Source: Ulota crispa | Lineage: Eukaryota; Streptophyta; Bryopsida; Orthotrichales; Orthotrichaceae | DNA length: 64,000 nucleotides | Reading direction: 5' to 3' | Assembly (NCBI GenBank): GCA_963920765.1 | Contig: OY987248.1 | Span: 5,862,539 to 5,926,538, forward strand | In this document: positions 1-64,000 of the stretch, one piece after another | Layout: every line of letters begins with the position of its first letter | Numbering within the stretch: the stretch's first letter is position 1 | Translations under genes and position numbers: made by a program | The notes under the pieces: generated by a model | Seen by the model: only the letters and a program-made list of their open reading frames with translations | Told to the model about the DNA's origin: nothing | Databases searched by the model: none

Positions 1-177
1 TCTTTCAATCCATAAGTGATATTGTTGTGTTTTTTTTCCTATGTGATGTCTAACATGTCTAATTTGAATTTGTACGGTTACAATTTTTTTTTAAATGATA
101 CAACTTATCAAAATGTTGGCTTTTTGTTCAGTTTAGAGCAAATTCCTATAAGCTCAAAAGAGGCCTTGGACATTTAG
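1..177 (-). mobile_element. Truncated piggyBac-like non-autonomous element
   Basis: The first 177 bases resemble the reverse complement of about 29147-29330: the same order of short matches, including AAGTGATATTGTTGTG and a terminal run reading CATTTAGGGGTTGA at the right end. That terminus matches the TTAA-CCCCT ends of the family at 29.1 and 15.9 kb, with one TTAA base changed. The window edge cuts the other end. Confidence 0.55.
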
Positions 178-1288
178 GGGTTGATCAGTAAATGCTGCAT
201 CCATAGTCCAAAATATAATCACAAATATAATCACAAGAAATAGTCAAAAGGCCTTGAAATACTCAGTACGGTCAAGTGAAAATCTATGCCAACTTCAAAT
301 GATTGTATCTCTTCTTGATCCATACACTCAAGTGTAACAAAAGAAATATTGTGCCTTTCTACAAAAACCTAATGCAAGATCCTACAGTTAGGTTTCAAAA
401 GACAAAACAAAAACTGTTCCCAAGATCAAGGAACTAGAAATGGCTGTTTGGAGTGCTTTGAGTGCTTTTTGAGAGAAAAAAGGGCTTGATTTTTAAGTGT
501 TCATCTACTGGTTGAATTTTGAGTACCTACTAATATTTCCAACCAAGGACTTGGTCTCTTGGAATTTAACGCAAGAATCTTATAGCTCTCTTAATATTAT
601 GTATTCTATATAGGACTAGGGTTTAGGAAGTTGTGGGTCCTTTGCTATACACAATCAGCCTGCAACATTAGCCTTGGAAGTCAACCTATGGTGTCTAACC
701 CATTAGGCCTCTACAACTCTCCACGTGCACATGCCAGCACCTGCTCTAACCTCACATCATCCAGTTCGTTATGCTGTGTTTTGAGAGAATACCAATACAA
801 GGTTCACACAATTGGCCAAGAAATATACAAAAAATTCCAATCTATTTTGGCATTTCAAATATCGGACAATTTACATCATGCTTTTTCACGTACTTTCATT
901 GTTGGCGTCCAATTCCAATATAACTGGTCACCTTGGGAAGCATGCCTCTCTGGAAACATTGAGTACTCCTTTGGTCACCAATAGCCACCAGGATAATACG
1001 AATGTCATGAAGCCCATAAAAAAAATCCTTAGCAAGCCTGAATTTGAATTTAGACTTACAAATGGGTGCTATACAAAACATAATCTAACGTTTTACACTT
1101 GGATATACCCTAAGATCAACTGCACTGCCAGCTCTTGCTGAACTTGAATAAATGAGCTAAAGGTAAATACTTAAATGCTTTCAGTCACCCGCATTTGAAA
1201 GAAACAGGTGAATTTCTAACCCTAATGTGAAAATGAGATCTGCACATTGTCACTAGGAAATGTTTTATGAGGGGCAAGGGACGAAGAA
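178..1288. other. Non-coding stretch downstream of FRO
   Basis: No exon-like coding potential or clear repeat structure seen. The FRO 3' untranslated region should lie just below position 1289. The small open frames here have no recognisable protein content. Confidence 0.4.
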
Positions 1289-4200
1289 CTAGAGATCAAA
1301 ACTCACAGAATGGTAGCTAAACGCCACTCTGTGCGGGTCATTGTTGATTGTGTTGAAAGCTCGGCATGTTTCTGCAACGCTGACTGCAAGACTTTGGGGA
1401 CCACAAACTAAAACCCCCGCGTTTGCACCAGGTCTTTGAAACTTTGTGTAACCATCGAAAAACTCTGCAAAAGCATCACACCTTTTAGAAGCAAATAAAT
1501 CCGTCTTCCGAGTATGTTGACTGATCTTTATAATCGAACGGCTATTTCTAGAGTTTGCCGTTCTAACAATTACAACATTTACAGAGAATGCAACACTGAC
1601 AGCTGCATAAGATAGAAAATATCTACACAGACTATTCCAAAGATAAACTCCATCAAAATGCATGCAGCAAAATAGTACCTAGATAATTGAGGGGGAATCT
1701 GACTTACCTCTCACGTTAGGCCGATGTCCAAAATGAGTATTGGATGGATGCACTAGTCGATCTGCACTCTCGGTAGCATACATTGTTCCATCATTATCTG
1801 AAGTAGACAAAAGACGAGTGTGCTCTTCAGCAACTCCTGAAGAAGCCTGATGTAACGACGTCCCCAAGGAGTTCCACAGTGATGCTACAAAACCCCCAAA
1901 TATCACCACCCCTAAAACCATACTTAATATACTAATTAAGCCCGTCATCCACTGTGGTGTACCTTCACTAGTTCCATTTCCCTCTTGTTCAAAAGGCTGC
2001 CCTATCATATGACTGATAACGAGGTAAACAACAATATAACCTAGTAATGAGGCAAGGAAACATGCAGTAATCCACAAATTGTTTCCAGCACCCGATACTA
2101 TTGACATTGGGTGTTTCAAAGCTTCAGCGTTGTTTAGGCTGGTTAAAATAGGAGATCTCTTGAAGTCGTCTGGTTCTTGCAACTCTGGTGTTTCAGGGTC
2201 ACGCTCTAAGCTAAGGGCTGCAGGCTCACGGGTAACAAAGGCGTGGACTTTGAGGTTAAACTTTAATTTGTAATCAGGACAGATGGTAGACGCAGGTATC
2301 AAATCAAGGAGTTGAAGCTCCTCTGATTTTTGTACTGCCCAAATTAGGTGTACATTTGATGGAAGATTGGGTTGCCCTCGTTGGTATCGCTGAAGTAAGT
2401 CGCGTATGATCGCCACAAAAGGCGAAATACCAATTCCTCCTGCCACCAGTATAAGCGTCTCGTATCTAGAGAACACAGCAAGTCATCATCATTCTCGATC
2501 TATGTGAGATAATCATACACCAAGGATGTATTTAATCTACAGAATTTATGTGTCCTTAGATTGAACACAACGTATAGTGTGTGTCAAGCAAAGTTTCCCT
2601 TCAAACCTCACAGCCCAAGACAAGCCAAGTTGCATACTAAATTGAAAAATCCAAATGTGATGTACATTCCCACCACGAACAGCAGAAATCAGACTAGGCA
2701 ACAAATGCCATTGTTGGTAATAAATAAATTGGGATAGAAGATAATGGAATATGAAACCGATAGATGAGGCTTCGAGTTAGATGGAAAAAGAAAGAGCTTG
2801 AAAGAGGCAGAGGCTTTGAACTTACTGAAGAAAGAAGTCAGATTCATGACCATATGGCCCTTCAACAGCAGCACTAATATTTGAGGGGCTTCGTCCTGTC
2901 TTCACGACAGCCATAACCAAATCATGTAACTCAAAGGTCCATCCTCCAATGGAAGGTTTTATCAAGACTTTAAGCCATCTGTCTCCATCATAAGGACTGG
3001 AGGACACACTAAATGGGTGCCATTGTAATTTGGAGACTTCCGGAACGTTAAGATAAATGTAACTTAGCGCGTGATATTTTACACCTGCATAATCCAATTT
3101 TCGTGTAAGAACTTGAACTCCAGATTAACAACGAGAACTACATTTCAACTAATTCATTTCAAATCAAGGTTGGATGGGTTCAAGAATAAGGAAACAAGTG
3201 TATGAAGTACAGGTTGTGACAAGAGTGGAGTGTATTAAGTACAGAACTGAGGCCCATATAGTCGTAATCTCAACTAGCCTGTGGTCATAATGCATATCTT
3301 CCTTAACTCATCATCAAGGTTCTAGACCATGGACCTCTCTGCATTTGCTTTCAGACAAAGAAGCATCCAACATAGCAGAAACCAATGCCACACCAGGAAG
3401 AAAAAGAAGAAGAAAAATAAACAATAGATGCTGATGTACCTGGCGACTTGGCTAATGTCAGCTCAAAAGTCCCGCAAGGTAGACACTTGGTTGAAAGAAC
3501 TCCAACACTGCTTCTCGATTGGCAGAAGCGCAGAAATCGATCAAAAACAAATAAAAACAGTCCACAGAATGTGATGTTGAAGAGCACATCTCCAACATGA
3601 AACGCCATGAACAACACAAACACCACGTAGAGATGGTGGAACCAGTAAAAAGTTTCAAAATATTTCTTTCGAATCCATCCTATTGATGTAATCCACATTG
3701 TAATGCCAGCCGACAAGGCTATGACTCCTGCAAAATTTGCGACCTTGTGAGGTGCCCAGTCAAATATCTGTAGACATCCAACACGTTAAGTTAAGTAAAT
3801 AAAAGATGGAATACTTCTACTTTCCAGTTAAGATATGAGCTTTGCATGACCAAAAATGAGCAGAAAAAAGATTTGAGCTACAAATGAAATGCCTTGAACA
3901 AAAGCGTATTAACATGGTTTTTAGTGAAAATAGATTGTTTCAAGAATTTTTAGACAACATCATAGGACGATTGACTGCAACGAGGCAAGATATGCACAAC
4001 CCAATTCATGGAGAGACCTCCCTACAGAGGACACCCTATGATCAGTTGCTAGTAATTATTTGAAAGGTTCAAATGTCCCTATAAAAACATATAAATTCAC
4101 AACCTTCAACAATTTCAAAAAAGTGCATGGGAATGTTTCCTCAAAATTGACCTACTTAATTGCTATCTCCTCACTGCACACTTACCCATTTATGATGTAA

Positions 4201-5724
4201 AAAGAAGTTTAAAATAAAACCCTGCTATATCTGTAGAGAAAACTATACTAGCACGTACTTTGATCAGACGGTCTTCGGAATACCATGCAATAATGTAGGA
4301 GAAGCCATGGAGAGTAAATAAGGTCATCATGAAGTGTCCCAGCCACATATGGTACTTGACTGCATGCTCAAAAGGAACGTCTATTGCCCGAAGTAGAACA
4401 GATCCCCGAGAAACAGGTAGGAATAAAAAATTCAAAAACATTATGCCGATAAAACCAAAATGCAATCCAATGCGCTTCAGCTCCTTGCTCCACCTGCCAA
4501 AGAAAATTCAAAACAATTCAGATCTAAACAGTTCGAAACGTCCGCTGATCTTCTAGCTACCATTTTACTTGCCAAATTCGCACTAATGCACAGAATTGAA
4601 GACACTGACGAAGGACACAAAATAACCCGTGTATTCCAATGTAAGAGATGAGGGACTTACACCGTCTCGAAGGGTTTCAATTTCAAAATCTCAAATGCTT
4701 TTAAATCCCGAACCAAGAAATTTGACATAATCCAAGAAAACATAAGCAGGAACAAAACGATCCAAAGCATTTCAGCAGCAGTCACAATGCCCATCCAGCC
4801 TCCTGCGACAAAGGGAAGCTTCTGCAAGCTAGCTCTACCCGTCACCTTCTGCTTGCTGCACATCCACAGGAAGGCCCACGGCTACACTTATAAAAAAAGA
4901 CAATCAATCAATGCAGTGTCTGTGTAAGACGCCAGTGACTGAGAAGGTAATACCTCAGATAGCCTCATGATTAATTAATCCACGGACTAGTAAAGCAATC
5001 TCAACAATATATCACTCTATGGAACAAGTATACTTACTTGAAAGCTGACGTTCTACAGGAGACCTCCAGACTAAGGATCGCTAAAAGTGTGAGTACAAGC
5101 AACGGTGCAGCGAAAAGTACGAGATTGCCTCCTACAAGGAACAAAATCACACGACAACACGATATCAGAATACTATATCGAGGAAATCAGGATCTCGCTT
5201 TGCAATGTACAACAGGTCAGGATGAGACTACTTTGGCTCCAGATTTAACAAATGAATTTGCACTATTCAAACCAAAGTTCATGAATCACGCTGTAGGTAC
5301 AGGAAAGTTCAAATCAGCAATCAATCCATGCATCCTCATTCACTGGTAATTAAAAGAAGAGGAAAATATGCACAAGGGAAAGCTTACCACCCGAACCAAA
5401 CGGAGTATCCGCCAGCTTCAGTAAAATACCCTTCTTCCAACTTTGCAAGGAACCAACTGGAAAAGCTGCGAGAACAGCCCCGTAGAATCCGAAGACCAAG
5501 CACATGGACACAGATAGTCCCCATCTCAAGGCAGTCAAGGTCCACCCCAACTCGACGCTCCTGGTTTTGCAGTTTTCGTCATCCGTCCCGATATTGGATT
5601 GTGTATCAAACTCTGACATGGCCACCTTGGCGGGCTTTCGGTCCCAAGCTGCAACCACGGGTAATTCAATGCTCCCAGTCTCAGCTTCGCAGTCTGTGGA
5701 AAAAGTGGAGGTACCAGAATGCAT
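1289..5724 (-). CDS. FRO: FRO-type ferric-chelate reductase (8 coding exons)
   Basis: Membrane flavocytochrome that would pass electrons from NADPH through FAD and two haems to extracytoplasmic Fe(III). Coding exons: 5388-5724, about 5038-5131, 4661-4881, 4259-4493, 3440-3767, 2826-3084, 1708-2465, 1289-1464; roughly 800 residues, slightly long for the family. Visible motifs: first haem pair in HMWLGHFMMTLFTLHG (exon 4), second in FHHLYVVFVLFMAFH (exon 5), FAD-binding HPFSVSSSP (exon 6), NADPH-binding GGIGISPF (start of exon 7), and GVLVCGP near the C-terminus (exon 8). Several hydrophobic helices lie in exons 1-5 and two more in exon 7. The HPFSVSSSP form and the SVSFDL terminus suggest the FRO6/FRO7-like branch. 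Junctions 1-2 and 3 to 8 keep the frame. The exon 2-3 junction is off by one base with the obvious GT-AG pair. Start is the first ATG of the long N-terminal exon, 6 bases downstream of a TAGGGTTT box. Family is seen; branch is inference. Confidence 0.9.
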
Positions 5725-5729
5725 CCTTC

Positions 5730-5737
5730 AAACCCTA
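5730..5737 (-). promoter_or_regulatory. Telo-box-like motif next to the FRO start codon
   Basis: The minus strand reads TAGGGTTT (AAACCCTA on plus) just upstream of the FRO ATG at 5724. Such motifs are common near plant transcription starts. The preceding TTTTTCTAG also looks like an intron acceptor, so a spliced 5' leader from further upstream (for example the 7.7 kb island) is possible. Short motif, so chance occurrence is likely enough to keep confidence low. Confidence 0.3.
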
Positions 5738-5744
5738 GAAAAAG

Positions 5745-6653
5745 TACCTAAAATTGTTACTAGATTAAGAAAAAAGGTGATCTTTTGTGAAAGTTTCAGT
5801 GCCAAATGCAACTTTTTTGTGCCACGTAAGATTCCTCAAAAGCCACAAGCACTTAAAGACAAACATAGGGCTAAATATCCTGGTCGCAATTACTTTTTGC
5901 CAAACCGAGAGCCCCTTGCTGTCTTGTAATTAATAACTATTTGAAATTCAAGAAAATTCTAAAAGGAAAACTCAGCTATCAAAAAAGTTAAAGTTTAAGA
6001 ACGGGTATCTGATAGATAACACCATGAAGAAAATTAACGAGTTACAACACAAGAGCTTGAGGATTATAACGATGATTTGTTGCACAGAACAGGAGGTGAG
6101 AGAGTTTGACACTTGTCCTCCAAGATGGAAACAATTTAGGTAAAGAATCGGGGTTTCTACAAGGGGCTGAGTACATCAAGACAAGACTTTGAGGCTCGAA
6201 ATTGCACCAGGCCAATTTGGAAACAAACAGAAAAAGTCACGTGAATCAAATCACGAACTGTGACACTCCCAATTGATCCGTAGCCATCTCTCTAAGACTA
6301 TAATGCAGACGAAACCTTTAGACGAGGTTTTGAATTCAAAACGTGCCGCCCGGGTTCATGAACAACCAACAGAGTAACGCAGCTCAAACTGTGAACTGCG
6401 TAGTTCTCTTAATTATTAGGCATCTCACTACGTCCATCACTCACAATCCATAACTTGATAAGAATCGTGCTTTAAGTCTTTTTTTAGAAGAAACATGCAG
6501 CAACCTCAACACTCTCCAACACTACTTAATCTAATTCAATTACTAAAATTTCTACAATGCACTAATAGAAATAAATCCAACACCCTTACACCAGAGCAGC
6601 TCCTAAGGTAGAACACTCTGGAAATCATCTCCATTGTAAAAGAGTTCTCTAGG
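5745..6653. other. FRO upstream region
   Basis: AT-rich promoter or leader-intron sequence between the FRO start and the hAT-like element. I see no coding exon and no clear repeat. Confidence 0.35.
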
Positions 6654-6661
6654 TTAATCTA

Positions 6662-7108
6662 GGGAATGACTAGGTGGACACCCCCCAATTGCTACACGGA
6701 CACCCTCATAGCCCAGCCTATTAAATTTGAGATTATTATTATGCTAATATGTGAAATAAAATCAAAGTAATAATTATTATTATGCTAATATGTGAAATAA
6801 AATCAAAGTAATACTTTAGCGTACATCTGCATCTACAAGCAATGCAAACATACAACAAATTTGCCTCATTTGTGACATTGTCAAAAGTTAAACCAATAAA
6901 ATGAAGGAAGCAACTAGTTTAATTCCTAACCATGTCACAAATGAGGCAAATCTGTTGTATGTTTGCATTGCTTGTAGATGCAGATGTACGCTAAAGTATT
7001 ACTTTGATTTTATTTCATATTTCAGTTGTAATAATAATCTCAAATTTAATAGGCTGGACTATGGTGGCGTCCGCATAGCAATTGGGCGGTGTCCACCTAG
7101 TCGCTCCC
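6662..7108. mobile_element. hAT-like fold-back MITE with 8-bp target duplication
   Basis: 447-bp element that is almost one long inverted repeat. The left end GGGAATGACTAGGTGGACAC pairs with the right end GTGTCCACCTAGTCGCTCCC. The arms share long inner blocks, for example CAAGCAATGCAAACATACAA and its complement. It is flanked by a perfect 8-bp direct repeat TTAATCTA at 6654-6661 and 7109-7116. An 8-bp TSD is typical of hAT elements, though the termini are not the usual CAGGG type. No coding capacity. Confidence 0.85.
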
Positions 7109-7189
7109 TTAATCTATCACTAAGATCAATCTGGAATATTTCAATGTAGAGCAATTGCACACTCTAGGGTGGAGAATCTTAGAGAACAT

Positions 7190-7605
7190 ACTAGACTTCT
7201 TAGATTTGATAACGCATACCTAATTTCACACGCATCCGATCTAACGTGAATCGAAGGTACGCTGTACGAAGCCGTATTACTTAACAATTCAAGATGTTTG
7301 GAAACGGAAATCGAATTTTTCCAAACACACACTAGACTTCTCAAATTTGATAACACATACCTAATTTCACACGCATCCAATCTAACGTGAATCCAAGGTA
7401 TGCTGTACGAAGCCATATTACTAAATAATTCAAGATGTTTGGAAACGGAAATCGAATTTTTCCAAACACACTAGACTTCTTAAACTTGATAAAGCACACC
7501 TAATTTTACAAGCATCCGATCTACAGTAAATCAAAGGTACGCTGTACTAAGCTATGTTATTGAATAATTAAAATTATTTGGACACGGAAATTGAATTTTT
7601 TTCAA
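7190..7605. repeat. Three diverged tandem copies of a ~140-bp unit
   Basis: Units begin at 7190, 7331 and 7470 (ACTAGACTTCT...), giving periods of 141 and 139 bp. Each contains a block like CGCATCCGATCTAACGTGAA, then GGTACGCTGTACGAAGCC, then GGAAACGGAAATCGAATTTT. Copy 3 is the most diverged. It lies between the hAT-like element and the GC-rich island. Confidence 0.8.
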
Positions 7606-7649
7606 AGAGCATTCTACCAAAAATGAGTTTTCGAAACTAGGTTCGTTTC

Positions 7650-8020
7650 AATGAAACCCTAACCTGGCGGGGATAAGGACTGAGATGGAAGTACCTGATG
7701 ATGTGCTCCGCAGCAGCAGAGGCGTTCGGTCGCGAACCTTGAGCTCCCGGTCGCTGGAAAGAATCCGGGTGGATTGGAAACGGGAAGGCTCCCCGAGACG
7801 TTGCGGTTGAGTGAGGGGAAGCACGGCATCTCGCTTGATTAACACCATGGCGCAATTGAGGTCGAAGGCGAGGGGCGACCATGGCGATTGGTGGCAAAGC
7901 GCCACGGCACAAGCAGCGCTCGAGAGTTTCGAAAGTGTGGCCGAGTGTGGGAAGCGCGAGCAGAGAGACGACGTAAGCAGGGAAATCGTATACGATTCAG
8001 TTTTTCATCCAAGTTTGTGA
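7650..8020 (+). other. GC-rich exon-like island, orphan (strand unsure)
   Basis: A block markedly richer in GC than its surroundings. Plus strand: AAACCCTAAC near 7655, then ATG at 7848 in a strong plant context (ACCATGGCG), an open frame of 58 residues, and a donor-like GTAAGCAG near 7971, i.e. the look of a gene's first exon. No continuation is visible downstream, where transposons begin at 8269. Minus strand: an open frame runs from about 7905 to a donor-like GTACTTCC near 7694, which could be a spliced leader of FRO (acceptor TTTTTCTAG near 5738). I do not recognise a protein in either reading. Confidence 0.3.
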
Positions 8021-8268
8021 TCGTTTTTCATTCGTTTGTGTTCGTCAGGTTAGGGGTTCGTTGTTAATCTTTCGTCGTTGCTTACATGGATAACTGGAAT
8101 GTCCACGCTAGAATGGACTTGGCCACGGCGGATTGCTTTCCAGACCGACGAGTCTGTTCCCACGGACTCAGTTTACTGCACATACGTCGACGTGGGGCCA
8201 GGGTGGAAAAGCACTGTTTTTTCACCAGCCAGAAAATGAAAATGTGAGAGTTTAGATATTTACTTTTA

Positions 8269-8599
8269 AGGTAGAAACATCCATAAGCGTCAGTGTCTTC
8301 ATAAGCGTCAATGTTTTCATAATCGTCACTTTTGAAATCTTGGAAAATCTGTGAAAATGAATAGATGTAATTACAAGGATGTACAACATGTGAATATGAA
8401 CCTTAGTGTTGGTTATGGGTGCAATGGCAATTTGCTCTTTAAAAATTCACAATTTATTCTCACAATATCCAAATGATACATTTGAAAGTGTACACTTGTT
8501 TTTTTTCTATTCCTAATAGGATCTTATAATTTGCTAGTTGTTTATTAATAATCATCATGTTCAAAACCCTTAGTTTGACGTTTATGGGTGCTCCTATCT
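8269..8599. mobile_element. Tc1/mariner-like MITE, AGGTAG family (331 bp)
   Basis: Flanked by TA on both sides (8267-8268, 8600-8601). Left end AGGTAGAAACATCCATAAGC; right end reads, reversed, AGATAGGAGCACCCATAAAC. The sub-terminal CATAAGCGTC is repeated several times. It belongs with the 405-bp element at 11919-12323, which shares both ends and the AAAACCCTTA-type stretch before the right end. Confidence 0.7.
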
Positions 8600-8815
8600 T
8601 AGAGATTGAATTTGAGAATTTAGAATTCATATTTGGATTTCGAGACCTGGCTTTTAATCCAAGATTTCAGAGAGATACAATTGAACAACAATAATATAGG
8701 GGACACATTATTACTATTATCCTTGTTTAGAAAGACACCTGGGCTTTTTAGCCCTAGCCCTACATTGTTGTATGTGTAGTAAACTAAGCTCTTCTCATGG
8801 ATTTAAGGTAGGAGC

Positions 8816-9021
8816 TCCCAATACCAATGTACCTAATAGCATCACTCTCTCCACAAGGTGGTCATTCTAGCATTTAAATTTAGGTACACCATAAATAACT
8901 TATCATTTTGGTAAACATCAATAAGTTGTCTACGGTGTACTTAAATTTAAGTCCTAGAATGACCACCTTGTATAGAGAGTGATGCCATTAGGTACAATGT
9001 TAGTATTGAATGTTCCTACCT
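8816..9021. mobile_element. Tc1/mariner-like hairpin MITE, AGGTAG family (206 bp)
   Basis: Long hairpin: AGGTAGGAGCTCCCAATACC at the left pairs with GTTAGTATTGAATGTTCCTA at the right. Inner arms AAGGTGGTCATTCTAG and CTAGAATGACCACCTT are exact complements. TA at the left flank, CA at the right (one change). Closely related to 13346-13564. Confidence 0.75.
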
Positions 9022-9023
9022 CA

Positions 9024-10446
9024 CATCCAAGTGGCTCCACAAAACCCTACAAAATAAAACTCATACTATACAACCTAGAACGGCTGCAAATCTAAGAAGT
9101 TAGATTATTGTGTGAAAAAGTGAGCCAAACTCTTGAAATTTAACCTTTATTTGATTGATGCTAAAGGAAATATTTACATTCAATATTACATTTAGGTTGC
9201 CTTAACCTAAATATTAAAGCAACCTAAAGCAACCTAAATGTTGTCTTATACTAGAAAATTACCTTATGACTAATTGCTTAGTCACTTAGAGGTGCATGCA
9301 AATTTCTAAGTACTAGGATTTCACGCGACTTACAACTTGGTTGTGACTAGTTTGTGTTCCCATAGCTTTTTTGTTATTGCCAATCCTTTAAAACTTGTTT
9401 TTTACAGTAATTAATATCAATAAATATCAATAAATATTTATACAATGTAAAGTGTTGAGAAACTAGTGTGGAGAATTTAGTGTAGTTGTTCCAGATGTGT
9501 CAATGTCTCTGGAAAAGACGGCAATGTATTCAATATCCTTGCCGGTATTTGAATCAGCAGTTGGAATGGTATTAGTTATGAAACAAGGATACATAACAAC
9601 TGGTAAATATTGTACAGTCGGGTACAAGGTCTTTACAAATTTTTGCTTCTGCACCCTTCCCTGCATCGGTCACATGCCATTGATTCCTTCTTGAGTTCAT
9701 GCACTAAACACCGCCTCTGATCCCAAAATTTGGTAGGTTTATCAACAACGTAGGCTTACATCGACTAGTATTTTTTTAGGATGGTTGCCTCTTGCCATTG
9801 CCAATTTGGAGGCTTGATTCAGTGCGGACTTAAAAGCCTTCCGCTGGCGGTCACTACGGCGGTGCCTGGCTCAGACACATCACATCCTCATGCCGGAGGC
9901 TGCGCATCCACACCACGCTCGTAGCCACGTTCTGTGCATTGTTCCAATATAAATTTTGGGCTTTCGCACTTCTTGATCACGATCCAACCCACCTTGCATT
10001 CTTGCCTTTCGTTATTGCTATTTTTTGCTCAGACTACTGCCTGCATTGTCATTCGGATGCATTTTTTTGCGCGGGGGCAGGGCTTATACTTCGCGCACGA
10101 GCTGGGTCATGGGTTCTCTTGCAACAACTATGGTTTTATTGAGCGATATATGTTGACTGGTGTCGAGCTGAGGCTGCTGGTGGTGTATCGTGCTGCTGTT
10201 CCGGTGGATGTTATTCTGAGGTCGTTGCTGCCGAAGTTGATTGCTGCTGAAGCTAAGCTCCTTGTTGTTGCTGCTGAAGCTGAGGATTGTTGCTGAAGTT
10301 GAAGTCGTTGCTGCTGGAGCGGATTTGAAGCCACAACGACACCATCCTGTATCCAGGTGAATATTTGTGAAAACCTCCTTTTCATGCTGAATCTTCAATC
10401 CTAGTTAGTTCAAAATTCTAATGAAATTAATGGTTTTTCATCAGAT
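9024..10446. other. Unassigned stretch with a GCTGCTGAAG-rich tract
   Basis: No convincing exon. A low-complexity tract of GCTGCTG/GAAG units occupies about 10180-10320 and opens frames on both strands, so those frames are not evidence of a gene. The short repeat AACCTAAA/CAACCTAAA recurs around 9190-9240. Confidence 0.4.
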
Positions 10447-11463
10447 CAATATGCGAACTTGAACTTTAAGAGATGATGAAAGGGCTACCATAATTTGTAT
10501 GAGACAACATGGCATCAAGTGTAAAGATATAGGAAAATTATTGGGAATGCCTCAATCCACAATGTCTACAATCTTAACAAAGTGAAAAAGAACCGGATGT
10601 TTAGAAACACAAAAATCTGGTTGATGTCCTCCAAAACTATTTGCATGTGCACAACATGATTTGGGTTGAGCAATCCATGAAGACCGCCAACAAACTCTTG
10701 CCATGCTTGCAAATAAGTTTCAGGTCCATCGTAATATTATACGTAAATACATCCGTAAATTGGGTTTTGGAAATAGAATTGCACGTAAGAATCCTTATGT
10801 GAACATAGTCCATCAAACAAAAAGATTAGATTTTGCTCAAACACATCATCATTAGACAATAGAAGATTGGAAAAGAGTAATTTGGACAAACAAGTCTTCA
10901 TTTGAGCTAGGAAAAACTTCTCGCCAAATTCAAGTGTGGCGAAAAGCTCATGAGGCATATACATCCCATTGTCTTGCGCCTACCTTTAAGTATGGTAGAT
11001 CATCAGTCATGGTTTGGGGAGCATTCACCAGCTTCAACAAAAGCCCTATAGTTATAATGCCAAAAGGGGAAAGAACAGCAATAGATTTTGTTCACAATGT
11101 GTATGAAGGCACATTGAGTGGCTTCTACTTTATGCATGACCATCCCCAATAGCTCACGCTTATGGAAGATAGTGCTCTAGTCCATCGTGGCAAGTTTCAA
11201 GATGAATGGAGGAAAGCTCATGGTATAAAAAAGCTAGTTTGACCTCCTAACTCACTAGATTTAAATCCCATTGAGAACTTGTGGAAGATACTAAAAGATT
11301 TGTTACGCCACTACCACCGGCCAAAGAACAAGGAAGAAATGATAAACATCATTGAAAGAGTATGGGATGAGGTACCCATGGAGCAATTGCTAACACTTAT
11401 TGCAAGTATGCCCGATCAAATCCAAGTGGTGATTTTGGCAAGAGGTAGAAGTACTAGGTGGTA
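10447..11463 (+). pseudogene. Degenerate Tc1-type transposase
   Basis: Remnant of a cut-and-paste transposase. Frame-by-frame reading gives an N-terminal helix-turn-helix region (around IGKLLGMPQSTM), the block VWRKAHEAY, then SVMVWGAFTSF, a second-catalytic-Asp block MEDSALVHRG, and the DLNPIENLW block carrying the last D/E of the DDE triad. The usual first-Asp block (W-T-D-E-S-F type) reads WTNKSSFELG, so the Asp appears to be Asn. Several in-frame stops (for example near 10582 and 11150) and apparent frame shifts break it, so it cannot make an active enzyme. No terminal inverted repeats were found around it. Confidence 0.8.
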
Positions 11464-11916
11464 GATAGGATGTAGCAAATAGCCAAACTCTTTCATCATT
11501 TGTAAAATTTCATTTTTGTATCTGCCAAATCATGTAGTACGCTTGTGTACATTTCCAACACAATTTGTAATTTCAGATTTGGACAATTTCTGAGGAAGTT
11601 ATGCCTCCCTGAAGTTCCTGAAATTTTACTTCTCTTGTTCCTGCAAAAAAAAACGTAAAGACCCTATACCCGACTGTACTACTGTACAGAAAGAGGAATT
11701 CCTATTGGCTTCTGGGAGCCACAAAAACATTAGAGCACATAGCTTAGTAGAAAAGAAAGTTGGTACAATCAAGACGATCAGAGACAGTTGAAGAGAAATA
11801 ATCAGAGAATAAAGACCCAGCCGGTGTACAGAAACATCTTGTGTGCAGAAGTTATTTCTCGAAGATAGACAATGGAGAATACAAAAATGTGAAAAGCATC
11901 CATAGTTCCACACCTT
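11464..11916. other. Spacer between Tc1 relic and MITE
   Basis: No recognisable gene. May include the 3' part of the Tc1-type element, but no terminal repeat was identified. Confidence 0.3.
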
Positions 11917-11918
11917 TA

Positions 11919-12323
11919 AGGTAGCAGCATCCATAAGCATTGCGTCCATGTCATCTTGCGTCCCTGTCATCTGATAGTGGTAGGGTTAATTAATAAAAAA
12001 ATTAATGGTTGTGGGTGACTGAGTGATGGTTATGGGTGATGAAGTGATGGTTGCGGGTGACTAGCATGAAGTTTTGAGTACCCATTTCACTATTTAAGAA
12101 CCAACAAGCCTTGTGATTAGCATCTCTTACACATGGTTCTTACAATTTCAATGATTTTGGACTTTGAAATTTTATTGTGAACAAATGCTTGTAGTTGGAA
12201 CCTTGAAATTGATGCCAATATTTTTGGTTTTCATTTCCTAACATACAATATTTTTTTCAAAGTTAGTCAATTGTTTTACCTACTCCAAAACCCTTATTTC
12301 CACGCTTATGGGTGCGCCTACCT
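11919..12323. mobile_element. Tc1/mariner-like MITE, AGGTAG family (405 bp)
   Basis: TA on both sides (11917-11918, 12324-12325). Left AGGTAGCAGCATCCATAAGC; right end reversed reads AGGTAGGCGCACCCATAAGC. Interior has repeated GGTTRYGGGTGA units. Sister of 8269-8599. Confidence 0.75.
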
Positions 12324-12758
12324 TACATCTAAAATTTTGACTTGGAAAGAGTTTACATCTATTTGGAAGAGCCCTTAAAAATTACGTCCTCTACTCTTGC
12401 TCTTCAAATGTGTCCTATGGATAATCAATGGATTAGTCATCAAGTGAAACACAAAATAAAACTCACTAAATTTGCGTAAACAGTGATTTCAAAAACCATT
12501 GCTTTACCCTTTAGAATTGTGATTGTGCCATGAGAGTATGATGAGGGGCCTAGGGTAGCATTCTTGTTCTTGGCAAAAATTTACCTAAATCTTACCTCAA
12601 TTTTAGACTAGCAACCATAACACTAGCAAAATTGGGTTAAAAAATGAATGGAATTGCCAAATCCTCCTCCAAGTAAGCACTACATTTGCTAAGATTTAGA
12701 TGAAAGTTGTTACTACTAATATATTTTATTGATGAATGTACACACATCATTGATTCTA

Positions 12759-13068
12759 AAGAAAATTTGAAGGAAATCCAAGAAGTTTGCAATATTTTTA
12801 AAAATGTTGTTGGTTTTTCAGAAATTGCACAAATACCCTTGGACCATAATTATCAAACATTTTTTTTGGTGTGCATGTCACTTCCTTCTCCCTTTGTGTA
12901 TATACTACTTCTTTCATGTTAGCATGTGCGCAAAAGGAGAAGGAAGTGGCATGCACAAAAAAAGAAAAGCTTGAAAACTATTGTCCAAGGGTATTTGTGC
13001 AATTTCTTAAAAACCAAGGGTATTTGTAGTAATATTGCAAACTTCAAGGGTATTCATCAAATTTTCCC
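12759..13068. mobile_element. Mutator-like fold-back MITE with 9-bp TSD
   Basis: Inverted-repeat element whose arms carry TTTGCAATATT, CAAATACCCTTGG and CACTTCCTTCTCC and their complements. It is flanked by a perfect 9-bp direct repeat TTGATTCTA (12750-12758, 13069-13077). The right terminus ends TTTTCCC; the left has drifted to AAGAAAATTT from the family GGGAAAATTT. Copies also at 16971-17274 and 31255-31566. The 9-bp TSD suggests Mutator. Confidence 0.75.
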
Positions 13069-13345
13069 TTGATTCTATTCAATTATATCCAATTTTTCTT
13101 TACTTGCTTGCATACTTGGGTTTGTACTATGTATTGCTCTACTAGCAAAAATCCAAAAAAACTAACCTTGGCCTAGAGCACTTATCATCCAACAATTATT
13201 ACAGCAAAGTGTCAAACTCTTAGCGCATAAAGCTGTGGATACTCTAAGTATGTTCTAGGAGCAAATCCTTTGGGATTTAGGGTTTTAGGTGTGCTCTTCA
13301 ATATGGATTGGATCAACCATTGTCTAGTCCCAAAGTTTTGTGGTA

Positions 13346-13564
13346 AGATAGGAGCACCCATTACCTAGAGTGTACCTAATGGCGTCACTCTCTACACAAA
13401 GTGGTCATGCTAGAATTTTAATCTAAGTAAATCATAAATAGCTTATTGTGGTAAACCAAAATGATAAGATATTTATAGTGTACCTAGATTCAAGTTCTAG
13501 AATAACCATCTTGTGTGGAAAATGACGCCATTAGGTACAATGTTGGTATTGGGTGCTCCTACCT
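13346..13564. mobile_element. Tc1/mariner-like hairpin MITE, AGGTAG family (219 bp)
   Basis: TA on both sides (13344-13345, 13565-13566). Left AGATAGGAGCACCCATTACC; right end reversed AGGTAGGAGCACCCAATACC. Hairpin arms extend inward through GGCGTCACTCTCTACACAA. Same subfamily as 8816-9021. Confidence 0.85.
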
Positions 13565-13641
13565 TACATAAGAATTGTTGCTTGATGATGTTGTGCCAAG
13601 AGCTCTCCATCTCTTGAGAGAATCCTAGAGTTTTGTGACTA

Positions 13642-13862
13642 ACATAGGTATACCCATTCTCAATCACTAAACCTAATGCTATCACTATATACACATGGCA
13701 TTCATTTAAGATTTCAAATCTATGTATGCTACAAATAGCTTATCTTTTATGCCATAGAATATAAGCTGTTTATGACATACCTAGATTTGATATCTTAAAT
13801 GAGCACCTTATGTATGTAGTGACAATATTAGGTTCAATGTTTGGCAATGGGTATACCTACTT
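13642..13862. mobile_element. Tc1/mariner-like hairpin MITE, diverged (221 bp)
   Basis: TA at both flanks. Left ACATAGGTATACCCATTCTC; right end reversed AAGTAGGTATACCCATTGCC. Inner arms share AATGCTATCACTATATACA-like sequence and ATAGCTTAT/ATAAGCTGT. Related to the AGGTAG family, about 75 bp from the previous member. Confidence 0.7.
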
Positions 13863-13864
13863 TA

Positions 13865-14535
13865 GTCACATGTTCAACGCTATATTCATTAAATTGAGAG
13901 AATGGGGATCTCTCAAAATAACCATATTGATTTAGGTCAAAGCTCAACTGAAAGCACCAATTTTCATTAAAATGAGAGAATGAATTTGACTATTTAGCTT
14001 GAATAAAGCTGAACTCACCTAAAACCTTTTCAGTTTTAGGTCCAATCAACCCTAAAGCCTTTCAATTTCAACTCAAGTCAAGCTAAATTGACCTAAAAAC
14101 TTCAATTTTAGGCCATAATTCCTTTAAATTTCAATCAAATTTCCTCTCAAATTCATGGGAATTTCTCAAAAAAAATGAAAAGGAGATACGAGGACCTCTT
14201 TCTTTACTAGAAAAATATCATTTTAATTAATATAGGGTTGTTGTTTATTTTGCTCAATCAGACAAGTACTATAATGTTTCAATAGCTATACATTTCTTTT
14301 CTTGAAGTCATGCCTAGGATTTAGTTTTAGTTTTTGTCAAGGTAGAGCAATTTGCAATCCAAAATGCATGTAGGTGAGAAAAATTTGGCTAAACTTGGAA
14401 AGAATGAATGATCTACAAAAGTTCATCCAATAATATACTAATATAAGCTATATTCATCCATCATCTAGCAACTTGGGAGCTCTTGCTTAAGGACGGACTT
14501 GGCAATTTCATCCAATTTTTCACTCCAAATTCTTA
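13865..14535. other. Non-coding AT-rich stretch
   Basis: Nothing recognised beyond short direct repeats of CAACTCAAGTCAAGCT type around 13930-14120. Confidence 0.35.
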
Positions 14536-14693
14536 GGGCCTCTTTCCATGTGAAATCGGGACTGGTGAAGCTCACCAATTATTGGTGAGATGGGAACTTT
14601 CAAAAAACCGGGCCTAACATCTCACTGCTAATTAGTAAGCTTCACTGCTAATCAATGAGCTTCACTGGTCCAACTTCACATGGAAAGAGGCCC
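14536..14693. mobile_element. PIF/Harbinger (Tourist-like) MITE, 158 bp
   Basis: Termini GGGCCTCTTTCCATGTGAA and TTCACATGGAAAGAGGCCC are perfect complements. The 3-bp TTA is present on both sides (14533-14535, 14694-14696). The TTA TSD and GGGCCT-type start are typical of Tourist elements. No coding capacity. Confidence 0.85.
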
Positions 14694-14696
14694 TTA

Positions 14697-15093
14697 GTGT
14701 AATGGTAGTCAGATAACTGTTACGATAAGATTTAGGCAAAATTTTGCCAAGAAATTAAATGTTGATCATGCCCAATCCTTCACATGATCAAACGAGAATC
14801 TACTTGGATAGGTATAAGAATTATAAAATAGAATGGAAATGAAGATGCTGCCGACTAGTTAACCCCTAAAGGATGTTGTTGTTTTGTATATAGACTCTTG
14901 TGTTGTATATAGATGGGGTATTTGGATAGCATATGAATCCCATTGTAGCTGTAAATTTCAAGCCAAGTCATAAACATACTATTGGTCAACTAGAAATTTT
15001 TGAGAAATTTTAGGCATTTTTCATAAAATAGTTTCTTCAAGTACTAAATGATTCTTGTACAAATACAGACAACACTTTTGATATGCAACGGGG
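14697..15093. other. Non-coding AT-rich stretch
   Basis: No gene or repeat recognised. Confidence 0.35.
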
Positions 15094-15865
15094 TTAACCC
15101 CTGAGCGCCCGCAGTTCTTTCCCATTTCTGGAGTTCGACAAGGGTCCTGGCCTTGAAACTCCATTGATTTTTTGCAGACTTACATCCTCTCGAGTTGACC
15201 GTTGAAAGTGAGAGTTTGCAAGGACCTCGATCAGTGGGTTTAGTTTATGCATGTTTTCACGGGCTCCCAAGGTTTATTATAATAGTCAAACTGCCATTGA
15301 CCATGAATGATTCAGTGAAATTTTGGTGGTTTGTGGGTTTGAACTCAACGTACGGTGACCAGGGTTTGGATTACGGTGCTGAATTTTTTGCATGATCTTG
15401 GCCTTCAAGGTAGGGTTCAGCTTGTCAGATTTTGGCTTTATCTGACTTATGGTTGGCCTCAGAAAAATTCAGTGAAGGCGCGGTTCACGGAGCCTTCCCT
15501 AGACCATTGACCGGAGAAGGACTAGGGGTACCGGCAAACCGCAGCACTCGCACGTTCGAATAGCTGGAGGAGGTTGCTTACAGGAGCCAGGAGCGAAGCA
15601 GAACCCATAAAAAACCGGTGGCCACCAGTTGCCTCGGTTGACGATATTGCACATGGCCAAAACATGTCTCTGGTCCTCCAGATCACGACCCAAAATCTCA
15701 CAACCCTATACTCCCCCAGCCTATGACCCCACTCCATCTACTCACTAACCCTAGCCTCTAAGCTTGGGTACACACTTCATCAAAATACATGCAAATCCAA
15801 GATCAGGAGCCCTTGTTTAGTAATCCGCAGCGACAGGATCATGTGCGTGGGGCGCTCAGGGTTAA
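15094..15865. mobile_element. piggyBac-like non-autonomous element (772 bp)
   Basis: Begins TTAACCCCTGAGCGCCCG and ends GGGGCGCTCAGGGTTAA, near-perfect inverted termini starting with CCC inside a TTAA. This is the arrangement seen at piggyBac insertions. The interior has no transposase frame. Confidence 0.6.
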
Positions 15866-15902
15866 ACAGTCGATTGGGAACCAACATTTGTCAGTCAAAT
15901 CC

Positions 15903-16831
15903 TTAACCCCTAAATGTCCAAGCGTGTTTTTCTTGTTTTTGGAAGGCAATTTTCAAGTTTTTGAATTGTTCTTGTAAGATCATTATTAAACATCAAAATA
16001 AAATTGTAGCCGTTGAATCTTGAACTTCAAGGCTTCTAGATGGCGCTACCCAAAAAGAATCCAAAATGGCCGCTCGGATATTAAGATACTTGCAATTGAA
16101 TGATGGTGAGTATGGAATTTTTTGCTTATTTTGGAGCTGCCTGAAACTTCTAATGCAAATTGGCAACTTTTGGATACAAAATTGGAAAAAAAGCAATTAT
16201 GATGCTTTAGTATTTATTGTTGTTACTTCAATACCAATGGCCCCCCTTCCAAATCCATGACCAAAAGTTCACAAATGAGCTTGCAAAGCAATTGTCAAAA
16301 CCCAATTGTCTAATACAAAGAAATTTTCAGCTTCAATTATTGACCAAAATCATTATGAATGAAAGAATTTTCAACGGTGAAAGGATTCTAATTTTTATAA
16401 CAAAAACATTCCAAGTGAAATTAGTCCAAAAGCACTTTTAGATTTTGTTAAATGTCAAAATTTCAATAAAAAGGCCCTTATTGCCCAAGGGAGTGCCCAA
16501 ACAAAATCTTCACCTTTTGCTCAACTTGCTGCCCACCTTTTCAATGTGGCAACTTCTCATATGCTTTGTGACACTATTCATGACACTATTTACAACACTA
16601 TTCACGACACTATTCATGTCACCAAATGTATGCTTGTAGTTAACCTTCCACCAAAAACAATTAGAATAAGATACGGAAGAAATTAAATTTGAATGGTGAA
16701 ACTAACTTCAATGCACAAATTTTCCAAGAAAAAAACCTAAAAATGATAAAATTTGTACCTTCAACAAGTTTCAAAATTTCCTACAGTTTTTTGGACACCC
16801 AAATTGGGTGCCTTGGGCATTTAGGGGTTAA
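15903..16831. mobile_element. piggyBac-like non-autonomous element (929 bp)
   Basis: Begins TTAACCCCTAAATGTCC and ends GGGCATTTAGGGGTTAA. The interior holds a short tandem array of GACACTATTCAT-like units (16569-16620). Only 37 bp from the preceding element. Confidence 0.6.
16569..16620. repeat. Short tandem array of ~12-bp GACACTATTCAT units
   Basis: About four imperfect copies (GACACTATTCAT, GACACTATTTAC, AACACTATTCAC, GACACTATTCAT), inside the 15903-16831 element. Confidence 0.8.
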
Positions 16832-16970
16832 ATGCACGTTTCAACGGAGCCCAACAGTCAGCAAGTGCATGTACAACATGGCTTCGCTCAGGATTCCGTA
16901 CAAGCTCCGCAGCTCCGTAGCCAAACAAATAATGCAACCATTGCGTACGTGTTAATTGCAGGGAAAATTT

Positions 16971-17274
16971 CATGATACCCCCAAAGTTTACGATATTTAC
17001 ATAGATACCCCCGTATTTTCAGGAATATCACAAATATCTTTCGATCAAAAAAATTAGGAGTTTGTTTTGTTGTGCATGTTATTTCCTTTTTTTTTTGTTA
17101 GCAAGCATAACAAGAAAGAAATAGCTAAGTGTGCACACAAAAGGAGAAGGAAGTGACACGCATAATAAAAATAAACATCTATTTTTTTTGTTCAAGGATA
17201 TTTGTGATATTTCTGAAAAAGCAAGGGTATCTATGAAAATATTGCAACTTTCAGGGGCATCATGAAATTCTCCC
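16971..17274. mobile_element. Mutator-like fold-back MITE, GGGAAAATTTCATG family
   Basis: Left GGGAAAATTTCATGATACCC pairs with right GGGGCATCATGAAATTCTCCC. Arms include AGTTTACGATATTT/AATATTGCAACTTT and the CTTCCT...AGGAAG core around a short loop. It abuts the TTAA of the next element at 17275. No clear TSD here. Confidence 0.7.
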
Positions 17275-17511
17275 TTAACCCCTAGGCGCCCGAAGTTGTT
17301 TTAGGATTTAGGAGAAAATGGGGATTTAATGGCCACCAGAGCTTGGAAAATTACATCCAAAAAAAGTGATTGTAGGAGTTGAAAAAGGACTACCTTCTCT
17401 ACTAATGGGGACTAACCACAATTGTTTTCACCGTACAAATTGAAAGAAAATGTGAGATAAAGTTGCAATCCCCAGCAATAGGATCTCATCGCTGGGGCGC
17501 TTAAGGGTTAA
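17275..17511. mobile_element. piggyBac-like MITE (237 bp)
   Basis: Starts TTAACCCCTAGGCGCCCG and ends GGGGCGCTTAAGGGTTAA. No internal coding frame. Confidence 0.65.
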
Positions 17512-17992
17512 TTATAAATGTTTAGACTCTAGAGGTCCTTGTCCAAGGCTCATTCAAGCGATGTTGACGGGCTCAAGAGTTCTCTCACTCACTTTGGTCC
17601 TAGCTAGGCTACGATGTTGCCCATTCTGGTAGGTATGGTTGCCTTGGCAGTAAGCTTATGTGAGGCTGTCGCTGTTCTAACTTCAATAGCGAGGCTTTGC
17701 GCAAGAGACTACAAATGAAAACGCCGTTCCGGAGGGGAGCTTGGATTACCATCACATCTTCTTAGAAACAATACCGTCAAGACCATTCTTTTGGGGACCA
17801 TTCTTGTCAAAACCACTCCTATGAGAGACTCAAAAGCGGGCCTTGGAGAAGTTAGTGGAGCTGGCGGTGCCAGTGCCAATGCCGGTGGAGGCAGCTCTAG
17901 TGGTACTAGTGGTGATGGTGATGGGGGTACATGTTGATGTGTCTCTGCTATTGCAAGTTGGATTCAGATTGCAAGTTGGATTTGGATTCCAA
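17512..17992. other. Moderately GC-rich unassigned stretch
   Basis: Short frames on both strands across 17830-18115 come from a GGTG/GTGGAGG-rich tract. Direct repeat GCAAGTTGGATT at about 17953 and 17971. No protein recognised. Confidence 0.3.
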
Positions 17993-18115
17993 TTAACCCC
18001 ATATTCAATCAATATGGAGTTGCATATTGTATATGGAGTGTGTCTAGATCAATGCAATGTCCAGAGACATTCTATATATATCATGCAACTCCATATTGAT
18101 CAAATGTGGGGTTAG
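17993..18115. mobile_element. TTAA-ended hairpin MITE (123 bp)
   Basis: TTAACCCCATATT at the left and AATGTGGGGTTAG at the right. Inner arms ATCAATATGGAGTTGCAT and ATGCAACTCCATATTGAT are exact complements. Right TTAA is TTAG. Probably a member of the piggyBac-like group. Confidence 0.55.
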
Positions 18116-18145
18116 TTTCTTTGCAATAGAGTGGATTTTATTTAC

Positions 18146-18296
18146 AACACTATATTCATTAATTTGGGAAAAACTAGATTTTGGGACTTTTGAGGTTTTA
18201 TATTCTTAGTAGAGTATTCATTGAATACTATTTGACTTACATAAAATTTAGAAGTTCAAAAATCAGGTATTTTCCCAAATTAATGAATATTGTGTT
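18146..18296. repeat. Fold-back element, TTCATTAATTTGGGAAAA family
   Basis: Inverted arms ATTCATTAATTTGGGAAAA and TTTTCCCAAATTAATGAAT around a centre with ATTGAATACTATT. Related fold-backs lie near 21313-21565, 49563-49808 and 61990-62130. Superfamily not assigned. Confidence 0.65.
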
Positions 18297-18795
18297 TCAC
18301 GTAAACGTCTTTTGAACGAAAATACACCATATTAGGTAAAGTGATGAAAACATAAAGGGACCATTTTGTATTCCATCTTAATCCCACATCAGTAAATGTA
18401 GCCATAACTATTGCTCAAAATTTGTAAATATTGAAATTCTTGGAGGTAATCATTGAGACTTTGTTATTGTACAAGAAAATGTACACTTCTTATTTTGTGA
18501 TATAATAATATATTCATAATGGTAGAAGATTAAAAATAGTGAAAGTCCCAAAATGTATTATTTCCTAATTTACCTAATATGGTGTTGAATCTTTTGTATC
18601 TTTGATTGCCCTTATACCTATGAACATGTCAACAAAAAGTGTGCTACGCCGCAAACACAGGAATTGGTGAATTGTGTCATTGTGCGTTTCAGCATTCGAA
18701 GAGAGACAGATTGAGATTTTTCAGTGGCTTAAATGTGAGAATGCAAATGTGAAGCCCTGAGTTTACCCTACACTTTGATGTTTGATCATGCAGCA

Positions 18796-18875
18796 TTAAC
18801 CCTTTAAAGACCAAATGTATGGTGAATACGCTAGGAATCAACCACTTTCTAGTCACCTGGTCTTTAAAAGGTTAA
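18796..18875. mobile_element. Minimal piggyBac-like hairpin (80 bp)
   Basis: TTAACCCTTTAAAGACCA at the left pairs with TGGTCTTTAAAAGGTTAA at the right, TTAA on both ends. CCCTTTNA-type starts are typical of some piggyBac MITEs. Confidence 0.65.
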
Positions 18876-19540
18876 TAGTTTCTTGTTGCACCTCACAATT
18901 AATGTCAATTTTGTTAAATTGGTAGAAATGTAAGACTCTGACACTTCAAAAAAAAACCTATAGCTATCCTTGTTTTTAAAGACAAATTGGACCATTTTGA
19001 GCCTTGTTTTAGACCATGTGTAATTGAACATCACAATTTTGGCACTCTCAGTGGTGTCAATATATCAAATTTGACTTCAAGTACAGTGCTTAATTATACC
19101 ACACATTTCTTCTGACAAGCTTGCGATGACATTACATAAGAGTAAAATGTATAAGTGATGTAGTGATGTAGCAATGATGTTCTAACATGTTACAGAAACA
19201 TTAAAAAGTGCAAAATGGCATATGGCCAGGTCAACAAAACCATTATCTGGTTTTCCTTACCAATGCTGTATTGAAGTTTTGTGAATTGATTGTCCATCTT
19301 TCATGGCGTGGGCTCTAAGAGCATACAAAGGATATTGGAAGGCAAGAGAGTGAAGCAGAGAAAAAACTAGTCGAATAGCGTATGAAAGAAATACGATATT
19401 GTATTGATAAGAAAGTTATGTTCTATAGAGGGTTTTCAAGCAAGGTTGATTACCAACAACTGAAGAGACCGCCTAATATCCATTCGGGGTTTGGGACACC
19501 CTCGAGTGTTCTACAGATATTATTCTTCATGAAGATAATA
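18876..19540. other. Non-coding stretch
   Basis: No gene or clear repeat recognised. Confidence 0.35.
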
Positions 19541-21278
19541 CCCTTAGGGTATGTTCACACTTGGTGTTAGGAGGAGTGTTAGCAATATGAATGTAATCTA
19601 AGGGCGGCTTTACACCTGCGGGCCAGGCCATTTGACTGCGTCAGAGGCCACTAATTTTGGTTTCTGACTGGACAAAAAGTTGAAATCAGCCCGAAGGCCC
19701 TTACACATACTGACAGGGCCAATTTGGTGGAATGAATTTTTTATTCAACAAAGACAAGATCTAACATGGCCCAAGCTCTCTAAATTGGGTGCACCAAAAA
19801 TGTGAGGCCAATTCTTGGCCTTTGGGCCAATGTCAAGTTTGATTAAAAATATATATTTCTTCATAAAATATTAGTTTTTCTTCAATAGAATCCGTTATAT
19901 CAGAAGCCCAAGGGCACAAGAGAGAAGCCAAGGGGGATGGGGGGATAGGGGGGATGGCATGCAGGGGTGGGGGAGGGGATGGCATGGGGGGCATGGAGCA
20001 TTTAGCTTGCTAAATGAGTTTACTAATTACATGCTTGTATATTTTGTACTCCCTCCATCCCAATATAAAGCTCCAAATTAGGCATAGTTCTTGTCCCACT
20101 AAAAAGTTCCATTTTGCTAATTTCAATTGTTGAGAAAGCATTTTGTCATGTCCAATGATCTCATGGGAGTAAGTTAAGCAATTACAAAGCATTCCTCTCC
20201 TAACAAGCTTGGCCTTGCCCATATGAGGTACCATTGTTGCTACTAATCTTTAAATCATCAATCATGAGGAGCTAGCAACATGTACAAATGTGATACTTTT
20301 TGCATGGAATTTGGGTGTCAACGGCAACATACAAATTGGAGATTTTTCAAACATTTGGTAGGTAGTATAGTGATTCTAGAATGCATTTGTCACTAGCATA
20401 ATGACTAAAACTACAATTAATCCATCATGGAGAAGTTTTTTGGAACTTTATAATAGGACACAGGGAGTATCTATTTGCAAACTATTTTTTTCCTTCTATG
20501 CTTCTCATGAAGTTTTCAACCTTGCATATGTTGATATTTTGATTTCTTTTTCTATGATCTTTTATGCAAGATACTCTTGATGATCCATAACTCCTAGTGT
20601 ATATTCTGCTAAATACTATCTGCATAAAACTTGATTTATGGAAGAACAAATCAATATGCAAAAATATTATAAATGCTTTGTGGTTGATAAAAAGAAAATA
20701 ATAAAGGCAATTGGTATAATATACCTTGATAAAGTAAACAAAGAACTTAAGAGTTTGTTTCAAACTTCATGTTTAGGGTTCATGCACATTTTGGCAACAT
20801 CCCCCTTTGTCCAACTCTATTTTTTGGTATCTATCATCATGTCATTGTTTCAAAATAAAAAATAAAAAATAAAAAAATCAATTAATTAAAAAAAATGTGA
20901 CCTATTCTCACTTTACATTGCAACAAGAAGCCACTATCTCCAAATGCTAGCTTTTTGAAAACAAGCCATGGCCCATAGGAGACTTTTGTCACAACTTCTC
21001 ACCTCTAGTGTAAAGATGGCTAAACTTTATTGAATTGGCCCAACTCCTTGGCCTCAAGGCCTTTACATATGAGACAATTGGCCCCCACCATAATCTTATT
21101 TTAATTAGTAGTGGAGGCTGGCCTTAAGCAAAATGTAGGCTGAAATTTGAGGCAATTGGCCCCTAGCCAAATTGGCCTAGCCCCCATATGTAAAGCGAGC
21201 TTAAATGTGTGTTCGAATGCATCTAATTTTCCTTTGCTATTATCACTTTTAACACCTAGTGTGAACATATCTTAAGGG
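19541..21278. mobile_element. Nested transposons: outer hairpin element interrupted by a 1.6-kb element
   Basis: Outer ends: CCCTTAGGGTATGTTCACAC at 19541 pairs with GTGAACATATCTTAAGGG ending at 21278. Together the outer pieces would make only about 130 bp. An inner element runs from about 19599 (TAAGGGCGGCTTTACAC...GGGCCAGGCC) to about 21203 (GGCCTAGCCCC...TAAAGCGAGCTTA), with GGCC-rich inverted arms of roughly 200 bp. A Stowaway-like MITE (20049-20467) sits inside that, giving three levels. Confidence 0.65.
20049..20467. mobile_element. Stowaway-like MITE (419 bp), TA target site
   Basis: Left end CTCCCTCCATCCCAATATA, right end reversed CTCCCTGTGTCCTATTATA, with TA on both sides (20047-20048, 20468-20469). 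The CTCCCTCCRTCCCA terminus is the signature of plant Stowaway elements (Tc1/mariner superfamily). Confidence 0.8.
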
Positions 21279-21312
21279 CATTTGATTAAGTGGCATTTAT
21301 CAAGAGTACACT

Positions 21313-21565
21313 AAAACATCATATTTGTAAAAGTGGGAAAAAATATACATTTTGGGATTTCTGAATTTTGCATCTTTGAGAGTATTTTGGTGATTTAGAG
21401 TAGATTTTATGATTTATAATTCTTTCAAGATCCTATGTTGCTGATCTGAGATTTTGAAGAAATCATCATGAAATTCACTCTAAATCACCAAAATACTCTC
21501 AAACTTACAAAATGCAAAAGTCCCAAAACCTATCTTTTTTCCCAATTTAACAAATATAGTATTTT
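21313..21565. repeat. Fold-back element, about 250 bp
   Basis: Arms include GAGAGTATTTTGGTGATTTA and TAAATCACCAAAATACTCTC, exact complements, plus outer ATATTTGTAAAAGTGGGAAA against TTTCCCAATTTAACAAATAT. Same style as 18146-18296 and 49563-49808. Confidence 0.75.
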
Positions 21566-21728
21566 GAATTCAAATGCGTGCAATTGGGCCATTATTTGAA
21601 CACTGGTTTGATGGTGGCAATGGACTTGTAGGGACAAAAGAGGCTTACCATGGCGGAGATTGTGGTCATGGAGGTTTGGGCTACGGTGGAGGAGATGGCG
21701 GCAATGGAGGAGATGGAGGAGGATGTGG

Positions 21729-22042
21729 CATTAGGAAAAATATGGGGCCCCAATAAGGCTTTGGGTTTGGGGGTCCCTAGCCATGGGAACCCGGTTCCCA
21801 ATTAAATCATGCACAGACTATTGATGCCACGTCAGCTTTTTGGATTTTTTAATTTAAAAAATTTTAAATTTTTAAAAAAAAGTTTCTTATTTTTTTCTAA
21901 GATTTTTTTTTTTTTTTTTTTTTTTGGATTTTTTTAATTAAATTTTTTTGGCCATCAATAGGGTTCCCTACATCAGGAACCAAAAAAACGGAGGGCTAGA
22001 ATTGTTTATAATGGCCTTCTTGAGGCCCCATATTTTTCCTAA
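21729..22042. repeat. Inverted-repeat structure with poly-T loop
   Basis: Arms ATTAGGAAAAATATGGGGCC (from about 21729) and GGCCCCATATTTTTCCTAAT (to about 22042) are exact complements. The loop has a poly-T run near 21905-21926. GGAGG-rich tracts flank both sides. Confidence 0.7.
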
Positions 22043-22142
22043 TGAGGAAGTTGTGGAGGAGGATGTGGAGGAAGTTGTGGAGGAAGTTGTGGAGGATGTG
22101 GAAGAAGTTATGGAGGATGTGGAGGAAGTTGTGGAGGTGGAG
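22038..22142. repeat. Minisatellite of GAGGAAGTTGTG units
   Basis: About eight imperfect 9-12-bp copies of GAGGAAGTTGTG/GAGGATGTG. The unit length is a multiple of three, so frames stay open on both strands (Val/Glu-rich or Ser/Thr-rich). I do not regard those as genes. Confidence 0.8.
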
Positions 22143-22964
22143 CCTAACAAAGGGTTTTTCTACAATTCTCAATGCTTGAATTATATGGTTATTTTGAAAT
22201 TTAGGAGAATTTAACAACTTCAAATTTGACAACTAGCTTTAACCTATGTATAGCTGTATGTACAATCATATTTGAGCTACTCTGGGGGCTTTCCAAATTT
22301 TTTTATGCACCCACCATTGTACAACCCTTCAATATGTATGATTGTAACACTTAATTCCTAGCTAATTCAAACTTCTAAATATTGTAGTTACGACCTTATT
22401 TGGTACCGTAGCTTGAGAGCCCAAGGCCCTTCACGGGTTAAATGTCGGGTTGGTCAAAGTGAATACCCCTCTACCGTGCTCTACAATGTTTTACACTGGC
22501 TTAACAATTGCGCAGTGTTTGAAACCATTGTTGAGGCAATTTGGATAGGAATTTTGATTCAAAGGGCCTCAAGTTCTTATGGCCTTAGACTTGGTGTAAA
22601 GAGCTTGTAAAATCAACAACAAAATGAGAAAAGCTAGGATATTTAGGGAAGTGGTGTTTGTTTACATTGTGAAGTGATATTTTGACATTATAAAACAAGA
22701 AAGTGGCCTTAAATAATTCTACTGAAGTGTTAGGTTTTTGCACGGTAAGATATTGTGAACTCTCAGGATACCATACAAGCACATGCGTTGACTTCATACA
22801 GCAAGCATCCACAGCAAATTGCTCTAAATAGACATTCAATAAAGGTCAAGAAATCAATGCTGGAAATGAATGACGAGTGTGTACGCCAATTATTACATCT
22901 AAAAATTGTGAGAAATCGTTTAAAATTAAATAGGCAAAAAAAGGTAGTGTCCTACAAAATTGTG
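22143..22964. other. Region downstream of RUS4
   Basis: Holds the RUS4 3' untranslated region near its right side. No other gene recognised. Confidence 0.4.
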
Positions 22965-25900
22965 TCAGGCGCAGAGCCTTGAATCTCCCGGATTCAGTAA
23001 TGTTTCTCCCATCATCCAACCCTGCAAGAAAAAAAAGTAAACAAATGTCTCAGTGAATTGTAACGTATCCAATACTATACAAACACAACGTGCGTCATTA
23101 GAACATTAAACAGCTAAACCATTGAAGTTGTTAAGAATGCTCCAAATCATCCTACCTTAAGATGCGCCTGTTGTTTAAAATCATCAAAAATATCGTGAGT
23201 ACGCTTAGAGCTCTCTACAACAGCAGCCTCTACGTTGTTTCTGGAGAGTGTGCCCTGTGATTCCCGCAACATGTGCAGCATCACGTGTGCCTGCAAGTCC
23301 ACGACGAAGAAGCCATTTAAAGATAAGATTAGAAGAAATCCTTAGAAAATTTCAGCTCGAAATTGATAGATCAACTCACTCAAGCAGAGCTAGAGCAATG
23401 GGATGTCTTCATCCAATTAAACATTAAAACACAGAAACACGATAAAAACAACGAAGCGTTGTAGTCACCTGAAAAGTAGCTCGAACGACATCGTCAGAGG
23501 TAGCAGTTTCCTTTATAATAACAAATGCACGTCGTTTTTTTGGTCTGTATGTCACAATATAGTTTTCTTTCTGTGTCACAGGCACCAAAACAGGGGCTTA
23601 GATCTTTACAAAGTTTGCTTTTTATTGGTCACCATATTGTTGACACATTGAAACATATTAGAAAAACCAATAAAACACGAGTACTTCAAATATACTCTTA
23701 CATGCACAGGCAAATATGAGTGCATTCAGTTAAAGCGGAAGAAACACTAGAAAGTCAACTATGATACGACGCACTTCAAAGCCTACCTCAAATTGCTCTT
23801 GTGTACTTAAGAATTCTTTTGGATTAGAAAATGCTTGTGCGACTCGGGAACCTGCAAAAATAGTACGATGACAATCTTAGCGTTCAAGCTAAAATCAAAT
23901 AAAAGGGAATTTACACAATCGAAGCCTGCAGGCACCTCATATAACATCGGCAGCTGAGCTACCATCTCTATATTCGTGCCTTGAGGAAACGATTGTCGAC
24001 ACAAATACCAAAAGGTTCCTAAAGATTCTGGATCACATCACTAACGACTCTGGAGATTAAAGCATGGCATTAGAAGTGACCACTACTGATCCTCCATCCT
24101 TGCCTTTTTCACACTTAACAGAAAATATGTAAACAAGCAAAAGGGAACCTTACCAAGCTCCAGTGGTTTTTCCTGCCAAGGAAATGTTAAGACGCCCTCC
24201 CTTCTGTTCGCATCCTCAACCGAAGGTATTTGCCCTGACGTAACAAAAATTACATGCTTTTCAGATGAGGTTTCAAATGAGATGAAATGTATCATTTCAA
24301 ATCTATGGTATAACCAAAGAACAGCTACATTTCATCACTAGCTCCGCCAGATAAATCGACAGAAACATCCATACCAGTTTCTAGAAATGATTGCACTACT
24401 ACTCCAAATCTAGCTCGGTTGAGTGTGCCCAGATGAACCGATTTCACCTATAAAAACACAAATAACAATGCTTGAGAATGCAAACTTGAAGTGTAAAAAA
24501 ACTGATGCATAGCGACAAACATGAACCTACAAGGCGTGTTCCAGGCGAAAAAACAGTATTGGATGACATGTATCAATGAGATAAGGACATTGAGCACATA
24601 TTCCTTCTACATTAATACAATTTCGATATTAAAAACAAAAGACTTGTAGAAATGCACTCACCTCATTGAAAGACGAAATCATATATCCACATGACAACAC
24701 ACAGAAAGTGGCCATTAATGAAGGATTCCTCTTTGAGATGAAAATTCCTAGTCCAGTCCCCATCTGCACGTTTTGCAAAGTGTGTCAAACAGGAGTGCAT
24801 GAACACTACCAATCTGTCTTGCAAACAACCAAGGAACAGCATTGGAAGTAATGCAATCACGTTTCAAAGCGCACCTACCACATTATAGATCATAGAGCAT
24901 TGTAAAGTATGATGAATTCCACCAGCTAAATACAAGTGAGGAATAAAATCCTCAGCTTCAGAGGAGTTGAAGAAGAACGCACCAAATCAGCAATATTACT
25001 GATGCACTCTCCCTTCGCTGTGACATCACCAATGTTTTCCCGCCGAGCAAAGGCTTTGTATATAGGAGCCCTGGTTGACGACGAAGTCACAGCAGCCACG
25101 TTCTAGAAAAAGCCAGATAGCCACTAAAACAATTCAGAAATGCGTTCACACTGAAGATCAGGATCAGAAAATTGATAATGAATTCTTACACGCACCAGAC
25201 ATCTGAGACAGAAACAATGAGAAAGAGCGAAAAAACCAAAACTAGAACAGCCAAACATGCACGATTCAAAACCATGCTCATTGACTCTTACTAAACCTAC
25301 AATTCTACAATCACCTTCGCTGGTCCAGATTACCAAAATACGATCGACACTCAATGGACACAAATCTGATTCCAGCACTAATTTAGCTCAAAGAAAAAGG
25401 TGCAATGATTTAACGACCCACAAGAAACGACAATGAAATTCACAGATTCTAACCCCCGAAGCAAAAGTTATTCGTTAGCCCGGAGTAAATACCACGTCAA
25501 GTATACCTTGGCTACATTGGCAGCGCATGCTAGCGGTAGGAAAAAATTGGGCACCACCATAGTAGCAAGTTCCACCCCTGCGCCTAATTGCATCAGCATT
25601 GCTCCTTTGAATCGCAACTGTCAAATCAATAAACCCTCTCAGCATGTTGTGGTTTCTCCAAAAGACGCCAAAACCAGGCTTTATGTACAAGATGCTACAC
25701 TAGAAAAAATCACACGAAAAAGTGACAGAGACAAGTAAATGCACCTGCTTCAGATCCACATCGAACTTCTTCCCATGTCGAGCAAAAATCATTTTCCCTA
25801 TACGTCCTGCACCATCCTGTCACAACGATATTGAAACAGTTCATTACTAAGCTCCTAGGAAAGCTTTGAAATACACAACATTACAAAACCAGATATACCA

Positions 25901-27441
25901 ACGAAAACCTGAGAAGAAAATTCACCTGCTTGTTGTTAGATCGAAAGTTTTAATACATCGTAAATGTAAATACTGACCTTTATGGCCCAGTTGACAGCCA
26001 CAGCAGAGGACGCAGAAGTGCCTCGAGATACACCCAAAGCATGCAACAGCGACCGAGTAGTGAACACACTCATCGCTCCTCCAAAAAAATACTGCAATTC
26101 AGAAATGGAACAGAAAAGCTGAAAAGATGATCATACATTTTAAGCTCACTGCCAAGTATCCAAACATCAACAAGATGATCATACATTTTAAGCTCAGTGC
26201 CAAGTATCCAAACATTAATAAGATGATCATGCATTTTAAGCTCACTACCAAGTATCCAAACATCAATAAGATGATCATATATTTTAAGCTCACTACCAAA
26301 TATCCAAACATCAATAAGATGATCATACATTTTAAGCTCACTGCCAAGTATCCAAACATCAACATAATGCAAACTAAATGGCTCTTGTCCTTTGAAAGTT
26401 TCTTTCAAATCTTTTCAACCTTCAGCATTGAAAAGAGTCCAGTCAATTGTAGAGTAATATGAGCTTGCTGATAACCCTGACTTACGGATTACAACCGTCA
26501 ATGCAAAGTGTTACTGAGTTAGAAATCGGAGACCGGAAAAAACTGCTTTTATATTCTATTTGTTTCTGGTATCCTTGGTGTGAGATTATAAAAACCTGCA
26601 CAGCTCGCCATTGCATATACGGTGTGTACGAAGGGGCAACACTGTCGGGATAGCCTTCCGGTACAATATACGATTTCACGAATGTAACTAGCTCCTGCAA
26701 AAATCAATGGCGATCCATCAGAACTTGAACAGATATTTTCCTTTTCCATTGATAAACTTTTGCAAAACAGTCTTAACCAGTGCTAATCCTATTGCGAGTT
26801 TTTGATGTACAATCTTAACCATTGCTAATCTTATTGCGAGTTTTTGATGTACAATCTTAACCAATGCTAATCCTATTGCGAGTTTTTGATGTACAACAGT
26901 AGCCAAAAAAATATGCAACGGGATTCAATATATATATATATATATCGCTAATCGATCGAATTCGGATTCATGCTGATTGTGTTTGATATTATTTTAAACG
27001 ATCTGAGTGGAGTTGAAAGAGACGTACAGCCACAGGATCGCGGTGCTGCTTGGCGTGCATGACTTGCATCGTTTTCTCCCCGATCTTACTCACGTACTTC
27101 CATTGCACTCCCCCGGACCTCTCCTTACACATCACCACGCCATCGCGACGCTCCCTCTCCGCCTCAACTCGCGCCTGCTGCTGCTGCTGCTGCACGAACC
27201 GCACTCTCTCTCGCTCCTGCTCTCTCACAGCCGCTTCCACTAAGACCTCCTGCTTCACCCTCGCCCTATCCCTCCTCCGCCTGCCTACTCGCTCCCCGCG
27301 TTCCGTGCTCTCGCTCAAGGACTTGGTCAAATTCTGCAACATGAACGGCGTCACGGAAGGAGATCCGCCTCCCGCAATTCCTCCGCTTGTCATCAAACTC
27401 GTGCGACTCACGCCTCCTGTCATACCTCCTCTACCAGCCAT
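22965..27441 (-). CDS. RUS4: RUS4-like DUF647 protein (13 exons, complete)
   Basis: ROOT UVB SENSITIVE family protein; biochemical role not established. Exons: 27028-27441, 26596-26694, 25978-26091, 25745-25816, 25507-25617, 24983-25102, 24662-24763, 24375-24447, 24154-24234, 23787-23851, 23469-23570, 23156-23290, 22965-23021. All junctions keep one frame, giving about 514 residues, normal for the family. Landmarks in order: a basic, Gln-rich N-terminus; IVPEGYPDSVAPSYTPY; FTTRSLLHALGVSRG; DGAGRIGKMIFARHGKKFD; LGAGVELAT; LPLACAANVAKNVAAVTSS (across exons 5-6); NIGDVTAKGEC; GTGLGIFISKRNPSL; TLNRARFGVVVQSFLETG; FPWQEKP; terminal ETLLNPGDSRLCA. The C-terminal LNPG-RLC end and GRIGKM-FAR block fit the RUS4 branch rather than RUS1/2/3/6 as I recall them. 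Start chosen at MAGRGG; an in-frame upstream Met lies at 27471. Minisatellites occupy introns 1 and 2. Confidence 0.92.
26126..26365. repeat. 48-bp minisatellite, five copies, in RUS4 intron 2
   Basis: Units start at 26126, 26174, 26222, 26270 and 26318 (GATGATCATACATTTTAAGC...). They differ at few positions, suggesting recent expansion. As 48 is a multiple of three, all frames can stay open, giving repetitive translations on both strands that are not genes. Confidence 0.95.
26768..26898. repeat. ~42-bp minisatellite, three copies, in RUS4 intron 1
   Basis: Unit CTTAACCAGTGCTAATCCTA plus TTGCGAGTTTTTGATGTACA, repeated three times with few changes. A TA microsatellite follows at about 26928-26946. 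Confidence 0.9.
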
Positions 27442-27527
27442 TACAGAAACGGCAATACCGAAATGGAACACGAGCCATTGCGAAGCTTCAACCCTAATTG
27501 AAGTGAGCTCAAGAAAAACGAGCTCGC

Positions 27528-27562
27528 TCCAACAACAACAACAATAACAATAACAACAACTA
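27528..27562. repeat. CAA/TAA microsatellite upstream of RUS4
   Basis: Run of CAACAACAACAATAACAATAA-type triplets just 5' of the RUS4 start region, probably within its leader or promoter. Confidence 0.8.
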
Positions 27563-28150
27563 CCTCTACAGGAAGCAATTGAATGCGGGAAGGGGAGTGT
27601 GATGGTTTGGTGGAAAGAGAAAAGAAAAGGGCAGGAGTTGTGGCAAAAGCGGTGAATGACAAGGGAGTGGACCAGCTAGAAATTGTGACAACAACTTCGG
27701 TGGACTGGTTGCAACAACCTCCTGTCCTTGGAATTGAATGCGCCATCGACGTTGGAAGCGCGGGGCTTACGAGGAGTGCCGCTGGGGCGGCATTGGAATT
27801 CACGGGGCGGGGGCCTGTTCACACTGGGAGGTATCTGGGGATACCCGGTTGATGCCCGGTGGATGCCCGGAGGTACCCTGTAATGGGCGGGGTGAGTGGA
27901 CGAGTTTCGTTAGAGTTGTAGGGTGTGACTTTGCTGGGACGCGGGTGACGTGGAATGGGCGGTCGGTGTGAAAAGACAGGGCGGGGGCGGGGAGGGGGGC
28001 TTTGTTGAGTCCGTCCCATTGGGTTTTGGGACTCTGGTGAATCCGCCCTGCCCCCTAAAAATACAAAGGGGTGTTCTAAAAATGGTGTTTCTAAAGGAAA
28101 TTTTTGATAAATCGTAACAATAAATACAAATCATGAACATAAATAACATG
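27563..28150. other. GC-rich region upstream of RUS4
   Basis: GC-rich block with open frames on both strands (for example plus 27583-27852 and minus 27441-27803). None has recognisable protein content. Likely promoter/leader sequence of RUS4. Contains repeated GATGCCCGG and a TGGGCGG motif. Confidence 0.35.
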
Positions 28151-28152
28151 TA

Positions 28153-28375
28153 AGGTAGACATACCCAATTCCGACCACTGCACCTAATAATGCCGTTCGA
28201 ATGTTCCCAAGGCATACATGTGGATTTTAAAATCTAGACGTATCATAGATGTCTTATATTCTATGGATAGAAAATCAAACATCTATGATATGCCTAAATT
28301 TTAGAATCCAAATACATGCCTTGGGAACATTTGAACGGCATTAGGTTTAGTGGTTGGAATTGGGTATGTTTACCT
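28153..28375. mobile_element. Tc1/mariner-like hairpin MITE, AGGTAG family (223 bp)
   Basis: TA flanks at 28151-28152 and 28376-28377. Left AGGTAGACATACCCAATTCC; right end reversed AGGTAAACATACCCAATTCC. Arms continue through AATGCCGTTCGAATGTTCCC and its near complement GGGAACATTTGAACGGCATT. Confidence 0.85.
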
Positions 28376-29146
28376 TAGTTATCTTACTTGAAATTGGCAC
28401 TTTGCATTGAAATTGTTGTGCACAAATAATTGTGCTTTTTAGAGAATATTTGAAAATATTGATGCATTTAGAAATTTATACTTCTTGTCTTTTTTTTTGG
28501 TTTCTACTGCTTATAATTTTTACCTCACATATTTTTAATAGTAAAAATAGAAACAACTCCAATTGCTTTCTTGAGGTTTTTTGAAATAAAATATAGCTCA
28601 TCCAAGATCCAATGCCAAAGACAACAATTTACGAGCACCTCAAAAACCTTCATCACTAGGTAACATAATGTATTTGGTTTCCAATGTTGACCAATTATTT
28701 CCTCCTCCCATTCAATTTGATAAATTAATGTTCAACCAATGACAAATCTCCTTGTCTAAAAAGTAAATAGATTCTCCATCATTCTGCTCATCATTGATTG
28801 TTTAACCGACAAAAGAGATGGTAATATTTGAAGAAGTTGTTATGCATGGAAAAATTGCAACTTTTTCCTTGCCAAGAGATTGATTGGACAAGTCGCGCAC
28901 TATTGCATACACTTATACTAAAGTTTCAATGTTTTAAAGCTTATTTTGTATTTCATATAAATTTTTGTCATTTTTACTTCTTAAATTTATAGTAACACTA
29001 AATTACACCTAGAATTTTGAAATTTTGCATAAGCGATGTAATTTCATCTCTCAAAAATTAAAATTAAATACCTGAACCAAACTTAATTGCAAAAAGATTT
29101 ATATCTATTAGATTTTTTTGAACCACATGTGCATAGGCTCTGTCCC
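28376..29146. other. Non-coding AT-rich stretch
   Basis: No gene or clear repeat recognised. Confidence 0.35.
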
Positions 29147-29800
29147 TTAACCCCTCAATGCCCGTGGTGTTTTTGAGTATTTGAGAATTTGCTTCAAAGT
29201 GAACAAAATGCTGGCATTTTGATCAATCTTATTATTTTTTTTTGAAGCATAACTGTACAAATTTAAGGTAGACATGTTATGGATCACATAGGAAAAGAAA
29301 CCACAACAATATCACTTATGAATTGAAGGATTACAATGTTTGATCATGAGGGTGTTAAATTTGTGAAAGTGATTTGAACTCTTTCAATCCAATTTTTGCA
29401 TCTCAAACTTAAAATTTTGGGTACCAAAAAAATGTGAGTATGTAAATTATAACATACATGACCTCAATCAATTTACAGCTTCTCAAAATCTATTCTACAA
29501 TTTTTTAAATTGAAATTTTATTGTGATTTCTTCTCCAAGTTCTAGTGCATTTGAGGCTCATTTCCAAGAACTTTCAACACTAGAAAGTGAAGATTTGCAA
29601 TGGACACCCTTGCACAAAATCTTGAATAGACAAATCATGTTAATTCGTTTCCAAAATCAAACTCCTAATGTTGAAATGAGGCTTCAATAAGAACTCAAAT
29701 ATAATAATAAACACTAAAAAAAATCTTGAAGAATCTTTGGATTTCTTTGAATAAGATTAAGAGGGGGACGGTTTGGGCCCCTTGAGCGTTGAGGGGTTTA
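29147..29800. mobile_element. piggyBac-like non-autonomous element (~654 bp)
   Basis: Starts TTAACCCCTCAATGCCCG and ends GAGCGTTGAGGGGTTTA (terminal TTAA with one change). The left part matches the reverse complement of window bases 1-177, so this is a multi-copy family. Confidence 0.6.
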
Positions 29801-29803
29801 GGG

Positions 29804-29902
29804 TTAACCCTTAAGCGTGCGCCCGAGGGGGGGACATTGTGGAAACACAGCCCCCATGATGAGCGGGGACAAAAATTGTCCCCGTGGTCCTTTAGGGGTT
29901 AA
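29804..29902. mobile_element. piggyBac-like MITE (99 bp)
   Basis: TTAACCCTTAAGCGTGCGCC at the left, GGTCCTTTAGGGGTTAA at the right. Inner arms GGGGACA.../...TGTCCCC. Placed 3 bp after the preceding element. Confidence 0.55.
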
Positions 29903-30894
29903 ACATGAAGACCTAACATCAAGAAGTAAGCACACAATAAAATGGTTTAGTGTGAAGTTGGAGCATCTTTACATGTATAGGAAAATAACAAGTTGGAGAG
30001 ACTTTTGGATTAAAATGGAGCAGTTTATGCATAGATCATGAAAGAATGGTAGCAATAACTAAGTTGTAATATTGTAATGTGATAAGAAAGCTAATAGTCC
30101 TTGGTTATAGACCCAAGGTTCAAACTGTAATGTTTTATTTAATTATTAAGATTTTCAAATTTTCAAATTGGAGTAAAATTGAACTTAATAAGCTTCATTT
30201 TATTACTTGAACTCAATTTTTAAAATGGTCATTGTTGCAGCTAATTGTCAAATTTAGAACAAAAGGATGGAAGTTGTGAAATATGCTAGAAAAGCATACT
30301 TTATCATTTGTGGATTTTGCGTCTACTTGTGTAGATTGTTTTGCAGTTCCTCCATGAGGAGCTTTCCATTGACAAAAGCTGCACACGACCAAGGAACTCT
30401 TCCCAAAAAAGGATATGTATAAAAATCATCTACTATGAGTGAGAGCAAGCCCAATTTGATCATTAGTAGTAAGCCACTTTGCAACTTCGGCAACCTTTGA
30501 GAATTCAAACGGAAGACCAACATCGTAAGCTTAGGTATAAGTAAAACTTATAGACGCATAATTTGTGGTATTCAACCCTACTTCACAAATATTCCAGAAC
30601 ACCCAATTAATACGATGTAATAAAGTGTCCACAAAAAAGACGTCTTGAATTGATGAACACACCTCTCTAGAACAACTCGTTATTTGACACATGAATCAAG
30701 GGATGGGGTGTATTTGTAACAAAAAGAATTCCATAACTCCACAGGAGCTTCTGTCTCGAAGCTGCATTCAGCGAAGATCTTGTAACGTAAGAAAATTGGA
30801 GATCTGGAGTAAAAAACCAGCGTACTTAAATGTGATGGCACAGGCAGCGCCCAGTAGACTACGAACTTTGACAACTCAACCCTCAAAAATCTTG
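29903..30894. other. Region downstream of TIO
   Basis: Contains the TIO 3' untranslated region at its right side; otherwise AT-rich sequence without recognisable genes. Confidence 0.4.
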
Positions 30895-33800
30895 CTATCG
30901 GGTGCTTGCATCAGGGAACTTGTTAGTGATGCGAGTAATGTATTTCACAATTGTAGGATCTGTTGACTTCTTAAGCTTCATCAGCACCTTGAAAAGTTCA
31001 GGCGATCGTAGGTGGTGCCGGCAGGGTGCGTGAATGCACATGTTGCCCAATGAAAATAGAGCAATTTTGAGAGGAGATTCACTGCTTACTTCGCGTCTTT
31101 CATTAGTTGGAGCGGCTGCACAGTCAGCAATTACTTGACACAAAGCCTGCATGCGAAAACCACGTAGACTACATTAGACACGTCAGAAAAGAAATGAAAG
31201 GGTCCTTGTTAAAAATTTACGATGTTTTATGCTTGTAGGACCCCATATTAAAAAGGGAAAATTTCATGATTATTCCTGAAGTTTGCAATATTTTCATAGA
31301 TACCCCTGCTTTTTCAGAAATGTCACAAGTACCCTTGGATCAAAAAAATTAGGCATTTGTTTTGTTGTGCATACCACTTCCCTTCTTCCTTCGTACGCAT
31401 GCATGACAGGAAAGAAGTAGTGTGCGTACAAAGGGAGAAGGAAGTGACATGCACAACAAAACAAACGCCTAAATTTCTTGGCCCAAGGGTATTTGTGAAA
31501 ATTCTGAAAATGTAGGGGTACCTATGAAAATATGGCAAACTTCAGGGGTATCTATGAAATTTTCCCTTAAAAAAAAATCTAAGGATTAGTCTACACACGA
31601 ACACTGGAACTGTGCGATACATACTGGTGTAAGCATATCCAGCAGAGAGAACAAAGTATCGAGGGAAGTTGCATAAAGTGAAGATGGAATCCTCAACAAG
31701 TAAGAACGTGAGTTTCTATATGAGCGAAAGTTAGACCACGAGGTGGACCTCGAACAATGAAATAAGAACTAGGGATATATAATTCAGCTGTATATAGAAT
31801 TAAATCGCATTTGAGTTAGAAGTATCCAGACAACGTGTACAGGACAGGCTTCAGACCTGCATTGCCCCCTTCGAGATAATGTCATCACAGAGCCTGCCGG
31901 AGTTCCTCACGAGGTTACTGAGAGCACCAGCTGCGTTTGCTTTAGTCTTATCTTCCTCATCTTCTAGCAATAATCTAGTAAGATGAGGAATGCAACGCTG
32001 CAGTTGATCGTAAAGCCGATCATCGTGATAAGCGGCATTCCCAACCTGTAAGTAGCACCAATAGGTATTACGTACCAAAATTCCTTCGTACCACATCCTA
32101 GAGCATGACTTTTAGGATCAGCAATGGCTCTAATGGAGATCTTTCAAAATCTTGTTGAAATAGGAGCGTGTAGAATTGGGCTTTGCATAAGAACATCCAA
32201 GTAAAGACTATCGTTGCTATAAGTTAAGTAAGAAAATAATTAGAAACATTCAAAAGAAGCAAAGAAATACAAATAGCGTACCGCAAAGCAGGCAAACTTG
32301 CGTGTATGTCTATCTGGATCCACACATCGGTCAATGAGAATATTGATGATGTCATACTCAATCTGTCAACAGAAAAAGTGCATTCAATCAGAATTCTTTA
32401 GGCCACAGTAATGGAATCATAACAAAATGCAAGAGAGCATGTGCTAATTTATTAAGTGAATGGAAGTCGAGAACCTTTTGAGACAATATACAATTTGATG
32501 AAGCAGAAAAGGCATACCAGAGGGTCGTAAAAGTAGGCCGTATGTCGACACATATTCCCTAGGGCACTACAAGCCTTAGATCGAATGCCAGGATCCGTGT
32601 GGTTAAGACAAGCTTTCAAAGCATCCCATAAGTTAGCCCGTCCTATCAGCTCATAAAAATCCTGTACATCACGCCAGACCCCTGGTTATAAATTGATGTG
32701 TCTGAAAAATGAATAAAATGAGAGCATATCCTTAAGAGCCACAAAACGCGGCTGCTTGTAAATTGCAGAAACACGGGGCTTAACAAATTTCCCCCTGACA
32801 ATTTGTTTACAGAGAAGAACTCTACTTACGACTCTACTGTCTGTAGCACAAATCCGTAACAGTTTTCATGGGTTAGAGTGCACCATAGAATTCAATAAAC
32901 GAAACCGAGGGAAATCACGATTATGGCCTTAACGGAGCTCCAAATTCGAAAGCTGACCTATGTAGCAATTTTTAAAACGATGTCCAAGACCAAGGCAAAA
33001 AAGGTGTACTGCTGACTAGCAATAGAAAAGATATTACCTTGTTCATGCGGGAAAGGTTGGATAGTGTCATAAGCACATCCCGCACAACCTCCTTGGGAGA
33101 GGCGGGGTCCAAGAGTTTGGCCATCAGGGCAGCACCGAGAAAGCCTTCCGAAACCACTTCTCCTGCCAAAACTCTTGAGCTCTGGACCATTCGGGCAATG
33201 AGCCCAACTGGCCTCCCTAGATCATTTGTATCTAGTAACTCAAGGCATCTGACAAGAGGCGCTGCAGCATGAACCTAATATACGGGTACAAGAATCGTCA
33301 TAAAACTTGGAGGTTAAAAATGACCCAAAGGTGCATACTATTGGTAAAAAACAGAGGAAGCACTAAGCACAAATCTAATTTATTCAGAACATTTCTAGAA
33401 TCAGTGCTCGCACGCTCATGAATCACTTAGTACGAAAGGAGAATCCAGCATGTAACAACTGCCACTCATCCTAGTTGGATTGATCAACGCACTGTGGGTC
33501 CTGATGTGTAAGCATTTACTGCAACTTTCAGTAGATGTGTATCTGAGGTTCACAGCATTGTGAAGGTCATCTCAAGAAAACAATGTAAGTAACAAAGAGG
33601 TTGTGAATTGTCTCAAACATTACCTCTTGAAGGAGTTGCCAGTACTGCGGCATATTTGCTGCCATAGCTTTAGCTACATCTGTGCCTGAATCAGTTGTTA
33701 TTTTCCCACCAGGTGAAGGAGCGTTAAGAGCTGCATTGTTGCTCGACGCTGAGCCAGGAACTTGTCCTGGGATGCTCTGTGCTTGCGCAAAGGGAAATTC

Positions 33801-36800
33801 CAGGACCCCGACAATCTCATGCACCACGGCCCGCAATCCATCACGACCACCACAATTTCCTTCCCACAGTTGTAAATGTGAAAGATGAACCCGATCCATG
33901 AGGTCCAATAAGGTCAGCACAGGATCACGGCGAAATAAGATATCACGATAGCCTCCACCCTTAAGCGTATATGCTATGGCGGATACTGCCCATGTGACAC
34001 CTATAGGTGACAATCCTATCAGATCATCCCCTAAGCCATTAGTCTCATCATTATCATCCCCTTGCTTTGAGCCACCAGCTAGTAAGGTCACCAAGATAGT
34101 TGGGAAACCCATTGAATGACATTGTTCAGCAACGCTTGCACCTCCCCAACGAAGCCGTGCCTCAATGAGTCCAACACATCCATCTCGGATCCCATGCCAG
34201 GTTGTGAGCATACCAGAATTACGACCATGTGCATCTTGAGTTGGAAGGGCAATCTGGGGAGAAATTTTGATAAAGTTACGAAGGGCAGAAAGGGAGGGAA
34301 AGGTTGGCAAGGATAGTGCAGTCTCAGCAGTCCAAGCGGGAACGCCACTTTTTAGTTCAAGGCCTTGTTCGAGTGCAAGAATTGATGACAAGGCCAGCAT
34401 GGCTGCTGCACAACGTGGTGGCAGTGAATCGCCTGCAATACAGAAAAATGAAAGCACGACGAGTTCAATGCACAATTGTCACTAAGTAACAGATACCTCA
34501 GAGGAACAAAGTAAACGTCAAGAAAAGAATGAGCTATTTTGTCCTTCGCAGTAACCGTATTCCAATCACTTATTGGAAATTGCAACCGATAACATCAGTA
34601 AAATACATGAGCATATAATGACAGATTTCTAAATTTCACTGTGGAAAAATAGTAAACTCGCCTGTTGGAACAGTCTCAATTGAAGCCTGATGAGCAAGAG
34701 CTGCCAATCTTGCACGTTGCTTTGGTTGAGATGTGGTGAGGATACAGGAAGCTCCACGTCTCCCTCTAGATGCCAGCCCTTGCGCAACAGCAGCAAGAGC
34801 TAAACAAGCATGGGTGATAAGATCTCCTGTTACGTTTGCTACAGTTCCTCCATCACCGTCGTTTGCACCGTTTGGAGTTGCCACACCTGGAGCTCCATGT
34901 AAAGACAGGACTTTATACAATGCAGCCACTGCTGTGCCATCCCCACCTCCACTGATTGTATTGTACGATGCTGGTTCATGGGTTGGAATTCCTGCTAGAA
35001 CGTCACATACTAGCCGAGAAAGGTTGCAACATCCTAGTAGTACCTGCATAACCCAAATCGAAAATTAGTCCAGATAATAACGGCAGACCGGAAAATAGTG
35101 AAACAACTAGGTTTGGAAGCTGAACAAGAGCCAAGTCTAAAGGTAAATATTGGCTCAGCAATTTAGGAAAACTCATAATCCGTCAATATCGGATAAGATA
35201 CTCTTTGCATCTAACGCTGAACATTAGAACAGGCTAAAAGGGTGCAATATGAAGTTCTTCCGCCACTCGTGTTCACAACTATATGCATACAGTGGAAAGC
35301 CACCTTGGGGCCATTGAGACTTCCTGGCGACGACTTAGGAGCAAAGCCAATAGGGGATTCTCAATACTCATAATCCGTCTTTAGCTGAGATATATACCAC
35401 CTACATGTGGTTCAATACTAGTATTGTTGAATACCTGTATAGTCGCAGAGAGTGCTGCATCAGATCCGTGTAGAAGGGCATAAGATCCTGCAGCCTGGAC
35501 ACCCCTTGACTTGGCCATACAGTCAGTCACCGTCTCAATCACTCCGGATGCTTCGTCACTTTTGGAATTTTCTTCATCTCCTTTCTTGTCATCAGCCCAA
35601 TTTTCAGTAAAACCCCGCAAAGCTGCCAAGGGAAAACCCTGTCTTTGTTCCCCCTTCCCCGATGCTAATTTCATGCTACTCATAAGAGCCCATAGAGCTT
35701 TGTATGCCTCACCAGCCACTGGTGCAGATGTGCTAGCACCTGATATGAGATTTGATCCTGAAACGCGTCATAGAATCTATTATGAAAATGCAGATTTTAC
35801 TGGCTTTCTAATGATAAATCGAAACACTCTATAAATTTTCAAAATTGGGATTACCAAGACATTTGAGGAGTGAAAAAGCTAACTTACTGAAGAAGGAATG
35901 ACTTGGTCGATCGATCGAACTGAGTACAAAAATGAAATGACTACAGACATCGAACAAAGAACTGAAAAGTAGTAAAACCTCTGGCAAAGTATTATCACCT
36001 GTTGCCCCCAAGCACGAGCAGAGATGATCAGCGGTGTTAAGAACCTTGGCTTGTGTGATAATCTGAGTCATTGTTTGCCCTTCAGCAGTGGCCGCACCTC
36101 CAACATTCTCAGTTCCATCGGCGCCTGGTGCCAACAGCGCGGAAAGTCCTGTTGCGACTCTTGTGAGGAGGACTGCTACACAAGACGTCGACTCGTATAA
36201 AACGCGACCAGATGAATCATGGGCATATGCCACAGCCTGTTAGACATGGACATCAACATCTTCGAGGGATGAGAATAACATAAACAGCATATTCAGCAGC
36301 AGAATATGATGATGATGAAATAAAACCATCTCCAGCTGCCTCTTCTGTCGCAGCGCCAGACGTACAAGTAATGAGGTTCAAGAAACCAACCTGAGGATAC
36401 AAGCGTAGAAGTGCAACACTTGGATGAAGAAAGGAGCCGTTTATCTTTCCCGCTCCCACTTCGATAAGCTTGCGTAACACACCGAGTCCCTAGGACAAAC
36501 AACAAAACTAATAAAGTCCTGATCTTACAAGCACTGGGGGCTTGCAAAAACTACAATGTTTTATATATGTAAATCATTCTGCATACCTTGATGAGAAGGT
36601 GGACATGCTGGCCATTGGAAGCATTCAACGTTGCTTTTAACAAAACAACCACGGTTGGAATCACATCTTCAACAGCCACTGTCTGACTGATAGCATTCCC
36701 AGCAAGCAGGTTTGATAAAACGCGCAGAGATTGACTGGCTGCGGAACTTGCCTGCTCACTGTCAACCCAACTTTCAGATTCTTAAAGTCACAAGGCTTGG

Positions 36801-39800
36801 TTGGGCAAATACAAATATACCAGTAATGAAAACACTGATAAATTGATGGGAACATTAGAAAAAGATGTCAGTCTTCAATCTTTGTATCGGTACGGTATTC
36901 AAAAGCATCATTCAATCCAGAAAAAATCGTAGATGATGTAGCTCAAATTTTTCTAAGAAAAATTACCCAGGAAGAACAAAATCCTTGCCTTGCAAATGCT
37001 GCAGTGCCCTTCGCATGAAGATTGCGAAAAGGATGTAGGATATGAGCAAGAGCTCCCCTGTCCTGCCCAACAGCTTGAGCCCCTTTGACTGTTCTTGACG
37101 AACTTTCTATTTTATCTAAAGTTGATACCACATCTACACCTGCACCTGCAAATTCGGTTATGAACAGAGAACAGAGGGGAACCGAACAAACACTAAAGTC
37201 TTGGGTCCATCTTGCACGTATAAAGCTGGTTGATTCTGAAAACCATGCTGCATCCATGTGGGGAAGGATATCTTGATAATACTGAATGCTTGTTCTTCTC
37301 CGACTTAATCGTTATAAGCACGCACAATTTCCCATTATTTAATACGATTCCTCAGTAAGCTAAGGCTGAAAGCAATCTTCATTCACAGAAAGATGCAAAC
37401 TATAGTTCGCAAGCCCACTTCAATACCCCTAACACACAAAAAAAGACTCTTCCGATCCATATCACGAAGGTTGCATTAGCAGATCAATTTTCAGTGGTCC
37501 ACAACAGTACTTAAGCTTGTTGTACACAAGCAGAGTTGGAATAGGATTCATTCAGTACCAGATATAGTTGGCGTGGGAGTAGATGGACTAGCAGGAACAC
37601 CAGCAGCCTGAGAAACAGAATGGTTGCCATCTGTGCCCCGGGACGCCACTCCAGCACGGTCAGCAGGAGCTGGGCTTTCTGGTTGTGTCCGTGTTCTTCC
37701 TGCAAGAATATGAAAGGAAGAACAATCACTTCAGGAGCCAGATAGTTCATCAAAACCGAGAAAAGAAAGGCACACGAGTAAGATATACGACAATTCCATA
37801 AACTGCACAATATTGTGAAAACACCTCTAAGAACATGTTATTGCACGCAGAATCTATCTACTCTCCCAGGTAACTGGTGCAAATTTGACATCTTGATCTT
37901 GACAAAGGATGAGTGCTTGTACAAAAGCCTCCCGACACCTAAAGCAGATATATGTAAAAAATGTCCTCTATCCTCACAACAATTAAAGAAGTTCAAGAAT
38001 TCCGCCAAACTGAAGACATCCTGACACTATCTGACAGCTTCAAACAAATTGGAACAATCAATTCTCTGGTAGAGCATCAACAATGATTTGAAACAATGAG
38101 CCATGTACTCCAAATTCGTCTTGTACGCCACCCAGGAGTGCATGTTAGCATATTGGGGTTCGACGTGCCAGATCCACGTTTTCAGTATTCATTGACGCTA
38201 GTCACCGAAGCCTTAACTGCGCAGACAGGGAAAGAGGCCAACCAGCAGCAGGACTAGCAGCAGCGCTGCGACTAGATGGCATTGGGGAAGCCAAAGTGAT
38301 ATTTACTTCTCCTCTCCATGCTGCATCACAACCCCGTGCTGCTGCGGTTGCTGCACGAGCATTCTGCAAATTATTGAACCCCAAGGCATTTCATTTTGGT
38401 AGGCATCCCGATTTCAACAAATGCAGCATTACAGTCCAGCTACAAATGGATCGATTCTAAAGGAAAAAGGGAAACATCCAAAGCTCCCCTAACATCTGTC
38501 TGGTCTGCACAAAATCTCACCGATGCAGCCACCTCCTCATTCGTCTCTCGTACAAAGGGGTGATCCAAGAGACCTGGCCAAGTAAGGCGATTTTGGGAAA
38601 CCTGCCAGATCCAAGCTAAGTGAATGGTAGGTGCGTACATAATGGTTAAATGAGTACGTCAAATTGTCAGCGGAGAACAACTCAGAGCTAAACCAGGCAT
38701 GTACATGTGCTAACTAAAGATATACATAACATCTACGAAACTTAATTCATTGGGATTGACTTTCTGAAAAGAAACCGACAACCTGAAGAAACCAGTCAGT
38801 GAGAGGGAGAAAAAAAACAACGGCGCAAATTAACAGCCATCAAAGTCGGAAACGGTACCTTATTAAGAAGCCCTTTCAAGAAGCTCTTGAAAATCGGACT
38901 AATGCTATCCGGGTACTTTACAGGATCCTGCACATAATCACGGCATTTGCTTTCAAGGCATGCAAGAACTAGAAATGTAGTTGGGCACGCTTAACACTCC
39001 AAAATCCGAGAGATGATGTAGAGGATTTTCGGTGGGATCTACTGAGAACCTCAAACTAAATGTCGAACATTGTCAACAAAATTTAACGAAACCGAATAAG
39101 AAAAAAAGACATGGAAAAAAAATTATACTAATTTTAAAACCAAACTCTGTGAAATTCTACTGCTCTGCCACATGAATACCGTCATCGAGAAATTTCAATT
39201 GCCTCGAAGTACAAAAGAACGAGTATGGGCTTGTTTGGGGAACAACCTTCACAATATGTCTTATGAGTGTGTAAACTGAATTTGTGTAGAAAGGTGGTTG
39301 ACCAACATATAGCTCATACCTGAAGCAGATACCCAGATAGCCACCACAACGATGCACCAGAGAGTAAATCAGCTTCCACAAATGCATACAGCTCGATAAA
39401 CCATAATTAACTTAGATGAGAAAGAATTTCCAATCCGCCTAATGTTACGCCACGTGATCAAAACAAACAGCTAAATACGACTGGCTCTGGACCTTGTAGC
39501 ACACTGGAGCGCTGGCTTGTTTTCCAACGGCCAAATCAAACTTCCTAACATTCAAAATAGATGTGGCTGTTGTCAATGCAAGGTCTACTCCCCCTTGGTA
39601 CAGAGCCAATAACAAGGAGGCGAACCTACTTCAGATATGCTTGGGACCAAAATTAGCGGAATACCAGCCATCTGAGATTGAATAGGTCACTCTGGATATT
39701 AAACAAAGGAACTTACAATATAACACCGAGAGACCAAAGATCAGCTGTGTGGTTGTAAGGTTGCTCCCGAACTAGCTCCGGAGCCATGTATAACGGTGTT

Positions 39801-41663
39801 CCTAAGTGTGCAAATCATTCACAAAATCAGTGGTGTAAGCTAAAAACATAAAAAACAACGGTGCTAAAGACTACTATATAAACTAAGCATACCTCAATAT
39901 AAAAGCACTGTGAGGAAGCAAGAGAATTATCACAAGCAACACGAACTCTTATACACTCAGGTATACCTTTGATAGACCGCAAAACCATAGTGTTGCAAGA
40001 CATCGCCCTTGCAAACCCAAAGTCACAGAGCTGAAAGGCAAGAGAGCAAGTGTTAGTATATCAGCTTCATTGCATATTAAAACTTGAAAGGTTAAAGGAC
40101 GCCACTTCTTCTTTGTAAGAAATATCCTCACAAATGTAAGAGTTGTTTTGAAAGCATCTTGGAATGGTCGAATGGCAGAATTCTCAACTATAGATCCTAT
40201 CTTGGTTACACTGAATACGGGACACAGTGTGGATCACACTTGTATTTATCATGTAATACTAAGCCAGCAAAGTAACATTCCCGATGAAACTTTGAGCGTA
40301 TCGTTAAGAAAGTTGACAACTAGTTCGGTCCACACACTCCCATTCCCATGAGGTACGCTGAAATTGAAAGTCAAGAACCAGACACGGTTATTCGTCCAGA
40401 AATAAATGACATCAAAGCAGCTAGCTGGTAATCAGAACCAACTTAGACAAATGAATGAAAATAATCACCTTCACTATTCCTCCAGCACCCATCAATATAT
40501 TTTGTGGTTTCATATCTCTGTGAATGATCCGGTGAGAGTGAAGGTAATGTAGCGCTTTAACCTGCAGCTCACGAGACCAAGTACTCTCAGAAATAGTTCT
40601 TATAAAATCCAAAATCTCTGTTGCAGAAAATACTCGTAGAAGCCCAGCCAAATTCCAATACAAAAGCCCAGCGCTTGAAAGTGAGAATTACAGAGAATTT
40701 TCCTGCTCACCAATTGTTTTGCTATAGCCTGAACTTGAGCCTCAGGAAGGTTCTTGTCATCTTCCAGGACTTCAAACAGGTCGGCCTACACTCCAGCCGT
40801 CACGATAAATTCAATAATTTCATCGAAAAGACCACACGTTGAAGCTCCATAAAGTCTTCCTTTGAGCAATCACATGTGAATACACTAATCGAACTAGTTC
40901 AGAAAACCTCGAGATTTTTCTCGTCCTTACATGCACTACACCATCAGGTAACCTCATCCCCCACTAGAGCAGATACTTTCTATTTGATGAGCCCTACGTC
41001 CTGTCTTGGCCAGCCGGACCACCAAGGCCATCCTTCAAATTTACGTCCAACGACAATCATAAAGAAATGCATCCAGGATACAACATGCGGTGATAGCCGA
41101 GCGTACCTGACCAAACTCAGTCACAACACAGAACTCCTGAGGGCTTTCGAAAGCATCAAGCATTTCTACGATGTTCTCATGCTTCAATTGCCGCAATATC
41201 TGGACACAAAGGTCAGCAAACAATCTGTCAAGCACCCTAACTCTCTTTCCTGTTTTTCAGCCAAGTCTTCGCAAACACATAAAGTCTCATGGCAGATCAA
41301 GCCGAAGTCGAGCAGGACTTTGACGAGACAACATAAAAATGAGAAAGCACATGAAAACCTACCTCAATCTCCTGCCTAAGATTCTCGATGTCTTTGTCAC
41401 TCTTGCCATGCTTGAGTATGAACTTCATTGCAACAGTCTGCAAGAAAAGCAAGCATTTGAAACACATTTGATCGTCTAGTTATTTTGGAACAAAACACGC
41501 ATGCGAACCGGTGACGAATGTTGCAAGGGTTTAGGGTTTCCGTTGAAGTGAACGTGGTACCAGAAAAACACACCTGACCCGTGTACTTCCGCCGGCCTTT
41601 GTAGACTTTCCCAAACGATCCCTCTCCCACTAATTCTATAACATGGTAATTTTCCACGCCCAT
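30895..41663 (-). CDS. TIO: TIO / plant FUSED Ser/Thr kinase with armadillo-like C-terminus
   Basis: Orthologue of Arabidopsis TWO-IN-ONE, a phragmoplast kinase needed for cytokinesis. Kinase exons: 41574-41663, 41363-41437, 41107-41199, 40711-40785, 40469-40561, 39967-40030, 39717-39801, 39247-39319, 38859-38927, 38521-38601. Visible: glycine loop GEGSFGKVY, catalytic VAMKF lysine, HRDMKPQN loop, DFG, APE (MAPELV). Linker exons near 38205-38362, 37559-37699 and about 37000-37289 are only partly resolved. ARM-like part: about 36587-36757, 36391-36489, 35999-36236, 35435-35757, 34662-35043, 33624-34432, 33038-33274, 32518-32661, 32282-32362, 31857-32045, 30895-31146, with conserved [22 protein letters not shown] [25 protein letters not shown] and [15 protein letters not shown]. 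About 1,400 residues, a little longer than Arabidopsis TIO. Start MGVENYHV matches the family; a CAG acceptor just before it suggests a spliced leader. Confidence 0.95.
31255..31566. mobile_element. Mutator-like fold-back MITE inside a TIO intron
   Basis: Best-preserved copy of the GGGAAAATTTCATG family. GGGAAAATTTCATG at the left, GAAATTTTCCC at the right; arms share AAGTTTGCAATATTTTCATA, CACAAGTACCCTTGG-like and CACTTCCCTTCTCC-like sequence with their complements. It lies in the last TIO intron, between exons 31857-32045 and 30895-31146. The TTAAAAA flanks are compatible with a TSD but A-rich. Confidence 0.8.
34656..34661 (-). other. Non-canonical GC donor of a TIO intron
   Basis: The exon 34662-35043 ends ...CCAACAG followed by GCGAGT. 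Only this GC donor joined to the acceptor at 34433-34435 restores the frame (VPTG into DSLPPRC). GC-AG is the commonest minor variant of plant U2 introns, and the surrounding donor bases fit the consensus. Confidence 0.65.
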
Positions 41664-42730
41664 CCTGCACGTCGTAGTTGACAAATGAGCTTCAAAATAT
41701 CCGTCTGATGCCAAAATAAAGAACTACTCTTCTGCATTCACACTCATCCAATTAATTTACCAGATAATACACTTTGATATTATGCACTCATTTATTACAA
41801 TATGATGCTAAATTTAACCAAATCCAAAAGATAGCTGATAGTCCGTAAATTGCATTTAGGTTGCTTAGAAATCATTATCACAACACAAATCCCTTCCTCA
41901 AGTAACGCCAAACCGCGTCCATCACAGCAGACTGACTCAACACACAGCTGCCTTGAGAGCTCACACAACTACAAGATTTTAAAGAACATCGACTGAGGTA
42001 CACCGCCACTACCACCGATCATCAGGAGTACTCTAACGATAATACTTACTAAAACACCCTTGCATAATCACATAGTTAATTTCAGCTGCACGAGCATTGT
42101 CGAAAGAAAACTACCTGAAAATGCAGAAGAATCAGCTCGCAGCAACGAATAACAAACTCCTCTTCCTCCTCTTCCCCGTCGTATATATATCCGCTGGCCT
42201 TCGTATTCTGGTGCCTACAAAGTCCTATGAAGAGGTCATCGAGAAATAGAGCTACAAGCATCGACACTCTCAAAACGAATCGACGTCGAAATTTTCACAA
42301 CGCATGAAAGAACGAGACGACTGAGCTTGCATCACTGCAATTTAATCACGCGAATTTTGAAAAATGGACCTAAGCTTAAGAAAAAAAAGCCACAAACAGG
42401 CGGAACCAAGCCGGAATTCAAAACTCGGACTCGAAGGAGCGAATCCATAACCCTAATGCGCAACCTGAATGGAAATGGGAGCTAAGTTTGTACCCGAAGA
42501 TGGTCTACAACAGGGCCCGCTTCATGCGACCGCGACCTCCGCCGTACAATGCGTGGTGCGAGGGCATCATCGTCGGTAACATCTGCTTACACACAGGATG
42601 GAGTAGTGTGCGAGAAGCTCCTCGGAGTGGCGATGGTGATGGCGATGGCGAGACGGGCAAGGAGCTGAAGTCGGAGAGCGTGCACATTTCAAAGCAACGC
42701 CAGGCGGGAAGCCGGGAACCCGTTGCATAA
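41664..42730 (-). promoter_or_regulatory. TIO upstream region / probable 5' leader and promoter
   Basis: No coding continuation upstream of the TIO Met is required. GC-rich sequence at about 42480-42730 has open frames on both strands of no recognisable content and a GGCGATGGTGATGGCGATG repeat. A CCCTAA motif occurs near 42450. Likely transcription start area of TIO; not proven. Confidence 0.35.
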
Positions 42731-43830
42731 GGGCCGGTTCAAACCTGACGTGGACGTCCTACTGGACAACAAAATGCTTTGTCCACGTGGCACGGCATTT
42801 GATGGCATCAAGGTCCGGGAAGAACCGACCGCTAACGTAGAAGCACCCAAATGTGACATTTACCTCAGATGTGTGGGAATTTGTAGGGTCTTTTGAGAAT
42901 GTAATGGTATGTGCTTGTTAGGATACAAGTAAACATGTTTTTGGAATTTTCTGAGATTGTATAAATAAATTATGAATTGTTGAAGGTAACTCTCTAGATT
43001 GGCTTATTGTGGACACTATACCCTTTCAAAAGCGATAACAACAAAACCATGTCATGACAACAAAAAGAGCATGTCACACCCAATCAAAAATTGCCACCTA
43101 CACAATTTCTTTTCTCTTCAATCAACTTGCGTGTCAAATTTGGGTGCATTTGTGACTTGTTTGGGTGCAAGAGTGTCTACTTTAGGTTTAATTTTAGATG
43201 TCGCAAAATCGCTAGTGTTGCAATTGGGTGCTCCTACCTTACTCGACAAAATGCTTTGTCTAGTGTTTTGTCCACATGGCTCAAGGGTTAGATGGCATGC
43301 CGTCTGGTGGGATTGGAGAGACAAAATCTCATCGTTTTTGCAGACAAGGGTAAGAGTGATACTTTGCCCCAAAAAAAATTTGGGCAATTTAAGGCCCAAT
43401 TGCCTCAACAACAAAAAATTGAGCTTCAAGCCTATAGAAAAAAAAGGAGGGAAAAGTTCAAAAAATGTCAAATTGTAATTATGAAAATTGTATTGCAGCA
43501 TAGGCTTTCATAAAATTATTATCAAATTGAAAATTGATGCAATCATTTTAAAATTATTTGAGATGTTGTCTACTCCAATTCCATGCAATAATTAAGTAAT
43601 GCCAATGGTTATGTGGATATTTTCAAAAAAAAATCAATGAATACTCTTTGCCTACAAAAAAATTCATGGTGCTGCAAAAATCCATGCATAACGGCCAACT
43701 TCAACTCCAACCAAAATAGTGATGGAGCATACAAGCTACAAACCATTTCAAAAAATGCCACACAAGCATTGGTTAGAAAACCCAAAAAAAACCCTAATTT
43801 GCCCCTTATTTTTGTATTGTTCAACTAAGA
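42731..43830. other. Non-coding stretch with a lone AGGTAG-type terminus
   Basis: A block with ACAAAATGCTTTGTC occurs at about 42770 and again at 43247 (direct repeat). At 43217-43236 there is one copy of the AGGTAG-family terminus (complement of AGGTAGGAGCACCCAAT) without a matching partner nearby, so an intact element cannot be defined. Confidence 0.4.
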
Positions 43831-44072
43831 TAATGTGCTCTAAATTGGTGTGGTGTGTTCTAATTCAGTGAACTTCCAAGAAAGGTTGACATTGTTCCTT
43901 CAAATATCTATTATTGTCATTGATGAGTTAGGTGGGCTTAGCAAATTAGGTTAACTTGCTAAGCCCACTTAACTCATCAATGACAATAATAGATATTTGA
44001 AGGAACAATATCAGCCATTCCTAGAAGTGCAGCGTTTTAGAGCATCGCACCAATTTAGAGCATGCCACATTA
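43831..44072. mobile_element. Long perfect hairpin MITE (242 bp)
   Basis: Ends TAATGTGCTCTAAATTGGTG and CACCAATTTAGAGCATGCCA. The central arms ATTGTCATTGATGAGTTA and its neighbours are near-perfect complements over about 60 bp. TSD not clear, so the superfamily is open. Confidence 0.75.
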
Positions 44073-44584
44073 GCAACTAGCCCCTTGCTATGCTACGCAT
44101 TCATCAATAGAATTTTATTAGGATTTTCATAAGTTAAATAGAATGCAAGGTAAGATTTTTAACACTTCTTCAAATTGTATCTATGTGATAATATCCCAAA
44201 TAGAGATGTGATATTATAAAGGTAAAAGTGTGATATTACAAAGGTCAATGTGATTGTGCCTATATTATCATAAAAACCAAATATGGGATATTATAAAGGT
44301 GGGGATGTGATAGTATGTAGGTTGATGTGATTGTATGTAGGTTGATGTGATTTTAGGAGTATGATGGTATCCTCCTCCAAGATTTTAGACTAAATCAAAG
44401 TTTCCAAATCCAAATTTGAATTCATAAATGCCAAATTCAATCTCCTCATGGTAAATATCTAAAGGCTCACATTTTGGCAGGCGGAAAAGCTCAAATTTTC
44501 TACATTGGTCCTACAAAGCAACGTGCCATGTAACCTCAACCTTGTTCACCTTCATTTGGTGGGAAATTGTCATATTATCATTGG

Positions 44585-44970
44585 TTTTGGGGGAATTTAT
44601 AAATAGCAGCATGGAAACAAAAAAATATTACAAACAAGGATATAGTTTCAAAATTATTTGTAGATTTTTGTAATTTTTTTTTTGTTTTGGACATTGGTTG
44701 ATTTAAAACATTACATTGAATGTTATCTAACTTCTAAAAAAATGAGAGGTCTTTCCAAAAATGTCATCCCCTTAAATACTAAAATTTCTTTATTTAGGCT
44801 TGATTTGGAAAGGCCTTTAAGTTTTTTGAAAATTAACTAACATTTAATATGATGTATCTAAATCAACCAATGTCAAGACCAAAAATTATTACAAAAGTTT
44901 ATAAATGATTTTGAAATTGTGCCCCTACCTGTAATATTATTCATTTTCGTGCTCCTATTTGTAATTTCCC
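44585..44970. repeat. Fold-back element (~390 bp)
   Basis: Arms GGGGGAATTTATAAATAG against CTATTTGTAATTTCCC, and GACATTGGTTGATTTAAA against TAAATCAACCAATGTCAA. A half copy, diverged, lies at about 47150-47415 inside the large inverted repeat. Confidence 0.6.
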
Positions 44971-45649
44971 TTGGATTTGTCTATTTGTTGGAAGGTTTCA
45001 CATTAGGAACCTGACATCTAGTGGAGTTTTGGTTTTGTTCCCATTTAATATGATTTTGTCTTTACCTCACATGAAGTGAGCGGGAGTGTTTTGTCTAGTG
45101 AACAAGATTTGGAGTCACCTTGGGAGGTTCACCCCACATCTTGTTTGCTACAATTGAACTCCTGTATAATTTTGGCAAGAGTAGGTGATGACATGGCATT
45201 AACACCCATTGGTGGTCTGTTTCAATAGTGAAAGCTCCATTGGACAAAACCCTCCCACTAGCCAATGAGATGTTCTTAAATCTTGTCCACTTCCCAATTT
45301 GAACTAGTCCTAAGATATTACTTGTACAATATTTATACTACAATAATACTTCTATTTTCCTCGGAATTTACAAATAGGGGCACAAAAACAAAACAAAATA
45401 TTTATTGTACCTTACTAGCAGCTTCGGCACAAATTAATTTTTGAAATATTTGCCCTAAAATTTTTCATAATTATGGACTTTCATTGTTGAAAATATAGAA
45501 AATGATTTTTAAATAAAGCTGAAAAAAGAAATTAAACAAAAAGGTGCTGAAATAAAAATTGAAACATTACCAAATATTTTTGTAATTACATTGATTTACA
45601 CAAAGACCACAATATAAAATTTGAGCTCTAAGTTGCAAAATCAAGGAGG

Positions 45650-48600
45650 GTCATTGCAAGAAACACCTACCAATTTTGTCTCAAATAGCCTTAAACAACC
45701 ATAGTACTAGTAGTACTACGAGCTTTTGGAATAATGATTTTTTAATTAAAATAAAATATGGCATTAGGAAGAAATTGAACCCTCCAAAGGGCTGTGAGTT
45801 TTGGTTGTTCTCAATGCTGGAACCAACACCTGTTGGTCGTCAGAAAAATCAATTAAAAGATAATTAAAATAATCTTGAAAAAAATAAAAAAATTTAAATT
45901 TATTTTCTTTCTAAAATTAGAATATTTGATGTGGTCAAACTTTGACTAGGTCAGAATGTGCATGTGTTAGTGTGCCCATGATGGACTCAAATCTCCCATT
46001 TTGGGGAAGGGGCCTTTCTTGGGCCCAAATCCCTTGTAATGATAATTTGAAAAGCACTTAAAGTAGCACACTTTTGAAAATTCAACCTAGAAAATAAATT
46101 CTAAAAGTTATGCACCAAAATAAATAGACCAAAAACACCAAGAAAAGGGACATTTTGTTTTTTGCTTTTTAGAAAATAGTAAAAAAAATCAAGAAATTTT
46201 AATAAAAATTTGCTTTTTTCCCTAACTTGAAGGTGTTCCTTTTCCATCAAATTTGTTTTTGGGAAAATAAATTGTGCTTTGTGCACTTGCGCAAAAGTAG
46301 TGCACTTTGAGCACACATAGAAGGTGAATATTTTACTATTTTTGAAAAATCTTTTGTAGGATTATGCAACTTTAATACACAAACTTGTTTGTGAATTTTG
46401 GCCTTCATATTTGCATTTTAGGGTCAAAAATAGTACTCAAACCCCCAAAATGGCCAAAGTAGATACCTAATTGGGGGCTATTTAAAATAGCAAACCAATT
46501 TTATAAATACTCAATAAAACCACAAAATATTTGTGACTATTACATGTACCTTCATTTCAAATTTCAATACAAAAAAGTTTATGACACAAAAGTTATAGCC
46601 CAAAAACCACCCCCCAAAGACCAAGGGGACAAAAAATAGTATAAGTGTTTCTTGCAATCACCCAACAATACATATGCTTCCAACTCATTTTTGTCAACTT
46701 CTCTAAATTTACATTGTAGAATTATTTGCTTGATAATTTTCATTTTTTTGAGACACAATCTCACATAATCAAAAAAAATCTCATACAAAAACATAAGCAA
46801 AAAGTTAATTTACAATCCTTAGAAGTATGAAGGTAACATGAGAAATTAGCAACTACCATTTTTTCATGAATGCAATCTTATTAATGAATACTAAAATGAA
46901 GATCATCTCAAGTTGTTGATCATATCAATTAGATACAATAACTAACTACCTTGTTTATAATATTTGACAATGCCTAAATAGTGTTTTTTGTTTTGAAAAT
47001 GACTTTTTTTTAATACTTTTTCAGTTGTCTAAACTTGATGTCTCTTTTTAATTAATTATTAGGCAGCTGCCTACTCAAGCTACTAGTAAGATAAGGTATA
47101 GGGCGCATAGTTTCAAAATCGTTACAAACATGGGCACAAGTACTTCAAGACCCCTTCACTAATCTTCCTTGTTTAGGCTTGATTTGGAGAGGCCTCTAAT
47201 TCTTTTGGAAGTTAGCTAACATTTTATGTGATGTAACTATATCAACCAATGTCTAAACCAAAATTTTATAAGAATTTACAAATTCTTACTTTGAAATTGT
47301 GTCCCTATTTGTAATTGTTTTGAAACTATGCCCCTATCTATGATATTTTTGTTTTTGTTCCAAGTTTTGTTCCCTATATGTAGTTTTTTTTAGGTGCCCC
47401 TATTTGTAAATTCCTTTCTTTTTTCTTGAAGATCCAACCGTTTGTTTCTAACAGTTTCAAATTTCAACCATTTTTTTTTGCATTTTAAAGGGCTAACAAT
47501 GCACTAATACCTCTCTAGGCACAATGAAAGGCTTAGTGTTTTGTAGTTGTAACTTTGAACCTTATTAAATAGAGGTCAACAAGTTGTGGGTACAATAATG
47601 AAGACACTGATTTATATTCCAAATCTACATCTAGTAAAAAATCCACATGATAAATAGATTATTTTTTGCAAAAGTCTAACTCTTAAACTTTGATATTGAC
47701 ATTTTTTGTTTGATGGATAGCAAAAAAAATCAATTTGCTAAAAGTTACGAAGCTGTTTTTTTTAGCTCATTTCTTTTTCAAAATGATCATAGAGACATGG
47801 TCCATTATGGAAGGTAAAAGATTTTTTTATTGAATGCACTCATATTTTAGGTACTTTAATCTATGAGAAGATTCACAAGGGCTTCATAGGTCCCATATTG
47901 CCTTTTCTTGCAAATTTCATGAGGGTAGAATGCAATGTAACCATATGGAACTTCCAACAATAGTATTGAATTGTGTGTGCACTTTGTTGCACCACTATAG
48001 CTAGTAGTTTCCATGTTTACACCAACTGCCCGCTTTTTGCCACAATGACCGGCCTATTATTTAAGGGCTAACAATTGTTGTTGACTTTTCAACTTTAAGA
48101 CATTTGAAATTTAAGCATGATTATAATATCTACTAACTTTATCTCATGTATACATGATTGCAAGAATGACCTATACTACATTCTATTCCCCTCACCTTCT
48201 ACAGCTTGTTTGTTGCTTCTTACTTTTGCAAAGGTAGTCATATTGACTTGTCCTTTTAGAGAAACGTGAACATGCAAGTTATTGACATTCAGTTATTTTT
48301 TGGTGTTTTTTAAAATTATGTTGCTATTTTTAACCAGCCCCCAAATAGGTGTTTGCCTTGGCCATTTTGGGGGTTTTTAGTACTATTTTGGGTCCAAAAA
48401 AGCTTTTCCAGGGCTATAAATCAGGGATGTTGTTTATGGAGCATGCTTACATGTGTTGTAGAAGGGTTTTGCAAATTTATAAATTCTATGGCATCTACAT
48501 TGTCTCAAACTAGGCATCCTATCTCCCTTCACTAGCAAAATGCAAAGAACTTCCTCAGCAAAACAATTGTACCATGTGAATGTGTTTAATGGGTTCTCAA

Positions 48601-48880
48601 ATGACCATTTTTTATTTTAATTTATTTAATTATTTTACTATTTTATAAAAAGCAAGAAAGAAATTGGCTTTTTGTTGGTGATTTTGTTTTGTGCATAACT
48701 TTTAGAATGAAAAATTTCGAAGTCTGAATTTTCACAAATATGCTATTTTAAGTGCTTTAAAATTTTTCATATTTTATTTTATTTTAAAAATATATATTTC
48801 AAAAGCTCGTAGTACTTCAGAGTACTACATAGTACTCAAAGTATTTGAGACAAAACTAGCAGATCATTCTTGCAGCTATC
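45650..48880. repeat. Large inverted repeat (arms ~0.9 kb, spacer ~1.8 kb)
   Basis: Left arm about 45650-46530, right arm about 48300-48880 in reverse order. Paired landmarks: AGTACTACGAGCTTTTGGAA with TTCAAAAGCTCGTAGTACTT; TTTGTCTCAAATA with TATTTGAGACAAAACT; CCCCCAAAATGGCCAA with TTGGCCATTTTGGGGG; TAGCCCCCAATTAGG-type sequence with its counterpart. No transposase frame in the spacer. Could be a long-TIR transposon (Mutator- or Foldback-like). Confidence 0.6.
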
Positions 48881-49368
48881 TGTATATGCATATATAGAAA
48901 TTAATACAATAGAATTTGTTAAAGGTAAACATGTTGTGACTAGGGAATGGATTTAATTTAGAGAGGGTTTATTATTTACACAAATTCAATTTGAAGGTTC
49001 TACTAAAGCTGGAGCTGTGATTATTATTTAATTTAAAGGGAGGTCTTTGATTCGTACAAGCATAAATTTAGCAAATTCAATTGGATGGACTTCATATATA
49101 TCTAGTAAGAATTTGCGTGTGTGTGTGGGGCTAAAAAGGATCTCAATGACATGCAATCATGGCAGTCAAAGAAAATTAAAAAGTTGTTGGTGATATGATC
49201 TTACTTGTTTGGCCTATATTATTCATTAAAAGATAGTACTTATGCATGGATGAATAATGCCATGTTTTTGTTGAGTTGAGTTGTTTACACACTCAAAAAA
49301 AGGTTTTTGATTTGTAATATATTCAATCTTACAATTAGTGTTTCACATTCAAGGCACAAACAAAGTAA
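48881..49368. other. Non-coding AT-rich stretch
   Basis: Nothing recognised apart from a short GT run near 49115. Confidence 0.35.
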
Positions 49369-49493
49369 CACTAAAAGAAAAATGTGCATAAATAATCAAT
49401 TTACAAGGACTAAAAATGTTCACAATGATTATTGAATGACTCAATCATAATCATTATGGAATAGTCATTTAGGATACATTTTTTCTTATAGTG
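49369..49493. mobile_element. CACTA-like MITE (125 bp)
   Basis: CACTAAAAGAAAAATGTG at the left, CATTTTTTCTTATAGTG at the right. The 3-bp flanks TAA occur on both sides. CACTA termini plus a 3-bp TSD fit the CACTA superfamily. Confidence 0.7.
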
Positions 49494-49562
49494 TAATTAT
49501 ACTCCATATTACCAAATAGCCTAATTGCAATTACATGTTGAAGTTGTGTACTAAGTGAGACC

Positions 49563-49808
49563 ATTATATTGGTTAATTTGGGAATTTTTTTTTCCCAAAA
49601 CCAATTTTGAGAATATTGAATATTGCATTTGTGAGAGTACATTAGTGAATTAAAGTGAGTTTTTATAGTTCCTTCAAGATGTTTCATCATTAATGTAAGG
49701 TATTGGAAAAATCAACATAAAATTCACTCTAAATCATTGTATAACTCTTAGACCTACAAAATTCAGAAGTCTCAAAATTCGGTTTTTCTCAAATTAACTA
49801 ATTTGCTT
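49563..49808. repeat. Fold-back element, TTAATTTGGG family
   Basis: Arms TTGGTTAATTTGGGAA and TTCTCAAATTAACTAA, inner AGTGAATTAAAGTGAGTTTT against AAATTCACTCTAAATCATTG. Relative of 18146-18296 and 21313-21565. Confidence 0.6.
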
Positions 49809-51399
49809 TACATGAATTTTCATGCTTGATGTAAGGATTTTTGGCTTACATAGGCACCTCCAAAAAAAATATCATTTTGGAATCTATCATAGTTTTTGAA
49901 CAAGTAATTTTTGTACTTGGTTCTTACATTGATTTCAAATTGACTTTGGTAAAGGAAACTATATCAACTGGATCAAAAAATCATTAATAAATCAAGCATT
50001 ACAATGCAAAAATGTAGCAAAATTCATCAAATAATAGATTTTTCTATGCAAGTCATATGTACTTAGTAATTCGAACAATGTAACTCTAGTTTTAATCTTA
50101 TTTAAGAATATAAGAACTATGTCACCACAAGAAAATGAAATTAGTAAAGGACATAATGCAAAAATGAACAAACTCAAAAACACAAACTATTCTCATGAAA
50201 ACAAGTCTTTGTAATTCAACAAAGTTAGAAGATGTAAGAGCAAGAATTTGATTATGCAAACCTTTGAGAATAAATGACTTTCTATTTTCCTACTACTATT
50301 CATTAGTTGTATTGGAGCAAGTTTTAACTTTAAACTAAGGCACTCAACATCCTTCATACAAGAGCACTTTCTTGTGGGTTGCCACTATGGGGAAACCATG
50401 GTCAAATTGATAAAAAAAATGTGACTTAAACTACAATTACTATAAATTAAGTCACATTTTTTTGTCAATTTGACCATGATTTTAGATACAATAATTTTGT
50501 AAATCCTTGTAGTTACAATATTCTTTCTTTTCACTTTTGAATGTTGTGGAGTTGGAGCAAATCAATTTTGATATTGTTGAAATTAACAAGGAATTGTCCA
50601 CAACTTGATATAAAAATACTTTCAAAGATTAATTTTTCTTTTACTAAAAACAAGCTACAACCATATAGATTTGTGCTATGATATAATTATTTTAACCTAA
50701 AATACAAAGAAATTCCAAGTACCAACTAGAATTATATCTTTCATCCATATATGCAATGCGATAGTAGAAATCCAGTTATTAGCAAACAATTTATAGTTAA
50801 ATAATAAATTTTGGCTCATCTGCAACAATTTCAAGCATGGCAATAGAAATACCATAAACGATATGTAGGTATCACGTATTTAGAAAATTGCACATTCAGC
50901 AACAAATATATAAAAATAAAATGATAAACTGCCACTTATTTGACACATTTTTCTCTCAACTATATAATAACCAAACTTCATTTTATCAAAAATCCAAGTT
51001 ATGGAACTTTGCATAGGAAATAGCAAATGAATTTCAATAAAATTCAGTCTTTTCAGGTGTTCTCCTATTTTATTTCAATAGCTTGAAATGAAACTAGTTT
51101 TTATTCAATCTAATGTAAAACAAAGTTCTACAAGTTGATTTGCTCATCAATTTCTACCAACTACCTTATTCAGTGTGTTTTATTATCTACCTACAAAATT
51201 GAATGGGCCCCGCTCTTTCATAAAGTTCGATGGGGTGCTGCATAAAACAATCACAAGCAAATTATCTTTTCAATCCCAACAATCCTAATTTATTTATATA
51301 CTTGTTTCGAGTACAACGTATTATAAAACCTATATATAACTTACTCTTGCAAAAACATAATATAAAACGTCAAGTTAGTATTGAATTATTTCAACTTAC
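49809..51399. other. AT-rich region downstream of the LRR/proline-rich gene
   Basis: Should contain the last exon(s) of that gene. One weak candidate: acceptor before about 51217, short frame ending at a stop near 51183-51185. A palindromic stem GGTCAAATTGA...AAATGTGACTTAA occurs at about 50396-50475. No other gene seen. Confidence 0.3.
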
Positions 51400-54300
51400 C
51401 GCACTTGCAATGTTTGGATGCTGTAGGACATTTTTGGGCATAAGAAAACCTGCAATTTTCATGAAAGATTTCTATAAGGTCAATTATTTGAGTTGGGTTC
51501 ACATAACTCCATAAATCACACTAGTACAAAATTGCGTTGGAACTTACGTTTTCATATCATGTAGTCTTTGTTGAGTTCCTTGTTTCCAACGTAGAATTTG
51601 CATTGGAAATAAGGAACTTAACAAAAACTACATGATATGAATACGTGAGTTCCAATGCAATTTTCTACTAGTACCAAATTTTCTACTAGTACCAAGAGTA
51701 AAAAAAATTACATTTACTTGGAAAAACCATGAAGGGTAAGTTTTTTTTCTCAATTACGTCTTTGGGCAACTTACTCAGAAGATGATTTGCCAACCCTCTT
51801 TGGTACAATGCCCACTAAACAATTGCTGCTCACATCTCTGCAGTAATAAATTAAAACAACACCAAACCTCTAATAAACAAATAAACATATTGAGTAACTT
51901 AGATTTTTTTGCAAATAAAAAATTTCAATCACAACAACAGATTTCGTTTAAAACTTAATAATAATAATAATGCAAAAGGTTTTTTAAAGAAAAAAAAAAA
52001 AGCTTACAGATGGTCAAATTTATTTATGCGCATGTGAGGAAGCCTTCCGCTAAAATAATTGTTCGCCAAATTGCTGCAGAGGAATGTAGTGGCATATTAA
52101 TTTATTGTATATCTAAATTTGAATTGTATTTTATTAAATCTCTCTTGAAAATTTCATATACAAATAACAAACTTTTTCCTCAATGTAACATATTAGCATT
52201 GTACAATATTGAAATTTTAACTAATTTTAGATTGTGCAAGGTTTAGAAATAATAATCCATAAGTAAAATATTGGGAGACTTATGCAAAACATCCTAAAAG
52301 CTATGCAAAATCAATTGAGACTTGTGTCCCTTAAGATCAAGGGATCTTCCTACAATTTAGGGACAATTTTGAGAATTACATGAATAATTCAAATTTAGTT
52401 AAATATGGCATAAAATTTAGTTATTTATAAATCTTGAGAATTGGAAACTTTGCAATTTCCAAGTTAGATATGTTGTATTGAAAGAAAGAAAAATGACTTA
52501 CATAGATTTGACTCTAGATTTGAAAAAAGTACGTGGTACATTTCCTTCAAGCATGTTATTGCTCAAATCTCTATACCACCACATAATATCCAAGGTTTAT
52601 TAGAGTCACCAAAGAATCATGGATGAATAACAATCCAATGGATGAATAAAAATCCATGGTAGAAAGACCATTATATATGGAGAAGTCTTTAAATGAGAAG
52701 TAAATTGTATTTAGTAATAAGACTTACACATGTTTCAAATTTGGAAGCAAACCATGCAAATCATTGGAAACTTTTCCAGTAAATGCATTATTTGACAAGT
52801 CCCTGCATTCACGTGTAGTTATTGTATATCCGGAATTTTAGATTTCAAAATATAGAAATAAGAATTTTTATACCTCGGTTAATAATATTTATTTATAAAA
52901 AAATTAGTAAATTATTCACAGAATGTTACGTAATTTTTTGAATTATACTGCCTATTTTGAAAACATGGTTAATTTGTGAGAGCCATACAAGAATTTAAGA
53001 TTGGGAAGGCCATTGATGACGCCTTCATTTAATTGAGTCCTGAATTTACCACAAAACCGAGCACAAAACACAAAAACCAAACAAAAGTTATAGTGTTGAT
53101 GAAATCAAATGTGAACGAATATAATTTAAGTCTTATTACCATTGTTTTTTAAGAAAGGAAGTAAAATTTAATGTTTTTTTTGAAATAGAATTTCCTTACA
53201 AATCCGAATGAGCTGAGTCCAATAAAAGTCGGTTGTTGTCATTTTTGTTAGTATTTTCTTGAGGTTTTACTTGAGGTTTATTTTGAGGTTTTTCTTGTTT
53301 GGTTTCATCACAAGGTGGAACTCCGGGCCTACACAATAATATCATAACTTAGTATCACAAACAAAATTGCAAAAATCATGTCTTGCACTAACAAATGTAC
53401 GGTTTTAAAAGAAATGCCCATTTTCATTTTATAGCGTTAAATTTGCAACTTTGTAACACCTGTCATCATTTTACTATGATTCAAATATTTAATTTATTGC
53501 CCAGATTTTGATAATACAAACTTATGACTACTTTAGCAAAGAATTTAATCACAATCATCACCATAGTGTTATTTTTATTATTATGAAATCCCAAAATTTC
53601 ATTGAGTAATTTTGGTCTTCATTCAAATCTGTAAGCTTGTATAAAGCGCTAACATTGTCCTATTAACATTTTTTTAATACTTACAGTGGAGGAGGTTTGT
53701 GTCCTGCAAATGGATTTGTAAAATTGAACCTGCACATTTTAATCAGAACCTCAACTTTCAAACACATGTCGACCAAAAAGTATTTATTTTAACACATTTC
53801 GTGCTAGAATAAGAAATACTACTAAGAGATTATTGTTTTTTTTGTAAAATACAAAAACACAAAATATAGTTTGAAAAAACTTACAATGGCTCATTTGGAA
53901 TGGTAAAATTTGGTGGTATAAGACTTGGAAGTGGAGGAAGTTCTGGAAGGGTGAAATTGGGAGGGGCAACTTCCGGCAAAGGAGGTAAACTTGGAGCTGT
54001 GAGATCAGGTGGTGTGAACGGAGGTAAAGTGGGCAGGGTAGGTAATGTCAAGTTTGGAAGGGTAAATTGAGGGAGAGGGGGTAAAAGAGGGAATGTGAAA
54101 TTGGGAGGGGTAAATTGAGGAAGTGGTGGAATGCTGAAATTAAAGGGTGAAGGAAATGAGAAATTAGGGGGTGTAAAAGGAGGGATGGGAGGGAAGGTGA
54201 AGTTGGGAAGTGAGGGTTGAGGGAGAGGAGGAATAGTAAAATTAGGAGGGATGACTTGGGGAAGTGGAGGGGAGGTAAAGTTGGGGGTTGTGAATGGAGA

Positions 54301-57300
54301 GAGAGAGGGGAGAGGGGGGAGTGTGGGAAATGTGAAATTTGGGGGTGTGAGTTGGGGAAGAGGAGGGAATGTGAAGTTAGGGGATATAAAATCAGGGAGT
54401 GGTGGAAAGGTGAAGTTTGGATGTGGAAGTTCAGGTAGAGGGGGTAGAGTGGGAAATGTGAAATTTGGTGGTGAAAACTCTGGAAGTGGAGGAAATGTAA
54501 AGTTGGGAGGTGTGAATTGAGGGAGTGGTGGAAGTGTGAAGTTTGGAGGGGCAAATTCAGGGAGAGGGGGGAATGTTGGAAGAGTAAAGTTTGGAGGTAT
54601 AAATTGAGGAAGTGGTGGAAAGGTGAAGTTGGGGTGTGTAATTTCAGGGAGAGGAGGTAGTGTGGGAAATGTGAAGTTTGGTGGTGAAAACTCTGGAAGT
54701 GGAGGAAATGTAAAGTTGGGAGGTGTGAATTGAGGGAGTGGTGGAAGGGTGAAGTTTGGAGGTGCAAATTCAGGTAAAGGAGGGAGAGTTGGAAATGTGA
54801 AGTTTGGAGGGGCAAATTCAGGGAGAGGGGGGAATGTTGGAAGAGTAAAGTTTGGTGGTATATATTCAGGGAGAGGGGGGAATGTTGGAAGTGTGAAGTT
54901 AGGAGGTGTAAATTCAGGGAGTGGTGGAAAGGTGAAATTAGGGTGTGTAAATTCAGGTAGAGGGGGGAGAGTTGGAAATGTGAAGTTCGGAGGGATAAAC
55001 ACAGGTAGAGGAGGGAATGTTGGGAGGGTGAAGTTTGGAGGTGTAAATTCAGGAAGTGGAGGAAATGTAAAGTTAGGAGGTGTAAATTGAGGTAGAGGGG
55101 GGATTGATGGAAATGTGAAGTTAGGAGGTGTAAATTGAGGAAGTGGTGGAAATGTGAAACTAGGGTGTGGAATTTCAGGTAAAGGGGGGAATGATGGCAA
55201 TGTGAAATTTGGAGGTGTAAATTCAGGTAGAGGGGGAAGTGATGGGAATGTGAAGTTTGGAGGTGTAAATTTAGGTAGAGGGGGGAGTGTTGGAAGTGTG
55301 AAGTTTGGTGGTGAAAACTCTGGAAGTGGTGGAAATGTAAAGTTAGGAGGTATAAAGTGAGGAAGTGGTGGAAATGTGAAATTAGGGTGTGTAAACTCAG
55401 GTAGAGGGGGGAGTGATGGAAGTGTGAGGTTTGGAGGTGTAAATTGAGGTAAAGGAGGGAGTGCTGGAAATGTAAAGTTTGGAGGAGCAAATTCCGGTAG
55501 AGGGGGGGTTGATGGTAAGGTGAAGTTAGGGTGTGTCAAATCAGGTATAGGGGGGATTGATGGAAATGTGAAGTTTGGTGGAAGAAATTGAGATAGAGGA
55601 GGGATTGATGGAAGGGTGAAGTTTGGTGGAGTAAATTGAGGTAGAGGAGGGATTGATGGAAGGGTAAAGTTTGGTGGAGTAAATTGTGGTAGAGGAGGGA
55701 TTGATGGAAGGGTGAAGTTTGGTGGAGTAAATTGAGGTAGAGGGGGGATTGATGGAAGGGTAAAGTTTGGTGGAGTAAATTGTGGTAGAGGAGGGATTGA
55801 TGGAAGGGTGAAGTTTGGTGGAGTAAATTGAGGTAGAGGGGGGATTGATGGAAGGGTAAAGTTTGGTGGAGTAAATTGTGGTAGAGGAGGGATTGATGGA
55901 AGGGTGAAGTTTGGTTGAGTAAATTGAGGTAGAGGGGGGATTGATGGAAGGGTAAAGTTTGGTGGAGTAAATTGAGGTAGAGGAGGGATTGATGGAAGGG
56001 TGAAGTTTGGTGGAGTAAATTGAGGTAGAGGGGGGATTGATGGAAGTGTTAAATTAGGGTGTGGAAATTGAGGTAGAGGGGGGATTGATGGAAGTGTGAG
56101 GTTTGGTGGTACAATTTGAGAGAGAGGGGGAAGTGTGGGAAGTGTAAAATTTGGAGGAGTAAATTGAGGTATAGGGGGGATAGATGGTAAGGTGAAGTTA
56201 GGGTGTGGAAATTGAGGTAGAGGAGGGATTGATGGAAGGGTGAAGTTTGGTGGAGTAAATTGTGGTACAGGAGGGATTGATGGAAGGGTGAAGTTTGGTG
56301 GAGTAAATTGTGGTAGGGGTGGGATTGATGGAAGGGTGAAGTTTGGTTGAGTAAATTGAGGTAGAGGGGGGATTGATGGAAGTGTGAAATTAGGGTGTGG
56401 AAATTGAGGTAGAGGGGGGATTGATGGAAGGGTAAAGTTTGGTGGAGTAATTTGTGGTAGAGGAGGGATTGATGGAAGGGTAAAGTTTGGTGGAGTAAAT
56501 TGAGGTAGAGGGGGGATTGATGGAAGTGTTAAATTAGGGTGTGGAAATTGAGGTAGAGGGGGGATTGATGGAAGTGTGAGGTTTGGTGGTACAATTTGAG
56601 AGAGAGGGGGAAGTGTGGGAAGTGTAAAATTTGGAGGAGTAAATTGAGGTATAGGGGGGATAGATGGTAAGGTGAAGTTAGGGTGTGGAAATTGAGGTAG
56701 AGGAGGGATTGATGGAAGGGTAAAGTTTGGTGGAGTAAATTGTGGTAGAGGAGGGATTGATGGAAGGGTGAAGTTTGGTTGAGTAAATTGCGGTAGAGGG
56801 GGGATTGATGGAAGTGTGAAATTAGGGTGTGGAAATTGAGGTAGAGGGGGGATTGATGGAAGTGTGAAATTTGGGTGTGGAAATTGAGGTAGAGGGGGGA
56901 TTGATGGAAGTGTGAGGTTTGGTGGTACAAATTGAGAGAGAGGGGGAAGTGTGGGAAGTGTAAAATTTGGAGGAGCAAATTGAGGTAAAGGGGGGATAGA
57001 TGGTAAAGTGAAGTTTGGGTGTTGAAATTGAGGTAGAGGGGGGATAGATGGAAATGTGAAGTTTGGTGGGGTAAGTTGAGGTGGAAGTGGTGGAAGTGAA
57101 AAGTTAGGAGGTGGTGGAAAAGAAGGAAATGTAAAATTTGGTGGTGGAAGTTCAGGGAGAGGAGAGAAACTTAAGTTTTGGGGAAGATTGATAGTTTTGT
57201 TGAGAAAACGAAACAATGGGCTTTTTTGAAGTGGTGGTAATGATGGAAGTACAATATTCCTACAAAAACAATATTTGCAAGTTAAATCACTAGTTTATTA

Positions 57301-60300
57301 GTCATTCTTATAAAAATGAACTATTATATTGTAATTGAATAGTTGTTATATTTTATAAATATTCTTATATTCAAATGGAATGTTCAGCATGTTAAACAAG
57401 AACACTTATGAACTATAATTTATTTATGAACCAAATTTAGATGGATATTGAAAGTATGTGTAGAATGGATACAAGAATATAGAACATGACTTACAATGAT
57501 GGCAAGTCTTGTGTGTAATTCCTGATCCAATGACAAATACATATATTATTACCAAATCTGATTGCTATTATGAATACAATTTCCAAAGATGCATATGATG
57601 GCCACATTTTGTAAAAATAAGAAATAAGTTATTAACTAGGTTGTTGAAAGAAAACTAATTACCATGGCAATGCCCATGATGGCCAAAACAAAAATGTTGG
57701 GCTGCAATTGCTGCAAATTTTACAAACCACCAAATAATTACATCATTGATCCAAGGCCATCTCAAAATTCATGTATTCATTTGTCACATAATAGCTCTTA
57801 AATTTTATTTGAAAATAATATTAGTGTAAACAAAAAAATCAAAAATTAAGTACTTACCATGCTAAGTCAAATAGGAAATCTGAGCCATTCCTGCATCAAA
57901 CACAACAAAATGTAATTAAAAACAAGTTAAAGTTTACCAATTAAAAATAATAATATTTTAAAGCTCTTTGAATTCATTAGGATAACATTTTTGAAAATTG
58001 GAGATGAGGCAAAGCCATGAATGCAAGTTGAAATTCAAAAAACGTGTATGATTAAAGGCAAGTAGCAATACAACTTACATATATGGCATTAAAGGTAACG
58101 TGTAATTTGGAAAGCTTGCAAATCTGCAAAAATGACATATGCTCAAATGCTCAAATCTAATAATTATATTCCAATCTATATCTCTAGCTTGACAAAGTAA
58201 TTGAAAAACTGGTTAGAACATATTAATTTGGTTATTCTTGAATGACATTGAAAAAGAAAAACTCAAAATTCACAATTGTAACATACGGTGGTGAGAGTTC
58301 AGGAAGTGGAACTTCAACTGGAGCTTCAGGATAACCAGGGATTGTCCAATTTGATGTATGAAATGTTCTGCATTTGTCAACAATGATGCCAAAAACATAA
58401 TTATCAATAGCAAATCCCCAAGGTAGAACAGCTACTACAAAATTTAAATTTAGATAATTTTGTTTCATCTAATTTACTTGAAAACAACAAAAACAAAACA
58501 CTAGGCAATGGGCAGTGCAAAATTCAGATTATATTCTAATGACTATTTAAATTGGAGATTTTGGGGTTCAATTTTGTTTGTATGTATTGCACTAGAAGAA
58601 AAATGTGTCCTAAACAATTGGTACACAACAACTACAAATGTCCTAAACAACTATAATTGAGTCATTGTATAGTTGTTTAGAACATTTGCAGTAGTTGTGA
58701 ACCAATCATTTAGGACATGTAATTCTTCTAGTGTTGATAGCACCACTAGAAAATGACACAAATTTCATTCTACTTCTAAGCATAAACACCAAGTGCCCAC
58801 TCTAGATATGATCAATTGAGTATATTGTAGTTCAAAAGGTACTACATGATTAGGTTACAAGATATAAGAGAATCCATTGAACATAACCCTTAATTTTGTT
58901 GAATTAATATACTTTAATTAGGATAGTTAGATCTTAAAAATCTAAGAGAAGTTCACCTACTTTTGGCCTTGTTGCAAAACTAACTTCTATAAACTTTTAT
59001 TTATTGTAAAATCAATTAGTATGAACTTTTACTTAACATGAACATCTTTTGAACATGAGAGTGTGGTAATAATCAAACTTTGGGGAGTTCACAATTAGTT
59101 CACATGGCATTCAACAAGTTTATAATAGAGTAGTTTGAAATCCTTAAGAAAGTGCAACATTTGGGATGGGGGTTGTGATTTTGTTGTATATTCTTTTAGT
59201 TAAGTTGGAGATACATACACATTTGCAGGCAATGGGAGGGTGCCATTTGGACATAAAAATGCCCTGCCAAGGTCAAAACACAAAATTACATGATATAAAT
59301 AGTGGCAATTAAAATCCACATATAAACAAAATATACTTTCTACAGATACAACCTTTTAAAAATATCAACTTAGAAAACAAACAATGATAACTTAGGGCTG
59401 CTTAACACTAGGAGCAAAATTTTGTTTTAGATATCAAGAACGTTCCAATCTTTGCATTTCATTGGTTGAATATCTAAAATCATTCTCTTAATGTCTTTCT
59501 TCATCTTAGGAGATAATACCATAATTTATATCAATGTTGTGATGCTCAAAAATCAAGATTTGACAAAACTCAAGAACTAAATCCATGAAGAATAGCAAAG
59601 CAATTTGTTATCTTAGAATTGATGTGAGTTTTCATTAACATAAAACGATTTTATTACAATTTTTTCTCTTTTTGGGTAGGCAAACTAATGTGATAAAATT
59701 GAAATCCCTACTTCTATTTTTGGTCTCCCTTTTCATTCTATCCCTTCTCTAAATTTCCAAGGCACATGTTTAGGACCTCAAAGTGTTGGCCTCGACTTTT
59801 TGACAGCAAAGCCATACACATGAGAAAAAAGAATCCCCACAGCACTTTTACAATAATGAATACTTCAGGCACTAAAATTTTGTTTCAAGGGCCCCAAATT
59901 TTGATGGCCTCAACTCCTAGTGGAGATTGGCCGCTAGATAGGATCAGTAAAAGCTGAAATACTTGATGAACATGCTCCAATGTGAAATCAGAACAAAGTG
60001 GTTTATTAATTCTTAAACATTTAAGTGTGCCTATATGGTCTATATATATATTTTGGGTATTTGGAATAGATCAACACCTTTACTACATTTGAGATCAACA
60101 AAGAATTTGGAATATAAATCAATGCTGTCCTAGTGAGCTTTTTGATGGTAGTAAATGTCAATTACATGGCAACATATCTACTATACCCTAGGGACATTCA
60201 AGGGTTAAACTCAACAAAACTTGGCAACTTACAAAGTAGGTGTGTAAGTGTCACTCTTCCCATCTCTGCAACCCAAGGTCCATCCCATATCTATTAGAAT

Positions 60301-62934
60301 ATTTTGAGAAACAATCCAAATTGTGTATAAATTGTAGCTTTAATTCTTAAGCTAAGTTACTATTGTAGGTGGGGAGCAGATTCGGCTTCTCCCTGCCGAA
60401 TTAATTATTTTTCTAGAAAAACTCAATTCGGCATCAGATTGTATAATTTAACAAGATTAGGCACTTTTAAAAAAAGTTGTTATTATTTGGCATTCAATCA
60501 AAAATATATACTAGAATCAAGCCTTTTTCTAAGCATCTTCCACTTTCTAAAATTAGCTCTTGATAAAAAATTTGCAGTAGATTGAACCCTCTTGGAATCA
60601 ACCTTGACCTTCCATTGTTAGTTAAGCTTAATGACTTTTATGATATTTGGCATTTCAATTTTTGACTTGTTTGACATTGGGCATTTTTGGAGAATAATTT
60701 ATAGAATGATTAGGCAAAATTTTGGAGAATTATTTTATGCTGAATCTGCTCTCAACCTATAGTAGAGGGTTATGTGGGCTCTGGAATTTACGTTGTAGGA
60801 GACTTGGAAAACCACAATACTGGTACAACCACAGGTGGCAATGTGACATTCGCTGGTGTGAACATCACCACGGGCACGTTGGGAACGGTAAAGTTCACCA
60901 AAGTGATGATTGGCACAGGGATGGACACGGACAAATTTGAACTACATGGGGCTCCCCTGCAATTCACCACAAGAAAAAGACACTTAGAAAGAGAAAACAA
61001 TTGCAATAATAACACTAATTGCTCTCACCACTAATCACTACAGTAATAATGATGTTTAGTGTTATGGGAATTATATAGTGTTGTTCACAATATCATCAGC
61101 GTTTTTTCTGAGTGAGAGTCCGCTTAGGTGTCTTCTTTGGAGTGGAGGATATTTGGAGGGAGGGGCACTAAGTGGTCAAAATCTGTCAGATTTGGCAATT
61201 TTTTGCTAGGAAAAAAAAACGCTGAATATCATTCAGCTGACTTGAACTCTTGTTTAGTCGACAACTAAAGCTCATACTGATAATTAGTGCTAATGTTGGA
61301 TATTACTTTAGTGCATGCTAAACTAGTATGATGCTCATTTAAAAAGTTTGATGAAAATCTTGTAAACAACTAATGGTGGTCATGTTGACAATTAGTGTTG
61401 ATAGCATTAAGAGTGTTGCAATTTGTAATCTGGACATAATTATTATGCTCATGTTGCATAAGATTATGAAATCCTTCATTCACATTGATCTTACTACAAT
61501 TTTACACTATGTGCAAACTTTTCAAAGCCCCATAGCAAGGCCATATCCCAACCTTGTTTAATTGTAAACTTGTTAAAAGAGAAACAATCAAAAAAGATTT
61601 GCTTGAATATTTAATGTAGCAAATTGTTGGGAATTGGCTTGTAAGCTGAGTTTTTTTACAATTTTTTTTTGTTACGGCTAGATTTAATCATGAAAGCAAA
61701 GTTGCACTTTCTTGATGCCAAAGTTTTCTAAAAAGTGATATAATTGAGGTGTTTCTAAGCAAATTGAGACTGAGGATATAATGAAAGGATTTTTCTGTCT
61801 TTCAACCAATCAAGGTTTGAGAATTTATTGGAACTTAAAAATTGGGAGATTGTGGGGAATCAACATTAGTGGTTATTCTTTAAACCATCTTGATACATTT
61901 TTGTCATAGAAATGATTGATATTAGAGTGGAGGAGATAATTTATAATGACCTTTGTGTTTAAACCTCATGATATAATCTATGGTTGCATATTTATTAATT
62001 TGGTGAAAACCCAAATTTTGAACTTTAGAGTTTTTTCATTCTCAAAAGAGTATTTATTGAGCACTCTAAGGACAAAAAAATTCAAAAATCTCAAAATACA
62101 AATTTTTTCCTAAAGCAATAATTAACACATTTATTGTAGTTTTGGAATCTAAACCACAACTTTGAATGCAATAGAGGGTTCCTTGTGAATCTTAGTTAAA
62201 TTTGAAAAGTTTGTGTAGTTTGCTCACTGGCTTGGACTGATGCTTGGTAGAGAGCCTGTCAAATTGTTCCCAGCCAAGCTTCTGCACGACCCAAAGATGT
62301 GCAAAGATGTGTTATAAAGTGCAATTGAGAAGAATAATTCAATAATGATTTCTACACATGCAATTAGAGATTAAAATCCATATATTGTATCCAAACAAAT
62401 GGAGGTCTATAATTGCTCTCACCAACATTTTATCAATAAAACAAAACAATTCAAAAGTCTCTTCTAACGTGATTATGGAATGGAAGTAAACGAGCCTGAA
62501 AATTTTAATTTCTCTATTATTAGCACGCTAACCTGTAGCTGTGACTATTCTCTTGAGACATTAAAATAAACCAATAACAAAATCACAATCACTTTATAAG
62601 TCATTTTGAAAGGGCCGTTTTTTGAACTATAGAATTATAGGTGCACAAATGTTTTTTTTTGAGATCTTCAGTAGCTTATAAACGTTATGAACTAACACAG
62701 AAGTATATCAATGTGTGCAGGGATGATTCATTAACAATTGATTTATCTGTACTTTTAGCTCTGTTTACACTTTACATTCATTCATTATTAAATTTAACGC
62801 TATATTGGATACATCATAGCTTGAGTTACAAGTGGAGGTCAGCAAATGGCCCAACTTACAGTTTCTCAAGGCTCTTGAGGTCCAGTATCCATGATGGAAA
62901 TGTTCCGTTGAGTTGAGGGTTGGTTGCAATGATC
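51400..62934 (-). CDS. LRR / proline-rich N-glycosylation-repeat / LRR protein (partial)
   Basis: No exact family recognised. Nineteen exons, N- to C-terminal: 62860-62934, 62228-62281, 60792-60956, 60233-60265, 59219-59263, 58287-58367, 58079-58123, 57858-57890, 57663-57710, 57495-57521, 53885-57259, 53685-53729, 53200-53328, 52989-53039, 52728-52802, 52502-52570, 52008-52073, 51775-51837, 51400-51449 (about 1,509 residues so far). The first two are LRR ([31 protein letters not shown]). Exons 3-12 are proline-rich with NFT/NYT/NGT/NWT sequons. Exon 13 is a charged linker ([11 protein letters not shown]). Exons 14-18 are LRR ([42 protein letters not shown]). Exon 19 has four residues-spaced Cys ([10 protein letters not shown]). 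All 18 internal junctions are phase 2. Presumed secreted, wall or matrix protein; no kinase seen. First exon and signal peptide probably lie beyond the right edge; the last exon is unresolved. Confidence 0.8.
51529..51673. mobile_element. CACTAG-ended hairpin MITE in an intron
   Basis: CACTAGTACAAAATTGCGTT at the left; TGCAATTTTCTACTAGTA at the right. Arms continue through CATATCATGTAG/CTACATGATATG. A partial duplicate of the right end (TTTTCTACTAGTACC) follows at about 51679. It lies in the last mapped intron of the LRR/proline-rich gene. Confidence 0.65.
53885..57259 (-). repeat. Giant proline-rich repeat exon: ~70 units of 39 or 48 bp
   Basis: One 3,375-bp exon with no stop. It encodes tandem 16-residue units ([16 protein letters not shown]) in the N-terminal two thirds and mixed 13/16-residue units ([13 protein letters not shown]) in the rest. 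I count about 72 N-x-S/T sequons. Two predicted sites are lost (PHPSFT, PPDLT). Almost no Tyr, Lys or Cys; no SPPPP motif, so it is not a classical extensin. Lines of DNA at 56041-56220 and 56521-56700 are identical, a 480-bp (ten-unit) duplication. Open frames on other strands and frames here are by-products of the repeat period. Confidence 0.9.
58590..58733. mobile_element. CACTA-like MITE (144 bp) with TTG target duplication
   Basis: CACTAGAAGAAAAATGTGTCC and GGACATGTAATTCTTCTAGTG termini (first 12 bases exact complements), flanked by TTG at 58587-58589 and 58734-58736. Inner arms CTAAACAACTATA/TATAGTTGTTTAG. It sits in an intron of the LRR/proline-rich gene, between exons 59219-59263 and 58287-58367. 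Confidence 0.8.
61990..62130. repeat. Fold-back remnant, TTAATTTGG family
   Basis: Diverged inverted arms (TTATTAATTTGGTGAAAA; CAATAATTAACAC) around CTCAAAAGAGTATTTATTGAGCACTC. Lies in an intron of the LRR/proline-rich gene. Confidence 0.4.
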
Positions 62935-64000
62935 CTGCCAGCATTGCCATTGTTTTCACAATTTCATCCAACTAAAGTAGACGAATAACCTCAATTGTCT
63001 TTCTCGAATCCAAAAATGAAGTATGGAGTTTCACCAAAATGGGCAAAAATGAGAACATATATGTCACATTAAAACTACTTTTGGATGCTCCAAAATTCAC
63101 AAATACTGAGACTAAAAGAAATCTTGAGAATTTCTTGGTCCTTATAAATTACAAGGGGAGATTCTTTCAGAGAGGACAAGTTCACCTGATGTATTTAAGT
63201 ATTTAACCAGTTCTATAGTATCCAAAATATGTCATATTTATAAGTTTCTTTGGTTAACAAAACGTTAAAAAATAAACATTGGAAAATATATCCAAATAAA
63301 AAAGTATAAGTAAAAAAGTGAGAGATGCATACAAAGTATGCAAAGATCTCATAGAATGTTTGTAATTAGATGAATAATTCATAGATAGTTAAAATGCATC
63401 CTAAGTTCAAAATCATTAATCTATGGGCAAAACATTGAGAGGTTTTTTTATGTTTAGCATATTTTAATGCATTTATGCAAAACACCGAGAGATCTATGTT
63501 CCTCCACATCAAGGGATCTTCTAATGTTTTGCTCCAAAAGTACAAAAGAAGTCTGAAATTAGTTAAGTGTGACATTTACAAATATAGAGATTAATTAGTT
63601 TTAAAAGATGTGCATGACATCAAATGAGCTTTCAATCACTCTCTACCTTCATAATTTATTTCAAAATTAGTTGATTTGTTAATCAAACTCTTTCAAAAAC
63701 CAAATGTGAAACTAGTCTTTCATAAGAAGTGAAAATCCTAGCAAAAAAAAATGCATACAAGTTTCATAAAATCTTTCTTGTCAAGCGACCTAATGACTTT
63801 TTTTGTTTGTTTGTTTTGCTGCTAGTATCTTTTGTCTTCAAAAGCAATGGTAAAAAAAATTGTGAGAAATCAAACTAGAGCTGTAGTACTTGATTCCAAA
63901 GCTTTGTGTTGGCATAAAATTAATGTCCAAATGGGCATGTGTGAAACTAGCAATATGAGAAACTTTTCAAGAGGCAACAAAACTTTGATAGCACTAGAGA
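62935..64000. other. Right-edge region, probably intron of the LRR/proline-rich gene
   Basis: The exon at 62860-62934 has a CAG acceptor, so an upstream exon must exist. I found no convincing LRR or signal-peptide exon here; it probably lies beyond 64000. The short repeat ATCAAGGGATCTTC at about 63511 recurs at 52341. Confidence 0.4.

What the first reader, a model, noticed from the sequence alone, without database searches (positions are those of the whole stretch)
51400..62934. LRR - sequon-studded proline-rich stalk - LRR protein, an unusual architecture
Seen: exons encode two LRR-type modules, then about 1,250 residues of proline-rich sequence, a charged linker, five LRR-type modules and a Cys-containing exon, all in one frame. 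Known: plant LRR-extensins (LRX/PEX) place a single N-terminal LRR domain before a C-terminal extensin tail of SPPPP/Tyr motifs. Here LRRs lie on both sides and the stalk is PPNFT-type. Inference: a secreted, heavily N-glycosylated wall or recognition protein, possibly a spacer joining two LRR heads.
Basis: partly seen in the sequence, partly recalled or inferred. Interest (0 to 1): 0.88.

Follow-up and report, generated by a model that had tools for sequence, protein, structure and literature searches.

The report
Moss LRR protein with sequon-studded stalk
A plant gene, probably from a moss, encodes a secreted recognition-type protein whose leucine-rich-repeat domain is cut in two by a very long, proline-rich stalk dense with predicted sugar-attachment sites, and the same layout occurs in the moss Physcomitrium patens.

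Summary
The minus-strand gene has 23 exons (window 62934-51218 plus four 5' exons just past the window end) and encodes 1,639 residues: signal-like N-terminus, LRRNT_2 cap, three and a half LRRs, about 1,290 residues of mostly proline-rich sequence, a charged linker, further LRRs and a Cys tail. Nineteen of 22 introns are phase 2. An uncharacterized Physcomitrium patens protein (981 aa) has the same order, with 72% and 70% identity in the two LRR parts, so the flanks are very unlikely to be separate genes. In the stalk exon 72 of 75 Asn lie in sequons (shuffle mean 5), and the repeats show purifying selection. There is no SPPP or YXY, so by motif it is not an LRX/PEX. The stalk follows an incomplete LRR and probably splits one repeat, but the tests of that are mixed. 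I favour one LRR head with a giant loop over two heads on a spacer; this is inference, as structure prediction failed. The stalk probe matched only this exon in its genome, and three protein searches found only the P. patens relative.

The parts
62860..62934 (-). exon 5: third LRR ([24 protein letters not shown])
   Evidence: 16 of 24 residues identical in P. patens P0121
62228..62281 (-). exon 6: first half of an LRR ([13 protein letters not shown]) that is not completed before the stalk
   Evidence: profile test
60792..60956 (-). exon 7: N-terminal stalk flank with sequons (NLS, NFT, NVT) and one Cys
   Evidence: aligned to P0121
59219..59263 (-). exon 8: short sequon exon ([13 protein letters not shown])
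58287..58367 (-). exon 9: short sequon exon (HTSNWTIPG...)
58079..58123 (-). exon 10: micro-exon, one sequon (NYT)
57858..57890 (-). exon 11: 33-bp micro-exon, one sequon (NGS)
57663..57710 (-). exon 12: 48-bp micro-exon, one N-C-S followed by Pro (not in the strict sequon count)
57495..57521 (-). exon 13: 27-bp micro-exon, one sequon (NYT)
53885..57259 (-). exon 14: stalk, about 1,125 codons, 48-bp tandem units of the type [16 protein letters not shown]
53685..53729 (-). exon 15: micro-exon [14 protein letters not shown], closes the stalk
   Evidence: 10 of 13 aligned residues identical in P0121
53200..53328 (-). exon 16: PGVPPCD plus charged linker
52989..53039 (-). exon 17: probable second half of an LRR (GVINGLPN) before LKF
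   Evidence: weak here, fair in P. patens
52728..52802 (-). exon 18: LRR
   Evidence: 19 of 24 identical in P0121
52502..52570 (-). exon 19: LRR
52008..52073 (-). exon 20: LRR
51775..51837 (-). exon 21: last LRR
51400..51449 (-). exon 22: C-terminal Cys segment ([16 protein letters not shown])
   Evidence: 12 of 16 residues identical in P0121
51218..51237 (-). exon 23: probable last exon with stop (PHRTL*), the least certain exon
   Evidence: P0121 also ends a few residues after the same Cys motif, in HRAK

Best explanation
A secreted apoplastic glycoprotein of mosses. Shown by sequence: an LRRNT-capped LRR region whose fourth repeat is left incomplete before a long, Tyr-poor, Cys-poor, proline-rich stalk with a sequon mostly every 16 or 13 residues, then more LRRs and a Cys tail. 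Inferred: the two LRR parts fold together as one solenoid of about eight repeats, close in size to secreted PGIP and LRX LRR domains, closed by the Cys segment. The stalk leaves it as a giant, extended, N-glycan-coated loop, an oversized analogue of the island domain of LRR receptors. Inferred further: with no kinase found and no clear membrane anchor, the LRR head binds a peptide or wall ligand in the apoplast, while the glycan-bearing loop keeps it hydrated and lodged in the wall, doing by N-glycosylation what the O-glycosylated extensin tail does for LRX proteins.
For: Gene model with 19 of 22 phase-2 introns. LRRNT_2 35.2 bits, above its cut-off of 20.7. P. patens protein with the same order, 96 of 133 and 86 of 123 aligned residues identical in the LRR parts. 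Incomplete fourth LRR: its first half is typical (69th and 68th percentile of 1,896 half repeats) and what follows is unlike any of 2,757 second halves (0th percentile) in both species. Rejoined halves give one LRR_8 stretch of 49.2 bits, 16.8 plus 24.2 for the pieces. 72 of 75 stalk Asn in sequons; 35 of 35 tandem units keep NFT or NLT, pN/pS 0.32. No kinase match in 7.4 kb downstream, three minus-strand frames. The P. patens N-half matches PGIP structures by sequence, as well as many receptor ectodomains.
Against: The structure prediction of the P. patens protein from one sequence failed (mean pLDDT 31.4), so packing of the halves is untested. I chose the joint by eye and left out residues on both sides of it; LRR_1 (33.2 against 16.2 plus 19.3 bits) and LRR_4 (46.5 against 23.6 plus 29.4) do not gain from joining. 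GVINGLPN is a weak second half (3.9th percentile; 43 of 1,335 windows between the halves score as well), fair in P. patens (30.1st; 1 of 690), and the 16 residues before it are not clearly non-LRR (about 15th percentile of real first halves). Glycosylation, secretion and ligand binding are predictions. One hydropathy window at residue 192 reaches 1.70 (P. patens maximum beyond residue 60: 1.35), so a membrane segment is unlikely but not excluded.
Confidence: 0.5

Rival explanations
1. Two independent LRR heads joined by a long spacer: each head binds its own partner, and the stalk sets the distance, a few hundred nanometres if fully extended (estimate from recalled polyproline rise per residue).
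For: Both LRR parts are well conserved (72% and 70%) while the region from LRR4 to linker differs twofold in length (1,305 and 668 residues). A Cys follows the N-part and a conserved PPCD precedes the C-part in both species and could help form caps. The half repeat at the start of the C-part is weak here.
Against: No LRRNT found on the C-part; the N-part ends with an incomplete repeat in both species; LRR_8 runs across the rejoined halves.
Confidence: 0.33
2. A diverged LRR-extensin (LRX/PEX) in which the extensin domain lies inside the LRR domain and has lost its motifs.
For: Secreted-type LRR protein plus proline-rich module; LRX2 and PEX1 LRR structures are among the sequence matches of the C-part (LRX2 56.2 and PEX1 52.3 bits; 67.7 and 65.7 bits for P. 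patens).
Against: 0 SPPP and 0 YXY in both species; the proline-rich module is internal, not C-terminal. The higher totals of receptor chains (GSO1 169.2 bits) sum many overlapping stretches and do not count against it.
Confidence: 0.08
3. A relic or low-complexity artefact: a tandem array that happens to be open between unrelated LRR exons.
For: Array of 48-bp units prone to slippage; other frames of the array are also partly open.
Against: Same order of segments in P. patens; pN/pS 0.32 only in the coding frame; consistent splice phases.
Confidence: 0.03

Closest known systems
Uncharacterized protein of Physcomitrium patens (P0121, 981 aa)
   Same: Same order of segments, conserved LRR parts, stalk flanks, charged linker and Cys tail; 51 sequons between LRR4 and linker, 82 here.
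   Different: That region is half as long (668 against 1,305 residues) and less regular (14 NFT against 62); more Gly, Trp and Tyr.
LRR-extensins (LRX/PEX)
   Same: Secreted-type LRR domain linked to a proline-rich module, no kinase.
   Different: LRX: signal peptide, LRR, then C-terminal Ser-Pro3-5 domain (PMC4769139, passages seen). Here the module is internal and N-sequon based, with 0 SPPP and 0 YXY.
LRR receptors with an island domain (BRI1, PSKR, LRR-RLPs)
   Same: LRRs interrupted by a non-LRR segment (BRI1: 70 residues, PMC6536576, start of abstract in a search listing; LRR-RLPs: PMC10834447, passages seen).
   Different: Here the insert is about 1,290 residues, near the middle of the LRRs, proline-rich and sequon-dense; no kinase found, no clear membrane segment.
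Polygalacturonase-inhibiting proteins (PGIP)
   Same: Secreted LRRNT plus about ten LRRs (recalled); the P. patens N-half matches PGIP chains 1ogq and 8ikw (74.8 and 73.1 bits).
   Different: Those chains are 313 residues long, too short to hold a stalk of this kind.

Membership tests
LRX/PEX (LRR-extensin) | LRR domain followed by a C-terminal Ser-Pro3-5 extensin domain | tested here: not met
   0 SPPP in the whole protein and in P. patens; proline-rich module internal, LRRs follow it. Definition from PMC4769139 passages
LRX/PEX (LRR-extensin) | LRR domain belongs to the LRX clade | not tested
   No tree was built and no LRX set fetched; LRX2 and PEX1 chains are among the sequence matches
Extensin (classical or moss EXTD) | SPn repeats with Tyr motifs | tested here: not met
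   0 SPPP, 0 YXY, 1 Tyr in 1,124 stalk residues; EXTD definition (SP2 and SPVYX) from PMC3149072 passages. SPVY itself was not counted, but one Tyr cannot make a repeat
LRR receptor with island domain | LRRs on both sides of a non-LRR insert | tested here: met
   LRR models match both parts, also in P0121
LRR receptor with island domain | the LRRs form one continuous solenoid around the insert | tested here: inconclusive
   Rejoined halves: LRR_8 49.2 bits (ours) and 42.2 (P. patens), cut-off 27, but LRR_1 and LRR_4 show no gain for ours (P. patens pieces not scored apart); profile test mixed; structure model failed
LRR-RLP | one or two transmembrane segments | tested here: inconclusive
   Hydropathy only: maximum beyond residue 60 is 1.70 (ours, residue 192) and 1.35 (P. 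patens); no TM predictor on hand
LRR-RLK | intracellular kinase domain | tested here: not met
   No kinase match in the downstream 7.4 kb in three minus-strand frames (the only row was SLATT_4 at 13.7 bits, below its cut-off of 27); P. patens protein ends after the Cys tail
Secreted plant LRR protein (PGIP type) | LRRNT and plant-type LRRs, no kinase | tested here: met
   LRRNT_2 E 1.5e-8 above cut-off; LRR_1 and LRR_8 above cut-off in the C-part
Secreted plant LRR protein (PGIP type) | signal peptide | tested here: inconclusive
   Hydropathy peak 2.48 at residues 14-32 (P. patens 1.69 at 9-27); no signal-peptide predictor on hand

The most novel reading that the evidence does not exclude
A moss lineage-specific class of apoplastic recognition protein in which one LRR solenoid carries a giant N-glycan 'brush' loop inside a repeat, grown from sequon micro-exons by tandem duplication. 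It would be an N-glycosylated counterpart of the O-glycosylated LRR-extensins, with loop length evolving freely while the head stays conserved.
Probability: 0.37. Interest if true: 0.75.

Novelty: new variant of a known kind. Interest (0 to 1): 0.58.

Why it matters
Plant wall glycoproteins with proline-rich modules are usually discussed as Hyp-O-glycosylated (recalled). A proline-rich stalk in which nearly every Asn is a sequon, placed inside a recognition-type protein and kept in two species, suggests a different way of building a wall-embedded receptor or decoy. It also makes a direct test possible: P. patens has the gene and gene removal is routine there (recalled).

Tried and rejected
Considered and rejected: separate genes for the two LRR flanks (the P. 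patens protein holds both); LRX/PEX membership by motif and order; a downstream kinase; stalk as non-coding array.

Led nowhere: the PF00560 search of the own genome rang nowhere, controls included, so it says nothing. The SPPPSPPP DNA pattern gave 11 places, equal to its backward control, so it is inconclusive about extensins in this genome. AlphaFold on P0121 alone failed. The first protein search, with a shortened 469-residue query, showed general LRR proteins (120 of 344 listed, 7,984 candidates scored); its length limit shut out P0121.

Mended on re-check: I had held lower total scores of LRX chains against LRX membership; totals sum overlapping stretches, so that point is withdrawn. A profile test of the split repeat made at re-check and the LRR_1 and LRR_4 rows weaken the single-solenoid reading; I lowered the best explanation from 0.58 to 0.50, the novel case from 0.40 to 0.37 and interest from 0.60 to 0.58, and raised the two-head rival from 0.27 to 0.33. 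The profile assumes 24-residue repeats and also scores at least one of the other repeats of this protein poorly (the 22-residue one, at the 0th percentile).

Limits: homolog searches score only the roughly 8,000 candidates sharing most words, and crowding by LRR proteins could hide other relatives. In one search, 1 of 98 proteins with E up to 1e-10 (P0121) covered more than 40% of the query. Plant genomes other than the window's own could not be scanned here. RNA support for the P. patens model was not seen.

Full report
What is there. On the minus strand of window 51.2-62.9 kb I spliced 19 exons in one reading. Fetching the adjoining DNA of the same genome (L001) showed four more 5' exons: a hydrophobic N-terminus starting with Met, an exon ENALVAFKQRLEHPEALESWNPQ...CSGKWRGVTC that matches LRRNT_2 above its Pfam cut-off, and two exons with LRRs. 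The full model has 23 exons and 1,639 residues. All 22 introns are GT-AG (I selected them so) and 19 of 22 are phase 2, including 18 in a row. The last exon (PHRTL and stop) is the least certain piece.

Independent confirmation. A protein search with the N-terminal 400 residues found P0121, an uncharacterized protein of Physcomitrium patens of 981 residues: E 9e-82, 45% identity over 91% of that region; the next best coverage among the listed matches was 49% (120 of 133 matches listed, 7,990 candidates scored). It has the segments in the same order: LRRNT, LRRs, sequon-rich proline-rich stalk, FNFTNP micro-motif, PPCD and charged linker, LRRs, KCP..SKHCKC tail. Identity is 96 of 133 aligned residues in the N-terminal LRR part, 86 of 123 in the C-terminal part and 62 of 142 in the short sequon exons. 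This answers the finding's own refutation test as far as protein models can; I did not see the RNA evidence behind the P. patens model. A search with a two-sequence profile showed no other full-length relative (98 matches with E up to 1e-10, 7,995 candidates scored). The genome has 274.8 Mb in 157 contigs.

The stalk. Exon 14 encodes about 1,125 residues: 35.9% Pro, 13.6% Phe, 13.3% Leu, no Cys, no Gly, one Tyr. Of its 75 Asn, 72 are in N-X-S/T sequons (X and the next residue not Pro); 2,000 shuffles of the same residues gave a mean of 5.0 and a maximum of 12. Sequon spacing in the whole protein is 16 residues in 48 cases and 13 in 16. Thirty-five consecutive 48-bp units taken in register, without selection by motif, all keep NFT or NLT; over 25 distinct units pN/pS is 0.32 in the coding frame, and 1.06 and 3.40 in the two other frames after units with stops (2 and 4) were left out. 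An earlier count with 50 motif-picked units gave the same ratio but is biased by the picking. In its genome all 15 matches of a stalk probe lie in this exon. Each of the eight short exons around the stalk (exons 7-13 and 15) carries an N-X-S/T; the one in exon 12 is followed by Pro and is not in the strict count (read). So a sequon array carried by micro-exons may have preceded the tandem expansion (inference).

The split repeat. The full LRR exons 5 and 18-21 are 63-75 bp with phase-2 ends; exon 6 (54 bp) and exon 17 (51 bp) are shorter. Exon 17 ends [12 protein letters not shown]; the eight residues before LKFL score as a second half at only the 3.9th percentile here, with 43 of 1,335 windows between the halves as good, but at the 30.1st percentile in P. 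patens (1 of 690). The 16 residues before them score near the 15th percentile of real first halves in both species, so they cannot be called clearly non-LRR. Rejoined by eye, leaving out residues on both sides, the halves give one LRR_8 stretch across the joint of 49.2 bits (cut-off 27) against 16.8 and 24.2 for the pieces; the P. patens joint gives 42.2 bits, its pieces not scored apart. LRR_1 (33.2 against 16.2 plus 19.3) and LRR_4 (46.5 against 23.6 plus 29.4) do not gain. No LRRNT was found on the C-terminal part. I still read this as one LRR domain of about eight repeats, the fourth interrupted, like an island domain but about 18 times the 70 residues given for BRI1 (PMC6536576, start of abstract in a search listing). 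Two heads on a spacer remain a serious rival: a Cys near the end of the N-part and the conserved PPCD before the C-part could help make caps. A single-sequence AlphaFold model of P0121 was useless (mean pLDDT 31.4).

How it probably works. No kinase match lies in the 7.4 kb downstream in three minus-strand frames; the only row was SLATT_4 at 13.7 bits, below its cut-off of 27. No hydropathy window beyond residue 60 exceeds 1.70 here or 1.35 in P. patens. So I infer a soluble apoplastic protein. The LRR head, whose P. patens relative matches PGIP and receptor ectodomains by sequence, would bind a ligand. The stalk, probably an extended polyproline chain with N-glycans, would hold it in the wall and keep it soluble. 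The region from LRR4 to linker differs about twofold in length between the two species (1,305 and 668 residues) while the LRR parts do not, as expected if the stalk acts through bulk and glycans rather than exact sequence.

Known families. LRX proteins have signal peptide, LRR, then C-terminal Ser-Pro3-5 modules, and five were reported in P. patens (PMC4769139, passages seen). This protein and P0121 have 0 SPPP and 0 YXY, so a motif-based survey of that kind should not count them; I could not read its supplement. Moss EXTD extensins are defined by SP2 and SPVYX motifs (PMC3149072, passages seen), also not fitting a stalk with one Tyr. My literature searches (listings seen, three papers searched for passages) showed no paper describing an LRR - N-sequon stalk - LRR protein; subscription journals are mostly not held.

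Verdict. The interpretation of a secreted, sequon-rich wall or recognition protein is plausible; whether the LRRs form one head or two is open, with one head moderately favoured. I rate it a new variant of secreted plant LRR proteins.

Noticed in passing
window 51520-51672: Intronic inverted repeat (70-nt arms, 90% complementary) between exons 21 and 22; similar copies across the genome at 77-94% identity (40 of 341 candidates scored), so a MITE-like family.
   Followed up: partly
window 58590-58733: A second intronic inverted repeat (66-nt arms, 85% complementary) in intron 8, also a dispersed family (40 of 1,170 candidates scored).
   Followed up: partly
window 57495-58123: A run of four micro-exons of 45, 33, 48 and 27 bp, all phase 2, each carrying one N-X-S/T (the one in the 48-bp exon is followed by Pro); 48 bp equals the tandem unit of the stalk.
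   Followed up: partly
window 1679-3785, minus strand: Exons of a ferric-reductase-type gene: Ferric_reduct and NAD_binding_6 above Pfam cut-offs.
   Followed up: no
window 33567-36239, minus strand: Several long open frames of what may be one large gene; only weak sub-cut-off Pkinase, Arm and HEAT matches in the 27-42 kb stretch, one frame tested. Not identified.
   Followed up: partly
window 7185-7600 and 26124-26362: Tandem arrays with periods of 141 bp (3 copies) and 48 bp (5 copies); not compared with the stalk beyond their consensus units.
   Followed up: no
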